Source: Phycisphaerales bacterium
Lineage (GTDB): Bacteria; Planctomycetota; Phycisphaerae; Phycisphaerales; UBA1924
Length of the DNA: 64,000 bases
NCBI GenBank assembly: GCA_020847175.1
Contig: JADLCM010000024.1
Coordinates: 1-64,000 of the forward strand
Direction: 5' to 3'
Below are positions 1-64,000 of this stretch, in pieces. Numbering within the stretch: the first letter of the stretch is position 1; each line of letters begins with the position of its first letter. The notes under the pieces are model-generated. The model ran no database searches. It was given only the letters and a program-made list of their open reading frames with translations, and was not told the origin of the DNA. Both the position numbers and the translations under genes were made by a program.

Positions 1-927
1 AAGCAGCGCGAGCCCAGCCCGTGGGAGGCGATCGAGCAGAAGTACCCCGTGGGCGCCCGCGTCAAGGGGCACGTGGTCAGCCTCATGTCCTACGGCTGCT
101 TCGTGCGGCTCGAAGACGGCATCGAGGGCCTGGTCCACATCTCCGAAATGTCCTGGACCAAGCGCGTCAACCACCCCTCCGAGATGGTGCAGGTGGAGCA
201 GGAGGTCGAGGTCGTCGTCCTGGAGATCGACAAGAACAAGCAGGAGATCAGCCTCGGCATGAAGCAGATCGAGGTGAACCCCTGGGAGCTCGTCACCGAG
301 AAGTACCCGGTGGGCACGGTGATCGACGGCACTGTGCGCAACCTGGCCAACTACGGCGCGTTCATCGAGATCGAGCCCGGCATCGACGGCCTGCTGCATA
401 TCTCCGACATGTCGTGGACGAAGAAGGTCACGCACCCCAACGAGATGCTCAAGAAGGGCGACCAGGTCCGTTGCGTGGTGCTCGATGTAGACCAGAGCAA
501 GCAGCGCATCAGCCTTGGCATGAAGCAGCTCACCGAAGACCCGTGGCTCCACGCCATTCCGGGGGCCTACAAGCCCGGCATGGTGGTGCGCGGCAAGGTC
601 ACCAAGATCACCAACTTCGGCGTCTTCGTCGAGCTTGAGGATGATCTCGAAGGCCTCCTGCACGTCTCCGAGCTCGCCGACCACAAGGTCGAGAACCCGC
701 AGGACGTGGTCAAGCCCGACCAGGAGATCGATGTCAAGATCCTCCGCGTCGATGTTGCCGACCGCAAGATCGGCCTCTCGCTCAAGCGGGCCCAGTGGGG
801 CGACAGCACCGGCGCCGGCGACAGCGGGAGCGAAGGCGGCACCGACCGCGCCGGCAAGCCCCTGCCCAAGCGGGGCGGCATGGACGCCAGCCACGGCGCC
901 ATGGGCACCGACAAGATTCAGTTCTGA
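1..927 (+). CDS. rpsA: 30S ribosomal protein S1 (3' part, 5' end outside window)
   Basis: The reading frame is open from base 1 and ends at TGA 925-927, giving about 308 residues without a start. Three consecutive S1 (OB-fold) RNA-binding repeats are visible, at roughly residues 17-90, 104-177 and 190-265. Each begins VG.RV.G or PG..VRGKV and ends with the repeat-closing SLGMKQ or SLKRAQ. Repeats 1 and 2 share the hallmark HISEMSWT/HISDMSWT block. The tail after the last repeat is Gly/Ser-rich and probably disordered. S1 binds mRNA at the 30S platform and helps initiation on weak ribosome-binding sites. The tandem repeats and their mutual similarity make this S1 rather than a single-domain S1 protein. 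The N-terminal repeats lie upstream of the window. Confidence 0.93.
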   Translation, partial: KQREPSPWEAIEQKYPVGARVKGHVVSLMSYGCFVRLEDGIEGLVHISEMSWTKRVNHPSEMVQVEQEVEVVVLEIDKNKQEISLGMKQIEVNPWELVTEKYPVGTVIDGTVRNLANYGAFIEIEPGIDGLLHISDMSWTKKVTHPNEMLKKGDQVRCVVLDVDQSKQRISLGMKQLTEDPWLHAIPGAYKPGMVVRGKVTKITNFGVFVELEDDLEGLLHVSELADHKVENPQDVVKPDQEIDVKILRVDVADRKIGLSLKRAQWGDSTGAGDSGSEGGTDRAGKPLPKRGGMDASHGAMGTDKIQF

Positions 928-983
928 GGCGTGAGAGGCGGGAACGCGCCTCCTGCCTCGGCCGCGCTCCTTCGAAGCACTCG

Positions 984-1012
984 CCCCGGGCCTCCGGCCC
1001 GGGGTGTTTTTT
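984..1012 (+). terminator. Rho-independent terminator of rpsA
   Basis: A 9-bp GC stem, CCCCGGGCC (984-992) with GGCCCGGGG (996-1004), closes a TCC loop and is followed by TGTTTTTT. It lies 57 nt after the rpsA stop codon. Confidence 0.85.
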
Positions 1013-1075
1013 GCGCCTGGGCGCAGCATGGCGCCCCCCGTCGATCTGCACACCGAAGCATGGGGCGCGGATCGC

Positions 1076-2620
1076 TCAACCGCCCTTGGTCACGAAACCG
1101 ACTCGTTCTCCCGCATAATCGAGGACCATGATGACCTTGCCCAGGAATCCGCCGCCCAAAGTTCCGCCGATCCAGGGGTCGTTGAACGCGCGCCCACCCG
1201 GGAGCGCGAAGGTCGCGACGACCTTTTCGTGCCGCCGGCCCGCGACGGTGAAATCGCGGAGCGTTCCCTTCGCCGCAGGGATCGCGCCCCCGACACCCCC
1301 GAGCGTCGAAGGGGTGGTCTCCCGCCCATCGAGGAGGCCGAGCGCGGCGACGGTGTCCGCGTGGAAGATCACCGTGTCGGCCCCCGCGCCGGTGTCGATA
1401 CGGAAGAGCGCGGTCCGCCCCTCGAACTCGGCCTCAATGCACGGGTGGCGCTGGACGAGCCGGGCCGGCGTCCAATCCACGCCGGTGCGGGCGTAGGTGC
1501 GAGGGTCGAAGAGCGAGACCGAGCCGCCGGCCATGTCCACCTCCGCGATGACGCGGGTGAGCATGGTGTACCCCACGATCCCGGCGATTCGCTCGCCGAA
1601 GATCGGTTCGAGGAATGCGAGGTCCAGCCCCACCAGCACAGGTTCGTCAATCGTCGCGGGTCCGATGGTCAGAGTCCGTGCTTTGAAGAAGGCCGTCGGC
1701 ACGCTCCCGCCCACGCCCGCGGCGTTCACGCTGCCGACTCCTTCGAGGCCCAGTGTCGCCGCGGCGCTCTGAGAGATGATGTCCGCCCCGGCTCCGGTGT
1801 CAAAGATGAACCAACCGAGGTCCTGCCCGTCGATCAGACCCTTCACAAGAACATGCCCCGTGGGTGTGCGCTTCACGGCCAGTGCGGCTGGGGTGTCCGG
1901 GTCGAACCGCGCCGTTGCCCCGCCGCCCAGATAGGCGTACGGACTTCGGATGAAGACGGGCGAAGGTTCCACGGAATCGATGGTGGTCGTGGTGCGTGTC
2001 GAGCCCGCCACGTCGGTGAACGAGGCGGGCAAGGTGAGAAGACCGAAGTCTTTCGCGGGTCCGAAGGTGATTTCGCGCAGCTGTTCTCCCGCGCCCCAGC
2101 GGGCGAGTCGAGGCTGCATGGATCCCGGATCGAGTTCGATCAGGCCGCGCGGGGCGTATCCGCCCGGCGCAAAGGACAGGGCAACGGGCGCATCGCCCGG
2201 CTCAACCTGCAGGTCGAGTTCCTTCGCCCGATCGACCCAGGCGCCGGTGAGCAGCCATGTCGGCAGCAGGTTGGCGATCCGCTCGCCTCCGTAGAGGCGG
2301 CGCGATGATCCAGCCCAATCGCGCTCCCACGCATCAACCCCGTCGAACCCCGTAGCCTGCGCGAGCACCCCGGTGTACGAGACGGCAAACGGGCCGGCGC
2401 CGTCAAAGACGACGCCGAAGGTGGCCGGGGCGCCCAGGAACTCACCCGACCCGGCGAGCGTGTAGCCCGTGGGGCTCGGCGTCACGCTGTACGAGTCGCG
2501 GGCCAGCGCGAGCACGCGATCCAGGCTGGGCGGCGTGCCCGGCGATGTGGTGCATGCCCCCAGGGCGCCGGCCAGGCCGAGCCCGATACGCCGTGCCCAC
2601 GCTCCGAATCCGTTGATCAT
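1076..2620 (-). CDS. Retropepsin-like aspartyl protease lipoprotein
   Basis: A 514-residue protein starting at ATG 2620. The N-terminus has a hydrophobic stretch ending in a lipobox-like LGAC near residues 19-22, so it is probably a lipoprotein. Two aspartyl-protease signatures are present, FIFDTGAGAD and FRIDTGAGAD, each followed by a hydrophobic-GG segment. This matches two retropepsin-like halves in one chain. The N-terminal half, about 270 residues, is not recognised. The start codon overlaps the stop of the upstream HTH gene as ATGA, which indicates translational coupling. A role in proteolysis at the cell envelope is inferred from the DTGA motifs and the lipobox only. The stop is TGA at 1078-1076. 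Confidence 0.8.
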   Translation of the reverse strand: MINGFGAWARRIGLGLAGALGACTTSPGTPPSLDRVLALARDSYSVTPSPTGYTLAGSGEFLGAPATFGVVFDGAGPFAVSYTGVLAQATGFDGVDAWERDWAGSSRRLYGGERIANLLPTWLLTGAWVDRAKELDLQVEPGDAPVALSFAPGGYAPRGLIELDPGSMQPRLARWGAGEQLREITFGPAKDFGLLTLPASFTDVAGSTRTTTTIDSVEPSPVFIRSPYAYLGGGATARFDPDTPAALAVKRTPTGHVLVKGLIDGQDLGWFIFDTGAGADIISQSAAATLGLEGVGSVNAAGVGGSVPTAFFKARTLTIGPATIDEPVLVGLDLAFLEPIFGERIAGIVGYTMLTRVIAEVDMAGGSVSLFDPRTYARTGVDWTPARLVQRHPCIEAEFEGRTALFRIDTGAGADTVIFHADTVAALGLLDGRETTPSTLGGVGGAIPAAKGTLRDFTVAGRRHEKVVATFALPGGRAFNDPWIGGTLGGGFLGKVIMVLDYAGERVGFVTKGG

Positions 2621-3201
2621 GGTCGATGTCCTGTTGTGCGTCGCGCCGAATCGCGTTCGGCAAGAGGAACGAGCACCAGCGTGATCGCGTGGAGTCGTCC
2701 CTTGGGCGATGCCTCCTGCGCAAACTCGCGTTGAAGCTCCTCCATGAGGCGGGCCACCCGCTTCAACTGAGCGGACGTCAACCGTCCGGCGGTGCGGCCC
2801 GCGTACAAGCCGTGGGCCGGGCCGATCCGGCTGGTCCGAGGCGAGGATGCGGCGCGTTGATAGTCGCGCGAGGCGAGGCGCATCATCGCGCGGTTGATCT
2901 CCGCCAGGGCCCCCGCCTGCCCGGGATGTGCGATCAACCGCATGGGGCGCCCGGGGGTGCGAAGGAGCGCCTCGGTGCGCCTCCCTGCATCGCGCCGGCC
3001 CGCGTCGACCAGCAGGCCCACACGCAGGAGCAGCCGGACGTGGTAGTACAGCGTGTCGGGCCGACGCCCGAGCGCCTCGCCCAGCTCGGCGACGGAGCAG
3101 GGGCCGAGCGATTCCGCGGCGTCGATGATCTCCTGCCGGATGCCCGAGGCGAGGGCGCGGACTTGGGCGGGGAGGGTGATGTCGTACGGGCGCGGGGCCA
3201 T
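2617..3201 (-). CDS. Winged-helix (ArsR-like) transcriptional regulator
   Basis: A 194-residue protein. Residues about 15-70 form an HTH of the ArsR/HTH_20 type: IRQEIIDAAESLG, then SVAELGEALGRRPDTLYYHV, then LLRVGLLVDAG as the wing. The rest is Arg-rich helix with no recognised ligand domain. It is the first gene of a two-gene operon with the aspartyl protease lipoprotein, with ATGA overlap at 2617-2620. The start ATG at 3201 has no Shine-Dalgarno sequence and lies only 8 nt from a good -10 box, so the mRNA is probably leaderless. A perfect inverted repeat over that promoter suggests autoregulation. The signal sensed is unknown. Confidence 0.75.
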   Translation of the reverse strand: MAPRPYDITLPAQVRALASGIRQEIIDAAESLGPCSVAELGEALGRRPDTLYYHVRLLLRVGLLVDAGRRDAGRRTEALLRTPGRPMRLIAHPGQAGALAEINRAMMRLASRDYQRAASSPRTSRIGPAHGLYAGRTAGRLTSAQLKRVARLMEELQREFAQEASPKGRLHAITLVLVPLAERDSARRTTGHRP

Positions 3202-3209
3202 GTCCGCTT

Positions 3210-3237
3210 ATTATTGAAATATGCTCACAGATTTCAA
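3210..3237 (-). promoter_or_regulatory. Promoter and overlapping operator of the HTH/protease operon
   Basis: On the minus strand TTGAAA (3237-3232) and AATAAT (3215-3210) are separated by 16 bp, each 5/6 to the sigma-70 consensus. A perfect inverted repeat TTGAAAT/ATTTCAA (3237-3231 and 3220-3214) overlaps both boxes. The expected transcript starts 0-3 nt before ATG 3201. The stretch is markedly AT-rich against its surroundings. Confidence 0.7.
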
Positions 3238-3287
3238 CAGTCGGGCACAAAAATCGGCCGGGAGGTGGTTCCGGCCCCCTTGCGGGG

Positions 3288-4394
3288 TTACCCGCGCACG
3301 AAGGCCATGACGACCTCGAAGCCGATGAGCAGGATGATAATCCACTCCAGCGCTTCCACCCGCACGTTGGACTCGTGCTCGCTCACCTTGGCATGAAGCG
3401 ACTCGAGCAGGTCGAGCTTGCGCCGGACATTTGCCTCCCAGGCCTCCACGCCGAGGCGGCTGGTGCAAAGCCGGGACAGGCGCGCGAGGAACGGGTCGCC
3501 CATGAGCTTGAGCGCGTTGTTGACGCCCTCATACAGCGCCTGCCCGTCGGCGAGGAGGGCGGTCAGCCGGGCGAGCATCCGGCGCGAGGTGCGCGGCAGG
3601 ATCCGGGCCAGGCTCGCGGGGGATGCCGCCTGACCCACCAGGGCATCGAGTGCGATATCCAGCCGGTCATCCAGGTGGCGCATTTCGAGCAGTTCAATAA
3701 CCGCGAACTCGATGACCTTGAGTGTTTCGTCCGGGCGGGGGTCGATGAGCACCGCGCCGTTCCAGTCGGCGATCAGCAGATCGCTCGGCGCGTAACTCAT
3801 CCGCGCGCGCATGGCCTCGGTCACCTCGGAGCCGGAGAGGGCGCCGGGCTCGGCCCGGAGCACGCGGGCAATCGCTCCCGGGTGTGCGTCCGCCCAGGGC
3901 TCGGGAGGGCCGGGCACGCCGGACTCGATCTGGAACACCACATAGTCCTCGCACGCATCGGCCACGCCGGGTCGGCGCAGCGCGGGGCCGACAAGATCCA
4001 TGAGCGAGCGTGCGATGGCGCGCGCATCGTCGAGGATCAACGGGCTCGCGTCCAGGCTGCCCGAGAGCGCCGCCAGCCCGTCGAGGTCGGTGTCGAAGGG
4101 GACGCGCGTGACCACGGATACCGCACCGAAATCGAAGAGCGTGAGTTCGACGATTCCGGTGGTCTGCCAGCCGCTCCCTGCGATCGGCGGGCGCTGCCGG
4201 GCGAGGCACACCGGGGCGGGCGAGTGCGTCATGTACGCGGGAGCACGGCGCGACTGTCGAAAGCCTGCCCGCTCGGACGCCTCGCGCAGGCGTGCCTGGG
4301 CGGCATCGAGATCAACCGACGATGCAATGTCAAACGCGGACAGGACATGGCACACGCCGCGCAGCCGGGGAGTGTCTCCAGGTGAGTCGGGCAC
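3288..4394 (-). CDS. RMD1/DUF155 family membrane-anchored protein
   Basis: A 368-residue protein from GTG 4394. The C-terminus has the family signature: a helical segment (KLDLLESLHAKVSEHES) followed by ALEWIIILLIGFEVVMAFV, a single C-terminal membrane segment. This arrangement is typical of the RMD1/YagE/DUF155 family, whose eukaryotic members (Rmd1, RMND1) act in mitochondria. The central part, including FDFGAVSVV and EYxVFQIE-like strands, fits the family's N-terminal domain. Bacterial members have no established function. The gene is divergent from dnaJ, with 176 nt between the starts. GTG 4394 has no Shine-Dalgarno sequence and sits 5 nt from a TACCGT box, suggesting a leaderless message. 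The product is probably inner-membrane anchored with a cytoplasmic bulk. Confidence 0.78.
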   Translation of the reverse strand: MPDSPGDTPRLRGVCHVLSAFDIASSVDLDAAQARLREASERAGFRQSRRAPAYMTHSPAPVCLARQRPPIAGSGWQTTGIVELTLFDFGAVSVVTRVPFDTDLDGLAALSGSLDASPLILDDARAIARSLMDLVGPALRRPGVADACEDYVVFQIESGVPGPPEPWADAHPGAIARVLRAEPGALSGSEVTEAMRARMSYAPSDLLIADWNGAVLIDPRPDETLKVIEFAVIELLEMRHLDDRLDIALDALVGQAASPASLARILPRTSRRMLARLTALLADGQALYEGVNNALKLMGDPFLARLSRLCTSRLGVEAWEANVRRKLDLLESLHAKVSEHESNVRVEALEWIIILLIGFEVVMAFVRG

Positions 4395-4399
4395 GCCGG

Positions 4400-4405
4400 A
4401 CGGTA
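4400..4405 (-). promoter_or_regulatory. Candidate -10 (TACCGT) 5 nt before GTG 4394
   Basis: TACCGT on the minus strand at 4405-4400 is followed by 5 nt and then the SD-less GTG start. This is the same geometry as the TACGAT-N5-GTG of lipB and dus in this window. No convincing -35 is seen. Confidence 0.4.
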
Positions 4406-4570
4406 GTCGCCGTGCGGGTCAGTCCGGAGAAGCCCCACGGCTCGTTTCGGAGATTCCGTCGGCCTTGGTGCGCGCAGGGTCGGCGCAACTCCAGATTCGT
4501 CGCAACTCTGCGGCTCGGCGGTTCACTCCGGGCGTCGTGCCGCGAACAATGGCCCCGGAGCGACATCCTG

Positions 4571-5506
4571 ATGCCCGAGCCTGATTTCTATTCCATCCTG
4601 GGCGTGAGCCGGTCCGCGACCGCGGATGAGATTCGTGCCGCCTATCGAAACCTTGCGCGCAAGCTGCATCCCGACGTCAACAAGTCCTCGGATGCCGAGG
4701 CGCGTTTCAAGCAGGTGCAGGAGGCATACGACGTGCTTTCGGACGAGGGGAAGCGGGCCCAGTACGACCGCTTCGGTCGCGTCGGCGCTGCCCCCCCGGG
4801 TTCATCCGGAAGGCCGCGCACCACCCCCGACATGGACCTGGACGACCTCGGCGAAATGTTCAGTGCCTTCTTCGGAGGCACGCCGTCTGGCGGACCCGGA
4901 TTCGGGGGGAAACGAGCAAAGTCGGCGCGGGGGCGCGCTCGCCCGAAGGCCGAACCCGTGGATCTTCACATCACCTTTCTCACCATGGCGAAGGGTGGAC
5001 CGCAACCCCTTTCAATCGAGACGCCGAGTGGCTTGCGGCGGATCGAAGTGATGATCCCCAAAGGAGTTGCAGACGGAGCCCTGCTGCGCGTACGCGGCGA
5101 TGGATGGGGCGACGGAGACACCACCGTGCGGGTTCGCGTCGGCGCGCACCCCGCATTCCGGCGCACAAGCCCGACCGGCTTGGACCTCGAACTTGACCTG
5201 CCGCTCACCCTTGCCGAGGCCGCGCTTGGCGCCGGCGTGCAGATTGATACACTCTCGGGGATGGTTGAACTGGTGGTTCCACCCGGAACATCCAGCGGCC
5301 GTCGGCTCCGGCTCCGTGGGCGCGGGCTTGAAGATGCCCAGGGGCGAACGGGTGATCTGCTTGCGCAGGTGCGCATCGTCGCCCCGGAGCGACTCACGGA
5401 GCAGCAGCGAGCGCTGTTCGAGCGGTTGGGGCCCCTCCTCCCCACACCGCGACGAGGCGAGCCTTGGCGCGAGGGGCGTCAGGGCGAAAACGGTGCCTTT
5501 GCCTGA
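4571..5506 (+). CDS. DnaJ/CbpA-type co-chaperone (no zinc finger)
   Basis: A 311-residue protein from ATG 4571. Residues 5-70 are a J-domain with HPD at 33-35, the motif that stimulates the Hsp70 ATPase. A Gly/Phe-rich linker follows, about 85-115 (GEMFSAFFGG). Then come two beta-rich C-terminal substrate-binding domains (VDLHITFLTMAKGG and DLPLTLAEAALG.....TLSGMVELVVPPG). There is no CxxCxGxG zinc-finger repeat, so it is class II (CbpA-like) rather than canonical DnaJ. It should work with the DnaK encoded at 23652-25571. An upstream in-frame extension to 4292 overlaps the divergent DUF155 gene and has no domain character, so it was rejected. Confidence 0.9.
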   Translation: MPEPDFYSILGVSRSATADEIRAAYRNLARKLHPDVNKSSDAEARFKQVQEAYDVLSDEGKRAQYDRFGRVGAAPPGSSGRPRTTPDMDLDDLGEMFSAFFGGTPSGGPGFGGKRAKSARGRARPKAEPVDLHITFLTMAKGGPQPLSIETPSGLRRIEVMIPKGVADGALLRVRGDGWGDGDTTVRVRVGAHPAFRRTSPTGLDLELDLPLTLAEAALGAGVQIDTLSGMVELVVPPGTSSGRRLRLRGRGLEDAQGRTGDLLAQVRIVAPERLTEQQRALFERLGPLLPTPRRGEPWREGRQGENGAFA

Positions 5507-5544
5507 CCTGGGCTGCGGCCCACGGTTGTCCCCAAGGAGTGCAT

Positions 5545-7026
5545 GTGCTCAAGCAGCGCCACCAACTCTTCGTGACGATGTTCGCGGGGATCGATGCGCT
5601 AGTGGTGACCCTTGCCTGCGTCCTGGCATGGTCGGTTCGCCACTGGGTGCTCGGCGAGGCATGGCCGGAAACGTGGAGTTCGCGTGTACGCGAACCCCTG
5701 GTGCTCTCGGCGGTGCCGGTCTGTCTCGGGGTCATGTGGGCAAGCGGCCTCTACCGGGCGCGGCGTGACCGCTCACTTGCGTCCGAGATTGCGCAGGTCA
5801 TCAAGGCATCACTCATCTCGGTCTGCGCCCTGGTGGTGCTCGCTTGGGGGATGGGTGAACCTTCGTTTCTAGGTCCGGCGCATCTGACTGTCGACGGGCC
5901 TTTCGGCGCCATTGATGCCCCGCGGGTGCAGTTCGCCGCGCTTGCCGTCGCGCTCCCGGCGCTCCTGGTCTCGTTCCGCATCTCATTGCGGCTCGTGCTT
6001 CGGCGGCTGCGCCGTTCGGGCTGGAACCAGCGGCACGTCGCCATCGTGGGTGACGGGCGCCTGGGCCAGATCGCCGCCCGCACGCTCTCGCGAAACGGCT
6101 GGACCGGCATCAACGTGGCGTACTTCGTGTCGCACAAACCCGTGGCTGACCGTGAGCAGTGTCTCGGACGCCCCGTGCGGGCCGGACTCGATGGCCTCGA
6201 GCGGACGCTGGAGGAGTACAAGGTGGACGGGGTCTACCTCGCGCTGCCGCACGGAGAATGGCCCCTGCTGCCGGCCTTGCTCAAACGACTTGAAGCCTTC
6301 GCGCTCGACGTGCGGATCATCCCGGACGTGCCCCTGCGGTACATGCCGCAGCGCATGGCCGTGAACGAGCTCGAAGGCATGCCGGTCCTGAGCTACCGGG
6401 AGAGCCCCCTGCACGGGGTCGGGGGCGTGAGCAAGCGCGGCCTCGACATGGCGGGTTCACTCGCGGCCCTGCTCATCTTCGCGCCCGTCATGCTCATCTC
6501 CGCCCTTGCGGTGCGGCTCTCGGGTCCCGGGCCCGTGATCTTCCGCCAGCGCCGCGTGGGGTGGGGGGGCGAAGAGTTCTGGATCTACAAGTTTCGGACC
6601 ATGCGGCACGGGGAAGAAGAACAGGCTCCGTGCATCGACGACCTGGACGACGCCACGAAGGCATGGACGCAGCGGGACGACCCGCGGATCACCCGTGTGG
6701 GGCGCTGGCTGCGGCGCACCAGCCTCGACGAACTGCCGCAGCTCTTCAATGTGCTCAAGGGTGAAATGTCGTTGGTGGGCCCGCGTCCCGAACGCCCTGA
6801 GCTCATCAGCCGCTTCAAGGATGACTGGCGGGGCTACATGCTCCGGCAGCACGTGAAGGCGGGCATGACGGGCTGGGCCCAGGTCAACGGGCATCGCGGC
6901 AACTCGAACCTGCGCAAGCGCCTCCAGCACGACCTCTTCTACATCCGGCACTGGTCGCTTCGGTTTGACCTCTGGATCCTGTGGCTCACGGTCTTCCGAG
7001 GGTTCTTTCACCGGAATGCGATCTGA
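5545..7026 (+). CDS. Polyprenyl glycosylphosphotransferase (WcaJ/WbaP-like)
   Basis: A 493-residue protein from GTG 5545, chosen because AAGGAG (5534-5539) lies 5 nt upstream. The N-terminal third has four membrane segments. The middle is a CoA-binding-like Rossmann region (HVAIVGDGRLGQIAARTL). The C-terminal bacterial sugar transferase domain has SGPGPVIFRQRRVG, FWIYKFRTM, the catalytic-type TSLDELPQLFNVLKG, MSLVGPRPERPE and AGMTGWAQVNGHRG. Enzymes of this family transfer a sugar-1-phosphate from UDP-sugar to undecaprenyl phosphate, the first step of exopolysaccharide or O-antigen repeat synthesis. No other polysaccharide genes are next to it, so it acts as an isolated priming enzyme here. 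The specific sugar cannot be read from the sequence. Confidence 0.92.
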   Translation: MLKQRHQLFVTMFAGIDALVVTLACVLAWSVRHWVLGEAWPETWSSRVREPLVLSAVPVCLGVMWASGLYRARRDRSLASEIAQVIKASLISVCALVVLAWGMGEPSFLGPAHLTVDGPFGAIDAPRVQFAALAVALPALLVSFRISLRLVLRRLRRSGWNQRHVAIVGDGRLGQIAARTLSRNGWTGINVAYFVSHKPVADREQCLGRPVRAGLDGLERTLEEYKVDGVYLALPHGEWPLLPALLKRLEAFALDVRIIPDVPLRYMPQRMAVNELEGMPVLSYRESPLHGVGGVSKRGLDMAGSLAALLIFAPVMLISALAVRLSGPGPVIFRQRRVGWGGEEFWIYKFRTMRHGEEEQAPCIDDLDDATKAWTQRDDPRITRVGRWLRRTSLDELPQLFNVLKGEMSLVGPRPERPELISRFKDDWRGYMLRQHVKAGMTGWAQVNGHRGNSNLRKRLQHDLFYIRHWSLRFDLWILWLTVFRGFFHRNAI

Positions 7027-7482
7027 GCGGTTCGGGGCAACACTGTGGTGCGAACAGAGGTCTTCCCGTGACCTTGTTTTCGAAGGCGGGGGGGCGAGTG
7101 CGGAAGCCCGCCCGTTGGTCCACGCTCACCCGGCAGCCCACGATTCCTTGTGGATGTTCAGCCCGTGGGAGTGCCGTGTCTGGGGCCGGCTTGTTCACCG
7201 GTCCTTGGCTGCGAATGCCATGCGGGATGCGTGTTCATACCATCACAGAGAGTGGATTCAGTCGGAACAGCGTGGCTCGGTTCGTCGGGAGAGTGTCGAC
7301 CAACTCGCACCCGGCAGTGCCGGGTCAGCGACGGAGGGGCCGTTCCGACATCACGCTCATGCTCATCCGTTTCCGCGTGGGCCTACGCTTCGCCCCCGCG
7401 CGGCGCGGCTCGGGCCTCACCCACGCGCGGCCGGCGCACAGGTCCGCACCACATCCCACACCACCGACACACTGGAGCACGC
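7027..7482. other. 456-bp intergenic region without a recognised gene
   Basis: Reading frames here lack codon bias and family similarity. A 17-bp palindrome, ACCCGGCA-G-TGCCGGGT, lies at 7309-7325, and GTTCG/CGAAC arms occur just after 7027. There is no T tract after either. The length would allow an unrecognised small RNA or the promoter of ndk, but nothing definite is seen. Confidence 0.4.
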
Positions 7483-7953
7483 ATGGAAACCACGCTCATC
7501 ATCCTCAAGCCCGACGCCGTGCAGCGCGGCCTCATGGGGCGCATTCTCAGCCGCTTCGAGGACAAGGGCCTCCAGATCGTGGGCTGCAAACTGATGCAGA
7601 TCAGCCGCGAACTGGCGGAGACCCACTATGCCTCGCACAAGGGCAAGGGCTTCTACGACGGGCTGGTGCGCTTCATGACGAGCGCGCCCGTGCTGGTGCT
7701 CGCCGTGCGGGGCGTTGGGGCGATCACCATCTGCCGGGGCATGATGGGCGCCACGTTCGGCTCCAAGGCAGCCCCGGGCACGATCCGGGGCGATTTCGGC
7801 GTCTCAAACTCCTTCAACCTCATCCACGGCAGCGACAGCCCCGAGGCTGCGGAACGCGAGATCGGACTCTTCTTCAAGGGCGGCGAGGTCATCACCTCCA
7901 CGCGCGCCATCGAGGGTTGGGTGTACGACCTCTCGGGCGGCAAGCCGGAGTGA
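7483..7953 (+). CDS. ndk: Nucleoside diphosphate kinase
   Basis: A 156-residue protein from ATG 7483, with GGAG 6-9 nt upstream. The family signature is complete: N-terminal TLIILKPDAVQRGL, RGMMGAT, APGTIRGDFG and the active-site block NLIHGSDS with the phosphorylated histidine at H115. The enzyme exchanges the gamma phosphate between nucleoside triphosphates and diphosphates in the cytoplasm. The length fits the family. The usual GATNPxxA loop reads GATFGSKA here, with Phe-Gly-Ser in place of Asn-Pro. The ORF is open upstream to 7150, but that part has no NDK similarity. Confidence 0.96.
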   Translation: METTLIILKPDAVQRGLMGRILSRFEDKGLQIVGCKLMQISRELAETHYASHKGKGFYDGLVRFMTSAPVLVLAVRGVGAITICRGMMGATFGSKAAPGTIRGDFGVSNSFNLIHGSDSPEAAEREIGLFFKGGEVITSTRAIEGWVYDLSGGKPE

Positions 7954-7974
7954 GCGTCCGCACCCGGCGGCCCG

Positions 7975-8868
7975 CTACATCGCCCCGCCCGCAAAGACGA
8001 TTCGCTTGCGCTTGAGGCGCGGGTCCGGCTCAGGCACCGCGCTCAGGAGCGACCGCGTGTACATTTCGCGCGGCGCGCCGATGATCGCTTCACGCGGTCC
8101 GAACTCCACGATCTTGCCCTTGTACATCACCGCGATGTTCTTGCACACGTGCTGAATCACCGCCATCGAGTGGCTGATGAAGAGGTACGACAGCCCGAAC
8201 TCCGACTGCAAGTCGGTCAGCAGGTTGATGATCTGGGCCTGGATCGAGACGTCAAGCGCGCTCGTCGGCTCATCGCACACAATGAACCGCGGGCTCAGCG
8301 CCAGCGCCCGCGCGATCCCGATGCGCTGGCGCTGGCCGCCGGAGAACTCGTGCGGGTAGCGATCGGCGGCCTGCTTGGGCATGCCGCAGCGCACCAGCAG
8401 TTCTTCAACCTTGGCCCGCAGCTCGTCTCGGCTCTTCGCCAGCCCGTGCACCACGAGCGGCTCACCCACAATGTTCTGGATGCGCATGCGCGGGTTGAGC
8501 GACCCGGCAGGGTCCTGGAAGATAATCTGCATGTCGCGCCGGAGCAGGCGCATCGTCTGGTTGGATGCGTCAAACACATTCTTGCCGTCAAAGACCACCC
8601 GCCCCGAGGTGGGGGGAATCAGCCGCAGAATCGTCCGACCCACCGTCGTCTTGCCGCACCCCGATTCACCGACCAGGCCCAGGGTTTCCCCCTTGGCGAT
8701 GTTGAACGACACCCCGTCGACGGCCTTCACGAACCCCGAGACGCGCTGAAGCAGCCCGGTCCGGATCGGGAAGTGCGTGCACAGATCAGACACCGAGAGC
8801 AGCGCGCCCGCGGAAGCGCCCCCGGGTGCTGACGGGGCGGCGGGCGAAGCATGGGCGGAAGAGGTCAT
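7975..8868 (-). CDS. Oligopeptide/dipeptide-type ABC transporter ATP-binding protein (OppF/DppF-like)
   Basis: A 297-residue protein from ATG 8868. Residues about 24-270 form an ABC ATPase. The Walker A is GESGCGKTT, the Q-loop is IIFQDPAGSLNP (typical of OppF/DppF), the signature is FSGGQRQRIGIARAL, the Walker B is FIVCDEPTSALDVSIQ, and the switch histidine is in ISHSMAV. The C-terminal GPREAIIGAPREMYTRSLLSAVP is the oligopeptide-transporter extension. It would energise uptake of peptides or related solutes. No permease or binding-protein genes are adjacent, so its partners lie elsewhere. It is divergent from lipB. TATCAT (8880-8875) lies 6 nt before the ATG, so the message may be leaderless. 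Confidence 0.93.
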   Translation of the reverse strand: MTSSAHASPAAPSAPGGASAGALLSVSDLCTHFPIRTGLLQRVSGFVKAVDGVSFNIAKGETLGLVGESGCGKTTVGRTILRLIPPTSGRVVFDGKNVFDASNQTMRLLRRDMQIIFQDPAGSLNPRMRIQNIVGEPLVVHGLAKSRDELRAKVEELLVRCGMPKQAADRYPHEFSGGQRQRIGIARALALSPRFIVCDEPTSALDVSIQAQIINLLTDLQSEFGLSYLFISHSMAVIQHVCKNIAVMYKGKIVEFGPREAIIGAPREMYTRSLLSAVPEPDPRLKRKRIVFAGGAM

Positions 8869-8874
8869 GGCTCC

Positions 8875-8880
8875 ATGATA
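8875..8880 (-). promoter_or_regulatory. Candidate -10 (TATCAT) 6 nt before ATG 8868
   Basis: TATCAT matches the sigma-70 -10 consensus at 5/6 and is separated by 6 nt from the ABC ATPase start. That leaves no room for a leader with a normal ribosome-binding site. Confidence 0.45.
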
Positions 8881-8932
8881 CCGAGGGTTCACGTCACAGG
8901 CCCGGGCGCGGGCGCCGAGGCCAGATCCTCCG

Positions 8933-8938
8933 TACGAT
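8933..8938 (+). promoter_or_regulatory. Candidate -10 (TACGAT) 5 nt before lipB GTG
   Basis: TACGAT is followed by CTTGG and GTG 8944, with no Shine-Dalgarno sequence. The identical hexamer and spacing precede the dus gene at 41102. Confidence 0.45.
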
Positions 8939-8943
8939 CTTGG

Positions 8944-9648
8944 GTGCAGACGCCGGACCCCAGCACCCTCCCGCTCGTTGACCTCGGGCGCATGGCCTAC
9001 CGCGCGGCGTTCGAGCGGCAGGAGCGGGAGTTGGAATCTCTCGTCGCCGCACGTCCATCGGGTCGGCTGGGGGTCATCTTGGTCGTTGAACACGACCCAG
9101 TGGTCACGGTGAGCCGGAGGGGGGAAAACACCGGGAACCTGCTCAGCACGCCTGCCCATCTTGCCGCCCTCGGCGTCGACGTGGCCCCGACCGATCGCGG
9201 CGGAGACATCACCTATCACGGTCCCGGGCAGATCGTGGTCTACCCAATCCTCGACCTAGAAGTCCTTCGCCTGAAAGTGGGGGACTACCTGCGGCTGCTC
9301 GAACAGGCCGTGATGGACACGTGCGCTGCGTTCGGCCTGCCCACCGTGCGCGACCCCGAGGCCACGGGCGTCTGGACCCTTGGCCCGGTGGGTGGGCCGC
9401 ACGCCAAGGTTTGCGCGATCGGTATCCGCGTCCGTCGATGGGCCACCTTGCACGGCCTGGCCCTGAATGTGTCAACGAACCTCGACCATTTCGCGCACAT
9501 CGTGCCTTGCGGACTGGTCGGACGACCCGTCACCAGCCTCGCGCGCGAGCTGGGGCCGGTGTGCCCGGGCATGGACCGGGTGAAATCGACCCTTGCGGGC
9601 AACCTTTCGGCGCTGCTTCTCGCTTCGCAGGGCGTCACGCGCCGGTAA
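8944..9648 (+). CDS. lipB: Octanoyl-[acyl-carrier-protein]:protein N-octanoyltransferase
   Basis: About 234 residues from GTG 8944. LipB motifs are present in order: VVEHDPVVTVSRRG, the substrate-binding RGGDITYHGPGQIVVYPI, and AKVCAIGIRV, HGLALNV and FAHIVPCGL, which carries the conserved catalytic-site residues including the Cys after HIVP. LipB moves octanoyl from ACP to lipoyl domains, the first step of lipoate cofactor synthesis. The start is uncertain. ATG 8851 and ATG 8875 are in frame, but the first overlaps the divergent ABC gene. GTG 8944 gives the normal family length and lies just before the first conserved block (LVDLGRMAYRAAF). lipA is not in the window. Confidence 0.92.
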   Translation: MQTPDPSTLPLVDLGRMAYRAAFERQERELESLVAARPSGRLGVILVVEHDPVVTVSRRGENTGNLLSTPAHLAALGVDVAPTDRGGDITYHGPGQIVVYPILDLEVLRLKVGDYLRLLEQAVMDTCAAFGLPTVRDPEATGVWTLGPVGGPHAKVCAIGIRVRRWATLHGLALNVSTNLDHFAHIVPCGLVGRPVTSLARELGPVCPGMDRVKSTLAGNLSALLLASQGVTRR

Positions 9649-9757
9649 CACCGGGGCTTCTCGCCCGCACCTTTGCCCTCGCGGGGCGTCCCACGCCGAT
9701 AGATTGAAACCCCGGTTGTCCGGCGCCTTTCCCGCCGCGAACCACGAGGAGAAACAC

Positions 9758-11908
9758 ATGGTCCCCCGCCGCGCGTTCGGATTGAGCCCCACCCGCCGTC
9801 TCTCGCTGGTCTGCCTGTCTCTGGCGGCGGGTTTCGCCACATCGCCCGCCTTGCTCACGGCTGGCGCGGCGATCACGTCGCTCGCCGCCGCCCCGGCGCG
9901 GGCGGATGACGTCGTGCCCCTGACGAGCATCACGCTCTACCGCAGCGGGGTCGGGTATTTCCAGCGCACCGGCATGGTGAGCGGTGATGCCAGCATCCAA
10001 CTCCGCTTCAAGACCGACCAGATCAACGACATCCTGAAGTCCATGGTTTTGCTTGACCTGGGCGGCGGGCAGATCGACGCGGTCAGTTATTCCTCCAAGG
10101 AGCCTCTCGAGAAGCGCCTCGCGGCCTTCGCCGTCAACATTGCCGACGGGCCGGACATGCCCAAGTTGCTCTCGCGTCTGCGCGGCGCGCCGCTGGCGGT
10201 CGTCACGCCCGACGGCACCATCTCCGGCACGATCCTGTCGGTCGAGCAGCAGACCGTGGCGGAAGGACAGAGTTCGTTCGGCACGCACTTCGTCAACCTG
10301 GTGACCGCGACGGGCATCCGCTCGGTCAAGGTGCGCGACATCTCCTCGTTCGACATCCTCGACAAGCAACTGGCGGAGGAACTCAGCCGGGCGCTCGCGG
10401 CGCTCGCCGAGCATCGGACCGACCTCGTCAAGGCGGTGGACCTCTCATTCCGCGGGCAGGGCGGTCGCCAGGTCATGGTCGCCTACACCCACGAAATGCC
10501 CGTCTGGAAGACCAGTTACCGGCTGATCCTGCCTGAAAAGGACGACGGCCAGCCTGCGATCCAGGGGTGGGCCATCGTCGAGAACACGACCGATGAAGAT
10601 TGGAACGGCGTAAAACTCAGCCTGGTCGCGGGCCAGCCCATCGGGTTCACGATGGACCTGTATCAGCCGCTCTTCGTCCCGCGCCCCGAGGTGCCCGTCC
10701 CCGTGATGCGCGGCGTCGGCCCGGTGGTGTACGACGGCGCGGAGCGTCTCCTGGGGTTGCAGGACGCGGCGCCCGCGCCGGCCTCGGCGCCGATGGCCAA
10801 GGCGATGCGGGACGCGGAACGACGCGGCGCTGCGCCCGGTCGCGCGGGCGGGCAAGGAATCGCCGAGCAGGCGGCGAGTGAAGGCGCGTACGAACCCTCG
10901 GGCGATGACATGATGAACTACGCCGCCCGGAGCCAGGCCCGCGCGGGCGAGATCGGCGAGGTCTTTCAGTACACGCTCTCAAACCCGGTGACGATCGAGC
11001 GCCAGCAGTCGGCGATGCTCCCGATCCTGACGAGCAATCTCGAGGGCCGCCGGGTGAGCATCTACAACGAAGGGGTGCTGGAGAAGAACCCGATGCGCGG
11101 GGTGGAACTCACCAACTCCTCAGACCTCCAGCTGCTTCCCGGGCCGATCTCCGTCTTCGACGGCCCCGCCTTCGCCGGGGATGCCCAGATCGGACACGTG
11201 TCGGTGGGCGAGAAGCGCCTGCTCTCGTACGCGGTGGACCTCGAAGTCGATGTCAGCAGCGAGGAGGCCTGGGCCTACGACGTGACCGCCGTGCGCATCG
11301 TCCAGGGCACCGTGGTGCAGACGGTCAAGAACACGCAGACGAAGACGTACCGCATCTCGAACAAGGACAAGAAGCGCCCCCGCACCGTCATCGTCGAGCA
11401 CCCGCGCCTTGACGGCTGGACGCTCGTCAACCCCAAGGAGCCCAAGGAGAAGACCGACTCGCTTTATCGGTTTCAGGTCGATGTCGTGGCGGACAAGGCC
11501 GCGGAACTCTCGGTGCAGCAGGAGCAGGTCTCGACCCAGCGTGCCTTCGTTCTCGATACCGACATGAACACGCTCATGGGGTTCCAGGCCAAGGGCAAAC
11601 TGAGCAAGGCGGCGATCGAGGCGGTGAACCGCGCCTTTGAACTCCAGCGCCAGGTGCGTCAGACCGAGCAGCGCATCGCCGAACTCGAAGCCGAAGTGCG
11701 CGACATCACCGCCGATCAGGGCCGCATCCGCTCCAACATGGGCAGCGTCGACCGCAACAGCGACCTCTACCGGCGCTACGTCACCAAGCTCGGTGAGCAG
11801 GAGACCAGGCTGGAGCAGATCGCCCGCGACACCGACGCGGCCCAGATCGAGCTCCAGGCCCGCCGCGACGCGCTCAACGCGTACGTCTCCGCGCTCTCGG
11901 TGGAGTGA
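9758..11908 (+). CDS. DUF4139 domain-containing exported protein
   Basis: A 716-residue protein from ATG 9758, with GAGGAGA 6 nt upstream. The N-terminus is a signal peptide with an unusually long Ala-rich segment ending near APARADD. The mature part begins with a DUF4140-like region (SITLYRSGVGYFQRTG). It continues into a DUF4139 core with YTHEMPVWKTSYRLIL, WAIVENTTDEDWNGVKLSLVAG and a C-terminal beta region. Residues about 625-710 form a coiled coil (QRIAELEAEVRDIT...). A Pro/Ala/Arg-rich low-complexity stretch interrupts the core around residues 330-385. The family has no established biochemical role. Export across the inner membrane is inferred from the signal peptide. Confidence 0.82.
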   Translation: MVPRRAFGLSPTRRLSLVCLSLAAGFATSPALLTAGAAITSLAAAPARADDVVPLTSITLYRSGVGYFQRTGMVSGDASIQLRFKTDQINDILKSMVLLDLGGGQIDAVSYSSKEPLEKRLAAFAVNIADGPDMPKLLSRLRGAPLAVVTPDGTISGTILSVEQQTVAEGQSSFGTHFVNLVTATGIRSVKVRDISSFDILDKQLAEELSRALAALAEHRTDLVKAVDLSFRGQGGRQVMVAYTHEMPVWKTSYRLILPEKDDGQPAIQGWAIVENTTDEDWNGVKLSLVAGQPIGFTMDLYQPLFVPRPEVPVPVMRGVGPVVYDGAERLLGLQDAAPAPASAPMAKAMRDAERRGAAPGRAGGQGIAEQAASEGAYEPSGDDMMNYAARSQARAGEIGEVFQYTLSNPVTIERQQSAMLPILTSNLEGRRVSIYNEGVLEKNPMRGVELTNSSDLQLLPGPISVFDGPAFAGDAQIGHVSVGEKRLLSYAVDLEVDVSSEEAWAYDVTAVRIVQGTVVQTVKNTQTKTYRISNKDKKRPRTVIVEHPRLDGWTLVNPKEPKEKTDSLYRFQVDVVADKAAELSVQQEQVSTQRAFVLDTDMNTLMGFQAKGKLSKAAIEAVNRAFELQRQVRQTEQRIAELEAEVRDITADQGRIRSNMGSVDRNSDLYRRYVTKLGEQETRLEQIARDTDAAQIELQARRDALNAYVSALSVE

Positions 11909-11968
11909 TGGACCGACGGATCATGGATCGCGGGCGCCCGGCCCGTGCCCCGTTTCTTCCGCGCGCAT

Positions 11969-12006
11969 CACCCCCTCGACCAGTCATGGCGGGGGGGTGT
12001 TGTCTG
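11969..12006 (+). terminator. Possible terminator after the DUF4139 gene
   Basis: CACCCCC (11969-11975) can pair with GGGGGTG ending near 11999. The tail, TTGTCTGTT, is only moderately T-rich, so this is a weak candidate. Confidence 0.35.
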
Positions 12007-12220
12007 TTCCGTCTCTCCGGATCATCATCGACGTTTCGGGTGGTCTAATGGGTCGGGTGCGGGCAAGGTTCCTTCTCGGACCTCCGCCTCTCTACCCCGC
12101 ACAGCCGGGCGATCTTGACGCAAGGCGTCGCACCTTCTCCCGGGCTCCCTCGCCGCATCCGGCAACATTCCCCACTTTCTCACTGCGGTCGCACGGAAGC
12201 GGCTCGCGCGGGGAGCGGGT

Positions 12221-13453
12221 ATGAACCAGTTGACCATCGTCTCCGAACCGGCGTCCCTCGGGCCTCTTGGGCAGGCGATCCGCGAGCGCTGGCCGCGTCC
12301 GGAGGAGCGCCCGGCACTGCGGGAAGCCTCCGTCGCAGCCCTGCTCGGCGGGGAGCTTCACCATGTGACGGCCCTGGTCGCCGCGCCCGCGGGTGCCGAC
12401 GAGGCCCTCGTCCGCCGGCTCGCGACCGCGCTGGTTTCCGCGGGTGGCTCCGGGGTCATCCTGGTTCACGGGCCGGTCGGCCTGCTGCGCGCCCAGGAGA
12501 TTCACGGCGTCGTCGTCGAGCCCGTGACGGCTTCGCCGGACTACCTCGCCGCGGCACTCTTCGCATTGTCGCGCCGCCAGGTCGTAGTGGATGACCTGGA
12601 ATCCGAAGTGAGGCACCTGCGCGTGAGTTCCGGCGGTCTTGCCGGGCAGATGACCCAATGGCATCAGGAGATGCACCTTGCGGCGAGCGTGCAGCGAGAA
12701 CTCCTTCCTCGTGAACTTCCGATGTCGGCCGGTCTGAGCGCGGCGGTCCTCTTTCGGCCCGCCGGGTACGTTTCGGGCGACATCTACGATGTGAGCGAGC
12801 TCCCCGACGGACGCATCGGGTACTTCATCGCCGACGCCGTGGGGCACGGGGTGCCCGCGGCGCTGCTCACCATGGTCATCGGCCAGAGCCTCAAGCGCAC
12901 CGTGGAGAGCGCGGGAATCGCCCGCGTCATGGAGCCCGCCGACGCGCTCAGGCACCTGAACGAATCACTCTGCGGCAGGCAGTTCCACTCGCCGCGATTC
13001 GCGACGGCGGTCTACGCCGTGGTCGATCCGGCTTCGGGGCACGTGACCATCGCCGGCGCGGGGCACCCTGCGGCCTTGCGGATGACGGCGGCGGGAATCG
13101 TTCACGTTGAAAGCGAAGGGCCGCTGCTGGGCGTCTTCCCGGACGGGGAGTATGCCCAGGCGAGTTTCACCCTGGAGGCGGGCGAGACGCTGATGCTCTA
13201 CTCCGACGGCTTTGAAACGGCGTTCCCCAATCCGCGCGATCCGGCGAGCCGCAAGCCCAACACCGCGTATATCGAGCACATGGCCCGCCTGCTCGGCCCG
13301 CGCAGCGACGAACCCCTCGCCGATGCCATGCGCCGGCTCGAAGCGCTCCTGGATGAGCAGAGCGGCAGCCTGCACCAGGCTGATGACCTCACCGCGCTCG
13401 CGATTCACCGCGAGCCCGTCGCCGCGCATGTCGCCGTTTCGCACGCAGCGTGA
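12221..13453 (+). CDS. SpoIIE/RsbU-type PP2C serine phosphatase
   Basis: A 410-residue protein from ATG 12221. Residues about 165-395 are a PP2C-SpoIIE domain: VQRELLPRELP (typical N-cap), GYVSGDIYDV at 182-191, DAVGHGVPAALLT with GHG at 208-210, AGHPAALR, LYSDGFETAF and DDLTALAIH. The acidic metal-binding residues are present. The first 130 residues have an alternating strand/helix pattern like a degenerate receiver domain but no clear phospho-acceptor Asp. A helical linker (HQEMHLAASVQREL) joins the parts. Such enzymes usually dephosphorylate anti-sigma-antagonist (STAS) proteins. No STAS or anti-sigma kinase gene is adjacent, so the target is unknown. The 3' end is convergent with the amidase gene, with 12 nt between the stops. 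Confidence 0.9.
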   Translation: MNQLTIVSEPASLGPLGQAIRERWPRPEERPALREASVAALLGGELHHVTALVAAPAGADEALVRRLATALVSAGGSGVILVHGPVGLLRAQEIHGVVVEPVTASPDYLAAALFALSRRQVVVDDLESEVRHLRVSSGGLAGQMTQWHQEMHLAASVQRELLPRELPMSAGLSAAVLFRPAGYVSGDIYDVSELPDGRIGYFIADAVGHGVPAALLTMVIGQSLKRTVESAGIARVMEPADALRHLNESLCGRQFHSPRFATAVYAVVDPASGHVTIAGAGHPAALRMTAAGIVHVESEGPLLGVFPDGEYAQASFTLEAGETLMLYSDGFETAFPNPRDPASRKPNTAYIEHMARLLGPRSDEPLADAMRRLEALLDEQSGSLHQADDLTALAIHREPVAAHVAVSHAA

Positions 13454-13465
13454 CCGGCCCGGCTC

Positions 13466-14206
13466 TCAGGCCCTCGCCAGCCGCCCGGTGCGCGAGCGGG
13501 TTTCGACCATGTACCGCTGCAGATGAGTGCCGGGGCACGCCGTCGCCTTGAGTTCCTGGTGGGTGTAGACCCGGCCGAGTGGCACGCCGAAGCGCGACAT
13601 CAGATTGGAGAGGAAACCGTCCAAAGTGGTGAGCGCCGAGCCGGTCGGGCGGGTCTCCATGAAGTTGCCCAGCACCAGAACGCCGACGTTGTTCTCGTTG
13701 TTGTCCTTGACGTGCGCCCCCTGGAAGCGCAATGGCCGCCCTTCGAAGATCCGCCCAGCCGGGTCAACCGCGAAGTGGTAGCCGATGTCGGCCCATCCCT
13801 GGCCGACGTGTCCCCTGCGGATCTGTTCAAGCCGTTGGCGTGAGTCCGCTTCGCGGGTCGATGTGAACGCGTTCATCCCGTCATGGTGGACGGTGATCCG
13901 GTTCACTCTGCCCAGCGGGTTGGCCAGGCGCTCAATCGTGCCTTCCCGCGTCCAGGCCGACCGCGGAATGACCCCCGACATCGGCGAGGCGGCATGGCCC
14001 GTGCCCCGCTCGCGCCACTCGCGGAGCAGTTCTTCTCCCCGCGCGCTGGAGGCGGGCGCATCGGCATGAATGCCCTCGCCGCTCTCGGAGTTTCCCCCCG
14101 AAACAAGGGGTTCGCCGGACGCACGGCGGGATGCGCATCCTCCGGCGAGCGTTGCGAGGCCGCCGAGCACCCAGAGAAGAGCTTCACGCCGGGGTTGCTG
14201 GTTCAT
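13466..14206 (-). CDS. Peptidoglycan-recognition/N-acetylmuramoyl-L-alanine amidase lipoprotein
   Basis: A 246-residue protein from ATG 14206. The leader PRREALLWVLGGLATLAGGC combines a twin-arginine-like start with a lipobox (LAGGC), so it may be a Tat-exported lipoprotein. Residues about 85-235 form an amidase_2/PGRP domain. They include RSAWTREG, the zinc-ligand VHHDG, IGYHFAVDPAGRIFEGRP, FQGAHVKDNNENNVGVLVLGNF and THQELKATACPG. The two His residues and the Cys of ACPG are the expected zinc ligands. The enzyme would cut the amide between MurNAc and L-Ala in periplasmic peptidoglycan. ATG 14218 is an alternative start, but GGAAGA lies just before ATG 14206. Confidence 0.88.
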   Translation of the reverse strand: MNQQPRREALLWVLGGLATLAGGCASRRASGEPLVSGGNSESGEGIHADAPASSARGEELLREWRERGTGHAASPMSGVIPRSAWTREGTIERLANPLGRVNRITVHHDGMNAFTSTREADSRQRLEQIRRGHVGQGWADIGYHFAVDPAGRIFEGRPLRFQGAHVKDNNENNVGVLVLGNFMETRPTGSALTTLDGFLSNLMSRFGVPLGRVYTHQELKATACPGTHLQRYMVETRSRTGRLARA

Positions 14207-14348
14207 CGCGTCTTCCATCGGCTGACAGGGGGCGCAAGGAACAGGGTCGCGTGCGATCCCCCGGGCAGGCGCCGCAAGTGTACCGGCGCCAGTGTGGATG
14301 GTCGTTGGGGGCTGCCCTGTTCGGGCAGCGTGACGTTCTTTGGGGTGG

Positions 14349-14354
14349 TACACT
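14349..14354 (+). promoter_or_regulatory. Candidate -10 (TACACT) of the DUF481 gene
   Basis: GGTACACTCGCC (14347-14358) recurs nearly identically at 61000-61011 and in part at 44846-44856, each time upstream of a gene on the same strand. A -10 role is inferred. The expected leader is about 55 nt. Confidence 0.4.
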
Positions 14355-14413
14355 CGCCCCCTCTGCGGGGGAGCAGTTTGCCCCGGCTTTCGTTGATCCT
14401 GTGCGGGAGAAAG

Positions 14414-15253
14414 ATGATGGTTGATCGGTTGTGTCTGGTTTCGGCGCTCGCCCTCGGAGGGGTGCCGGCGCCCCTGCTTGGATCGAAGTCTTTGGTGGAG
14501 TTGGCGACTCTGGATCGGCTCGCGGACTTCTCGTTCCAGCCGGAGGCGACCCCGGCAGCGCCCGAAGCCCCCGCCGAGCCGCCGCCCCCCAAGGGCTGGC
14601 TGGAGGGATGGAAGGGCGACATCGGGCTGGGGTTGAACGGGTCTGAAGGGAACACCGAGAGGATCTCGGGCCGGGCGACGGTGGCGGGGCAGCGGCTGAC
14701 GGACAAGTTCGACACCCGTTTCGGGCTGACGTACGTCTACGCCTCGACGAATGGGGACAAGACGGAGCACCGGTTTCGGGGCGAAGTGCGCAACGACTGG
14801 ATCCTCAAGGGGAAGTGGAGGCTCTTTGCGCAGGGCGCCGTCGACGTGGACGAGTTTCAGGATTGGGAGTGGCGGATTTCGGGGTACGCGGGTCTCGGGT
14901 ATGAGTTCTACAAGACCGACAAGACCTCGCTGCTGGGGCGAGCCGGCTTGGGCGTGAGCCAAGAGTTCGGAGGCAGCGATGATGACGCCGACTTTGAAGC
15001 CTTGCTTGGTCTCGATTACTTCCTCCAGGTGACCGAGCGGCAGAAACTCACGTTCACCGGCGAGCTCTATCCCAGCCTCAGCGACGGCGGCGAGTTCCGC
15101 GGTCTTGCCCGGGCGGGCTACGAGATTCTCGTGGACCCGGAGGTCAAGATGACCCTCAAGCTGGGCATCGAGGATCGCTACGACAGCGACCCCGGGCCGG
15201 GAATTCGAGAGAACGACTTTGACTACTTTCTGCTTCTGGGGTGGACCTGGTGA
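14414..15253 (+). CDS. DUF481 outer-membrane beta-barrel-like protein
   Basis: A 279-residue protein from ATG 14414 (or the next codon, ATG 14417). A short signal peptide (LCLVSALALGGVPAPLLG) is followed by a Pro/Ala linker (about 40-60). Alternating amphipathic strands follow: GDIGLGLNGSEGNTER, RFGLTYVYASTNG, RFRGEVRNDW, WRLFAQGAVDVDEFQ, ending in FDYFLLLGWTW with a terminal aromatic. This pattern and the opening WKGDIGLGLN match DUF481, a family of predicted outer-membrane barrels. It is divergent from the amidase lipoprotein, with 207 nt between them. Function is unknown. Confidence 0.85.
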   Translation: MMVDRLCLVSALALGGVPAPLLGSKSLVELATLDRLADFSFQPEATPAAPEAPAEPPPPKGWLEGWKGDIGLGLNGSEGNTERISGRATVAGQRLTDKFDTRFGLTYVYASTNGDKTEHRFRGEVRNDWILKGKWRLFAQGAVDVDEFQDWEWRISGYAGLGYEFYKTDKTSLLGRAGLGVSQEFGGSDDDADFEALLGLDYFLQVTERQKLTFTGELYPSLSDGGEFRGLARAGYEILVDPEVKMTLKLGIEDRYDSDPGPGIRENDFDYFLLLGWTW

Positions 15254-15370
15254 GTGATGCGCGCCGAGCAGCGGGCTCGGGCGCGTGCGGACGAACGTGC
15301 AGGCCCGGCCCCCGGGTAGGGCGGCCGGAAAGTGTGGGCGACAATCGCCGCTGAGCGGCGGAGGACAACC

Positions 15371-15811
15371 GTGAAGAAACTTCTCGACGAGTTCAAGGCG
15401 TTTGCGATGCGGGGCAATGTCGTCGACATGGCCGTGGGCATCATCATCGGTCTCGCGTTCGGCAAGATCGTGACCGCCCTGGTTGATCGCATCCTCATGC
15501 CGCCGATCGGGTGGATCCTGGGCGGCGTGGACTTCGGCGCCAAGCGCTGGATCATCGGGCGGTCGGAAGCGAAGTTTAACGACAAGGGTGAGCAGATCTC
15601 CAAGGCCAAGGCCGGCGTGGAGATCGGCTACGGCGAGTTCATCAACACGATCATCAACTTCGTGATCGTGGCGTTCGCGCTCTTCCTGCTCATCAAGCTC
15701 ATGAACCAGCTCAAGAAGAAGGAACTTGCGACCCCGGCCGCGCCGCCCGCGCCGGCGCCCGATGTCGTGCTCCTCTCCGAAATCCGCGACCTGCTCAAGC
15801 AGGGCCGCTGA
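15371..15811 (+). CDS. mscL: Large-conductance mechanosensitive channel
   Basis: A 146-residue protein from GTG 15371, with GGAGGA (15360-15365) 5 nt upstream. The N-terminal amphipathic helix KKLLDEFKAFAMRGNVVDMAVGIIIG leads into TM1 (AFGKIVTALVDRILMPP). A periplasmic loop (about 50-80) is followed by TM2 (FINTIINFVIVAFALFLLIKLMN) and a cytoplasmic helix after a PA-rich linker. This is the complete MscL layout. The channel opens under membrane tension and releases solutes on hypo-osmotic shock. The Lys-rich loop (FNDKGEQISKAKAG) is of the longer type. Confidence 0.95.
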   Translation: MKKLLDEFKAFAMRGNVVDMAVGIIIGLAFGKIVTALVDRILMPPIGWILGGVDFGAKRWIIGRSEAKFNDKGEQISKAKAGVEIGYGEFINTIINFVIVAFALFLLIKLMNQLKKKELATPAAPPAPAPDVVLLSEIRDLLKQGR

Positions 15812-15876
15812 GCGCCGTGTCCCTCGAAAGCCCGCGGGCCCTGGCGGGCGGGGGGCAGTTCTCTGTGTGTTCGCGT

Positions 15877-15907
15877 CGGGCCCGCTCCGGCGGGCCCGGC
15901 GTTTTTT
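15877..15907 (+). terminator. Rho-independent terminator of mscL
   Basis: CGGGCCCGC (15877-15885) pairs with GCGGGCCCG (15890-15898) over a 4-nt loop and is followed by GCGTTTTTT. Confidence 0.85.
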
Positions 15908-16098
15908 GGCGTCGAGCCGAAAGGGCCGACGCCTGCTCCCGGGTCGCACTCCGGCTCGGGCCCGGTCAGACCGAGCCTGCGTCGGCTCGTTCGCACTCGC
16001 GCGACGTGCCGATTCGGGCTCCGCGTGCAGCCTCCCGCGCGTCAACAACTATGAATCGTTGTCGTGAGGGCCATGCAACCAGCGCCACCTGCCGCCCA

Positions 16099-16320
16099 CT
16101 ATGCTTGGGTGTCGTATGTCACGATGACGAAGAGGTCGGAGGGGTTGAAACTGCGGCCGCCCGCTCCTTCGGACCTGCCCTCGCGAGCGATGGTCTGCGG
16201 GGCGATGTTGCCGGTGATGGACAGCACGGACCCGCGCAGCTGGGCCAGAAACGTGTTGATTTCCTTCTCGAAGTCGGCGCGGGTGCTCTCCACACCCACG
16301 AAGAGTCGAACCTGGACCAT
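16099..16320 (-). CDS. Small protein, possibly Cse60-like
   Basis: A 73-residue protein from ATG 16320. GGAGG on the minus strand is spaced 6 nt before the start, one of the best ribosome-binding sites in the window. The sequence opens VQVRLFVGVE, then ADFEKEINTFLAQL, and ends LFVIVTYDT. A beta-helix-...-beta order with an acidic helix and a C-terminal strand resembles the small Cse60 family, but the match is only by eye. The middle (about 40-60) is Gly/Arg-rich. It is divergent from the pseudopilin gene, whose 5' region it faces. No function can be given. A much longer open frame upstream on this strand is a GC artefact. Confidence 0.6.
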   Translation of the reverse strand: MVQVRLFVGVESTRADFEKEINTFLAQLRGSVLSITGNIAPQTIAREGRSEGAGGRSFNPSDLFVIVTYDTQA

Positions 16321-16381
16321 GAAGCACCTCCACAGAGCACGCAGCGCGGCCCGGCGCTCCGGCGACGGCCGAGAGGTCTGC

Positions 16382-17101
16382 GTGGGGGAGTCTATCCGAC
16401 GGAGATGGCCCCGGGGTCGGGATGTCGCCCGGGAGCGGGGGTTCACCCTCGTTGAACTGCTCGTGACCCTCGCCATCATCGGCGTGCTCTCGGCGATCCT
16501 GCTGCCGGCCCTGGCCGGGGCGAGAGAAGGAGCCCGGGGCGCCCGCTGCCTGGTCAACCTTCGCGACATGGCCCGCATCACCACGATGTACGCCGATGCC
16601 AACGAAGGGCGGACTCCGGCGCTGGGCGTGCCGTACACGCGGCTGCCCTTCTGGGCTCTCGTCCTCCAGAGCGAGGCCGGGCGGCCGGGCGAGGGCACCG
16701 AGATGTACGGCCGGGACGGCCTGCTGGTGTGCCCCAGCGCCCGCACGCGCTACGGCGCCGAGATGGAGCGGACCTACGCGATCAATGTCACCGGACACGC
16801 GGGAGCGCCGGGCGACATCGGCAACTACGACCTCGCCGAGACGTTCATCCGCATCAATCTGGTCGTTTCGGCGAGCGAGGCGATCATCTATGCGGATTCG
16901 GCCATCGCCAACTTCGATTCGGGCGCCCCGCCGACCACGCGAACCGCGAGCGTCATCGATTTTCGCGACCCGGTTCACGTGCAGGACCGCCTCGGACTCC
17001 ATCATGCCCCCGGGAGATCGCGCTTCCAGGGGGCGATGGTTGACGGGAGCGCGGGCGGGCACCGGGAGGTCCGGAGCCGATGGCGCGATCCGCTTCCGTA
17101 G
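16382..17101 (+). CDS. Type II secretion/type IV pilus-like pseudopilin
   Basis: A 239-residue protein. The prepilin motif RERGFTLVELLVTLAIIGVLSAILLPAL gives peptidase cleavage after Gly, with a Glu at +5 and a hydrophobic alpha-helix. The globular part has the ARCLVNLRDMARITTMYADANEG block common in planctomycete pseudopilins. It ends with an H....DG-like element (LGLHHAPG...AMVDGS), close to the H-X9-DG tail but with a longer spacing. The start GTG 16382 has GAGAGG 5 nt upstream and gives a leader of normal size. ATG 16319 would overlap the start of the divergent small gene. The protein is probably a minor pseudopilin inserted in the inner membrane. No other pilus genes are adjacent. Confidence 0.85.
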   Translation: MGESIRRRWPRGRDVARERGFTLVELLVTLAIIGVLSAILLPALAGAREGARGARCLVNLRDMARITTMYADANEGRTPALGVPYTRLPFWALVLQSEAGRPGEGTEMYGRDGLLVCPSARTRYGAEMERTYAINVTGHAGAPGDIGNYDLAETFIRINLVVSASEAIIYADSAIANFDSGAPPTTRTASVIDFRDPVHVQDRLGLHHAPGRSRFQGAMVDGSAGGHREVRSRWRDPLP

Positions 17102-17176
17102 ACGTGAAGCGCGCGGGGCATCGGCGCGCCTTGACGACGCCGTGGCGCCCGGCTTCGCGTCACCCATGCCTCGGGG

Positions 17177-18334
17177 CTACCGCATCACCTCGTCGAGCAG
17201 TTCCGAAACACCCTGGCCGTGGGTCGCAACGGTCTCGTAGACAGGCCGCCGCCCGGCGATATCGCGCAGTTCGCGCACGAGATCGTTCTGGTTCGGGTGG
17301 TCAGCCTTGTTCGCGACAAAGACATCCGCGATTTCGAGGATTCCGGCCTTGTCCATCTGGATCGCATCACCCATGCCCGGGGTGAGCACGACGAGAGTGC
17401 GATCGACATGGTCGCGGATGCGCGTTTCGTTCTGGCCGGCGCCGACGGTCTCGATGAACAGGGTGTCGAAGGCCTCCGGGCCCTCGGCCGCGCCGCCGAT
17501 CAGGTCAATCAGATCGCCGATGGCGGTGTAGTCTTCGCCGCGGATGGCGAGAGAGCGGTAATAGACGCTCTCGCCGAGCCGGTTGAAATCTACGCGGAGC
17601 CGGTCGCCGAGCAGCGCGCCGCCGGTGATCGGGCTCTTGGGGTCGAACGCGACGACGGCGACGCGCCCGAGGGGCGATCCGGCCTGGGCCCGGCGGGTGA
17701 ACTCAGACGCAAGCTGAGCCACGAGGGTGCTCTTGCCGGCACCGGGCGAGCCGGTGACGCCGATGACGCGCCTGGGGCGACGTCGCCTCGCATCGGCCCG
17801 CACCGGGAGAGCCGCGTGGGCGAGGGAAAGATCGCGGGCCAGCTGGGCTGTGGGGTGGGCCGTGGGCACCCGCTGGGCGTAGGGCGTGACGGTCGAACGC
17901 ACTGCATCGACAATATCAAGCAGTCCGACGCCGGTGGTGAAGCAGGCCGCGATGCCTGCCTCTTTGAGCTTCGGGATGTCCTCCTGGGGCAGGATGCCGC
18001 CCATGTGGACGGGGAGGTCGGGGCGTCCCATGCGGGCGAGGTCACCCACGAGGCGAGGCCCGAGCACGAGGTGCGAGTTGCTCATCATGCTCGCGGCGAT
18101 CACGTCGCAGTCTTCGTCGCGGGCGGAAATGGCCAGGGACTTGGGGGTCTGCCAGAGGCCGGAGTAAATCACATGCACCCCGGAGTCGCGCAGGGCCCGC
18201 GCGATCACCTTGACCCCGCGGTCGTGTCCATCCAGGCCCATCTTGCCCAGCAGCACCCGGGGGCGGTGGTGCAGGTCGGCGCACCGGTCCTTCTTCTCGA
18301 ACTCGCTCGTGGGGGCGTCGAGGGTGTGGGTCAT
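17177..18334 (-). CDS. Cobalamin-binding domain fused to MeaB/ArgK-type GTPase
   Basis: A 385-residue protein from ATG 18334, with GGAG 5 nt upstream. Residues about 24-150 form a B12-binding domain with the base-off signature LDGHDRG (35-40, H37 as cobalt ligand), SGLWQTP and MGGILPQEDIPKL, as in methylmalonyl-CoA mutase small domains. Residues about 185-385 form a G3E-family GTPase. The Walker A is GSPGAGKS (195-202), with DPKSPITGGALLGDR, FIETVGAGQNE and NKADHPNQ as the base-recognition region. MeaB proteins load and protect the mutase cofactor. The order matches the first two modules of IcmF, but the catalytic TIM-barrel is missing and no mutase large-subunit gene lies in the window. It probably serves a separate acyl-CoA mutase. 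Confidence 0.88.
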   Translation of the reverse strand: MTHTLDAPTSEFEKKDRCADLHHRPRVLLGKMGLDGHDRGVKVIARALRDSGVHVIYSGLWQTPKSLAISARDEDCDVIAASMMSNSHLVLGPRLVGDLARMGRPDLPVHMGGILPQEDIPKLKEAGIAACFTTGVGLLDIVDAVRSTVTPYAQRVPTAHPTAQLARDLSLAHAALPVRADARRRRPRRVIGVTGSPGAGKSTLVAQLASEFTRRAQAGSPLGRVAVVAFDPKSPITGGALLGDRLRVDFNRLGESVYYRSLAIRGEDYTAIGDLIDLIGGAAEGPEAFDTLFIETVGAGQNETRIRDHVDRTLVVLTPGMGDAIQMDKAGILEIADVFVANKADHPNQNDLVRELRDIAGRRPVYETVATHGQGVSELLDEVMR

Positions 18335-18439
18335 GCTCGCTCCGACGTGGTGCACGCCCGCCCGGCGGCTGCCCGAGCGGGGACTTCACTCCATCGTAGA
18401 GCGTCGTCAGGCGTCGTCCAAGAGTTTCGGTGCACCAGC

Positions 18440-18463
18440 AAAAACGCCCGGCAGGGCCGGGCG
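18440..18463 (-). terminator. Terminator of the lipoprotein gene 18502-19053
   Basis: On the minus strand CGCCCGGC and GCCGGGCG (18463-18456 and 18452-18445) close a 3-nt loop, followed by TTTTTGC. It sits between the lipoprotein stop and the fusion gene's start. Confidence 0.8.
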
Positions 18464-18501
18464 TATGGTGATCTGACAGAACCGGGCTGAGCGATGCCCG
18501 A

Positions 18502-19053
18502 TCAGGCCCGCTTCAGAATGAAGGCGAAGGGAACTTCAGGAATCTGGAGTTCGAGCTTGCCGTTCTTGATGGTGCCGGTGGCGGCCGAAGGCTCCACGTC
18601 CTTGCCGTCGTCCTTGTTGCGGATCATCTCGTAGTTCGCGCCGGCCTTCTTCCACGTGCCGCTCGACGAAGTGTTCTCGCCCTCGGGGCCCGTGCCGCTG
18701 GAAGACCAGGTGCCGTCAGCCTTGACTTCGACCGTCATCTTGAGTTGGTCGGCCATGGCGAGCCCAGCCTGAATCATGGGGTTGTCCATGGTCAGATCGG
18801 CGGGCATGCCCGGCTGCTTCTTCATCTCCTCGAACATGATCTTCTTGAGCGCTTCGGCGTCCATCGTCCAGGTGCCCACAATGGCCTCGGCAGTTGCTCC
18901 GCCACCACCACCACCGCCGCCACCGCCCTTGTCGGTGGTGCCGCCGGTCTTTGCGGTCTTGCCCGTATCGCCGGTCTTGCCCGAGTCATCCTTCTTGCCG
19001 CAGCCGGAGAGCACGAGGCCGAGGACGAGGCACGATCCCCACAAAATTCGCAT
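18502..19053 (-). CDS. Lipoprotein with poly-Gly linker, lipocalin-like body
   Basis: A 183-residue protein from ATG 19053. It has a signal peptide with lipobox LSGC (C18), then a Lys/Asp/Gly/Thr-rich linker (about 19-52) that includes ten consecutive Gly residues. The body (about 57-183) reads AIVGTWTMD ... VEVKADGTWSSSGTG ... SSGTWKKAGANYEMIRN ... TIKNGKLELQ. This is a strand-repeat pattern like small lipocalin/DUF-type domains that test GTW and GTI strands. The Gly run is encoded by a CCA/CCG-type repeat, so its length may vary between strains. It has its own terminator and is divergent from the usp gene. Function is unknown, and the family assignment is tentative. Confidence 0.72.
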   Translation of the reverse strand: MRILWGSCLVLGLVLSGCGKKDDSGKTGDTGKTAKTGGTTDKGGGGGGGGGGATAEAIVGTWTMDAEALKKIMFEEMKKQPGMPADLTMDNPMIQAGLAMADQLKMTVEVKADGTWSSSGTGPEGENTSSSGTWKKAGANYEMIRNKDDGKDVEPSAATGTIKNGKLELQIPEVPFAFILKRA

Positions 19054-19135
19054 GAGTTGATCCTTTTTCTGAGGTATTCAGAGCTATAAGGATACCACTG
19101 AATCTCCTGAAGTCCCGTTCCCTGGAGGTCCATCC

Positions 19136-19957
19136 ATGCTCAAGCGGATCATCGTGGCCTTTGATGGCACCGAACTGGCCCGTGAAGCCCTGGCGTACGG
19201 CGTGGAGATCGCCCGGGCGGCGGGCGTGCCGGTCACGCTCCTTCGGGCCATCGAGCCGCCTTCCGCGCCGCCGGTGATGCCCGACCCGGCGCTCGCGATG
19301 GGGGACGTTCTCGTGGATGCCTCCGGGGCTGCGGCGGAACTGGCCGCCCAGCGCGAGCGGGCGGAGCGTGAAATGCCGGAGTCGCAGGCCTTTGTAGCCA
19401 AGGCGGGCGTCGCCTGCGACGTGGTGCTCGGCGAGGGCATGTTGCATGAGGTGCTTCGGACCTTGGCCGACCCGACCGACCTCATCTGCGCGGGGTTCGC
19501 GGGGCGGTTTGCATCCACCCGAATCGGGTCTCGAGCCCAGGCTCTGGTGCGTGAGGGGCCCTGCCCGGTCCTGCTCGCGAGCGGGCCGATGCGCGACCTC
19601 TCGCGCGTGCTGGTCAGCTTTGACGGTTCGGGCGAGGCGGAGCACGCGGTGCGCTGGGGTGCGGCCCTGGCCGAGCAGGTGCGTTGGCCCGTGTCGGTGG
19701 TCGTGTCACCCGGCAGCCGGGGGCTCGACGCGAACCTCGTGCGGGCCCAGGAACTGGCTCCCCAGGCCGGAGTGATTCACTTCGGGGCGGCGGGCTCGGG
19801 CGAGAGCGAGCAGATCGCCGAGGCGTCGCGCCACACCGGCGCTGCGCTTGTGGTCATGGGGGCACACCACGACCATTGGCTGCATCGGCTGATGTTCGGC
19901 GATTCCACCCTTCGCCGGGCACGTGAGTTGAATGCCCCGGTCATTCTCGTGCGTTGA
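19136..19957 (+). CDS. Tandem universal stress protein
   Basis: A 273-residue protein from ATG 19136, with CTGGAGG 8 nt upstream. It has two UspA-like halves. The first (1-150) starts LKRIIVAFDGTELAREAL and ends GSRAQALVREGPCPVLLAS, an ATP-binding-type G-X9-G(S/T) tail variant. The second (about 155-273) starts SRVLVSFDGSGEAEHAVRW and ends LVVMGAHH...FGDSTLRRARELNAPVILVR. Proteins of this family bind ATP or other nucleotides and are induced by stress. The second half is shorter than usual. It lies 61 nt upstream of the metal ATPase, so the two may be co-transcribed. A TATAAG box at 19085-19090 is a possible -10. Confidence 0.9.
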   Translation: MLKRIIVAFDGTELAREALAYGVEIARAAGVPVTLLRAIEPPSAPPVMPDPALAMGDVLVDASGAAAELAAQRERAEREMPESQAFVAKAGVACDVVLGEGMLHEVLRTLADPTDLICAGFAGRFASTRIGSRAQALVREGPCPVLLASGPMRDLSRVLVSFDGSGEAEHAVRWGAALAEQVRWPVSVVVSPGSRGLDANLVRAQELAPQAGVIHFGAAGSGESEQIAEASRHTGAALVVMGAHHDHWLHRLMFGDSTLRRARELNAPVILVR

Positions 19958-20018
19958 GATCGGGGCTCAAGCACGCCCGATTGGACGTGCGTGCGTTCCG
20001 GACCGATGATCTTGGTGC

Positions 20019-22046
20019 ATGTCACACGTCCATTCTCACACGGCGACCCCGCGGCGCTGGTTCGTGCCGGGCGCCCTCACGGGCGCGATCGTCTGCGGAG
20101 CGCTCCTGCTGGCGTGGTACCTCCTCGCGGTGGTGTCGGGCGCATCATGGGCGGCGTGGATGGTCTGGGCATCACTCGCCGTCGGCCTGCTCTACGCCCT
20201 GCCCGCCGCGGGCGAGGCCCTGGGGGCGCGCCGGGTGGACATCGACGTGCTGATGGTGCTCGGGGCGGTCTTTGCCGCGGCAGTGGGGCATCCGAATGAA
20301 GGCTCGCTCCTGCTGTTCCTCTTCGTGCTCTCCGGGGCACTGGAGGACCGGGCCATGGAACGGACCAGGCGGGAGATCGAGTCGCTGCACGCCCTGATGC
20401 CCACCCAGGCGCTCGTGCGCCGGGGCGAGTCATGGGTGGAAGCGCCGCCGGAGAGCCTCGTGCCCGGCGACGAGATCCGCATCCGACCGGGCGACAGCGT
20501 GCCGGTGGATGCGCGGGTGCTGGAAGGAACCTCGACGCTGGACCAAAGCGCGCTGACCGGGGAGAGCCTGCCCCGCGGCGTGGGTCCCGGCGAGGCCATC
20601 TTTGCCGGCACCATCAACCGCGAGGCCGTGCTCACGGCCCGAGTCACGAAAGCCGCCTCGCAGTCGAGCGTGCAGCGGATCCTGCGCCTCGTGACCGAGG
20701 CGCGCGAGCAGCGCGAGCCGATGCAACGCCTGATCGACCGGTTCAGCGAGCCGTACACATGGGGCGTGCTCATCGCGAGCACGATCACGCTGCTGGCGTG
20801 GCGCTACGGCCTCAAGCATGAATGGGAGGAGGCCGCGTACACCGCGATCACGCTGCTCATCGTCGCCTCGCCGTGCGCCCTGATCATCGCGACGCCGACC
20901 GCCACCCTCGCGGGAATCGCCCGCGGCGCCCGCTCGGGCGTGCTGTTCAAGGGAGGCGACGCGATGGAACGCCTCGCCCGCCTCGGGGCTGTGTGCTTCG
21001 ACAAGACCGGCACGCTCACGGTGGGGCGTCCGCGGCTGAGCGAGGTTCGACCCGCGGCGTGGAGTGATGAAGCCCACCTGCTCGCCATCGCCGCGGGCCT
21101 GGAGGCCGATTCGACCCACCCGCTCGCGTCGGCGGTGCGCGACGGGGCTGCGGGGCGCGGCATCGCGCCGGCGGCCGTGCGCGATGTGCGGTCGGTCGCG
21201 GGGCGCGGCCTCGAAGGAGTGCTCGGCGACGAGCGCGTCGCGGTGGGCAACGCGGCGTTCACGAGCGAGATCACACCGGAGTGCCTCCGCGCGCACATCC
21301 GCGACACGCTCGGAGAAATCCGGGCCGGCGGCGCGATCGGCACGGTGGTGGCGCGCTCGGGCGCGGGGGACGACCCGGGCGAAGCGGGCGTGCTGGTGAT
21401 GCGCGACGTCGTCCGTCCCGGCGCGGCGCGCATGGTGCGCGACCTGCACGCGATCGGCGTGCGCCCGCTGCGCATGCTGACCGGCGACAACCGGGTGACC
21501 GCGGAACTCGTCGCGACCGAACTCGGCCTCGATGCGTGGGATGCGGAACTCCTCCCCGAGGACAAGCTCACCCGCGTCAAGGCGACGCGCCCGAGCAAGG
21601 CCGGGGCTGCGGTCGGCGTCATCGGAGACGGCGTGAACGATACCCCCGCCCTCGCCGCCGCGGATGTTTCCATCGCGATCGGGTCGATCGGCTCCGACGC
21701 GGCGCTGGAGAGTGCCGACATCGTGCTGCTCTCGGATGACCTGGGCGAAGTGCCGTGGGCGGTGCGCCTGGCGCGCCGGGTACGCCGGACGATCAGGGCC
21801 AATCTGGTGATCGCCCTCTCGGTGATCGTGGTGATGGGGTTGTTCACCCTCGTCGGTTCGGCCCTGGGCGCGCCGGTTCCGCTGGGAGTCGGCGTGCTCG
21901 CGCACGAGGGCGGCACGCTGCTCGTCGTGGCCAACTCACTGCTTATCCTGGGGTTTCGCAGGCGGGCGGCCGCGCCCAGCGCTGCGCCTGAGGATCACGT
22001 GGAGCGGAAGGGACTCGAACCCTCGACCCCTAGCTTGCAAAGCTAG
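20019..22046 (+). CDS. P1B-type heavy-metal-translocating ATPase (P1B-4-like)
   Basis: A 675-residue protein from ATG 20019. Core P-type motifs are present: TGES (180-183), the transmembrane metal site SPC (284-286), the phosphorylated DKTGT (D328), the HP motif in DSTHPLASAV, MLTGDN and GDGVNDTPALAAAD. The last membrane helix carries HEGGT (629-633). SPC together with HEGGT is the signature of P1B-4 pumps (CoaT/CtpD/CzcP), reported for Co, Fe, Zn and related ions. There is no N-terminal heavy-metal-associated domain, only a short His-containing tail. The last 15 residues are read antisense through a tRNA-Ala gene, so the natural C-terminus may be partly accidental. It probably exports transition metals. 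Confidence 0.92.
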   Translation: MSHVHSHTATPRRWFVPGALTGAIVCGALLLAWYLLAVVSGASWAAWMVWASLAVGLLYALPAAGEALGARRVDIDVLMVLGAVFAAAVGHPNEGSLLLFLFVLSGALEDRAMERTRREIESLHALMPTQALVRRGESWVEAPPESLVPGDEIRIRPGDSVPVDARVLEGTSTLDQSALTGESLPRGVGPGEAIFAGTINREAVLTARVTKAASQSSVQRILRLVTEAREQREPMQRLIDRFSEPYTWGVLIASTITLLAWRYGLKHEWEEAAYTAITLLIVASPCALIIATPTATLAGIARGARSGVLFKGGDAMERLARLGAVCFDKTGTLTVGRPRLSEVRPAAWSDEAHLLAIAAGLEADSTHPLASAVRDGAAGRGIAPAAVRDVRSVAGRGLEGVLGDERVAVGNAAFTSEITPECLRAHIRDTLGEIRAGGAIGTVVARSGAGDDPGEAGVLVMRDVVRPGAARMVRDLHAIGVRPLRMLTGDNRVTAELVATELGLDAWDAELLPEDKLTRVKATRPSKAGAAVGVIGDGVNDTPALAAADVSIAIGSIGSDAALESADIVLLSDDLGEVPWAVRLARRVRRTIRANLVIALSVIVVMGLFTLVGSALGAPVPLGVGVLAHEGGTLLVVANSLLILGFRRRAAAPSAAPEDHVERKGLEPSTPSLQS

Positions 22047-22072
22047 TGCTCTACCAGTTGAGCTACCGCCCC
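22000..22072 (-). tRNA. tRNA-Ala(TGC)
   Basis: It is read 22072 to 22000 (73 nt, CCA not encoded). The acceptor arm GGGGCGG/CCGCTCC contains the G3-U70 wobble pair that defines alanine tRNAs. The D arm (AGCTCA...TGGTAGAGC), anticodon arm CTAGC-TTTGCAA-GCTAG with anticodon TGC at 22039-22037, and T arm with GGTTCGAGTCC are all intact. Its 3' part overlaps, antisense, the last 47 nt of the P-type ATPase reading frame. Confidence 0.96.
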
Positions 22073-22292
22073 GAATCGGACCAACGGCCCGAGGCCAAGT
22101 TTAGCCCTGCCGCGGTTATCGACCCGGCGTCGCCGGCCCCCGGACGCAGGCCCGACCGGCGCGCCCGGTGCAGGCGATCCGGGTGAGGTCCGGCAATATC
22201 TGCGCGTACCCACTTTGGTTCACCGGCTCCCCGGGGAATCCGAAACTCGTCTCCGGAGAGATCGCGGTCGATCCGCGAGGCGAGGAGAGGTC

Positions 22293-23546
22293 ATGCCCCG
22301 AGCCCCCCGGCTGTCGGTGCTGCTGATGTGCGCTGCCTCGCTCGGGGCGCTCCATCTGACCCAGCAGGCACGCGGGGCGACGCCCCCGGGAGGCGGGCGC
22401 GAATCTCCGGCCCGCGCGGCGCTCGAGCGCGGGTGGCAGGCCATGCAGGCGGGGCACCTCCGCGAGGCGGACCTGTGGCTCCGGGCCGCGTGGACGCATG
22501 AGGAGACCCGGGGAGAGGCCGCGGAATCGCTCTGGTCGCTCCAGCAGGATCCCGACTTCGACACCGATGCCGAAGAGAAGGCGGTGGGCGAGGTTGAAGC
22601 TGCGCTCGGGCCGGCCTTTCGACGCATGGAGTCGGCTCACTTCGTGGTGCTGAGCGACAGCGACCCGGAGTGGGTTCGCTCTCGCCTGGCGATGATGGAA
22701 CACACGCGGCGCGAGTTCTTCCGCGTCGCCCGGTCTCTGAACCTGCCCGTGGTGCCCCACGAGCGCAAGCTGCTCTGCATCCTGATCGAGTCGTACGACG
22801 ACTTCATCGCGTACTCCGCCGAGCACGACGGCATCTCGGCGGCGTGGATCGCCGGGTACTACTCCCTGCCTCACAACCGGGTGGTGTTCTACAACGACGT
22901 GAACGGTCCCGCCTTTTCGCCCCGCCTCGAGACGCTCGCTGAGCGTCACCGGGCGTCCAAGGTGCGTCACGCCGGCGCGGCAGCGCCGACGGGGGCGCAC
23001 GAGGCCCGCGACCCGGCCCGGGAGACGGAGCAGGCGATGCGCGAGGTCGAGCGCCTTGCCTCTGACTTCTCCGTCGCCAAGACCGTGCATGAGACGGTTC
23101 ACCTGCTCTCGTTCAACACCGGACTGCAGTCTCCGTCGCGCGCGTATCCCATCTGGCTGAGTGAGGGCCTGGCCTCGAACTTCGAGACGCCGGATACGTC
23201 GGGGACCTTCGGGCCGGGCATGGTGTCCAGCGAGCGCGAGCGCACGTTCGCCCGCCTGCTCGAATCGGGGCGTCTGATGCCGCTGGGCCGCCTGGTCGGA
23301 CTGGCGGAAGTGCCCCCGGACGAGACGCAGGCCGTGGAGCAGGTGTATGCGCAGGCGCACGTGCTCTTCGCGCACCTCTATGCCACGCGCCGGGTCAGCC
23401 TTGGAAGATACTTTGAAGACCTGAGCGCCCGCACCGGCTCGACCAGCGCCGCAGATCACGTGCGCATCTTCGAGCGGTGCTTCGGCACCGTGCGCGACAT
23501 CGAGGAAGAACTCGCCAGTTCGGCCCGCAAGGCGGGACGTCGATAA
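22293..23546 (+). CDS. DUF1570 metalloprotease-like exported protein
   Basis: A 417-residue protein from ATG 22293, with GGAGAGG 2-3 nt closer than usual. It has a signal peptide (SVLLMCAASLGALHL...ARGA). Residues 30-90 are helical, TPR-like. Residues about 110-200 read HFVVLSDSDPEWVRSRLAMMEHTRREFF and LLCILIESYDDF, typical of DUF1570. HETVH (266-270) matches the HExxH zinc motif, and WLSEGLASNFE places E291 about 20 residues on, as in gluzincins. The family is common in planctomycetes. Peptidase activity is predicted but unproven. The gene stands alone after the tRNA. Confidence 0.85.
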   Translation: MPRAPRLSVLLMCAASLGALHLTQQARGATPPGGGRESPARAALERGWQAMQAGHLREADLWLRAAWTHEETRGEAAESLWSLQQDPDFDTDAEEKAVGEVEAALGPAFRRMESAHFVVLSDSDPEWVRSRLAMMEHTRREFFRVARSLNLPVVPHERKLLCILIESYDDFIAYSAEHDGISAAWIAGYYSLPHNRVVFYNDVNGPAFSPRLETLAERHRASKVRHAGAAAPTGAHEARDPARETEQAMREVERLASDFSVAKTVHETVHLLSFNTGLQSPSRAYPIWLSEGLASNFETPDTSGTFGPGMVSSERERTFARLLESGRLMPLGRLVGLAEVPPDETQAVEQVYAQAHVLFAHLYATRRVSLGRYFEDLSARTGSTSAADHVRIFERCFGTVRDIEEELASSARKAGRR

Positions 23547-23599
23547 CGCCGACGGGCGCGACTCGGCGTCGGGCGTCTGCCGCAACTCAAGCCAAAGAG

Positions 23600-23626
23600 A
23601 TGAGGCGGGGGAATGCCCCGCCTCAT
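23600..23626 (-). terminator. Probable terminator downstream of dnaK
   Basis: An 11-bp stem, ATGAGGCGGGG/CCCCGCCTCAT, has a 5-nt loop. On the minus strand it is followed by CTCTTTGG, a weak T tract. It lies between the convergent DUF1570 and dnaK genes and may serve both. Confidence 0.6.
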
Positions 23627-23651
23627 GGTCTGCCTCGCCCGCTCTTCAGGG

Positions 23652-26323
<2,672 letters not shown>

Positions 26324-26378
26324 GGCGCATGGCAAGCCGGCGATCCACCGTTGGCAGCCGCGTCGGTGACGGAGACGA

Positions 26379-26657
26379 TCACCGCCGCACTTCAAAGGCC
26401 AACTCATCGCGAGTCGGGAGGGAGCGTGCCTCGACGCTCGACAGGTTGGCGTTCATGCGTGCGCGGACGGCATCGACGAAGAGATCGAGTTCCAGAGGTG
26501 TCCCTTGCGCCTCCATGCGCACGGATCCGTCCGGTTCATTGCGGACCCAGCCCGTGACCTCGAAGCTCTGCGCGATGGTGCGGGTGGTGGCGCGAAAGCC
26601 GACCCCCTGCACCCTTCCCCGAAACACGATCTCTCGACGTTCGATGCTTTCGGGCAC
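26379..26657 (-). CDS. acyP: Acylphosphatase
   Basis: A 92-residue protein from GTG 26657, with AGGAG 7 nt upstream. The family core GRVQGVGFRATT holds the catalytic Arg (R22), and GWVRNEPDGSVRMEAQG holds the catalytic Asn (N40). The helix LELDLFVDAVRA follows. Length and motif spacing match the family, in which the enzyme hydrolyses carboxyl-phosphate bonds such as in acetyl phosphate. Upstream in-frame codons to 26774 lack similarity and an RBS. It is convergent with the SDR-like gene. Confidence 0.92.
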   Translation of the reverse strand: MPESIERREIVFRGRVQGVGFRATTRTIAQSFEVTGWVRNEPDGSVRMEAQGTPLELDLFVDAVRARMNANLSSVEARSLPTRDELAFEVRR

Positions 26658-27039
26658 GAGATGCTCCTGAATCGGGGGCGAGGCGACGATGCACCGGCAG
26701 GCGCCGTTCTCGGACCGGCGCCGCACGCCCGCATTGTTTCCGGTCCGGCCCGGGACAATCGTTCCAGGGGTCATGCTCCGCGCAAGCCTCAGAATCGCAA
26801 TCCCCCGTGCTCCCTTCCTAACCTGTGGTAGCCTTGAGTGACAGCGCGACTTTGGTCCGGTCGGCGGATACTCCTCCGCGCGGGCATGTCAATCTCTCGC
26901 GCTGCGAAGATCGGGTGTCGGGTGCGCACGGGGGCGCATGGCTCCGGGGCGGGTCGCCGCGCCGGGAGCGTTGAGAAGTTGGAAGGCCGGGCGGCTACGG
27001 TCCCGCGGCGCGGGAGTGGCCGCGCCGGCGAGAGGTTGC
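26658..27039. other. 382-bp intergenic region between acylphosphatase and dnaG
   Basis: No gene is recognised. A short hairpin, GCGGA-TACTCC-TCCGC, lies near 26864-26879, and an ATTGT/ACAAT inverted repeat flanks a CCGG-rich stretch near 26735-26760. It should hold the divergent promoters of acylphosphatase and the dnaG-rpoD operon, but no -35/-10 pair stands out. Confidence 0.4.
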
Positions 27040-28862
27040 GTGCCCGTGAGTTCGTTCATTCACGATAACACCGACCGGGACCGCGTGCGCCACGCCAGCG
27101 ACATCGTTCGCATCGTGGGGGAGGCGGTGCGCCTGAAGCCACGAGGGCGCGAATTTGTCGGCCTGTGCCCCTTCCACGACGACCACAACCCGTCCATGAG
27201 CGTCATCCCGGCGAAGCAGATCTTTCACTGCTTCGTGTGCGGCACGGGTGGAGACGTTTTCACATTCGTCCGGAAGATGCACGGGATGGAGTTCCGTGAA
27301 GCGCTGGAGTACCTTGCCGAGCGGGCGGGCGTCACCCTCACGCCCCGACGGGCGCCCGCGCCGGGGGGCGAGCCGGCGATTTCGCGCCGTGACCTCCTCA
27401 ACATCAACGCCTTCGCTTCGGAGTTCTACCAGTCGGTCCTGCGCCACCCCGAGCACGGCGCAGCGGGGCGCAACGTGATCGCGAAGCGCGCGATTGCGCC
27501 CGAGATGGTCGCCCGGTTCGGCCTCGGTGTCGCCCCGGATCGGTGGGACGGCCTGATCCTCAAGGCACGGGCTTCTGGTGTCAGCGAAGACCAGCTCGTG
27601 GCGGCGGGCCTCATCAGGCGGCGCGAGGGCGCCCCGGGATGCTACGACCAGCTTCGCAACCGGCTGATCTTCCCGATCCAGGACCAGGTCGGGCGCGTGA
27701 TCGCCTTCGGCGCCCGCAAGATCGACCCCGAAGACGAGCCCAAGTACCTCAACAGCCCGGAGACCCCGGTCTTTGACAAGTCGAGCACTCTGTACGGCCT
27801 GCACCAGGCGAGCCAGTCGATCCAGCACCAGCGGGCGGCGATCATCACCGAGGGGTACACCGATGTCATCACCTGCCACCAGGCCGGGTTCACCACGGCG
27901 GTCGCGGCCCTGGGCACCGCGCTCACGGCGCGCCATGCTTCAATGCTCCGGCGGCTCTGCGAGACGATCATCCTCCTGTTCGACTCCGATGATGCCGGTC
28001 AACGGGCCGCCGACCGCGCTGCCGAAGTGTTTTTCTCCGAACCTGTCGATGTCCGTGTCTGCACGCTCGGCTCGTTCACCGACGCGAAGGATCCGGATGA
28101 ACTCCTCAAGCGAGAGGGGGGGGCGGAGCGATTCCGCGCCGCGCTGGATGCCAGCATCGACCTGCTGGAGTTTCGTTATCGCCGTCTCGCAGACTTGGCG
28201 CGGGGCAAGGGCCCCGCAGCGCTTCAGAAGCTGCTCGAAGACGAGCTGGCACGCCTGGTCGAGTTGGGGCTCTCCAGTGTCGATCCGCTCCGCCGGGCGC
28301 TCATCATGCGCCGTCTGAGCGAGATTTCCGGGCTCTCGACCGACGTGATCGCTCGGGCGACACCGACCGGGCGGCGGCCCCGCGCGTTCACTGCCGAGGC
28401 CGTCCCGCAGCGCGCTGCGCCCGCGCGGCTCCTCCCCGCCGATTGGCTCCTCGGCGTCGCGATCATCGAGCCCGCGCGTCGCGCCGAGTTGACGCCGGAC
28501 GAGCGGTCCATGCTTGCGAGCGCGGCCTACTCTTCAGAAGTGCTGGCCCGTGCCGTTCGACACATCGAGGAGGCTGAACGCGAGGGGCGCGCGTGCGCGC
28601 TCAGCGATCTGCTCGCGAGGCTCGAAGAGCCCGCCGACGCATCAACGCTCGTGGACCTGCACCTTCGCGTCGAACGCGAGACCGAGGCCGATGCGGAACG
28701 CCTCGGACGGCTCTGGAGAGACTGCCTCGCGCAGGTGAGGCGTGCGGCCGGCGACGGCGATGGTGAGGGGTCGGCTCTCGCGCGCCTCGCCGCGGCCCGG
28801 AACAGGCACGCCGCCCTCGGCGGCGACCCCCGGGCCATGCCCAAGCCGAGGAGGGCGGAACC

Positions 28863-28866
<4 letters not shown>
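27040..28866 (+). CDS. dnaG: DNA primase
   Basis: About 608 residues. GTG 27040 or GTG 27046 starts the protein; GAGAGG at 27030-27035 fits either. The N-terminal CHC2 zinc domain reads [13 protein letters not shown]...[15 protein letters not shown]. The catalytic core has [26 protein letters not shown] and the Toprim motif [16 protein letters not shown]...ALGTALT...LFDSDDAGQ, with the metal-binding Glu and Asp residues. The C-terminal part (about 440-608) is the helical DnaB-interaction region. Primase makes RNA primers at the replication fork. Its stop overlaps the rpoD start (ATGA at 28863-28866). An in-frame N-terminal extension to 26938 was rejected as GC-rich non-coding. Confidence 0.97.
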
Positions 28867-30905
<2,039 letters not shown>

Positions 30906-30956
30906 CGCTCGCGGCCTCAGCGGGTGGCGTCGTCCCCGCTCGGGACCTTCCGTCCG

Positions 30957-31340
30957 TCACGACTCAGGTTCACAAGGGCGGAACTCCAGCCGCCATGCGC
31001 CCGAGGCGTCTGCTCCGCCGGACAGCCTCAGCCATGCCCCGTTGACGCAGATCCGCGCCTCGACGTGTCCGGATTGGACCGCAACGCCGCGGCAAGGCCC
31101 GTGGGCGGTGCGTGCGACGCATCCTCGCCCGCCCGAGATCTCACCCTCAAAGTCCAGGTACATGGCGCGGTGATCCGCAAGCCGCTGCCCCGCAATCACT
31201 TGCCCCGCCGCGATCGTTGTCTGCAGCGGCAGCCGAAACGTCACCAGGCGATGCTCCTCATCACCCTCGGCCTCCAGCATCAGGTCCAGGTGCGCGGGGC
31301 CGACATCCGGAGTGTGTCGCAGCAGCACCCATCGGGTCAT
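30957..31340 (-). CDS. DNA ligase D 3'-phosphoesterase-like protein
   Basis: A 127-residue protein from ATG 31340. It resembles the LigD phosphoesterase (DNA polymerase ligase N) domain: WVLLRHTPDVGPAHLDLMLEAEGD (His and Asp of the family's H..D..LE element), then LADHRAMYLDFEGEISGGRGCV, the DH..Y.DFEG.I..G signature. Stand-alone versions occur in bacteria and could trim 3' ends in DNA repair. The equivalent of the usual KxHHxxR-type start is loosely kept, so activity is uncertain. No Ku or ligase gene is adjacent. TACGCT (31351-31346) sits 5 nt before the ATG, with no Shine-Dalgarno sequence. It is divergent from the TPR lipoprotein. Confidence 0.7.
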   Translation of the reverse strand: MTRWVLLRHTPDVGPAHLDLMLEAEGDEEHRLVTFRLPLQTTIAAGQVIAGQRLADHRAMYLDFEGEISGGRGCVARTAHGPCRGVAVQSGHVEARICVNGAWLRLSGGADASGAWRLEFRPCEPES

Positions 31341-31345
31341 GGGGA

Positions 31346-31351
31346 AGCGTA
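31346..31351 (-). promoter_or_regulatory. Candidate -10 (TACGCT) 5 nt before ATG 31340
   Basis: TACGCT-TCCCC-ATG on the minus strand has the same spacing as the other proposed leaderless starts. Confidence 0.35.
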
Positions 31352-31414
31352 CGGGATGTCGTGTCGAGGCGACGCGGACGGACGGCCGGCGTCGAACTCA
31401 TGGCCCGGTCGTGA

Positions 31415-31420
31415 TACGAT
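31415..31420 (+). promoter_or_regulatory. Candidate extended -10 (TGATACGAT) of the TPR lipoprotein gene
   Basis: TGA before TACGAT gives a TGn extended -10. The expected leader is about 23 nt and contains GAGGAACGGA as a possible ribosome-binding site. Confidence 0.45.
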
Positions 31421-31449
31421 GCGTCCCTTCGAGGAACGGAGTCCGAGCC

Positions 31450-32115
31450 ATGCGAATCCGAGCCGCCGCGCTGTTGCCCCTGTGTGCCTGCCTGCTCGGC
31501 GCGTGCAACGCGCAACGCCCGATGGCGTCGTATGACGCCGAGGGGCGACGCCAGATCGCCGCGGGAGACTTGAACGGCGCTGAGACGACCTATCGCAAGT
31601 ACGTCGATCGGCGCCCGCAGAGCGCGCAGGGGCACTTCGGGCTTGGGCGAGCCCTGAGCGCGCAGGGGCGTCACCTCGCCGCGAGCCAGGAGTTCAAGCT
31701 CGCCACGCAGATCGACGGGGCCAACGAGGAGTATTTCGAGGCATATTGCCAATCGCTCCTGAGCGCTGAGCGCCACGATGAGCTCCTGACCGTTCTCCGC
31801 CGGCGCGCCAACGGCAGCCGGGACGGGCGCGACTATCAGCGCCTCGCCCGCTTCGCCGAAGAGAGCGGCACCGCCGAGGAAGCCCTCGATGCCCTGCTGA
31901 CCTGGGCTCGCATCGACCGGGGCCGCTCCGTCGAGCCTCAGCTCGCGCTCGCCAACTTCTATCGGCGCGTGGGCGATGGTGAAAAGGAATCGATGCGTTT
32001 GCGGGCGATCCTCTACATCGATCCCGCCAATCGCGAGGCCACCGATCGGCTCCGCGACCGCGGCGAGATCACCGGAGAATCGCTCGCCATTCAGCCCCCC
32101 GAACAGATCCAGTAG
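31450..32115 (+). CDS. TPR-repeat lipoprotein
   Basis: A 221-residue protein from ATG 31450. The signal peptide ends in lipobox LLGAC (C19). The rest is helical with TPR-like units: AEGRRQIAAGDLNGAETTYRKYV, AQGHFGLGRALSAQGRHLAASQEF and EYFEAYCQSLLSAERHDELLTVL, followed by two degenerate repeats and a disordered C-terminus. TPR proteins act as protein-binding scaffolds. The partner is unknown. It is probably anchored to the inner leaflet of the outer membrane or the periplasmic face of the inner membrane. Confidence 0.82.
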   Translation: MRIRAAALLPLCACLLGACNAQRPMASYDAEGRRQIAAGDLNGAETTYRKYVDRRPQSAQGHFGLGRALSAQGRHLAASQEFKLATQIDGANEEYFEAYCQSLLSAERHDELLTVLRRRANGSRDGRDYQRLARFAEESGTAEEALDALLTWARIDRGRSVEPQLALANFYRRVGDGEKESMRLRAILYIDPANREATDRLRDRGEITGESLAIQPPEQIQ

Positions 32116-32459
32116 AACGCTCTGGTTGAAGGCATCCTGCGGGCATGCAATCGCGTCGGCAAGATCGCGGGTGCGTGGTGCGATTTCAGCCTCTTCGGAC
32201 GCGCACTGCACTCGTGAGGGATCTGCGTGCGGAAGCCGGAGACGCGACTCCGCAAGCGTGAGTCCGGCGCATTTGAATGGGGGTGGTTGGGGGACGTCAT
32301 CGCGGCGACTGCGGCCGTGTGATCGCGCACGCGGAGGAGATTGTGATGAAGGGCCGAGAAGGTCCAGGTTGAAACGCGCCGCTCTCGAGCCGGGTGTTGC
32401 GTACATTCGTCGGAGATGAAAGGTGCATTGCGTGCCGATCGCCGATCACTACCCGTCGC
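32116..32459. other. 344-bp region downstream of two convergent genes
   Basis: The TPR lipoprotein and carB converge here. No gene, terminator stem or clear repeat is seen. A 79-codon minus-strand frame is Arg/Pro-rich without family character. Confidence 0.4.
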
Positions 32460-36164
<3,705 letters not shown>

Positions 36165-36206
36165 GGGTGTGAGCGGACCTCCGGCGCGACGGGCGCAAAC
36201 TCGGCG

Positions 36207-36212
36207 AGTATA
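36207..36212 (-). promoter_or_regulatory. Candidate -10 (TATACT) of carB
   Basis: TATACT on the minus strand lies 43 nt before the carB ATG. No clear -35 is seen. Confidence 0.4.
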
Positions 36213-36362
36213 GCGCCCCCGGAGTCGAGGTTCGCCGGCGGACCGCCTGCGGCGGAGTCAACCACGCTCGCGGCGCACGCGGCAACCGAACGACCCGAAT
36301 CGGTTGGGTGTGAGGCAAGAAACCGCTTGAAGCCTGCGCCCCGTTCCGCCGGCGTTGCCCGG

Positions 36363-37535
36363 TCAGGAGCGCGGCACGAACTTGGACATCGACCCACCCC
36401 GGGCGGAGAGGTAGAGTGTGCCGTCGACAAACTTGTCCGGTGTGACGCGAGTGACTTCCGGGAGTTCGATCCGTTCGAAGACGGATCCGTCGGCGGCGCT
36501 CAGGGTGCTGAGGCTCTTGCCGTCCCAGACGAGCAGGTTCGAGCGGCGCATGCCGATGACGGTGCCGCTGACCTTGTCGTTCGACCAGAGCTCGGCGCCC
36601 GTCGCCTGGTCGAAGGCGGTGAGACCTTGGCCGCCGATCGTGCAGTACAACACGCCGTCGTGGGCGGTGGGCTGGGTGCGGAGGGGCGCCCCGGTGCGTT
36701 TGCGCCACACCTCGCGCCCGTTCGCCGGGTCGAAGGCGTAGAGGGACTGATCGAGGCTCGCCACGAAGAGCAGCGAGTCGCCGACCACGGGGTTGCAATC
36801 GACGCCCTTGAACATCTTGGCCATCGAGACGGCGCCGCCGGTGCCGGCATCGACGACGGCGAGCTGCCCCGCCCGGCTGACGCCCGCAACCGCCGAACCC
36901 ACGGGCACCGGCCCGAACTCCACAGCGCCCTGGAGGTCAAAGCCCCACAGTTTGCCGTTTGCCCGCAGGTCATGGGCCAGGAGTTCTCCTGACGGCGTGC
37001 CGTAGACCAGCACGTTTCCGGCGACGACGGGGCCTGTGTTGACGACCTTCTCGTAGTTCTGGCGGGTAATCAGCGCGCCGGTCTCGGGGTCGAGCGCGTA
37101 GACGGCCGACTCGCTGGAGACGAACAGCGCGGGGCGGCCCAAGTACTCTCCCAGCCGGAGGCTCAGGAACTTGGTGAGGCGGGTGGCGAGCACCTCGCTC
37201 CAGACGCGCGCGCCCGAACTCGCGTCGAGCGCGGAAACCGCGCTGCCGGATTCCATCACGTAGATCAGCTTCGGTGAGATCAGGAAGTCGGTGATGCGCT
37301 CGCCCGCCGTGATGTACGGGAAGTTCGTCCAGTCGCGCCGGTACCCCACCTTGGCGTAATCCGCGTCATTGACCGTGAGCGGCGTGACGTTGGCGGCCCG
37401 GGAGCGACCACTCCCGGAGAACCGTCCGATGCCGCACCCGCCGAGAACCAGGGAAAGCCCGGCAAGCGCGATGAGCGCCGGAGCGGCGGAGCGCCTCGAA
37501 CCCGTAGCCAGTTGCCGACGCCATGCACTCTTCAT
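36363..37535 (-). CDS. PQQ-like beta-propeller lipoprotein (BamB-like)
   Basis: A 390-residue protein from ATG 37535. The signal peptide ends VLGGC (lipobox). It carries repeated four-strand blades of the PQQ/WD type: SAVSALDASSGARVWSE, SAVYALDPETGALIT, SGELLAHDLRANGKLWGFD, QSLYAFDPANGREVWRK and QGLTAFDQATGAELWS. Repeats of the D.(A/P)..G...W type are classic for BamB-like propellers. A role in outer-membrane assembly or as a quinoprotein-like scaffold is possible; no PQQ ligands were checked. A TATCGT box (37590-37585) 49 nt upstream may be its promoter. It is divergent from the LolD-like gene. Confidence 0.87.
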   Translation of the reverse strand: MKSAWRRQLATGSRRSAAPALIALAGLSLVLGGCGIGRFSGSGRSRAANVTPLTVNDADYAKVGYRRDWTNFPYITAGERITDFLISPKLIYVMESGSAVSALDASSGARVWSEVLATRLTKFLSLRLGEYLGRPALFVSSESAVYALDPETGALITRQNYEKVVNTGPVVAGNVLVYGTPSGELLAHDLRANGKLWGFDLQGAVEFGPVPVGSAVAGVSRAGQLAVVDAGTGGAVSMAKMFKGVDCNPVVGDSLLFVASLDQSLYAFDPANGREVWRKRTGAPLRTQPTAHDGVLYCTIGGQGLTAFDQATGAELWSNDKVSGTVIGMRRSNLLVWDGKSLSTLSAADGSVFERIELPEVTRVTPDKFVDGTLYLSARGGSMSKFVPRS

Positions 37536-37747
37536 GCGCTCGCCTTCCTTCGATGTCCCCGGCCGGGGCGCGGGGTGGGGCAGAACGATACGCCCCGCCT
37601 TGGGTCCCGGATGCCGCGCAGTATGAGAACCCCGGGCGGGATGGTCAAGGCGCGGGGGCGCCAGGGCGAAGGAGCGAGCACACGGCGAATCGGAGCCGTG
37701 CCGGCCGGTTCGGGGCCCGGATATCCTCACCCTCCTTCGAGGTCGTC

Positions 37748-38479
37748 ATGCTGCTCGCCGCCGAAAACCTGCACAAGACGTACCGGCTCGGGCGCGTCAA
37801 CGTGCCGGTGCTGCGCGGCGCGAGCATCGGGGTCGAAGCAGGAGAATGGGTGGGAGTCCTCGGCTCAAGCGGAAGCGGCAAGAGCACGCTGCTCCACCTC
37901 CTCGGCGGGCTCGACCGACCGGATGCAACCCGGACCCGGCCCGCCGGCGTCGTCCGCTACCAAGGTCGGTCGCTCGCGGAGATGTCTCCCCGCGACCTGG
38001 ACCGGCATCGCGCGCTCGCGGTGGGGTTTGTCTTCCAGTTCTACCACCTGCTCCCCGAGCTCAACGTCTTGGAGAATGTGCTTTCTCCGGCGATGGTGGC
38101 ACGCGGGCGGCTGGGGTACCTTCGTTCGCGGGGCGAACTGCGCCGCCAGGCCGAGGGGTTGCTCACCGAACTCGGGCTGGCCCACCGGCTCCGCCACCGT
38201 TCCGCCGAACTCTCGGGCGGGGAGCGTCAGCGCGTCGCCATCGCCAGGGCCCTCATCAACCGGCCCAGGCTTCTCCTGGCCGACGAACCTACGGGGAATC
38301 TGGACCAGATGACCGGCGACGGGGTGCTTGAGTCCATCGCCCGCCTCCGCGCCGAGCGCGGCCTCACCGTCGTGATGGTCACGCACGATGCGCGCGTTGC
38401 AGCCCGGGCCGACCGCGTGGTCTCGATCCGCGACGGCAGGGTCGAAGCGGCGGGCCCGGGGTCGGAGTCCGCTGCCTGA
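37748..38479 (+). CDS. LolD/MacB-type ABC transporter ATP-binding protein
   Basis: A 243-residue protein from ATG 37748. It has the complete ABC motifs: Walker A GSSGSGKST, Q-loop VFQFYHLLPELNVLENV (typical of LolD/FtsE), signature LSGGERQRVAIARAL, Walker B LLLADEPTGNLD and H-loop VTHD. In the LolCDE system the ATPase powers lipoprotein release from the inner membrane. The window encodes many lipoproteins, but the LolC/E permease is not adjacent, so LolD versus MacB/YknY identity is undecided. TATCCT at 37722-37727 may be its -10. Confidence 0.9.
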   Translation: MLLAAENLHKTYRLGRVNVPVLRGASIGVEAGEWVGVLGSSGSGKSTLLHLLGGLDRPDATRTRPAGVVRYQGRSLAEMSPRDLDRHRALAVGFVFQFYHLLPELNVLENVLSPAMVARGRLGYLRSRGELRRQAEGLLTELGLAHRLRHRSAELSGGERQRVAIARALINRPRLLLADEPTGNLDQMTGDGVLESIARLRAERGLTVVMVTHDARVAARADRVVSIRDGRVEAAGPGSESAA

Positions 38480-38480
38480 G

Positions 38481-38492
38481 CACACCGGTGTG
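38481..38492. repeat. 12-bp palindrome CACACCGGTGTG
   Basis: A perfect palindrome just after the LolD-like stop and 27 nt upstream of the TATCCT box of the next gene, where an operator could sit. Confidence 0.4.
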
Positions 38493-38518
38493 TGCGTGCG
38501 AGGAGCGAGAAGCCCGGC

Positions 38519-38524
38519 TATCCT
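38519..38524 (+). promoter_or_regulatory. Candidate -10 (TATCCT) 7 nt before GTG 38532
   Basis: GGCTATCCTCCCCCTCGTG here resembles GGCTACCCTGCCCCGCGTG before the beta-lactamase-fold gene at 60834. In both cases the GTG is the start codon. Confidence 0.45.
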
Positions 38525-38531
38525 CCCCCTC

Positions 38532-39395
38532 GTGGAGGTTTGTTCCGCCGTGATCCCGACGCGCCCAGATGAATCGGACCTGCCAGCCATCGAACTGGGG
38601 TCGTCGCGCGCCTCGGTGGTGGGGCCGACCGGGCGTCCCGTCGCGGTCGACATTCTGGAGGCAGGCGGGGGGCGCCCTGTGATCTTCCTCAGCGGGCTCA
38701 TCGGCCAGAACCTGCACTGGGTGCCGGTCATCCGGCGCGCTGCCCGGAGCGCACGGTGCATGGCGGTGCAGGTGCCGCTGCTGGAACTCCACGGCGACGA
38801 CTGCGGAGTTCCCGGCGTCCGCGATATGATCGCCGGATTCATCCGCAGTACTCTGCGGTGCCCCGCAACGCTTGTGGGCAGCTCGTTCGGCGGGCACGTG
38901 GCCCTTCGCGTCGCGATCGAACAGCCCGAACTGGTTGATGGTCTTGTGCTCACGGGGTCGAGCGGGTTGGCCGAGAAGCCGATCCTCGGCGCGGAGATGC
39001 CACAGAAGTCGCGCGACTACATCGAAGAGAAGGTGGCCGAGCTCTTCCACGATCGGGCCCGCATGTCGCAGAGCGATGTGGACCGGGCGCACTCCGAGCT
39101 GAACGACCGGTCGAAGGCTCGCGCCATGATCCGGCTCAGCCGCTCCTGCCGGCGTGACCACGTGGGCGACGAACTGCACCGCATCAAGGCGCCGACCCTG
39201 GTGCTCTGGGGGCGCCAGGACATCGTCACGCCCCCGGAGGCCGCGAGCGAGTTCGCCGAGCGCATCCCGGATGCCCGTCTCGTCTGGCTGGAGCGATGCG
39301 GCCACGCGCCGATGATTGAACGGCCCGACGAGTTCTCCGACGCGCTGGTTTCCTTCGTGGGCGAGCTCAACGCGGCCTCGCCCCGGCGGGCCTGA
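38532..39395 (+). CDS. Alpha/beta-hydrolase fold protein
   Basis: About 287 residues from GTG 38532, or 281 from GTG 38550, which has GGAGG but 11 nt away. The alpha/beta-hydrolase motifs are FLSGLIGQNLHW (oxyanion region), the nucleophile elbow GSSFGGH with Ser118, the acid in LWGRQDIVTPP and the catalytic His in ERCGHAPMIE. The cap region (about 155-210) is helical. Substrates may be esters or thioesters. It is followed 3 nt later by the GH3 gene, suggesting a joint role in handling acyl or acid conjugates. Confidence 0.85.
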   Translation: MEVCSAVIPTRPDESDLPAIELGSSRASVVGPTGRPVAVDILEAGGGRPVIFLSGLIGQNLHWVPVIRRAARSARCMAVQVPLLELHGDDCGVPGVRDMIAGFIRSTLRCPATLVGSSFGGHVALRVAIEQPELVDGLVLTGSSGLAEKPILGAEMPQKSRDYIEEKVAELFHDRARMSQSDVDRAHSELNDRSKARAMIRLSRSCRRDHVGDELHRIKAPTLVLWGRQDIVTPPEAASEFAERIPDARLVWLERCGHAPMIERPDEFSDALVSFVGELNAASPRRA

Positions 39396-39398
39396 GCC

Positions 39399-41084
39399 GT
39401 GCTGGGTCACACGGTGGCGGGTGTGCCCGCGCTCACCAAGGCAGCGGCTTCTGCGGGCGCACCGGGGCGCTGGACAAGCGCGATCGGCGCGGGCCTTGAG
39501 GCTCGCATCGGGGTGCGGGCGGGCCGACTCTCCGACGTGGAGTTCTGGCGCTCGCGCACCGCGGCACTCCAGCGCCGCCAGCTCCGCAACCTGCTCCGGG
39601 CGGCGCGGCACACCGAGTTCGGGCGCACGCGCGGGTTCGCGCGGCTCGCCCGTCTCCCCCTGCGCGACCTTGCGCGTGCCTACCGCGAGGCGACCCCCGT
39701 TGCCGACTGGTACGCCTTCGCCCCGTTGATTCAGCGCATGCGGGAAGGGGGCGAGCCCGACCTGCTCTGGCCGGGCCTCGTGCGCGACTTCGCCCAGACC
39801 AGCGGGACGACCGCGGGCGACAAGTTCATCCCCGTGTCGCGGCAGATGCTCCACAGCAACTTCCGCGCGAGCCTCGACATCTTCGGCAACCTCACCCGCT
39901 TCGGCATGTCGCTCCCCTGGCTGCTCGGGGGCAAGTGCCTGTTCCTGGGTGGTTCCAGCGATGTCAGGGCCAACGAGCACGGCATCCGCACGGGAGACCT
40001 CTCCGGCCTGGTCACGCCGCTCATCCGCTGGCCGCTCTCCGAGGTCTACCTCCCCGGGCACGACATCGCGCTCATGGATCACTGGCCGACGAAGATCGAG
40101 GCGATGGCCCGCGCGTGCATCGACGAGGATGTCCGCATGATCAGCGGCATGTGCTCGTGGGGCCTCGTGCTCTTTGAGGCCGTGCTGCAACTCGCCCGCG
40201 CCCAGGGGCGCCCGGCGTCGTGCGTGCGCGATATCTGGCCCCACCTCGACCTTTTCGTCCACGGCGGCGTGAAATATGCCCCGTTCCTGCCCCGCGTCAA
40301 CCGGGTGGTCTTCGGCGACGAGCGAACCGACTTCCCGTTCCGCATCGAGCTCTACCCGGCCAGCGAGGGGTTCATCGCGATCCAGGACACTCCGGGCGAA
40401 CCCGGCCTGCGGCTCTGCTCGGACATCGGCGTGTACTACGAGTTCGTACCGCTCGAAGAAATCGACACCCCCGGCGCCCGGGCGTTCACCTGCGATGAAG
40501 TGGAGCGGGGGCAGAAGTATGTCGTGGTGATGAGCACGTGCGCCGGGCTCTGGCGCTACATCATCGGTGATGTCGTGGAGTTTGACGACATCCCGGGCGC
40601 GTTCGATGGTGCGCACCCGGGCACCGGCCCCTGTCGCCTGCGGATCGTCGGGCGGCACCGGCACTTCATCAACGCGTTCGGCGAGAATCTCATCGTGGAG
40701 CACATCGAGAACGCGGTCGCGGATGCCGCCCGTGCCGCGGGGCTGACGGTGGGGGAGTTCACGGCGGCGCCCGTCTATCCGGGAGGGGCCCGCCGCGCCG
40801 GCCTCGAACTCGCCGCGGAGTTTGAGGGACCGTGCCCCCAGGAGAGCATCATCGCTCGCTTTGCGCTCGCGTTCGATGCCTCGCTCAAGGCGCAGAACGT
40901 GGATTACACGACGAAACGCACGGACGGGCTCGGCATGGCCCCCCCGACGGTGACCCCGCTCCCGTTGGGCGCGTTCCACCGATGGATGGACTCGCGGGGC
41001 AAGCTCGGCGGGCAGCACAAGTGCCCGCGCTGCGCGAACCACCGGGAGATCATCGAAGGCGTGATCGGGCTGACCGGGCGGTGA
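39399..41084 (+). CDS. GH3-family acyl-adenylating protein
   Basis: A 561-residue protein from GTG 39399, 3 nt after the hydrolase stop. It has the GH3 layout: an N-terminal helical part (EFWRSRTAALQRRQLRNLLRAARHTEFG), the nucleotide motif QTSGTTAGDKFIPVS (133-147), LLGGKCLFLGG and a second adenylate-forming region GLWRYIIGDVVEF followed by FINAFGENLIVEHIENAV. A C-terminal domain follows. In plants GH3 enzymes adenylate small carboxylic acids (auxin, jasmonate) and join them to amino acids. Bacterial members are much less studied and the acid substrate is unknown. It shares a gene order hydrolase-GH3-dus. Confidence 0.9.
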   Translation: MLGHTVAGVPALTKAAASAGAPGRWTSAIGAGLEARIGVRAGRLSDVEFWRSRTAALQRRQLRNLLRAARHTEFGRTRGFARLARLPLRDLARAYREATPVADWYAFAPLIQRMREGGEPDLLWPGLVRDFAQTSGTTAGDKFIPVSRQMLHSNFRASLDIFGNLTRFGMSLPWLLGGKCLFLGGSSDVRANEHGIRTGDLSGLVTPLIRWPLSEVYLPGHDIALMDHWPTKIEAMARACIDEDVRMISGMCSWGLVLFEAVLQLARAQGRPASCVRDIWPHLDLFVHGGVKYAPFLPRVNRVVFGDERTDFPFRIELYPASEGFIAIQDTPGEPGLRLCSDIGVYYEFVPLEEIDTPGARAFTCDEVERGQKYVVVMSTCAGLWRYIIGDVVEFDDIPGAFDGAHPGTGPCRLRIVGRHRHFINAFGENLIVEHIENAVADAARAAGLTVGEFTAAPVYPGGARRAGLELAAEFEGPCPQESIIARFALAFDASLKAQNVDYTTKRTDGLGMAPPTVTPLPLGAFHRWMDSRGKLGGQHKCPRCANHREIIEGVIGLTGR

Positions 41085-41101
41085 GCGGGGCGCGCGGAAC
41101 G

Positions 41102-41107
41102 TACGAT
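41102..41107 (+). promoter_or_regulatory. Candidate -10 (TACGAT) 5 nt before dus GTG
   Basis: TACGAT-CCGGC-GTG has the same geometry and hexamer as lipB. The GH3 stop is only 18 nt upstream, so the gene may have its own promoter despite close spacing. Confidence 0.45.
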
Positions 41108-41112
41108 CCGGC

Positions 41113-42246
41113 GTGCTCGGTGTTCCCCTCCAGATCGGCCCGGTGCGCCTCGGCACGAACCTCCTGCTCGCGCCCATTGCGAGGTACTGCGACCTCGCCT
41201 TTCGCATCACATGCCGTGAGGCGAGCCGCATCTCCCCTGGCCTGGCGGGGGCCTCCACGGGCGTCGGTCTCGCTTGCACCGATCTTCTGAGCCCCGCAGG
41301 GCTGCTCCGCGGTTCGCAGCACTCGATCGACCTCGCCCGCACGCACGATCTCGATCGCCCCGTCGGCATGCAGATTTACGGCAGCGACCCCGCGATCATG
41401 GCCGAGGGCGCGAAGTGGGCCGCGGATCACGGCGCCACGGTCGTTGACATCAACATGGGCTGCCCGGTGGACAAGGTCACCAAGACCGACGGCGGCTCCA
41501 GACTCATGTGCGATTTCGGCAAGGCTGTGCATATCGCGGAGGCCTGTCGATCGGCGCTTCCTTCCGGGGTGCCCCTGACCTGCAAGATGCGTCTCGGCTG
41601 GAGTTGCCCGGACGATGCACCCGCGCTCGCATGCCGCCTCACGGATGTCGGCGTCGCCGCGATTACGGTGCACGGACGCACAACCGATCAGCGCTTCAAG
41701 GGCCGCGCCGATCGAGCCAAGATCAAGCGGGTCGTCGACGCGGTTCGCGCCCACACAGGCGGCCGGTCCGGCGGGCCGATTCCGGTGATCGGGAACGGTG
41801 ACGTTACCGATGCCGACTCATGCCTTGGGATGATGGCCGAAACCGGGTGCGCCGGAGTGATGATCGGGCGCGGCGCGCTGTCGCACCCGTGGCTTTTTCG
41901 AGACTGCTGGGCAGCCCAAGTCCGGCGTGCAGCGCAGATGCGCGGCGAGCCGGACCCCGGCATGCCGGCCGCTCCAACTTCCGAAGAGATTATCGAGATC
42001 ATCCGGAAGTACTTCCATCGGATGCTGGAGTTCCGCGACACTCACTACGCGATGCACATGATCCGCTCGCGGATCAGTTGGATGGCCAGGCCGCTCTCGG
42101 CCCCGGGAGAACCCGGGGTCAAGCCGTTCAAGGAGGCCGTTCGCCTCGCACCCGGGCCGGCCGAGGTTGTCCGGGCGTTCGACGAGTTCATAGCCGGGGG
42201 GTTGCGGGGCGGGCTGGCGGAAGAACACGAACCCGCGGAAACATGA
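41113..42246 (+). CDS. dus: tRNA-dihydrouridine synthase
   Basis: A 377-residue protein from GTG 41113. It is an FMN-dependent TIM-barrel: LLLAPIARYCDLAFR, GMQIYGSDP, the active-site DINMGCPVDKVTKTDGGS with the catalytic Cys in GCP, CKMRLGW, TVHGRTTDQRFKG, PVIGNGDVTDAD and GVMIGRGALSHPWLF (phosphate of FMN). The C-terminal helical domain (about 270-377) binds tRNA. Dus enzymes reduce uridines in the tRNA D loop. DusB versus DusA/C cannot be assigned safely. It lies where secE-nusG would be expected, directly upstream of rplK. Confidence 0.93.
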   Translation: MLGVPLQIGPVRLGTNLLLAPIARYCDLAFRITCREASRISPGLAGASTGVGLACTDLLSPAGLLRGSQHSIDLARTHDLDRPVGMQIYGSDPAIMAEGAKWAADHGATVVDINMGCPVDKVTKTDGGSRLMCDFGKAVHIAEACRSALPSGVPLTCKMRLGWSCPDDAPALACRLTDVGVAAITVHGRTTDQRFKGRADRAKIKRVVDAVRAHTGGRSGGPIPVIGNGDVTDADSCLGMMAETGCAGVMIGRGALSHPWLFRDCWAAQVRRAAQMRGEPDPGMPAAPTSEEIIEIIRKYFHRMLEFRDTHYAMHMIRSRISWMARPLSAPGEPGVKPFKEAVRLAPGPAEVVRAFDEFIAGGLRGGLAEEHEPAET

Positions 42247-42252
42247 GGTTTC

Positions 42253-42282
42253 TTGCCCCCCGGCATGGGGCGTGCCTACAGT
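42253..42282 (+). promoter_or_regulatory. Candidate promoter of the rplK operon
   Basis: TTGCCC (42253-42258) and TACAGT (42277-42282) are separated by 18 bp. The leader to rplK is about 120 nt and could hold the L1 autoregulatory site, though no match was proven. Confidence 0.4.
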
Positions 42283-42410
42283 GGGGGCCCGCCAAGAGAG
42301 GTCGCGGCGGGCACAACCCGGAAACCGTTTGACTACCGAGTCGGTCCGGCGCACTGGCCGCGACGGACGCGAGGGAAAGCCCTCACGGCTGGGTAGGAGG
42401 TGGAGGACCC

Positions 42411-42839
42411 ATGGCCAAGAAAGAAGTTACGCACATCTTCAAAATCATGGCCGAAGGCGGCAAGGCGACGCCTGCGCCGCCGCTCGGCCCGGTGCTGGGT
42501 GCCAAGGGTGTCAACCCCGGGCAGTTCATCCAGCAGTTCAACGCGGCTACGGCCAAGCTCAACGGTCGGGTGGTCGCGTGCATTGTGACCGCCTACAGCG
42601 ACCGCACCTTCACCTTCGAGGTGAAGAGCTCCCCCTGCTCGGTGCTCATCAAGGATGCCCTGAAGCTTGAGAAGGGATCGGGCGAGCCCAACAAGAACAA
42701 GGTGGGCAAGCTCACCCGCGAGCAGGTGAAGAAGATCGCGGCGGAGAAGATGACTGACCTCAACTGTGACTCGGTCGACGCGGCCTGCCGCGTGGTCGAG
42801 GGCACCGCCCGTTCGATGGGCGTGACGGTGGAGAACTAA
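42411..42839 (+). CDS. rplK: 50S ribosomal protein L11
   Basis: A 142-residue protein from ATG 42411, with GTAGGAGGTGGAGG just upstream. It has the L11 features TPAPPLGPVLGAKGVNPGQFIQQFN, the N-terminal domain that binds release and elongation factors, and a C-terminal rRNA-binding domain ending GVTVEN. L11 is part of the GTPase-associated centre. It is first in rplK-A-J-L, 3 nt ahead of rplA. Confidence 0.98.
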   Translation: MAKKEVTHIFKIMAEGGKATPAPPLGPVLGAKGVNPGQFIQQFNAATAKLNGRVVACIVTAYSDRTFTFEVKSSPCSVLIKDALKLEKGSGEPNKNKVGKLTREQVKKIAAEKMTDLNCDSVDAACRVVEGTARSMGVTVEN

Positions 42840-42842
42840 GCC

Positions 42843-43541
42843 ATGCCGACACTCTCCCGTCGACGGAAGGAAAACGCCAAGATCGCCCCCGCTGCGGCAT
42901 TGACTGCGGCCGAGGCCGTCGCGGCGGTCAAGAAGTTCAAGGGCACGAAGTTTGACCAGACGGTCAACATCTGCATGCATCTGGGCGTCGATCCCAAGCA
43001 GGCCGATCAGGCGCTGCGCGGGTCGATCGCGTTGCCCAAGGGCATCGGCAAGACCAAGCGCGTCGTGGCGTTCTGCTCGTCTGACCAGGTCGCGGCGTGC
43101 GCCGCCGCGGGCGCGGTCAAGGCGGGGGGCGAAGATCTCGTGGGTGAGATCGAGAAGGGGTGGATGGACTTCGACGTCGCGGTCGCCAGTCCCGACATGA
43201 TGCGCATCATCAGCAAGCTCGGTAAGGTCCTGGGCCCCAAGGGCCTCATGCCTAGCCCCAAGGCTGGCACAGTGACCAAGGACGTTGCCGGGGCGGTCAA
43301 GGAATACTCCGCCGGCAAGGTTGAGTACCGCACCGATACTGGCGGCAACGTGCACGGCGTCGTGGGCAAGATGAGCTTCAGCGAGGGTGACCTCGTTGCG
43401 AACGTCGAGTATTTCATCAGCGCGATCGAGCGGGTCCGCCCTTCGACCGCCAAGGGCGTGTACATCAAGCGCATCACTCTCAGCGGCACCATGACCCCGG
43501 GCGTGCAGATCAAGTACGTCGACGCGGCGGCGCAGGCCTGA
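42843..43541 (+). CDS. rplA: 50S ribosomal protein L1
   Basis: A 232-residue protein from ATG 42843. Domain I and II motifs are FDQTVNICMHLGVDPKQADQALRGSI, LPKGIGKTKRVVAF and KLGKVLGPKGLMPSPKAGTVT, followed by EYRTDTGGNVHGVVGK. It ends GVQIKYVDAAAQA. L1 forms the mobile stalk near the E site and in many bacteria represses its own operon by binding the mRNA leader. It is 42 nt ahead of rplJ. Confidence 0.98.
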   Translation: MPTLSRRRKENAKIAPAAALTAAEAVAAVKKFKGTKFDQTVNICMHLGVDPKQADQALRGSIALPKGIGKTKRVVAFCSSDQVAACAAAGAVKAGGEDLVGEIEKGWMDFDVAVASPDMMRIISKLGKVLGPKGLMPSPKAGTVTKDVAGAVKEYSAGKVEYRTDTGGNVHGVVGKMSFSEGDLVANVEYFISAIERVRPSTAKGVYIKRITLSGTMTPGVQIKYVDAAAQA

Positions 43542-43583
43542 CCCCCGCCAGCGCGGGCCGAGGCCCGCATCGGAGCATCACCC

Positions 43584-44126
43584 ATGTCCAAGACAGTCAA
43601 GGGCTACGTCATCAACGACTACGCCTCACGCGTGCAGGGGCACGAGAACGGCGTGCTTCTGAGCCTCCGCGGGCTCAAGGGCATTCCGACCACCAAACTG
43701 CGCAAGGATCTGCGCAAGAAGAACATCCGCATCGCCGTCGTCCGCAACTCGCTGGCCCGCAAGGCCTTCGCGGGGGGCGGGCTTGAGGGAATGCTCGCCG
43801 ACGCGACCGGGCAGAGCGCGCTCGCCTTCGGGGGCGAGTCGGTCGTCGCTGTGGCCCGCGAACTCATCGATGCTCTCCGCACGAACCCGGAGATCGAACT
43901 CAAGGCGGCGGTGCTCGACGGCGTCATTTTCAAGGGCAAGGCCGGCGTCGAAGCCCTGAGCAGGTACCCCACCCGCGACGAAGCGATTGCCCAGGCCGTG
44001 GGCATTATCCTCGGGCCCGGGCGCACGCTCCTGGCCGCGGCCAAGGGGCCCGGCGCCAAGGTCGCCGGCATCGTGGCGACCATCAAGGACAAGTTGGAGA
44101 AGGGCGAGACCATCGCGGCGAAGTGA
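43584..44126 (+). CDS. rplJ: 50S ribosomal protein L10
   Basis: A 180-residue protein from ATG 43584. It has the L10 fold: LSLRGLKGIPTTKLRKDLRKKNIRIAVVRNSLARKAFA and a C-terminal helix LAAAKGPGAKVAGIVATIKDKLEKGE, which binds the L7/L12 dimers. It forms the stalk base of the 50S subunit. The rplJ-rplL gap is 140 nt, a usual place for leader-based control of the L10-L12 pair. Confidence 0.96.
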   Translation: MSKTVKGYVINDYASRVQGHENGVLLSLRGLKGIPTTKLRKDLRKKNIRIAVVRNSLARKAFAGGGLEGMLADATGQSALAFGGESVVAVARELIDALRTNPEIELKAAVLDGVIFKGKAGVEALSRYPTRDEAIAQAVGIILGPGRTLLAAAKGPGAKVAGIVATIKDKLEKGETIAAK

Positions 44127-44266
44127 TCGCCGCCTGAGACGAACACTGTTCGACCGTGACTGGCCCACGTCCCCACCGGGGAAGGGTTAAAGAGCCGGGA
44201 ATGTCCCGGAACCTCTCGCGGCGACTGGCAACGGCGGGGCGACCCGCCTTGGGAAGGTAGAGCACC

Positions 44267-44674
<408 letters not shown>

Positions 44675-44976
44675 TCGCTTGGTTCCCCTGTCGGGACACG
44701 AACACCACGCGACTTCGGGCCCCGTCCGACGGACGGGGCCCATTTTCTGTGGTTGCCACAGATTTCTTCGCGAGTAGCACCCTAAATGGGGGATTCTTGG
44801 CCGTCGTGAAGTACCTCGGGGGTCTGGACTTGCCCTGAGCGGGGGGGTACACTGCCAGATTCACCGCATGGCGCGGAATGGGGCAGTCTGCGCGATGATC
44901 GAAACGTTCGGACGTATCAACCAATAGGTTCGCGACCGCCGCGGCCGCGGTGGTCTTCTCATTTTGAGCGAGGTCC
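44675..44976. other. 302-bp rplL-rpoB spacer
   Basis: It holds the hairpin at 44717-44746 and, near 44846-44856, GGTACACTGCC, the element also seen at 14347 and 61000. The rest shows no gene. A second promoter for rpoBC between terminator and rpoB is possible. Confidence 0.6.
44717..44747 (+). terminator. Terminator/attenuator between rplL and rpoB
   Basis: An 11-bp perfect stem, GGGCCCCGTCC/GGACGGGGCCC (44717-44727, 44731-44741), with a GAC loop is followed by ATTTTCT. It is positioned like the E. coli rplL-rpoB attenuator, so some transcripts would stop before rpoBC. Confidence 0.85.
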
Positions 44977-48909
<3,933 letters not shown>

Positions 48910-48918
48910 GAGCAAGCA

Positions 48919-49302
48919 TTGTCGACCTGGACCCAACTAGCCGAAGAGAGTCTCCATGCGGCTAAGACTTGCCATGAGCGTGGGTGCTATCGGTCCGCGG
49001 TCAGCCGGGCTTACTACACCGCCTATGCGATGATCGCAGCGTGGTTGGAACGAGCAGGCGCTTCATTTGGGAGAGAGAATCCATCTCACGCCCAGGTCGA
49101 GTCCATGTTGCAGGCATCACTCGCCCGAAGGCGGCGAAACTCCGACGCGACTCGGGATATGGTCCGACGGCTCCGAAACCTCCGCCGATTTCGGTTGGTT
49201 TCAGACTACAGCCCCGCCGGGTACATCGACAAGGAGATCGCCCGGGCGTGCCTGCGCGACGCCTCGATTCTGACGCTGGCTCTGTCGGAAGGGAGAGTGT
49301 GA
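48919..49302 (+). CDS. HEPN-domain protein (UPF0332-like)
   Basis: A 127-residue protein from TTG 48919, with AGGAG 6-7 nt upstream. It is all-helical. Residues about 1-125 match HEPN: ESLHAAKTCHERGCYRSAVSRAYYTAYAMIAAWL, the helix with Tyr/Ala spacing, and LVSDYSPAGYIDKEIARACLRDA near the end. HEPN proteins include RNases and toxin partners, usually encoded beside a MNT nucleotidyltransferase. No R-x4-6-H RNase motif is clear, and the next gene is not a MNT protein. The codon choice is looser (more T/A-ending codons) than in the flanking rpo genes, which fits late insertion. It is co-directional and in the rpoBC transcript. Confidence 0.72.
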   Translation: MSTWTQLAEESLHAAKTCHERGCYRSAVSRAYYTAYAMIAAWLERAGASFGRENPSHAQVESMLQASLARRRRNSDATRDMVRRLRNLRRFRLVSDYSPAGYIDKEIARACLRDASILTLALSEGRV

Positions 49303-49304
49303 CG

Positions 49305-49589
49305 ATGGTGGCCATGCGGGATCCCGATGAGGTCGAGCGAAGGGTGCAGGAGGTCCTTCGAGCCCAAGAGGGTGCTGAAGGGTTTTCGATTCGTGTGCTG
49401 AGTGCGACACCGCGACCCAGTTCAGCACACCCTGAGTGGTGGTATGTCCGTGTTACGTATCAGCAGGATCCGTACAACGCGTACAAGTATTTTCAGACGA
49501 TGTCGCGGGTGGAAGAGGTTCTCGAAGGTCAAGAGATCAAGGTGCTTCTGGTGCCTGAGATCGTGGCCCCGCCCCCGGACCTCACCTGA
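49305..49589 (+). CDS. Unknown 94-residue protein, partner of the HEPN gene
   Basis: About 94 residues from ATG 49305. GTG 49299 overlaps the HEPN stop as GTGA and is an alternative start. A first helix (DEVERRVQEVLRAQEG) is followed by strands SIRVLSATPR and WWYVRVTYQQD, a Tyr-rich helix NAYKYFQTMSRVEEVLEGQ and a final strand EIKVLLVPEIVAPPP. The layout is a compact alpha/beta fold. No family is recognised. Its overlap or near-contact with the HEPN gene and shared direction suggest a two-gene cassette, possibly toxin-antitoxin-like, though that is inference only. Confidence 0.6.
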   Translation: MVAMRDPDEVERRVQEVLRAQEGAEGFSIRVLSATPRPSSAHPEWWYVRVTYQQDPYNAYKYFQTMSRVEEVLEGQEIKVLLVPEIVAPPPDLT

Positions 49590-49636
49590 GGCTGTCAGAT
49601 CAACGCAGTGAACGTTTGGCTTGAGGAAACTCACCC

Positions 49637-54166
<4,530 letters not shown>

Positions 54167-54550
54167 GCAGCCCGGCATGATTCGGCTGGTGTTCCGGGAT
54201 TGGCGGTGTCCTCCAGGGTTACGGCTCTCGGACGGCATCGCGTGATGCGAGATGATGCACGCTGGCGGGTCATCGTATTGATTCGTGATTGCCGCATTTC
54301 GGCTCCAAACCCATGGCGAGGGAACGCGACACGGATCGTTCGGAGAAGTTCGCCGAAGACTGTGTACTCGCGTCACAACTGGAGTAGGCCCGGCGTCGCG
54401 CGAGTCTGCGGCCGAGGGCAATCGCGGCCGGGAACTCTTCGGTTCCACCTGAGGTGAAAGCGCGGACCACAGCCCGAAGTCAGTCCGCCCACCCCACGTC
54501 GCACGCTTGGGTTGCGCACTTCCGCAGCGTTGGGAGGTCGTCCCCCGCGA
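54167..54550. other. 384-bp region between convergent rpoC and the MinD-like gene
   Basis: No gene or clear terminator stem was found. It is less GC-biased near 54280-54380 than neighbouring coding DNA. A CCCGG...CCGGG weak repeat follows rpoC, but without a T tract. Confidence 0.4.
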
Positions 54551-55900
54551 TCAGCCGCCAGTCGGGCGATTCAGCGGCGCCAGCACCCAGCCCTGCGGGG
54601 TCCGCACCCCCAGGTGCAGGTGGAACGGTGCATGAACGAGATGCGCGGCGCTCGGGGCATCCAGGGTGACGAGGTGCTCCGCAGTGTGCCGGCACGAGCC
54701 CGCAGACAGTCCGGGACATGCCAGGGCGAGCAGCGCGCCGTGCCGGGCAGCCCAGGCGCGGCATGCGGCCAGCGCCTCGGCGCCGCCGAGCGCATCCAAC
54801 GCAAACATGTGGAGCCCGCCTTGCGCGTCCGCGGCGAGTTCCACCTGGGGAACATCCGGGCAGCGAGCAGGCAGCGGCACGAGCCCCGGCATGAGCGAGG
54901 CGAGCGATTCGGGCTGTGCAGGCGCCGCCTCCGTGGCCGGCGCCGGACGAGGGGCAGGTCGGGAGGCGGGGCAGGACGGCGAAGGCACCGCGGAGTCGCC
55001 CCATCCCTCGTCATCATCGAGCACGTCGTCCGTCGGGTTTGCCAAGCGCAGCACGCTCGGGCGTGCGGGGTCGATGACCGGGCGAGCAGGGGCGCGTTCG
55101 CGTGCCCCGGCATCCCGGGCGGCGGCGCCTTCGCATTGAGCGATGCTCAACAGGTCTTCGATGCGTGCGCCCGCGGGCATCGGGCCCCGGTAGAGCACCC
55201 GGCCCTGCGCGCCGTCGATGCGGGCGGAGCTTCCGGCGAAGCCGAGGGGGCGCTGGAGGAAGGTTTGGCAGGCGCGTTCAAGCTTGGCCATCGCGTCCCG
55301 CGCCGCCTCGGGTTCGCAGCCCATCCATGCGATGCGGACATCGGGGCCGTCTTCTGGCTCGCCCGGGCCCAGGCTCTTGATCGCGCGGTACGCCGCGACG
55401 ACCGCAGCATCGTCCACACCGCTGAGCAGCGTCAGGGTTGTGGCGCCCTCCCACCGGGCGAGACGAGGCTCATCGGGCTCATCGACACGCAGCAGCACGC
55501 ACCCGGCCTCGGCGAACGCCTGGCGAAGAGCGCCCGCAGCGTCGGCGAGAGGTTCATCAGGCTCCATCCCGGGGGACAGCACTTCGACCTGCAATGTGCC
55601 TGCGGCGAGACGCACAAGGGCGACCGGGTGAGGGGCGCACTGGGCGAGCATCCAGGCGTACTGGCGGGCCCAGAGCGGCGCCCGCACGGGCAAGTGACCG
55701 AGCACCAGGAGCTCGACCGCGAGACGAGAGGCAGGTTCCGGGGTGTGCCCCGACGCTGGGGCGGCCGCGCGTGCCGGGCTCTCGCCGGGACCGAGGAACA
55801 AGTCAGCGAGTGCATCGAAGTCTTCGGGGCGGGGTTCGTTGAGGCGCTCCGCACCCGACGCGCCGGGCTGGTTCCATCCGTGTGCGGCATGGCGGGACAT
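54551..55900 (-). CDS. Degenerate MinD/FlhG-like protein next to parA
   Basis: A 449-residue protein from ATG 55900, with AGGAGG 6 nt upstream. The central block (about 130-240), GATTLTLLSGVDDAAVVAAYRAIKSL, then DVRIAWMGCEPEAARDAMAKLERACQTFLQRPLGF, has the order of the C-terminal half of MinD/FlhG ATPases: the 'taltdAYaliK' helix, then a strand, then an EA helix. The N-terminal P-loop (KGG..K.T) is absent. The rest is Pro/Ala-rich linker and a C-terminal alpha/beta part (HMFALDALGGAEALAACRAW). It is 31 nt downstream of the parA gene and probably works with it. Function unknown. Confidence 0.55.
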   Translation of the reverse strand: MSRHAAHGWNQPGASGAERLNEPRPEDFDALADLFLGPGESPARAAAPASGHTPEPASRLAVELLVLGHLPVRAPLWARQYAWMLAQCAPHPVALVRLAAGTLQVEVLSPGMEPDEPLADAAGALRQAFAEAGCVLLRVDEPDEPRLARWEGATTLTLLSGVDDAAVVAAYRAIKSLGPGEPEDGPDVRIAWMGCEPEAARDAMAKLERACQTFLQRPLGFAGSSARIDGAQGRVLYRGPMPAGARIEDLLSIAQCEGAAARDAGARERAPARPVIDPARPSVLRLANPTDDVLDDDEGWGDSAVPSPSCPASRPAPRPAPATEAAPAQPESLASLMPGLVPLPARCPDVPQVELAADAQGGLHMFALDALGGAEALAACRAWAARHGALLALACPGLSAGSCRHTAEHLVTLDAPSAAHLVHAPFHLHLGVRTPQGWVLAPLNRPTGG

Positions 55901-55931
55901 CGGCGCCTCCTTCGCGTCCGGTCGGTCCAGT

Positions 55932-57413
55932 CTAGCGGACTTCCAGCAGGCTGTTCCGCTCGCCGAAGGGATTAGGTTCGCCCGCGGGGTTGTACGGGTC
56001 GGGGCGCCAGATGCCATCGACGACCAGCCGATAGGTGTACCGCCCCGGAGAGATCGGGATGACAAGTTCGTAGACCCCGACATCCTCGTTGCGGCGCATG
56101 ACGTGCGAGGTGTCGGACCAGCCGTTGAACTCACCCGCGACGGCGACGCGCGAGCCGATGGCGAGCGGCTGCACGAAGAGCACGCCGGACGTGACCTGCC
56201 TCGCGCCAAAGAGCCGGCGAATCGCCTCGAAACTCACGGGGCGTCCGATGCGATCTTCCACGGGGGCGGGGCGGTCGGCGACCAGCGGGGCCTTGAGCGA
56301 CTGGACCCGCTCGTGCAGGCGCTGGGCGCGGGCGGCGAGGTCCGCCGCGCGGTCCACGGGCACCGGGGCCGCGGCGATGTCCTCCAGGGCCAGGGCCGGA
56401 TCATCGATCGGGAGCGGCTTAATTTCGACGCCGGCGGACAGCCGGCCGGTCAGCGGTTCGGTCGTGGTCGCCGGGCCGGCGCCGGATGATTGACGCGGCG
56501 CGTCCACCGCGTGGGAAGGTGCGTGGGTTGCGTCTGGCGGTGCGGGGGCATCGCCGGTGCGGGCCGCGGGTGACGGCTCGGGTGCATTGTCCGCGACGAG
56601 GTCAGAGGGCAGCGCGGCAGGCGGGTGCGCGACGCCGATGCCAAGGGCTTCGCCGAACCACTCGCCCAGCGCGGAGTAATCGCTTGCGCCCGGGGATGTG
56701 GGGGAGTACTCCACGACAGGCTGGCCGAAACTCGCCGCCTCGCGAAGGGCGGAGTCTCGCCTGATGCAGATCGGGGTGACGCGCTCGGTGTAGCGGCGCC
56801 GGAGTTCGTCGAGCAGGTCCTTCGCAAGGGGGCTGTCCGCCTCGTGGATGGTGGGGAGGAGCCAATAGGGCATGCGCTTGTTCAGCCGCCGGCACATCGT
56901 GCGGACTGCCGAAACCTGCTTGGTGGCGCCCTGCAGCGAGAAGAAACTGGTTTCTACCGGGATGAGCACCGCATCGGCCGCGCTCAGGGCGTTGAACGTC
57001 AACAGGCCGATGGAAGGGCTGCAGTCGATCAGGCACACGTCGTAGTCGCCCCGCAGCCGGTCGAGCAGCTTTCGCAGCTTCTGTTCGCGGTCGGGCGCTT
57101 CGGCGAGCCCGCCCCGGAGCGCCTCGAGCCCGGCGAGCTTGGTGCGGCTGGGGATGAGGTCGAGATTCCGGCTGGCGCGCCAGAGCAGCCGCGAGGTATC
57201 GAGTTTGCGACGCTCCTCCAGGAGCATGGCGTCGCCCACGTCCAGATCGATGCGCTGCTCCGGAATCGCCAGCCCCGCGGCGCAGTGCGACTGCGGGTCC
57301 ATGTCCACGAGCAGGGTGCGCCACCCGCGGCGAGCAAACACGCCGGAAAGGCTGATCGCCGTGGTGGTCTTCCCGCATCCGCCCTTTTGATTGACAACCG
57401 CAATCGTGCGCAC
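55932..57413 (-). CDS. ParA-family ATPase fused to a glycogen-binding-like (AMPK/CBM48-type) domain
   Basis: A 493-residue protein from GTG 57413. Residues 1-265 are a ParA/Soj ATPase: NQKGGCGKTTTAISLS (deviant Walker A with K10 and K15), VDMDPQSHCAAGLA, LIDCSPSIGLLTFNAL and PVETSFFSLQGA. A Pro/Ala linker (about 265-345) and a helical stretch (AARAQRLHERVQSL) follow. Residues about 410-493 form an E-set/CBM: VAVAGEFNGWS...YELVIPISPGRYTYRLVVDG.W.PDP, the starch/glycogen-binding layout of AMPK beta and CBM48. A ParA that carries a glucan-binding domain is unusual. It may position a cargo or storage granule. It is followed by the MinD-like gene. Confidence 0.86.
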   Translation of the reverse strand: MRTIAVVNQKGGCGKTTTAISLSGVFARRGWRTLLVDMDPQSHCAAGLAIPEQRIDLDVGDAMLLEERRKLDTSRLLWRASRNLDLIPSRTKLAGLEALRGGLAEAPDREQKLRKLLDRLRGDYDVCLIDCSPSIGLLTFNALSAADAVLIPVETSFFSLQGATKQVSAVRTMCRRLNKRMPYWLLPTIHEADSPLAKDLLDELRRRYTERVTPICIRRDSALREAASFGQPVVEYSPTSPGASDYSALGEWFGEALGIGVAHPPAALPSDLVADNAPEPSPAARTGDAPAPPDATHAPSHAVDAPRQSSGAGPATTTEPLTGRLSAGVEIKPLPIDDPALALEDIAAAPVPVDRAADLAARAQRLHERVQSLKAPLVADRPAPVEDRIGRPVSFEAIRRLFGARQVTSGVLFVQPLAIGSRVAVAGEFNGWSDTSHVMRRNEDVGVYELVIPISPGRYTYRLVVDGIWRPDPYNPAGEPNPFGERNSLLEVR

Positions 57414-57555
57414 GCCGCTAGCCCCTTCACGCCGGCGCGGGCGTCACGCAATCCACCCGGATCGCCCGGTCCGGCATTCCGGTTATCGGGCGGGTTCAGA
57501 CCACATCGCCAGATTTCGACGCAGCCTTTGCGCAGCGCTCGCCAACCATGAATAT

Positions 57556-58761
57556 TCAAGTTTCTTTCGCGCGGATGGCGCGCAGCGCCTGGCGGAGCGC
57601 GACCTCGGGGACATCCAAACGAACCTCGCTTCGACCCCCCGGAACAGGGAGGATGAGCCGAAGTCGCTCTCCGAGCATCTTCTTGTCATGGCGCATCCGG
57701 TCGAGAATCACGTCGTCGCTTGGCAGGCCCCGGGCGTGTGCGGGGAGTCCGGCCGCGTGCAGGGCCGCGCACACATCTTGGACGAGCATCGCGGCTGGGC
57801 CGGCGTCGGGCGAACAGGCCGCTGCGCAGACGGCAGCCGCGTGAAGGCCGATGGCGACAGCCTCGCCGTGAAGCATGGCCGGCAGGGGGGGCGTCGGCTG
57901 CTTGGGCGGGGGCGCTAGGCCACCCGGGGCCTCCGGCGTGACCCCGGGAAGCGTTTCGATCGCGTGCCCGAAGGTGTGCCCGAGGTTGAGCAAGGCGCGC
58001 CCGGCGCTGGGGTGCAGCTCACGCTCGTCGTTGCCGACCACCGTCGCCTTGATCCGAACATTGCGCTCAATGAGTTCGGCGAGAATCGCGGGCTCTCGGA
58101 TGCGCGGCAGTCTGGCAAGCGTCCAGGTCCACAGGCCGGGGTCGCCGAAGTCGGCCGCGAGGAGCCCGTGTTTCAGGCACTCCGCGAGACCGGACCGGAA
58201 CTGACGCTCCGGGAGAGAGTCAAGCGCGGCGAGGTCCGCGAGCACGAGCCGAGGCTGGTGGAAGGCCCCGGCCATGTTCTTGAGGAGGCCGTGGGGGGAG
58301 GGCAGGTTTACGCCGGTCTTGCCCCCGACGGAGGCGTCAACCATGGCGAGGAGCGTCGTGGGGCACTGAATGACGTTGACGCCCCGCATGTACGTCGAGG
58401 CAACGAAGCCGGCGAGGTCTCCGGTCAGCCCTCCGCCGAGGACGACGATCAGGTCGGCGCGATCCAGGGCATGTGCGGAGGCGGCGAGGAGCAGCCGCTC
58501 GGCTGCGGCCAGGCTCTTGTCGCGTTCGTCAGCATTGACGAGCGCGACCGCGCACGAGCACCCCTCGCTGCCCAGCGAGGCGAGGGCGAGATCAATCGTG
58601 GCCTGCGGCACACCTCGGTCGGCGACGAGCAGGACGCGCCGGGGAAGAGTGCCCAGCGCACGAGAGGCGCGAGGCCCGAGTTCGGCGAGGAGCCTCGGGC
58701 CCACGACGACTTCGTAGTCGCCCGAAGAGGCGGACACAGGGATGACCCGGGGCGCTGGCAT
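57556..58761 (-). CDS. aroB: 3-dehydroquinate synthase
   Basis: A 401-residue protein from ATG 58761. NAD-binding and metal motifs: VVLGGGLTGDLAGFVASTYMRGV, CPTTLLAMVDASVGGKTGVN, GLAECLKHGLL (zinc Glu), LNLGHTFGHAIE (zinc His) and LHGEAVAIG (zinc His). It converts DAHP to 3-dehydroquinate in the shikimate pathway. A Pro/Ala-rich insertion (GGLAPPPKQPTPPLPAM) sits between the last two His motifs and is not usual. The end extends a little past the family's usual C-terminus. Confidence 0.97.
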   Translation of the reverse strand: MPAPRVIPVSASSGDYEVVVGPRLLAELGPRASRALGTLPRRVLLVADRGVPQATIDLALASLGSEGCSCAVALVNADERDKSLAAAERLLLAASAHALDRADLIVVLGGGLTGDLAGFVASTYMRGVNVIQCPTTLLAMVDASVGGKTGVNLPSPHGLLKNMAGAFHQPRLVLADLAALDSLPERQFRSGLAECLKHGLLAADFGDPGLWTWTLARLPRIREPAILAELIERNVRIKATVVGNDERELHPSAGRALLNLGHTFGHAIETLPGVTPEAPGGLAPPPKQPTPPLPAMLHGEAVAIGLHAAAVCAAACSPDAGPAAMLVQDVCAALHAAGLPAHARGLPSDDVILDRMRHDKKMLGERLRLILPVPGGRSEVRLDVPEVALRQALRAIRAKET

Positions 58762-58788
58762 CGGCGCGGAGCACTCCCCTCGCCCGGG

Positions 58789-59214
58789 TTACGCGCCGGG
58801 GCCGGCGGGGGAAGGGCCGGCGCCTCGTCCCCATGCGACCTGGGGTGCATCGCCCCAGAGCATCTCCAGGTCGTAGTACGCCCGCGTGTTGGGTTCAAAA
58901 ACGTGGACCACCACATCGACAAAGTCGCACACGAGCCAGAGTGAGCGGTCGTCCGCGCTGCACCGGAAGACCGGGGAGCCTCGCTCGGCGCCCATGTCCT
59001 GCACGTGCTGGAGGGCTGCGTTCATCTGGCGGTTGGACGTGCCGCTGGCAATGACCATGTAGTCGGTGACGCTGCTGAGAGCGCGGACATCGAAGAGCAG
59101 GATGTTGTCGCACTTGTTATCGTGCAGCACTCGGGCGGCTTCGATCGCCAGCGCGAGGGCGCCCGGCGTGTCCGTTCGCGCAGCATCCGGCAGACTCGGC
59201 GGAACTTCGGTCAT
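58789..59214 (-). CDS. rsfS: Ribosome silencing factor
   Basis: A 141-residue protein from ATG 59214. RsfS/DUF143 motifs: ALSSVTDYMVIASGTSNRQMNAALQHV, FRCSADDRSLWLVCDFVDVVVHVFEPNTRAYYDLEMLWGDAP. It binds L14 of the 50S subunit and blocks subunit joining when nutrients are low. It lies 10 nt after the methyltransferase stop and 27 nt before aroB. The last 12 residues are Pro/Gly-rich. Confidence 0.95.
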   Translation of the reverse strand: MTEVPPSLPDAARTDTPGALALAIEAARVLHDNKCDNILLFDVRALSSVTDYMVIASGTSNRQMNAALQHVQDMGAERGSPVFRCSADDRSLWLVCDFVDVVVHVFEPNTRAYYDLEMLWGDAPQVAWGRGAGPSPAGPGA

Positions 59215-59224
59215 TCAGACAACA

Positions 59225-59968
59225 CTAGGCGGGGCGTTCGGCAGGAGGGATGCCCGGGCCTTGCTCGGGCCGGCGGAAGAGGACGAGGCGCGGCGCCGGA
59301 GAGGGTCGATCGATCGCGCTTCCGAGGGCGCCTGCCTCGGGCAAGGCCGCACGCAATGACTGTGCGCCCTCGTCGCCGGTGAGCAGCCAGCCGCCGGGCC
59401 CGACCACCCGCCAGGCTTCGAGCGCGCGCGCGCCGGCCCGGAGCGTGACGACACCGGAGAATGACCCGTCGAGTTCGCCGCTGAGTCCGTCCAGATCGCC
59501 GATTTCGTAGGAGATGTTTGAGGCCGGATAGCGACGGCGGGCGAAGCGAACGCTTTCGCCGTCGCGCTCCAGCGCGACCACGGCGCCTGCGGCGCCCGCG
59601 CAGAGCGCCGCCCACGCGCCGGGCTGCCCGGTCCCGGCGTCGAGCAGGGCGATGCGCATGCCCGGGCGAACCAGCTGCTCGATAAGCCGCCCGAGGGGCG
59701 GCATCCGCATCGCGACCAGGTCGGGGTAGAAGCGGTCGCGGGCGGCCCGGATGCGCATGCGCTCGCCGGAAGGAAATTGAACGTCGTATTCCTTGAACCC
59801 GTGCCCTCGTTCGCCGAGCGCCCGGCGAAGGGGTTCGGCCCGGCGCTCCCGGTACTGCACTCCGTCCACGGTGAATACCGGGGCGATGCCGACAAGCCGC
59901 GCAAGCCGGCGCCCCATCGAGTCGTCGGGTTCGCGGGCTGCCGTCCACCACTCGGGAGGGACGATCAC
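59225..59968 (-). CDS. SAM-dependent methyltransferase-like protein
   Basis: A 247-residue protein from GTG 59968, overlapping the stop of the upstream gene as GTGA. A Rossmann methyltransferase motif is present in IALLDAGTGQPGAWAALCAG, followed by an acidic strand end AVVALERDGESV and LDGLSGELDGSFSGVVTLRAG. The N-terminal part (about 1-95, VGIAPVFTVDGVQYRERRAEPLRRAL) is not recognised. The substrate is unknown. Because of the coupled start, it is co-expressed with the beta-lactamase-fold protein. Confidence 0.68.
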   Translation of the reverse strand: MIVPPEWWTAAREPDDSMGRRLARLVGIAPVFTVDGVQYRERRAEPLRRALGERGHGFKEYDVQFPSGERMRIRAARDRFYPDLVAMRMPPLGRLIEQLVRPGMRIALLDAGTGQPGAWAALCAGAAGAVVALERDGESVRFARRRYPASNISYEIGDLDGLSGELDGSFSGVVTLRAGARALEAWRVVGPGGWLLTGDEGAQSLRAALPEAGALGSAIDRPSPAPRLVLFRRPEQGPGIPPAERPA

Positions 59969-60834
59969 GGGGAGGCGTCTCCGATTCCGGCAAAGAGCGA
60001 GGGCGCGGCCACTCGGGCGGGCACACGCACGGCGGCGGGGCGGGCGGGCGAACCCGTGAGTTCGATCCAGGGCGTGGGCTCGTTCTGGCTGCTGAGCAGG
60101 AGCTCGTACGACGCCCCGGCGTGCGGCGCGCGGGCGAGTTCGGGCCGGTTGCACTCGCGCGAGAGGTGCAGCAGCACCACCGAGGCACGGGGTTCGGTCC
60201 GGCGCACGGCATCGGCGCACTGCGCGTTGCTCAGGTGTCCCGACCCGCCCATGATGCGGTTCTTCAGGAACGCCGGCCGGGGCGACGCGGCCTGCATCCG
60301 CGGGCAGTAGTTGCTCTCGATCGCCAGCAGGTCGACGCCCGCCAAGTGCGACACGAGGTCGTTGGTCATGTGCCCGAGATCGGTGGCAAAGCCGATGCTC
60401 ACGCCGGGGAACTCGAATCGCAGCGCGGCGCTCCCCCTCTGGTCGTGGGCGGCGAGCGCCGCGCGGAGCTCGATGCCCGGGGCCAGCATGAACGAATCGT
60501 CAAAGACCTCGGACCGGCGGGTGAGGGCGCCGCACTTGTCCGCCCACTTCACGTGGCGCCGATGCAGGCGCAGCGTGGGCCCCTCCCAGGGGCGGGGGTT
60601 CCAGGCGGGGCGCCAGTGATCCTGATCGAAGTGGGTGATGACGATGTCGGTGATGTGCTGGAGGCCGAGGCCCCGCGCGTGCAAGAGGCGCTTGGTCCGC
60701 TGCGGGGAGAAACCGAGGTCGATGAGGATGACGCGCCGGACCCCCGGGCCGCGGACATCCAGCACCGAGCAGTTGCCCCCCGAACCGCTGCCCAGGACGC
60801 AGAACCTGGCCGAGAATGTCGAGGCTGCGTGCAC
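59965..60834 (-). CDS. Metallo-beta-lactamase-fold protein (YycJ/WalJ-like)
   Basis: A 289-residue protein from GTG 60834. The start FCVLGSGSGGNCSVLDV and VILIDLGFSPQRTKRLL, then ITDIVITHFDQDHW, follow the YycJ/WalJ layout. The metal motif HxHxDH is altered to HFDQDH, the second His being Asp, and downstream ligands GFATDLGHMT and LLAIESNYCPRM are in place. The C-terminal His motif LHLSRECNRPELA is also present. YycJ relatives are exonucleases or unknown hydrolases. The start GTG 60834 lies 7 nt after TACCCT with no Shine-Dalgarno sequence. Confidence 0.82.
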   Translation of the reverse strand: MHAASTFSARFCVLGSGSGGNCSVLDVRGPGVRRVILIDLGFSPQRTKRLLHARGLGLQHITDIVITHFDQDHWRPAWNPRPWEGPTLRLHRRHVKWADKCGALTRRSEVFDDSFMLAPGIELRAALAAHDQRGSAALRFEFPGVSIGFATDLGHMTNDLVSHLAGVDLLAIESNYCPRMQAASPRPAFLKNRIMGGSGHLSNAQCADAVRRTEPRASVVLLHLSRECNRPELARAPHAGASYELLLSSQNEPTPWIELTGSPARPAAVRVPARVAAPSLFAGIGDASP

Positions 60835-60841
60835 GCGGGGC

Positions 60842-60847
60842 AGGGTA
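60842..60847 (-). promoter_or_regulatory. Candidate -10 (TACCCT) 7 nt before GTG 60834
   Basis: GGCTACCCTGCCCCGC-GTG, nearly the same as GGCTATCCTCCCCCTC-GTG upstream of the alpha/beta-hydrolase gene. Confidence 0.45.
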
Positions 60848-61001
60848 GCCGGGTCGGTCGGCGCGGGTGCAGTTTGGGGCCGCACTCGTACAACCGGCCG
60901 CGGCCGGTGTCGTCGGCGTGCCGAGCGGTCAGGCCGAGGAGGAAACGCCGAGTCCGGGGCGGCGTGCCCGCCATTCTGCACTCCGGGGCCCGGTCCGGCG
61001 G

Positions 61002-61007
61002 TACACT
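61002..61007 (+). promoter_or_regulatory. Candidate -10 (TACACT) of the unknown gene
   Basis: GGTACACTCGCC repeats the element at 14347. GTG 61012, in frame with the next gene, lies 4 nt away and could be a leaderless start. Confidence 0.35.
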
Positions 61008-61032
61008 CGCCGTGACCCTGGAGTGCCCCCGC

Positions 61033-61788
61033 ATGACCGAGAGTTACCGGGCCTGGTGCACCGATGTGTACGTGAACAGCCGCCTGAACGTGCGGATGGA
61101 ATTGCCGCGCGGCCGAGACACGCTGCTCGAGTTCTTCGAGCGCGTCCGCAAGGGTTTCCCGGACATGACGCAGTTCCGGCGCTTCCGCGAAGAACTGGTG
61201 CTTGAGGCCGAACCGAGCGCGCCGGTGCATCGCTGGGTGGCGGTTCGGGGCACGCACGTGCGTGCCGGGGTGGTCAATGCGCCCTCCACGGAGGAGTTTC
61301 TGGCGCTTCATGCGTTCCTGCTTGAAGCAGCGCCGTTCTACCTCGGAATTCGCCCGCTCGATGTCGAGTCGCTCGAACTGATGTACGGGTTTGACATGGA
61401 GTGCCGGGGCAACCACGACGCGGTGATCGCCGAAGCGCTGCTGTCGGGTTCGCCGCTGGGCCGCCTGATGACGGGGCCGGGGTTTGTGCCCGGCGCCTGC
61501 CAGCCGACGATCGGGCTTGCGGTGGAAGGCGAGCCCGACCTTGATATCACCGTTGAGGTCAAGAGCAAGACGGGCCAGGAATCCGGGAGGGACGACGAAG
61601 CGCCAGATCCCATCGGCGTTCATGTCAACTTCCGGAGCCAGGTTTCGGGCCTGGAGATCAAGGCCATCTCAGGGCTGATGTTTGACCTCGCCGGGCGGGC
61701 CGAGGCCTTTGTCGAGAGCCGCATCGTGTCTGGCGTTCTCGCGCCGCTTCACGAGGCGATCGCGTTCGGGCGTTCCGGGGGCGAATGA
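61033..61788 (+). CDS. Unknown 251-residue protein
   Basis: From ATG 61033 (GGAG 9 nt upstream) or GTG 61012. It contains alternating strands and helices: TDVYVNSRLNVRMELPRG, TLLEFFERVRKGFPDMTQF, HRWVAVRGTHVRAGVVNAP and FYLGIRPLDVESLELMYGFDMECRGNHDAVIAEALL. A C-terminal strand pair reads DLDITVEVKSKT and GLEIKAIS. The beta-sheet-rich organisation with a conserved MECRGNHD-like core suggests a soluble cytoplasmic protein. No signal peptide or membrane segment is seen. It is not recognised. It is followed 3 nt later by the SHOCT-like gene. Confidence 0.7.
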   Translation: MTESYRAWCTDVYVNSRLNVRMELPRGRDTLLEFFERVRKGFPDMTQFRRFREELVLEAEPSAPVHRWVAVRGTHVRAGVVNAPSTEEFLALHAFLLEAAPFYLGIRPLDVESLELMYGFDMECRGNHDAVIAEALLSGSPLGRLMTGPGFVPGACQPTIGLAVEGEPDLDITVEVKSKTGQESGRDDEAPDPIGVHVNFRSQVSGLEIKAISGLMFDLAGRAEAFVESRIVSGVLAPLHEAIAFGRSGGE

Positions 61789-61791
61789 TCC

Positions 61792-62205
61792 ATGCCAGGC
61801 GGCTTGCTCTGTCGCGTGCTTGTCATGCCCCGCCCGGGGCTGCTCGCGCAGATGGGCGAGGCTTCGGGGCGGATTCTGCTCTGGATCGGAATCCTCATCG
61901 CGATGGCACTCGCCGGCGGCGTGCTCTGGTTGAGACTTCGCAAGCGCGTCTTTGATGAAGACCCACCCGATGACCCCGCCAGCCTCATTGAACAGCTCCG
62001 CGACGCCCGTCGGCGGGGCGTGATCTCGGAAGAAGAGTTTCAGGCCTCGCGCGATTCGCTGCTGGGGCGTCGCCCACAGGCGCGCCGCGTCGTGCGGGGC
62101 GAGATTTTTGACGACGGCACGATCCGCGCCCGGCCGGGGTTTGACCTGACCGGCACTCCGCTGCCCGACCCATCTCAACCTGACGGGCCGGGCGGGCCGG
62201 GGTAG
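61792..62205 (+). CDS. Small membrane protein with SHOCT-like C-terminus
   Basis: A 137-residue protein from ATG 61792. ATG 61825 and 61852 are alternatives. One membrane segment (ILLWIGILIAMALAGGVLWL, about 27-46) is followed by a basic stretch. The helix pair SLIEQLRDARRRGVISEEEFQASRDSLL (about 64-92) resembles the SHOCT domain. The C-terminus is Pro/Gly-rich. It starts 3 nt after the unknown gene's stop. Role unknown. Confidence 0.72.
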   Translation: MPGGLLCRVLVMPRPGLLAQMGEASGRILLWIGILIAMALAGGVLWLRLRKRVFDEDPPDDPASLIEQLRDARRRGVISEEEFQASRDSLLGRRPQARRVVRGEIFDDGTIRARPGFDLTGTPLPDPSQPDGPGGPG

Positions 62206-62415
62206 CACGCGGGGTTCTCGGGCCATCGGCAATAACGTGCGAGGGACGTGGGCGCCCTGTGCACGGCGGCGTGCAACGCCCAAGGGTCGCCTATCCTGAA
62301 ATGCTTTGCCGGAAGCGTCCAAGCAAACCGGGCGGGCGAACCGATGGAACGGTGTTCTGACGCCCTGCGTCACCACGGGCGGGCCCGCGACAATGGCGGG
62401 AGGGAGTGCATTCAT

Positions 62416-63753
62416 ATGGCCAAAGGCAGGGAAGGCGACCAATCCACCATGAACGACTCCGGATCAGGCGGGGGGGGCGGCGGCTTCCGCGGGCGCAAGG
62501 TCACGACATGCAGTTTCTGCGGCAAGACCAGCCGCGAAGTCGGGCCGATGGTTGAGGGCCCGAACGAGGTGTACGTCTGCTCCAACTGCGTCGATCTCTG
62601 CCAGAACATCTTCCGGCAGGAGAAGCGCCGGATCAGTTCGGTCAGCCACTCGCTGAGCGAGGTGCCCAGCCCGCGCGAGATCAAGGAATACATGGACCAG
62701 TACGTGATCGGGCAGGAGCTGGCCAAGAAGGCGCTCTCGGTCGCGGTCTACTCACACTACACCCGCCTGCTGCACCGCGAGAGCGACGAGGCCAAGACCG
62801 TCGAACTCGACAAGAGCAACATCTTGCTCATCGGGCCCACCGGCAGCGGCAAGACGCTGCTCGCCCGCACGCTGGCCAAGATCCTGAAGGTTCCCTTCGC
62901 GATCGGTGACGCGACCACGCTGACCGAGGCGGGGTACGTGGGCGAGGACGTGGAGAACCTGCTGCTCAAGCTCCTCCAGAATGCGGACTTCGACGTGGAA
63001 GCAGCGCAGCGCGGCATCATCTACATCGACGAGGTCGACAAGATCGGCAAGACGCACAACAACGTCTCGATCACCCGCGATGTCTCGGGCGAAGGCGTGC
63101 AGCAGAGCCTGCTCAAGATGCTCGAAGGCACGGTCGCCAATGTGCCCCCGCAGGGCGGGCGCAAACACCCCGAACAGCAGTACATCCAGTTTGATACCGC
63201 AAACGTCCTCTTCATCTGCGGCGGCACGTTCGTGGGGCTGGAGGACATCATCCGGCGCCGGCTGGGCAAGACCCGCATCGGCTTCACGCAGACGGATATC
63301 GACCGCTCGGCCAAGGCGCGCGAACTCGAGAAGGCCGAGCTGCTGGCCCAGGTCACCAGCAGCGACGTGGTGGAGTTCGGGATGATCCCGGAGCTGGTGG
63401 GGCGTCTGCCCGCGGTGGCGCCGCTGATGCCGCTGACGACGGAGGCGCTGATCCAGATTCTGACCGAGCCCAAGAACGCGATCGTGCGCCAGTATCAGCA
63501 CATGTTTTCGCTGGAGGGCGCCACGCTGACCTTCACGCCCGAGGCGCTCGAGGCAATCGCCCAGAAGGCCCTTGAGAAGGACACCGGGGCGCGGGCGCTG
63601 CGGTCGGTGCTCGAAGACCTGATGATCAACCTCATGTACGAACTGCCCGACCAGGAAAACGAGGGCGCGGAGTACGTGCTGGACCGGGCGGATGTGCTGG
63701 CCCGCAGGCCGCGCCTGCTCGACCTGCGCCGCAAGCGCAAAGAATCGGCGTAA
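62416..63753 (+). CDS. clpX: ATP-dependent Clp protease ATP-binding subunit ClpX
   Basis: A 445-residue protein from ATG 62416, with GGGAGGGAG upstream. The N-terminal zinc-binding domain has C32, C35, C55 and C58 (CSFCGK...CSNC). The Walker A is GPTGSGKT (140-147), the Walker [13 protein letters not shown], pore and sensor motifs include [17 protein letters not shown], and arginine-rich sensor 2 is [12 protein letters not shown]. ClpX unfolds tagged proteins and feeds them to ClpP. It has an extra Gly-rich stretch near residues 15-25. clpP is not in the window. The frame is open upstream to 62248, but that part lacks ClpX similarity. Confidence 0.97.
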
Positions 63754-63854
63754 GCGGAGCGCCAGTCAGCACCCAGGGCGCGGCCCGGCCGTGTGCACCG
63801 CGTCGAGGTGCCCCGTTGACACGGGCGCACCCGGTTGAGGGTGCAGCCGCGTGC

Positions 63855-64000
<146 letters not shown>

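Follow-up and report, generated by a model that had tools for sequence, protein, structure and literature searches.

Predicted leaderless genes behind TANNNT −10 boxes in a genome of the Phycisphaerales

Introduction

In leaderless mRNAs, ribosomes carrying the initiator tRNA bind a 5'-terminal AUG or GUG. The leaderless genes of Mycobacterium tuberculosis start with either codon and are preceded by TANNNT −10 boxes, the −35 element being weak or absent. The leaderless transcriptome of this organism is described as extensive by Cortes et al. 2013 (PMC3898074). Zheng et al. 2011 (PMC3160421) defined a TA-like (TANNNT) leaderless class, strongest in Actinobacteria and Deinococcus-Thermus, and estimated that about 20% of Actinobacteria genes are leaderless; Planctomycetes are unnamed in the main text of that work. 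Nakagawa et al. 2017 (PMC5397173) ascribed the non-Shine-Dalgarno (non-SD) initiation of a planctomycete to 'leaderless mRNA and/or RPS1'.

Here we analyse a window of 64,000 nt, bases 1-64000 of contig C24, in the assembly (3.18 Mb, 70 contigs) of a Phycisphaerales bacterium. A preliminary description of this window had listed nine starts without a good ribosome-binding site, each following a TA...T hexamer at 5–8 nt, and had proposed that these hexamers were −10 boxes. All nine are present at that spacing (Table 1) and eight of them are TANNNT, the exception being the AATAAT before ATG 3201. As described, lipB and dus share both hexamer and spacing (TACGAT, 5 nt), and the segments at 38519 and 60847 have 16 of 19 bases in common, where about 15 had been counted.

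Table 1. Hexamers, genes and intergenic region considered in the window (EM pLL, leaderless score in the mixture model).
Feature	Coordinates	Strand	Start codon and remarks	EM pLL
AATAAT (not TANNNT)	3210..3215	-	8 nt before ATG 3201 (HTH regulator); weak example	0.85
-10 hexamer TACCGT	4400..4405	-	5 nt before GTG 4394	0.98
ABC transporter ATPase, oligopeptide type	7975..8868	-	PF00005, PF08352; predicted leaderless ATG start	
Divergent intergenic region	8869..8943	.	75 nt; two outward-facing predicted leaderless promoters	
-10 hexamer TATCAT	8875..8880	-	6 nt before ATG 8868	0.99
-10 hexamer TACGAT	8933..8938	+	5 nt before GTG 8944 (lipB)	1.00
lipB-like gene, LplA/B catalytic domain	8944..9648	+	PF21948, E=2.7e-35; predicted leaderless GTG start	
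-10 hexamer TACGTT	25719..25724	+	5 nt before GTG 25730	
-10 hexamer TACGCT	31346..31351	-	5 nt before ATG 31340	
-10 hexamer TATCCT	38519..38524	+	7 nt before GTG 38532; GGAGG at 38534-38538	
-10 hexamer TACGAT	41102..41107	+	5 nt before GTG 41113 (dus)	
tRNA-dihydrouridine synthase gene (dus)	41113..42246	+	PF01207; predicted leaderless	0.99
-10 hexamer TACCCT	60842..60847	-	7 nt before GTG 60834 (metallo-beta-lactamase-fold gene)	0.80

Results

TANNNT in front of Shine-Dalgarno-less starts

The scan covered 1.45 Mb of the host genome, and the start codons underlying all counts were those of our own gene caller, which relied on coding composition alone, with upstream signals unused, and yielded 1081 genes with a usable start. 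At these motif-free starts TANNNT was found in 48, 48, 13, 13 and 12 genes at 5, 6, 7, 8 and 9 nt, respectively, with almost none at 0–4 or 10–14 nt and about 5 genes per position farther upstream; the box lies about 10–12 bp before the start, as in the TA-like class. The hexamer stood at 5–8 nt in 118 of 694 SD-less starts (17.0%) and in 4 of 387 SD starts (1.0%; Fisher p=1e-19), and, again as in the TA-like class, the starts with the box mostly lack a Shine-Dalgarno sequence. Such a scan had been proposed earlier, with equal frequency before SD starts as the contrary outcome; enrichment is what was observed. The contrast held within divergent genes alone (p=3e-9), in which 24% of the SD-less starts carry TANNNT, and internal in-frame ATG/GTG codons, used as a control, were preceded by it in 0.16% of cases. 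On composition, 10.4 occurrences were expected at the 694 SD-less starts. The earlier estimate of a chance match at one start in fifty was fair, since local composition gives 1.5%, or about 1/67, and the class stands roughly tenfold above it. The raw counts set a strict lower bound of about 11% on the leaderless share. In-frame stop codons (TAA/TAG) were considered as a source of the TA peak and ruled out, the third base being mostly C or T and a spacing of 5 being out of frame.

On the ribosomal side, the assembled 16S rRNA gene (C56:57608-58455) is truncated: it stops around model position 900, where the contig itself ends or nearly so, and the assembly therefore lacks its 3' anti-SD tail.

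Identity of the hexamer

We identify the hexamer as the −10 box of a promoter. Twelve of the 21 predicted tRNA genes have TANNNT 8–11 nt before the mature 5' end, in the same words that occur before starts (TACGAT, TACGCT and TACACT), and, because tRNA genes are never translated, the signal must be one of transcription; the original proposal is thereby supported. Moreover, SD genes with long upstream gaps are enriched in TANNNT about 20–50 nt before the start, the pattern expected of promoters with a short leader. The positions flanking the hexamer are GC-rich, the signal being specific to TANNNT and not a general A/T enrichment, and no enrichment of a −35 consensus was found upstream of the leaderless boxes. 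A preference at the −1 base was considered as an initiator signal and dropped, since C is common before SD starts too and is not diagnostic. As a side observation, the distance at the tRNA genes implies pre-tRNA 5' leaders of only about 2–5 nt.

An unsupervised mixture model

The upstream sequences were also sorted by an unsupervised mixture model (EM) with three classes, namely SD, a second hexamer motif and none. The second motif was TACNCT, 90% of it at a spacing of 5–8 nt, and was reached from 8 of 11 seeds (six of the eight random ones and both T/A-bearing ones, TANNNT and reversed words), always as the solution of best likelihood; the GC-only seed and two random seeds halted at worse solutions. 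From shuffled upstream sequences the TACNCT motif was not recovered. Among the 1081 genes the classes took 63% (SD), 24% (leaderless-type) and 13% (none), the leaderless share being possibly inflated because a diffuse class takes 9–15% even with shuffled sequence; at a posterior >0.8 it comprised 202 genes (19%). The share was 32% in divergent genes and 11% in close tandem genes and is thus highest at the first genes of transcription units, as in the TA-like class. It appears, therefore, that about one fifth of the host genes can be predicted as leaderless, mainly those first in their transcription units, beside a majority with GGAG-type SD sequences. The remark that most such starts use GTG is true of the list; genome-wide, 86 of the 118 TANNNT starts are ATG, and the GTG excess is local to the list, since the leaderless class has 74% ATG and 26% GTG. 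In the window, seven of the nine listed starts were placed in the leaderless class, 25730 and 31340 being outside the caller's gene set, and single posteriors are not proof, since GTG 38532 scored 0.95 and yet is likely to belong to an SD-led gene.

Conservation in relatives

To the orthologue counts that follow the window's own copy contributes: TANNNT precedes an in-frame start by 5–8 nt in 23 of 30 dus orthologues across the order (about 1 expected), in 12 of 26 orthologues of the metallo-beta-lactamase-fold gene at 60834 (about 1.1 expected), in 25 of 64 lipB orthologues (about 2.8 expected) and in 5 of 15 orthologues of gene 4394. Among dus orthologues the flanks, the start codon and even the exact start position vary while the spacing stays. 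The lipB boxes are mostly within the order and have unrelated flanks; orthologues outside it are mostly without a box, with varying starts and GC content. In the footprints TA...T was counted 71 times versus 12 for AT...T, 8 for TT...A and 2 for T...TA; a further control pattern, T...AT, was confounded, as TACGAT matches it too.

The peak was also found in genome samples of relatives, with 13/89 SD-less versus 1/55 SD starts in a congener, 24/101 versus 1/64 and 20/101 versus 0/62 in two members of the family, and 22/130 versus 0/55 in pooled contigs, mostly Phycisphaerae MAGs. An order-level genome (G037) gave a weak excess only (10/92), and EM on its sample did not recover the motif; the 200-kb samples of relatives are too small for reliable EM percentages. 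The same pipeline on a Bacteroidota contig pool gave no TANNNT peak, the profile being flat (SD starts 24/785), and the host, with an SD class of 63% and a sharp peak, differs from SD-less initiation of the Bacteroidota type.

The nearest named relatives of LipB are in Phycisphaerales/Planctomycetota MAGs, at about 50–57% identity, which rules out the actinobacterial host hinted at by GC content and TANNNT. In the lipB of a distant planctomycete (L207, G080) one in-frame TGA was read through, which reflects a frameshift, an assembly error or a decayed gene.

The divergent region between lipB and the ABC ATPase gene

The motif-free caller also chose GTG 8944 for lipB. For the ATPase gene it preferred an inner start, 8793; ATG 8868 is supported by the mixture model and by homologues aligning from residue 3 onward. 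A GGAG lies only 2 nt upstream of this ATG, too close for normal SD action. Genome-wide, the median gap of divergent pairs is 75 nt if both genes are leaderless and 226 nt if both are SD-led (p=1e-4), as without leaders back-to-back promoters take little room; the region 8869-8943 is a typical doubly leaderless gap. Such gaps cluster near 49–52 and 75–78 nt, with three pairs each (contigs C2, C8, C13, C16, C19 and C24), possibly a spacing preference, though the pairs are few.

Other loci in the window

At 38519-38560 a conserved GGAGG lies just downstream of GTG 38532, and in the same-genus orthologue (G001) GGAGGTTTGT is kept while the GTG position is occupied by ACG, with a TACTAT box further upstream. 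Since the congener conserves GGAGGTTTGT but has no start codon there, the alpha/beta-hydrolase gene more likely starts at GTG 38550, SD-led behind the GGAGG and with a short leader, and TATCCT is probably its −10 box. Only 4 of 18 orthologues are leaderless-like.

The dus gene begins 28 nt past the gene upstream, so its promoter would be internal. For GTG 60834 the motif-free caller preferred an inner start, the outer one being supported by the mixture model and homology, and ATG 31340 is backed by several homologues aligning from residue 1. The gene at 25730-26323 is short and lies inside a long divergent gap (25571-27040) left by the caller; it has no Pfam domain and two detectable homologues among 26 relatives. 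Both homologues carry TANNNT 7 or 9 nt before ATG, and the gene is lineage-restricted and probably leaderless.

Discussion

We consider it highly probable that the SD-less genes with TANNNT at 5–8 nt are transcribed without a leader from −10 boxes of the housekeeping sigma factor. Boxes of the TAC/T-N-N-T type would sit just before the start codons, and RNA polymerase would start at, or within 1–2 bases of, the A or G of the start codon; indeed, from general promoter knowledge, a −10 box at 5–8 nt should set the beginning of transcription at or next to that codon, and leaders of 1–3 nt may occur. The resulting mRNAs, having no SD, would be bound through their 5'-terminal AUG or GUG by 30S or 70S ribosomes loaded with the initiator tRNA.

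The alternative that fares best, and which we nevertheless regard as very improbable for the class, is that genuine −10 boxes stand before wrongly annotated starts: the real start codons would lie downstream behind an SD, and the mRNAs would have ordinary short leaders. This is probably what happened at 38532, and TANNNT does occur about 20–50 nt upstream of SD genes; however, mis-annotation would not yield a sharp spacing of 5–8 nt to the start codon, nor would it explain why dus orthologues keep this spacing while their flanks diverge or why homologues frequently align from residue 1–3. Marginally less credible still is a role of the TA...T hexamer in translation instead of transcription, for instance as an A/T-rich or S1-binding enhancer of the kind proposed for SD-poor phyla. 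In such phyla, including a single planctomycete, the signals of leaderless and S1-dependent initiation were inseparable (Nakagawa et al., PMC5397173), but here the hexamer also precedes tRNA genes by a constant distance, is specific between GC-rich flanks, and becomes scarcer in front of close tandem genes, which would require an element of translation as much as any other gene. That the list is a product of chance or composition, hand-picked as it was out of many starts, can be virtually dismissed for the whole class in view of the excess over expectation, the flat Bacteroidota profile and the negative shuffled control, though individual members could still be chance matches.

The leaderless transcription predicted here resembles the TA-like class of Zheng et al. 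in the position of TANNNT, some 12 bp ahead of the start, the uninformative middle bases, the high GC, the lack of an SD and the share of about 20% of genes, and differs in its host, a member of the Phycisphaerales (Planctomycetota). With respect to M. tuberculosis, of an unrelated phylum, an extensive leaderless transcriptome was experimentally mapped there (Cortes et al.), whereas leaderless genes are only predicted here. The SD-poor planctomycete of Nakagawa et al. shares non-SD initiation within the phylum; in that single genome the signal was left unseparated, whereas here the promoter identity is backed by tRNA genes, spacing and conservation. In the open-access literature, to which the search was confined, neither leaderless genes of Phycisphaerae nor experimentally mapped transcription starts of any planctomycete were found, and the present case would therefore extend a known mechanism to a new lineage.

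A wider reading would make leaderless initiation a lineage-wide second mode in the Phycisphaerales that shapes genome layout, in which divergent leaderless pairs, spaced at 34–78 nt, lipB and the ABC ATPase gene included, would exclude two simultaneous polymerases and act as mutually exclusive or co-regulated switches, from promoters without a −35 consensus. We hold this to be unlikely.

These genes place the Phycisphaerales among the lineages in which a large share of genes is predicted to be expressed from leaderless mRNA, in a phylum that the surveys examined either skip or leave with its SD-less starts unseparated. Gene callers that consider SD sequences only will misplace starts in the MAGs of this mostly uncultured group, and the −10 consensus TACNCT, with no evident −35, is usable for promoter work in the Phycisphaerales.
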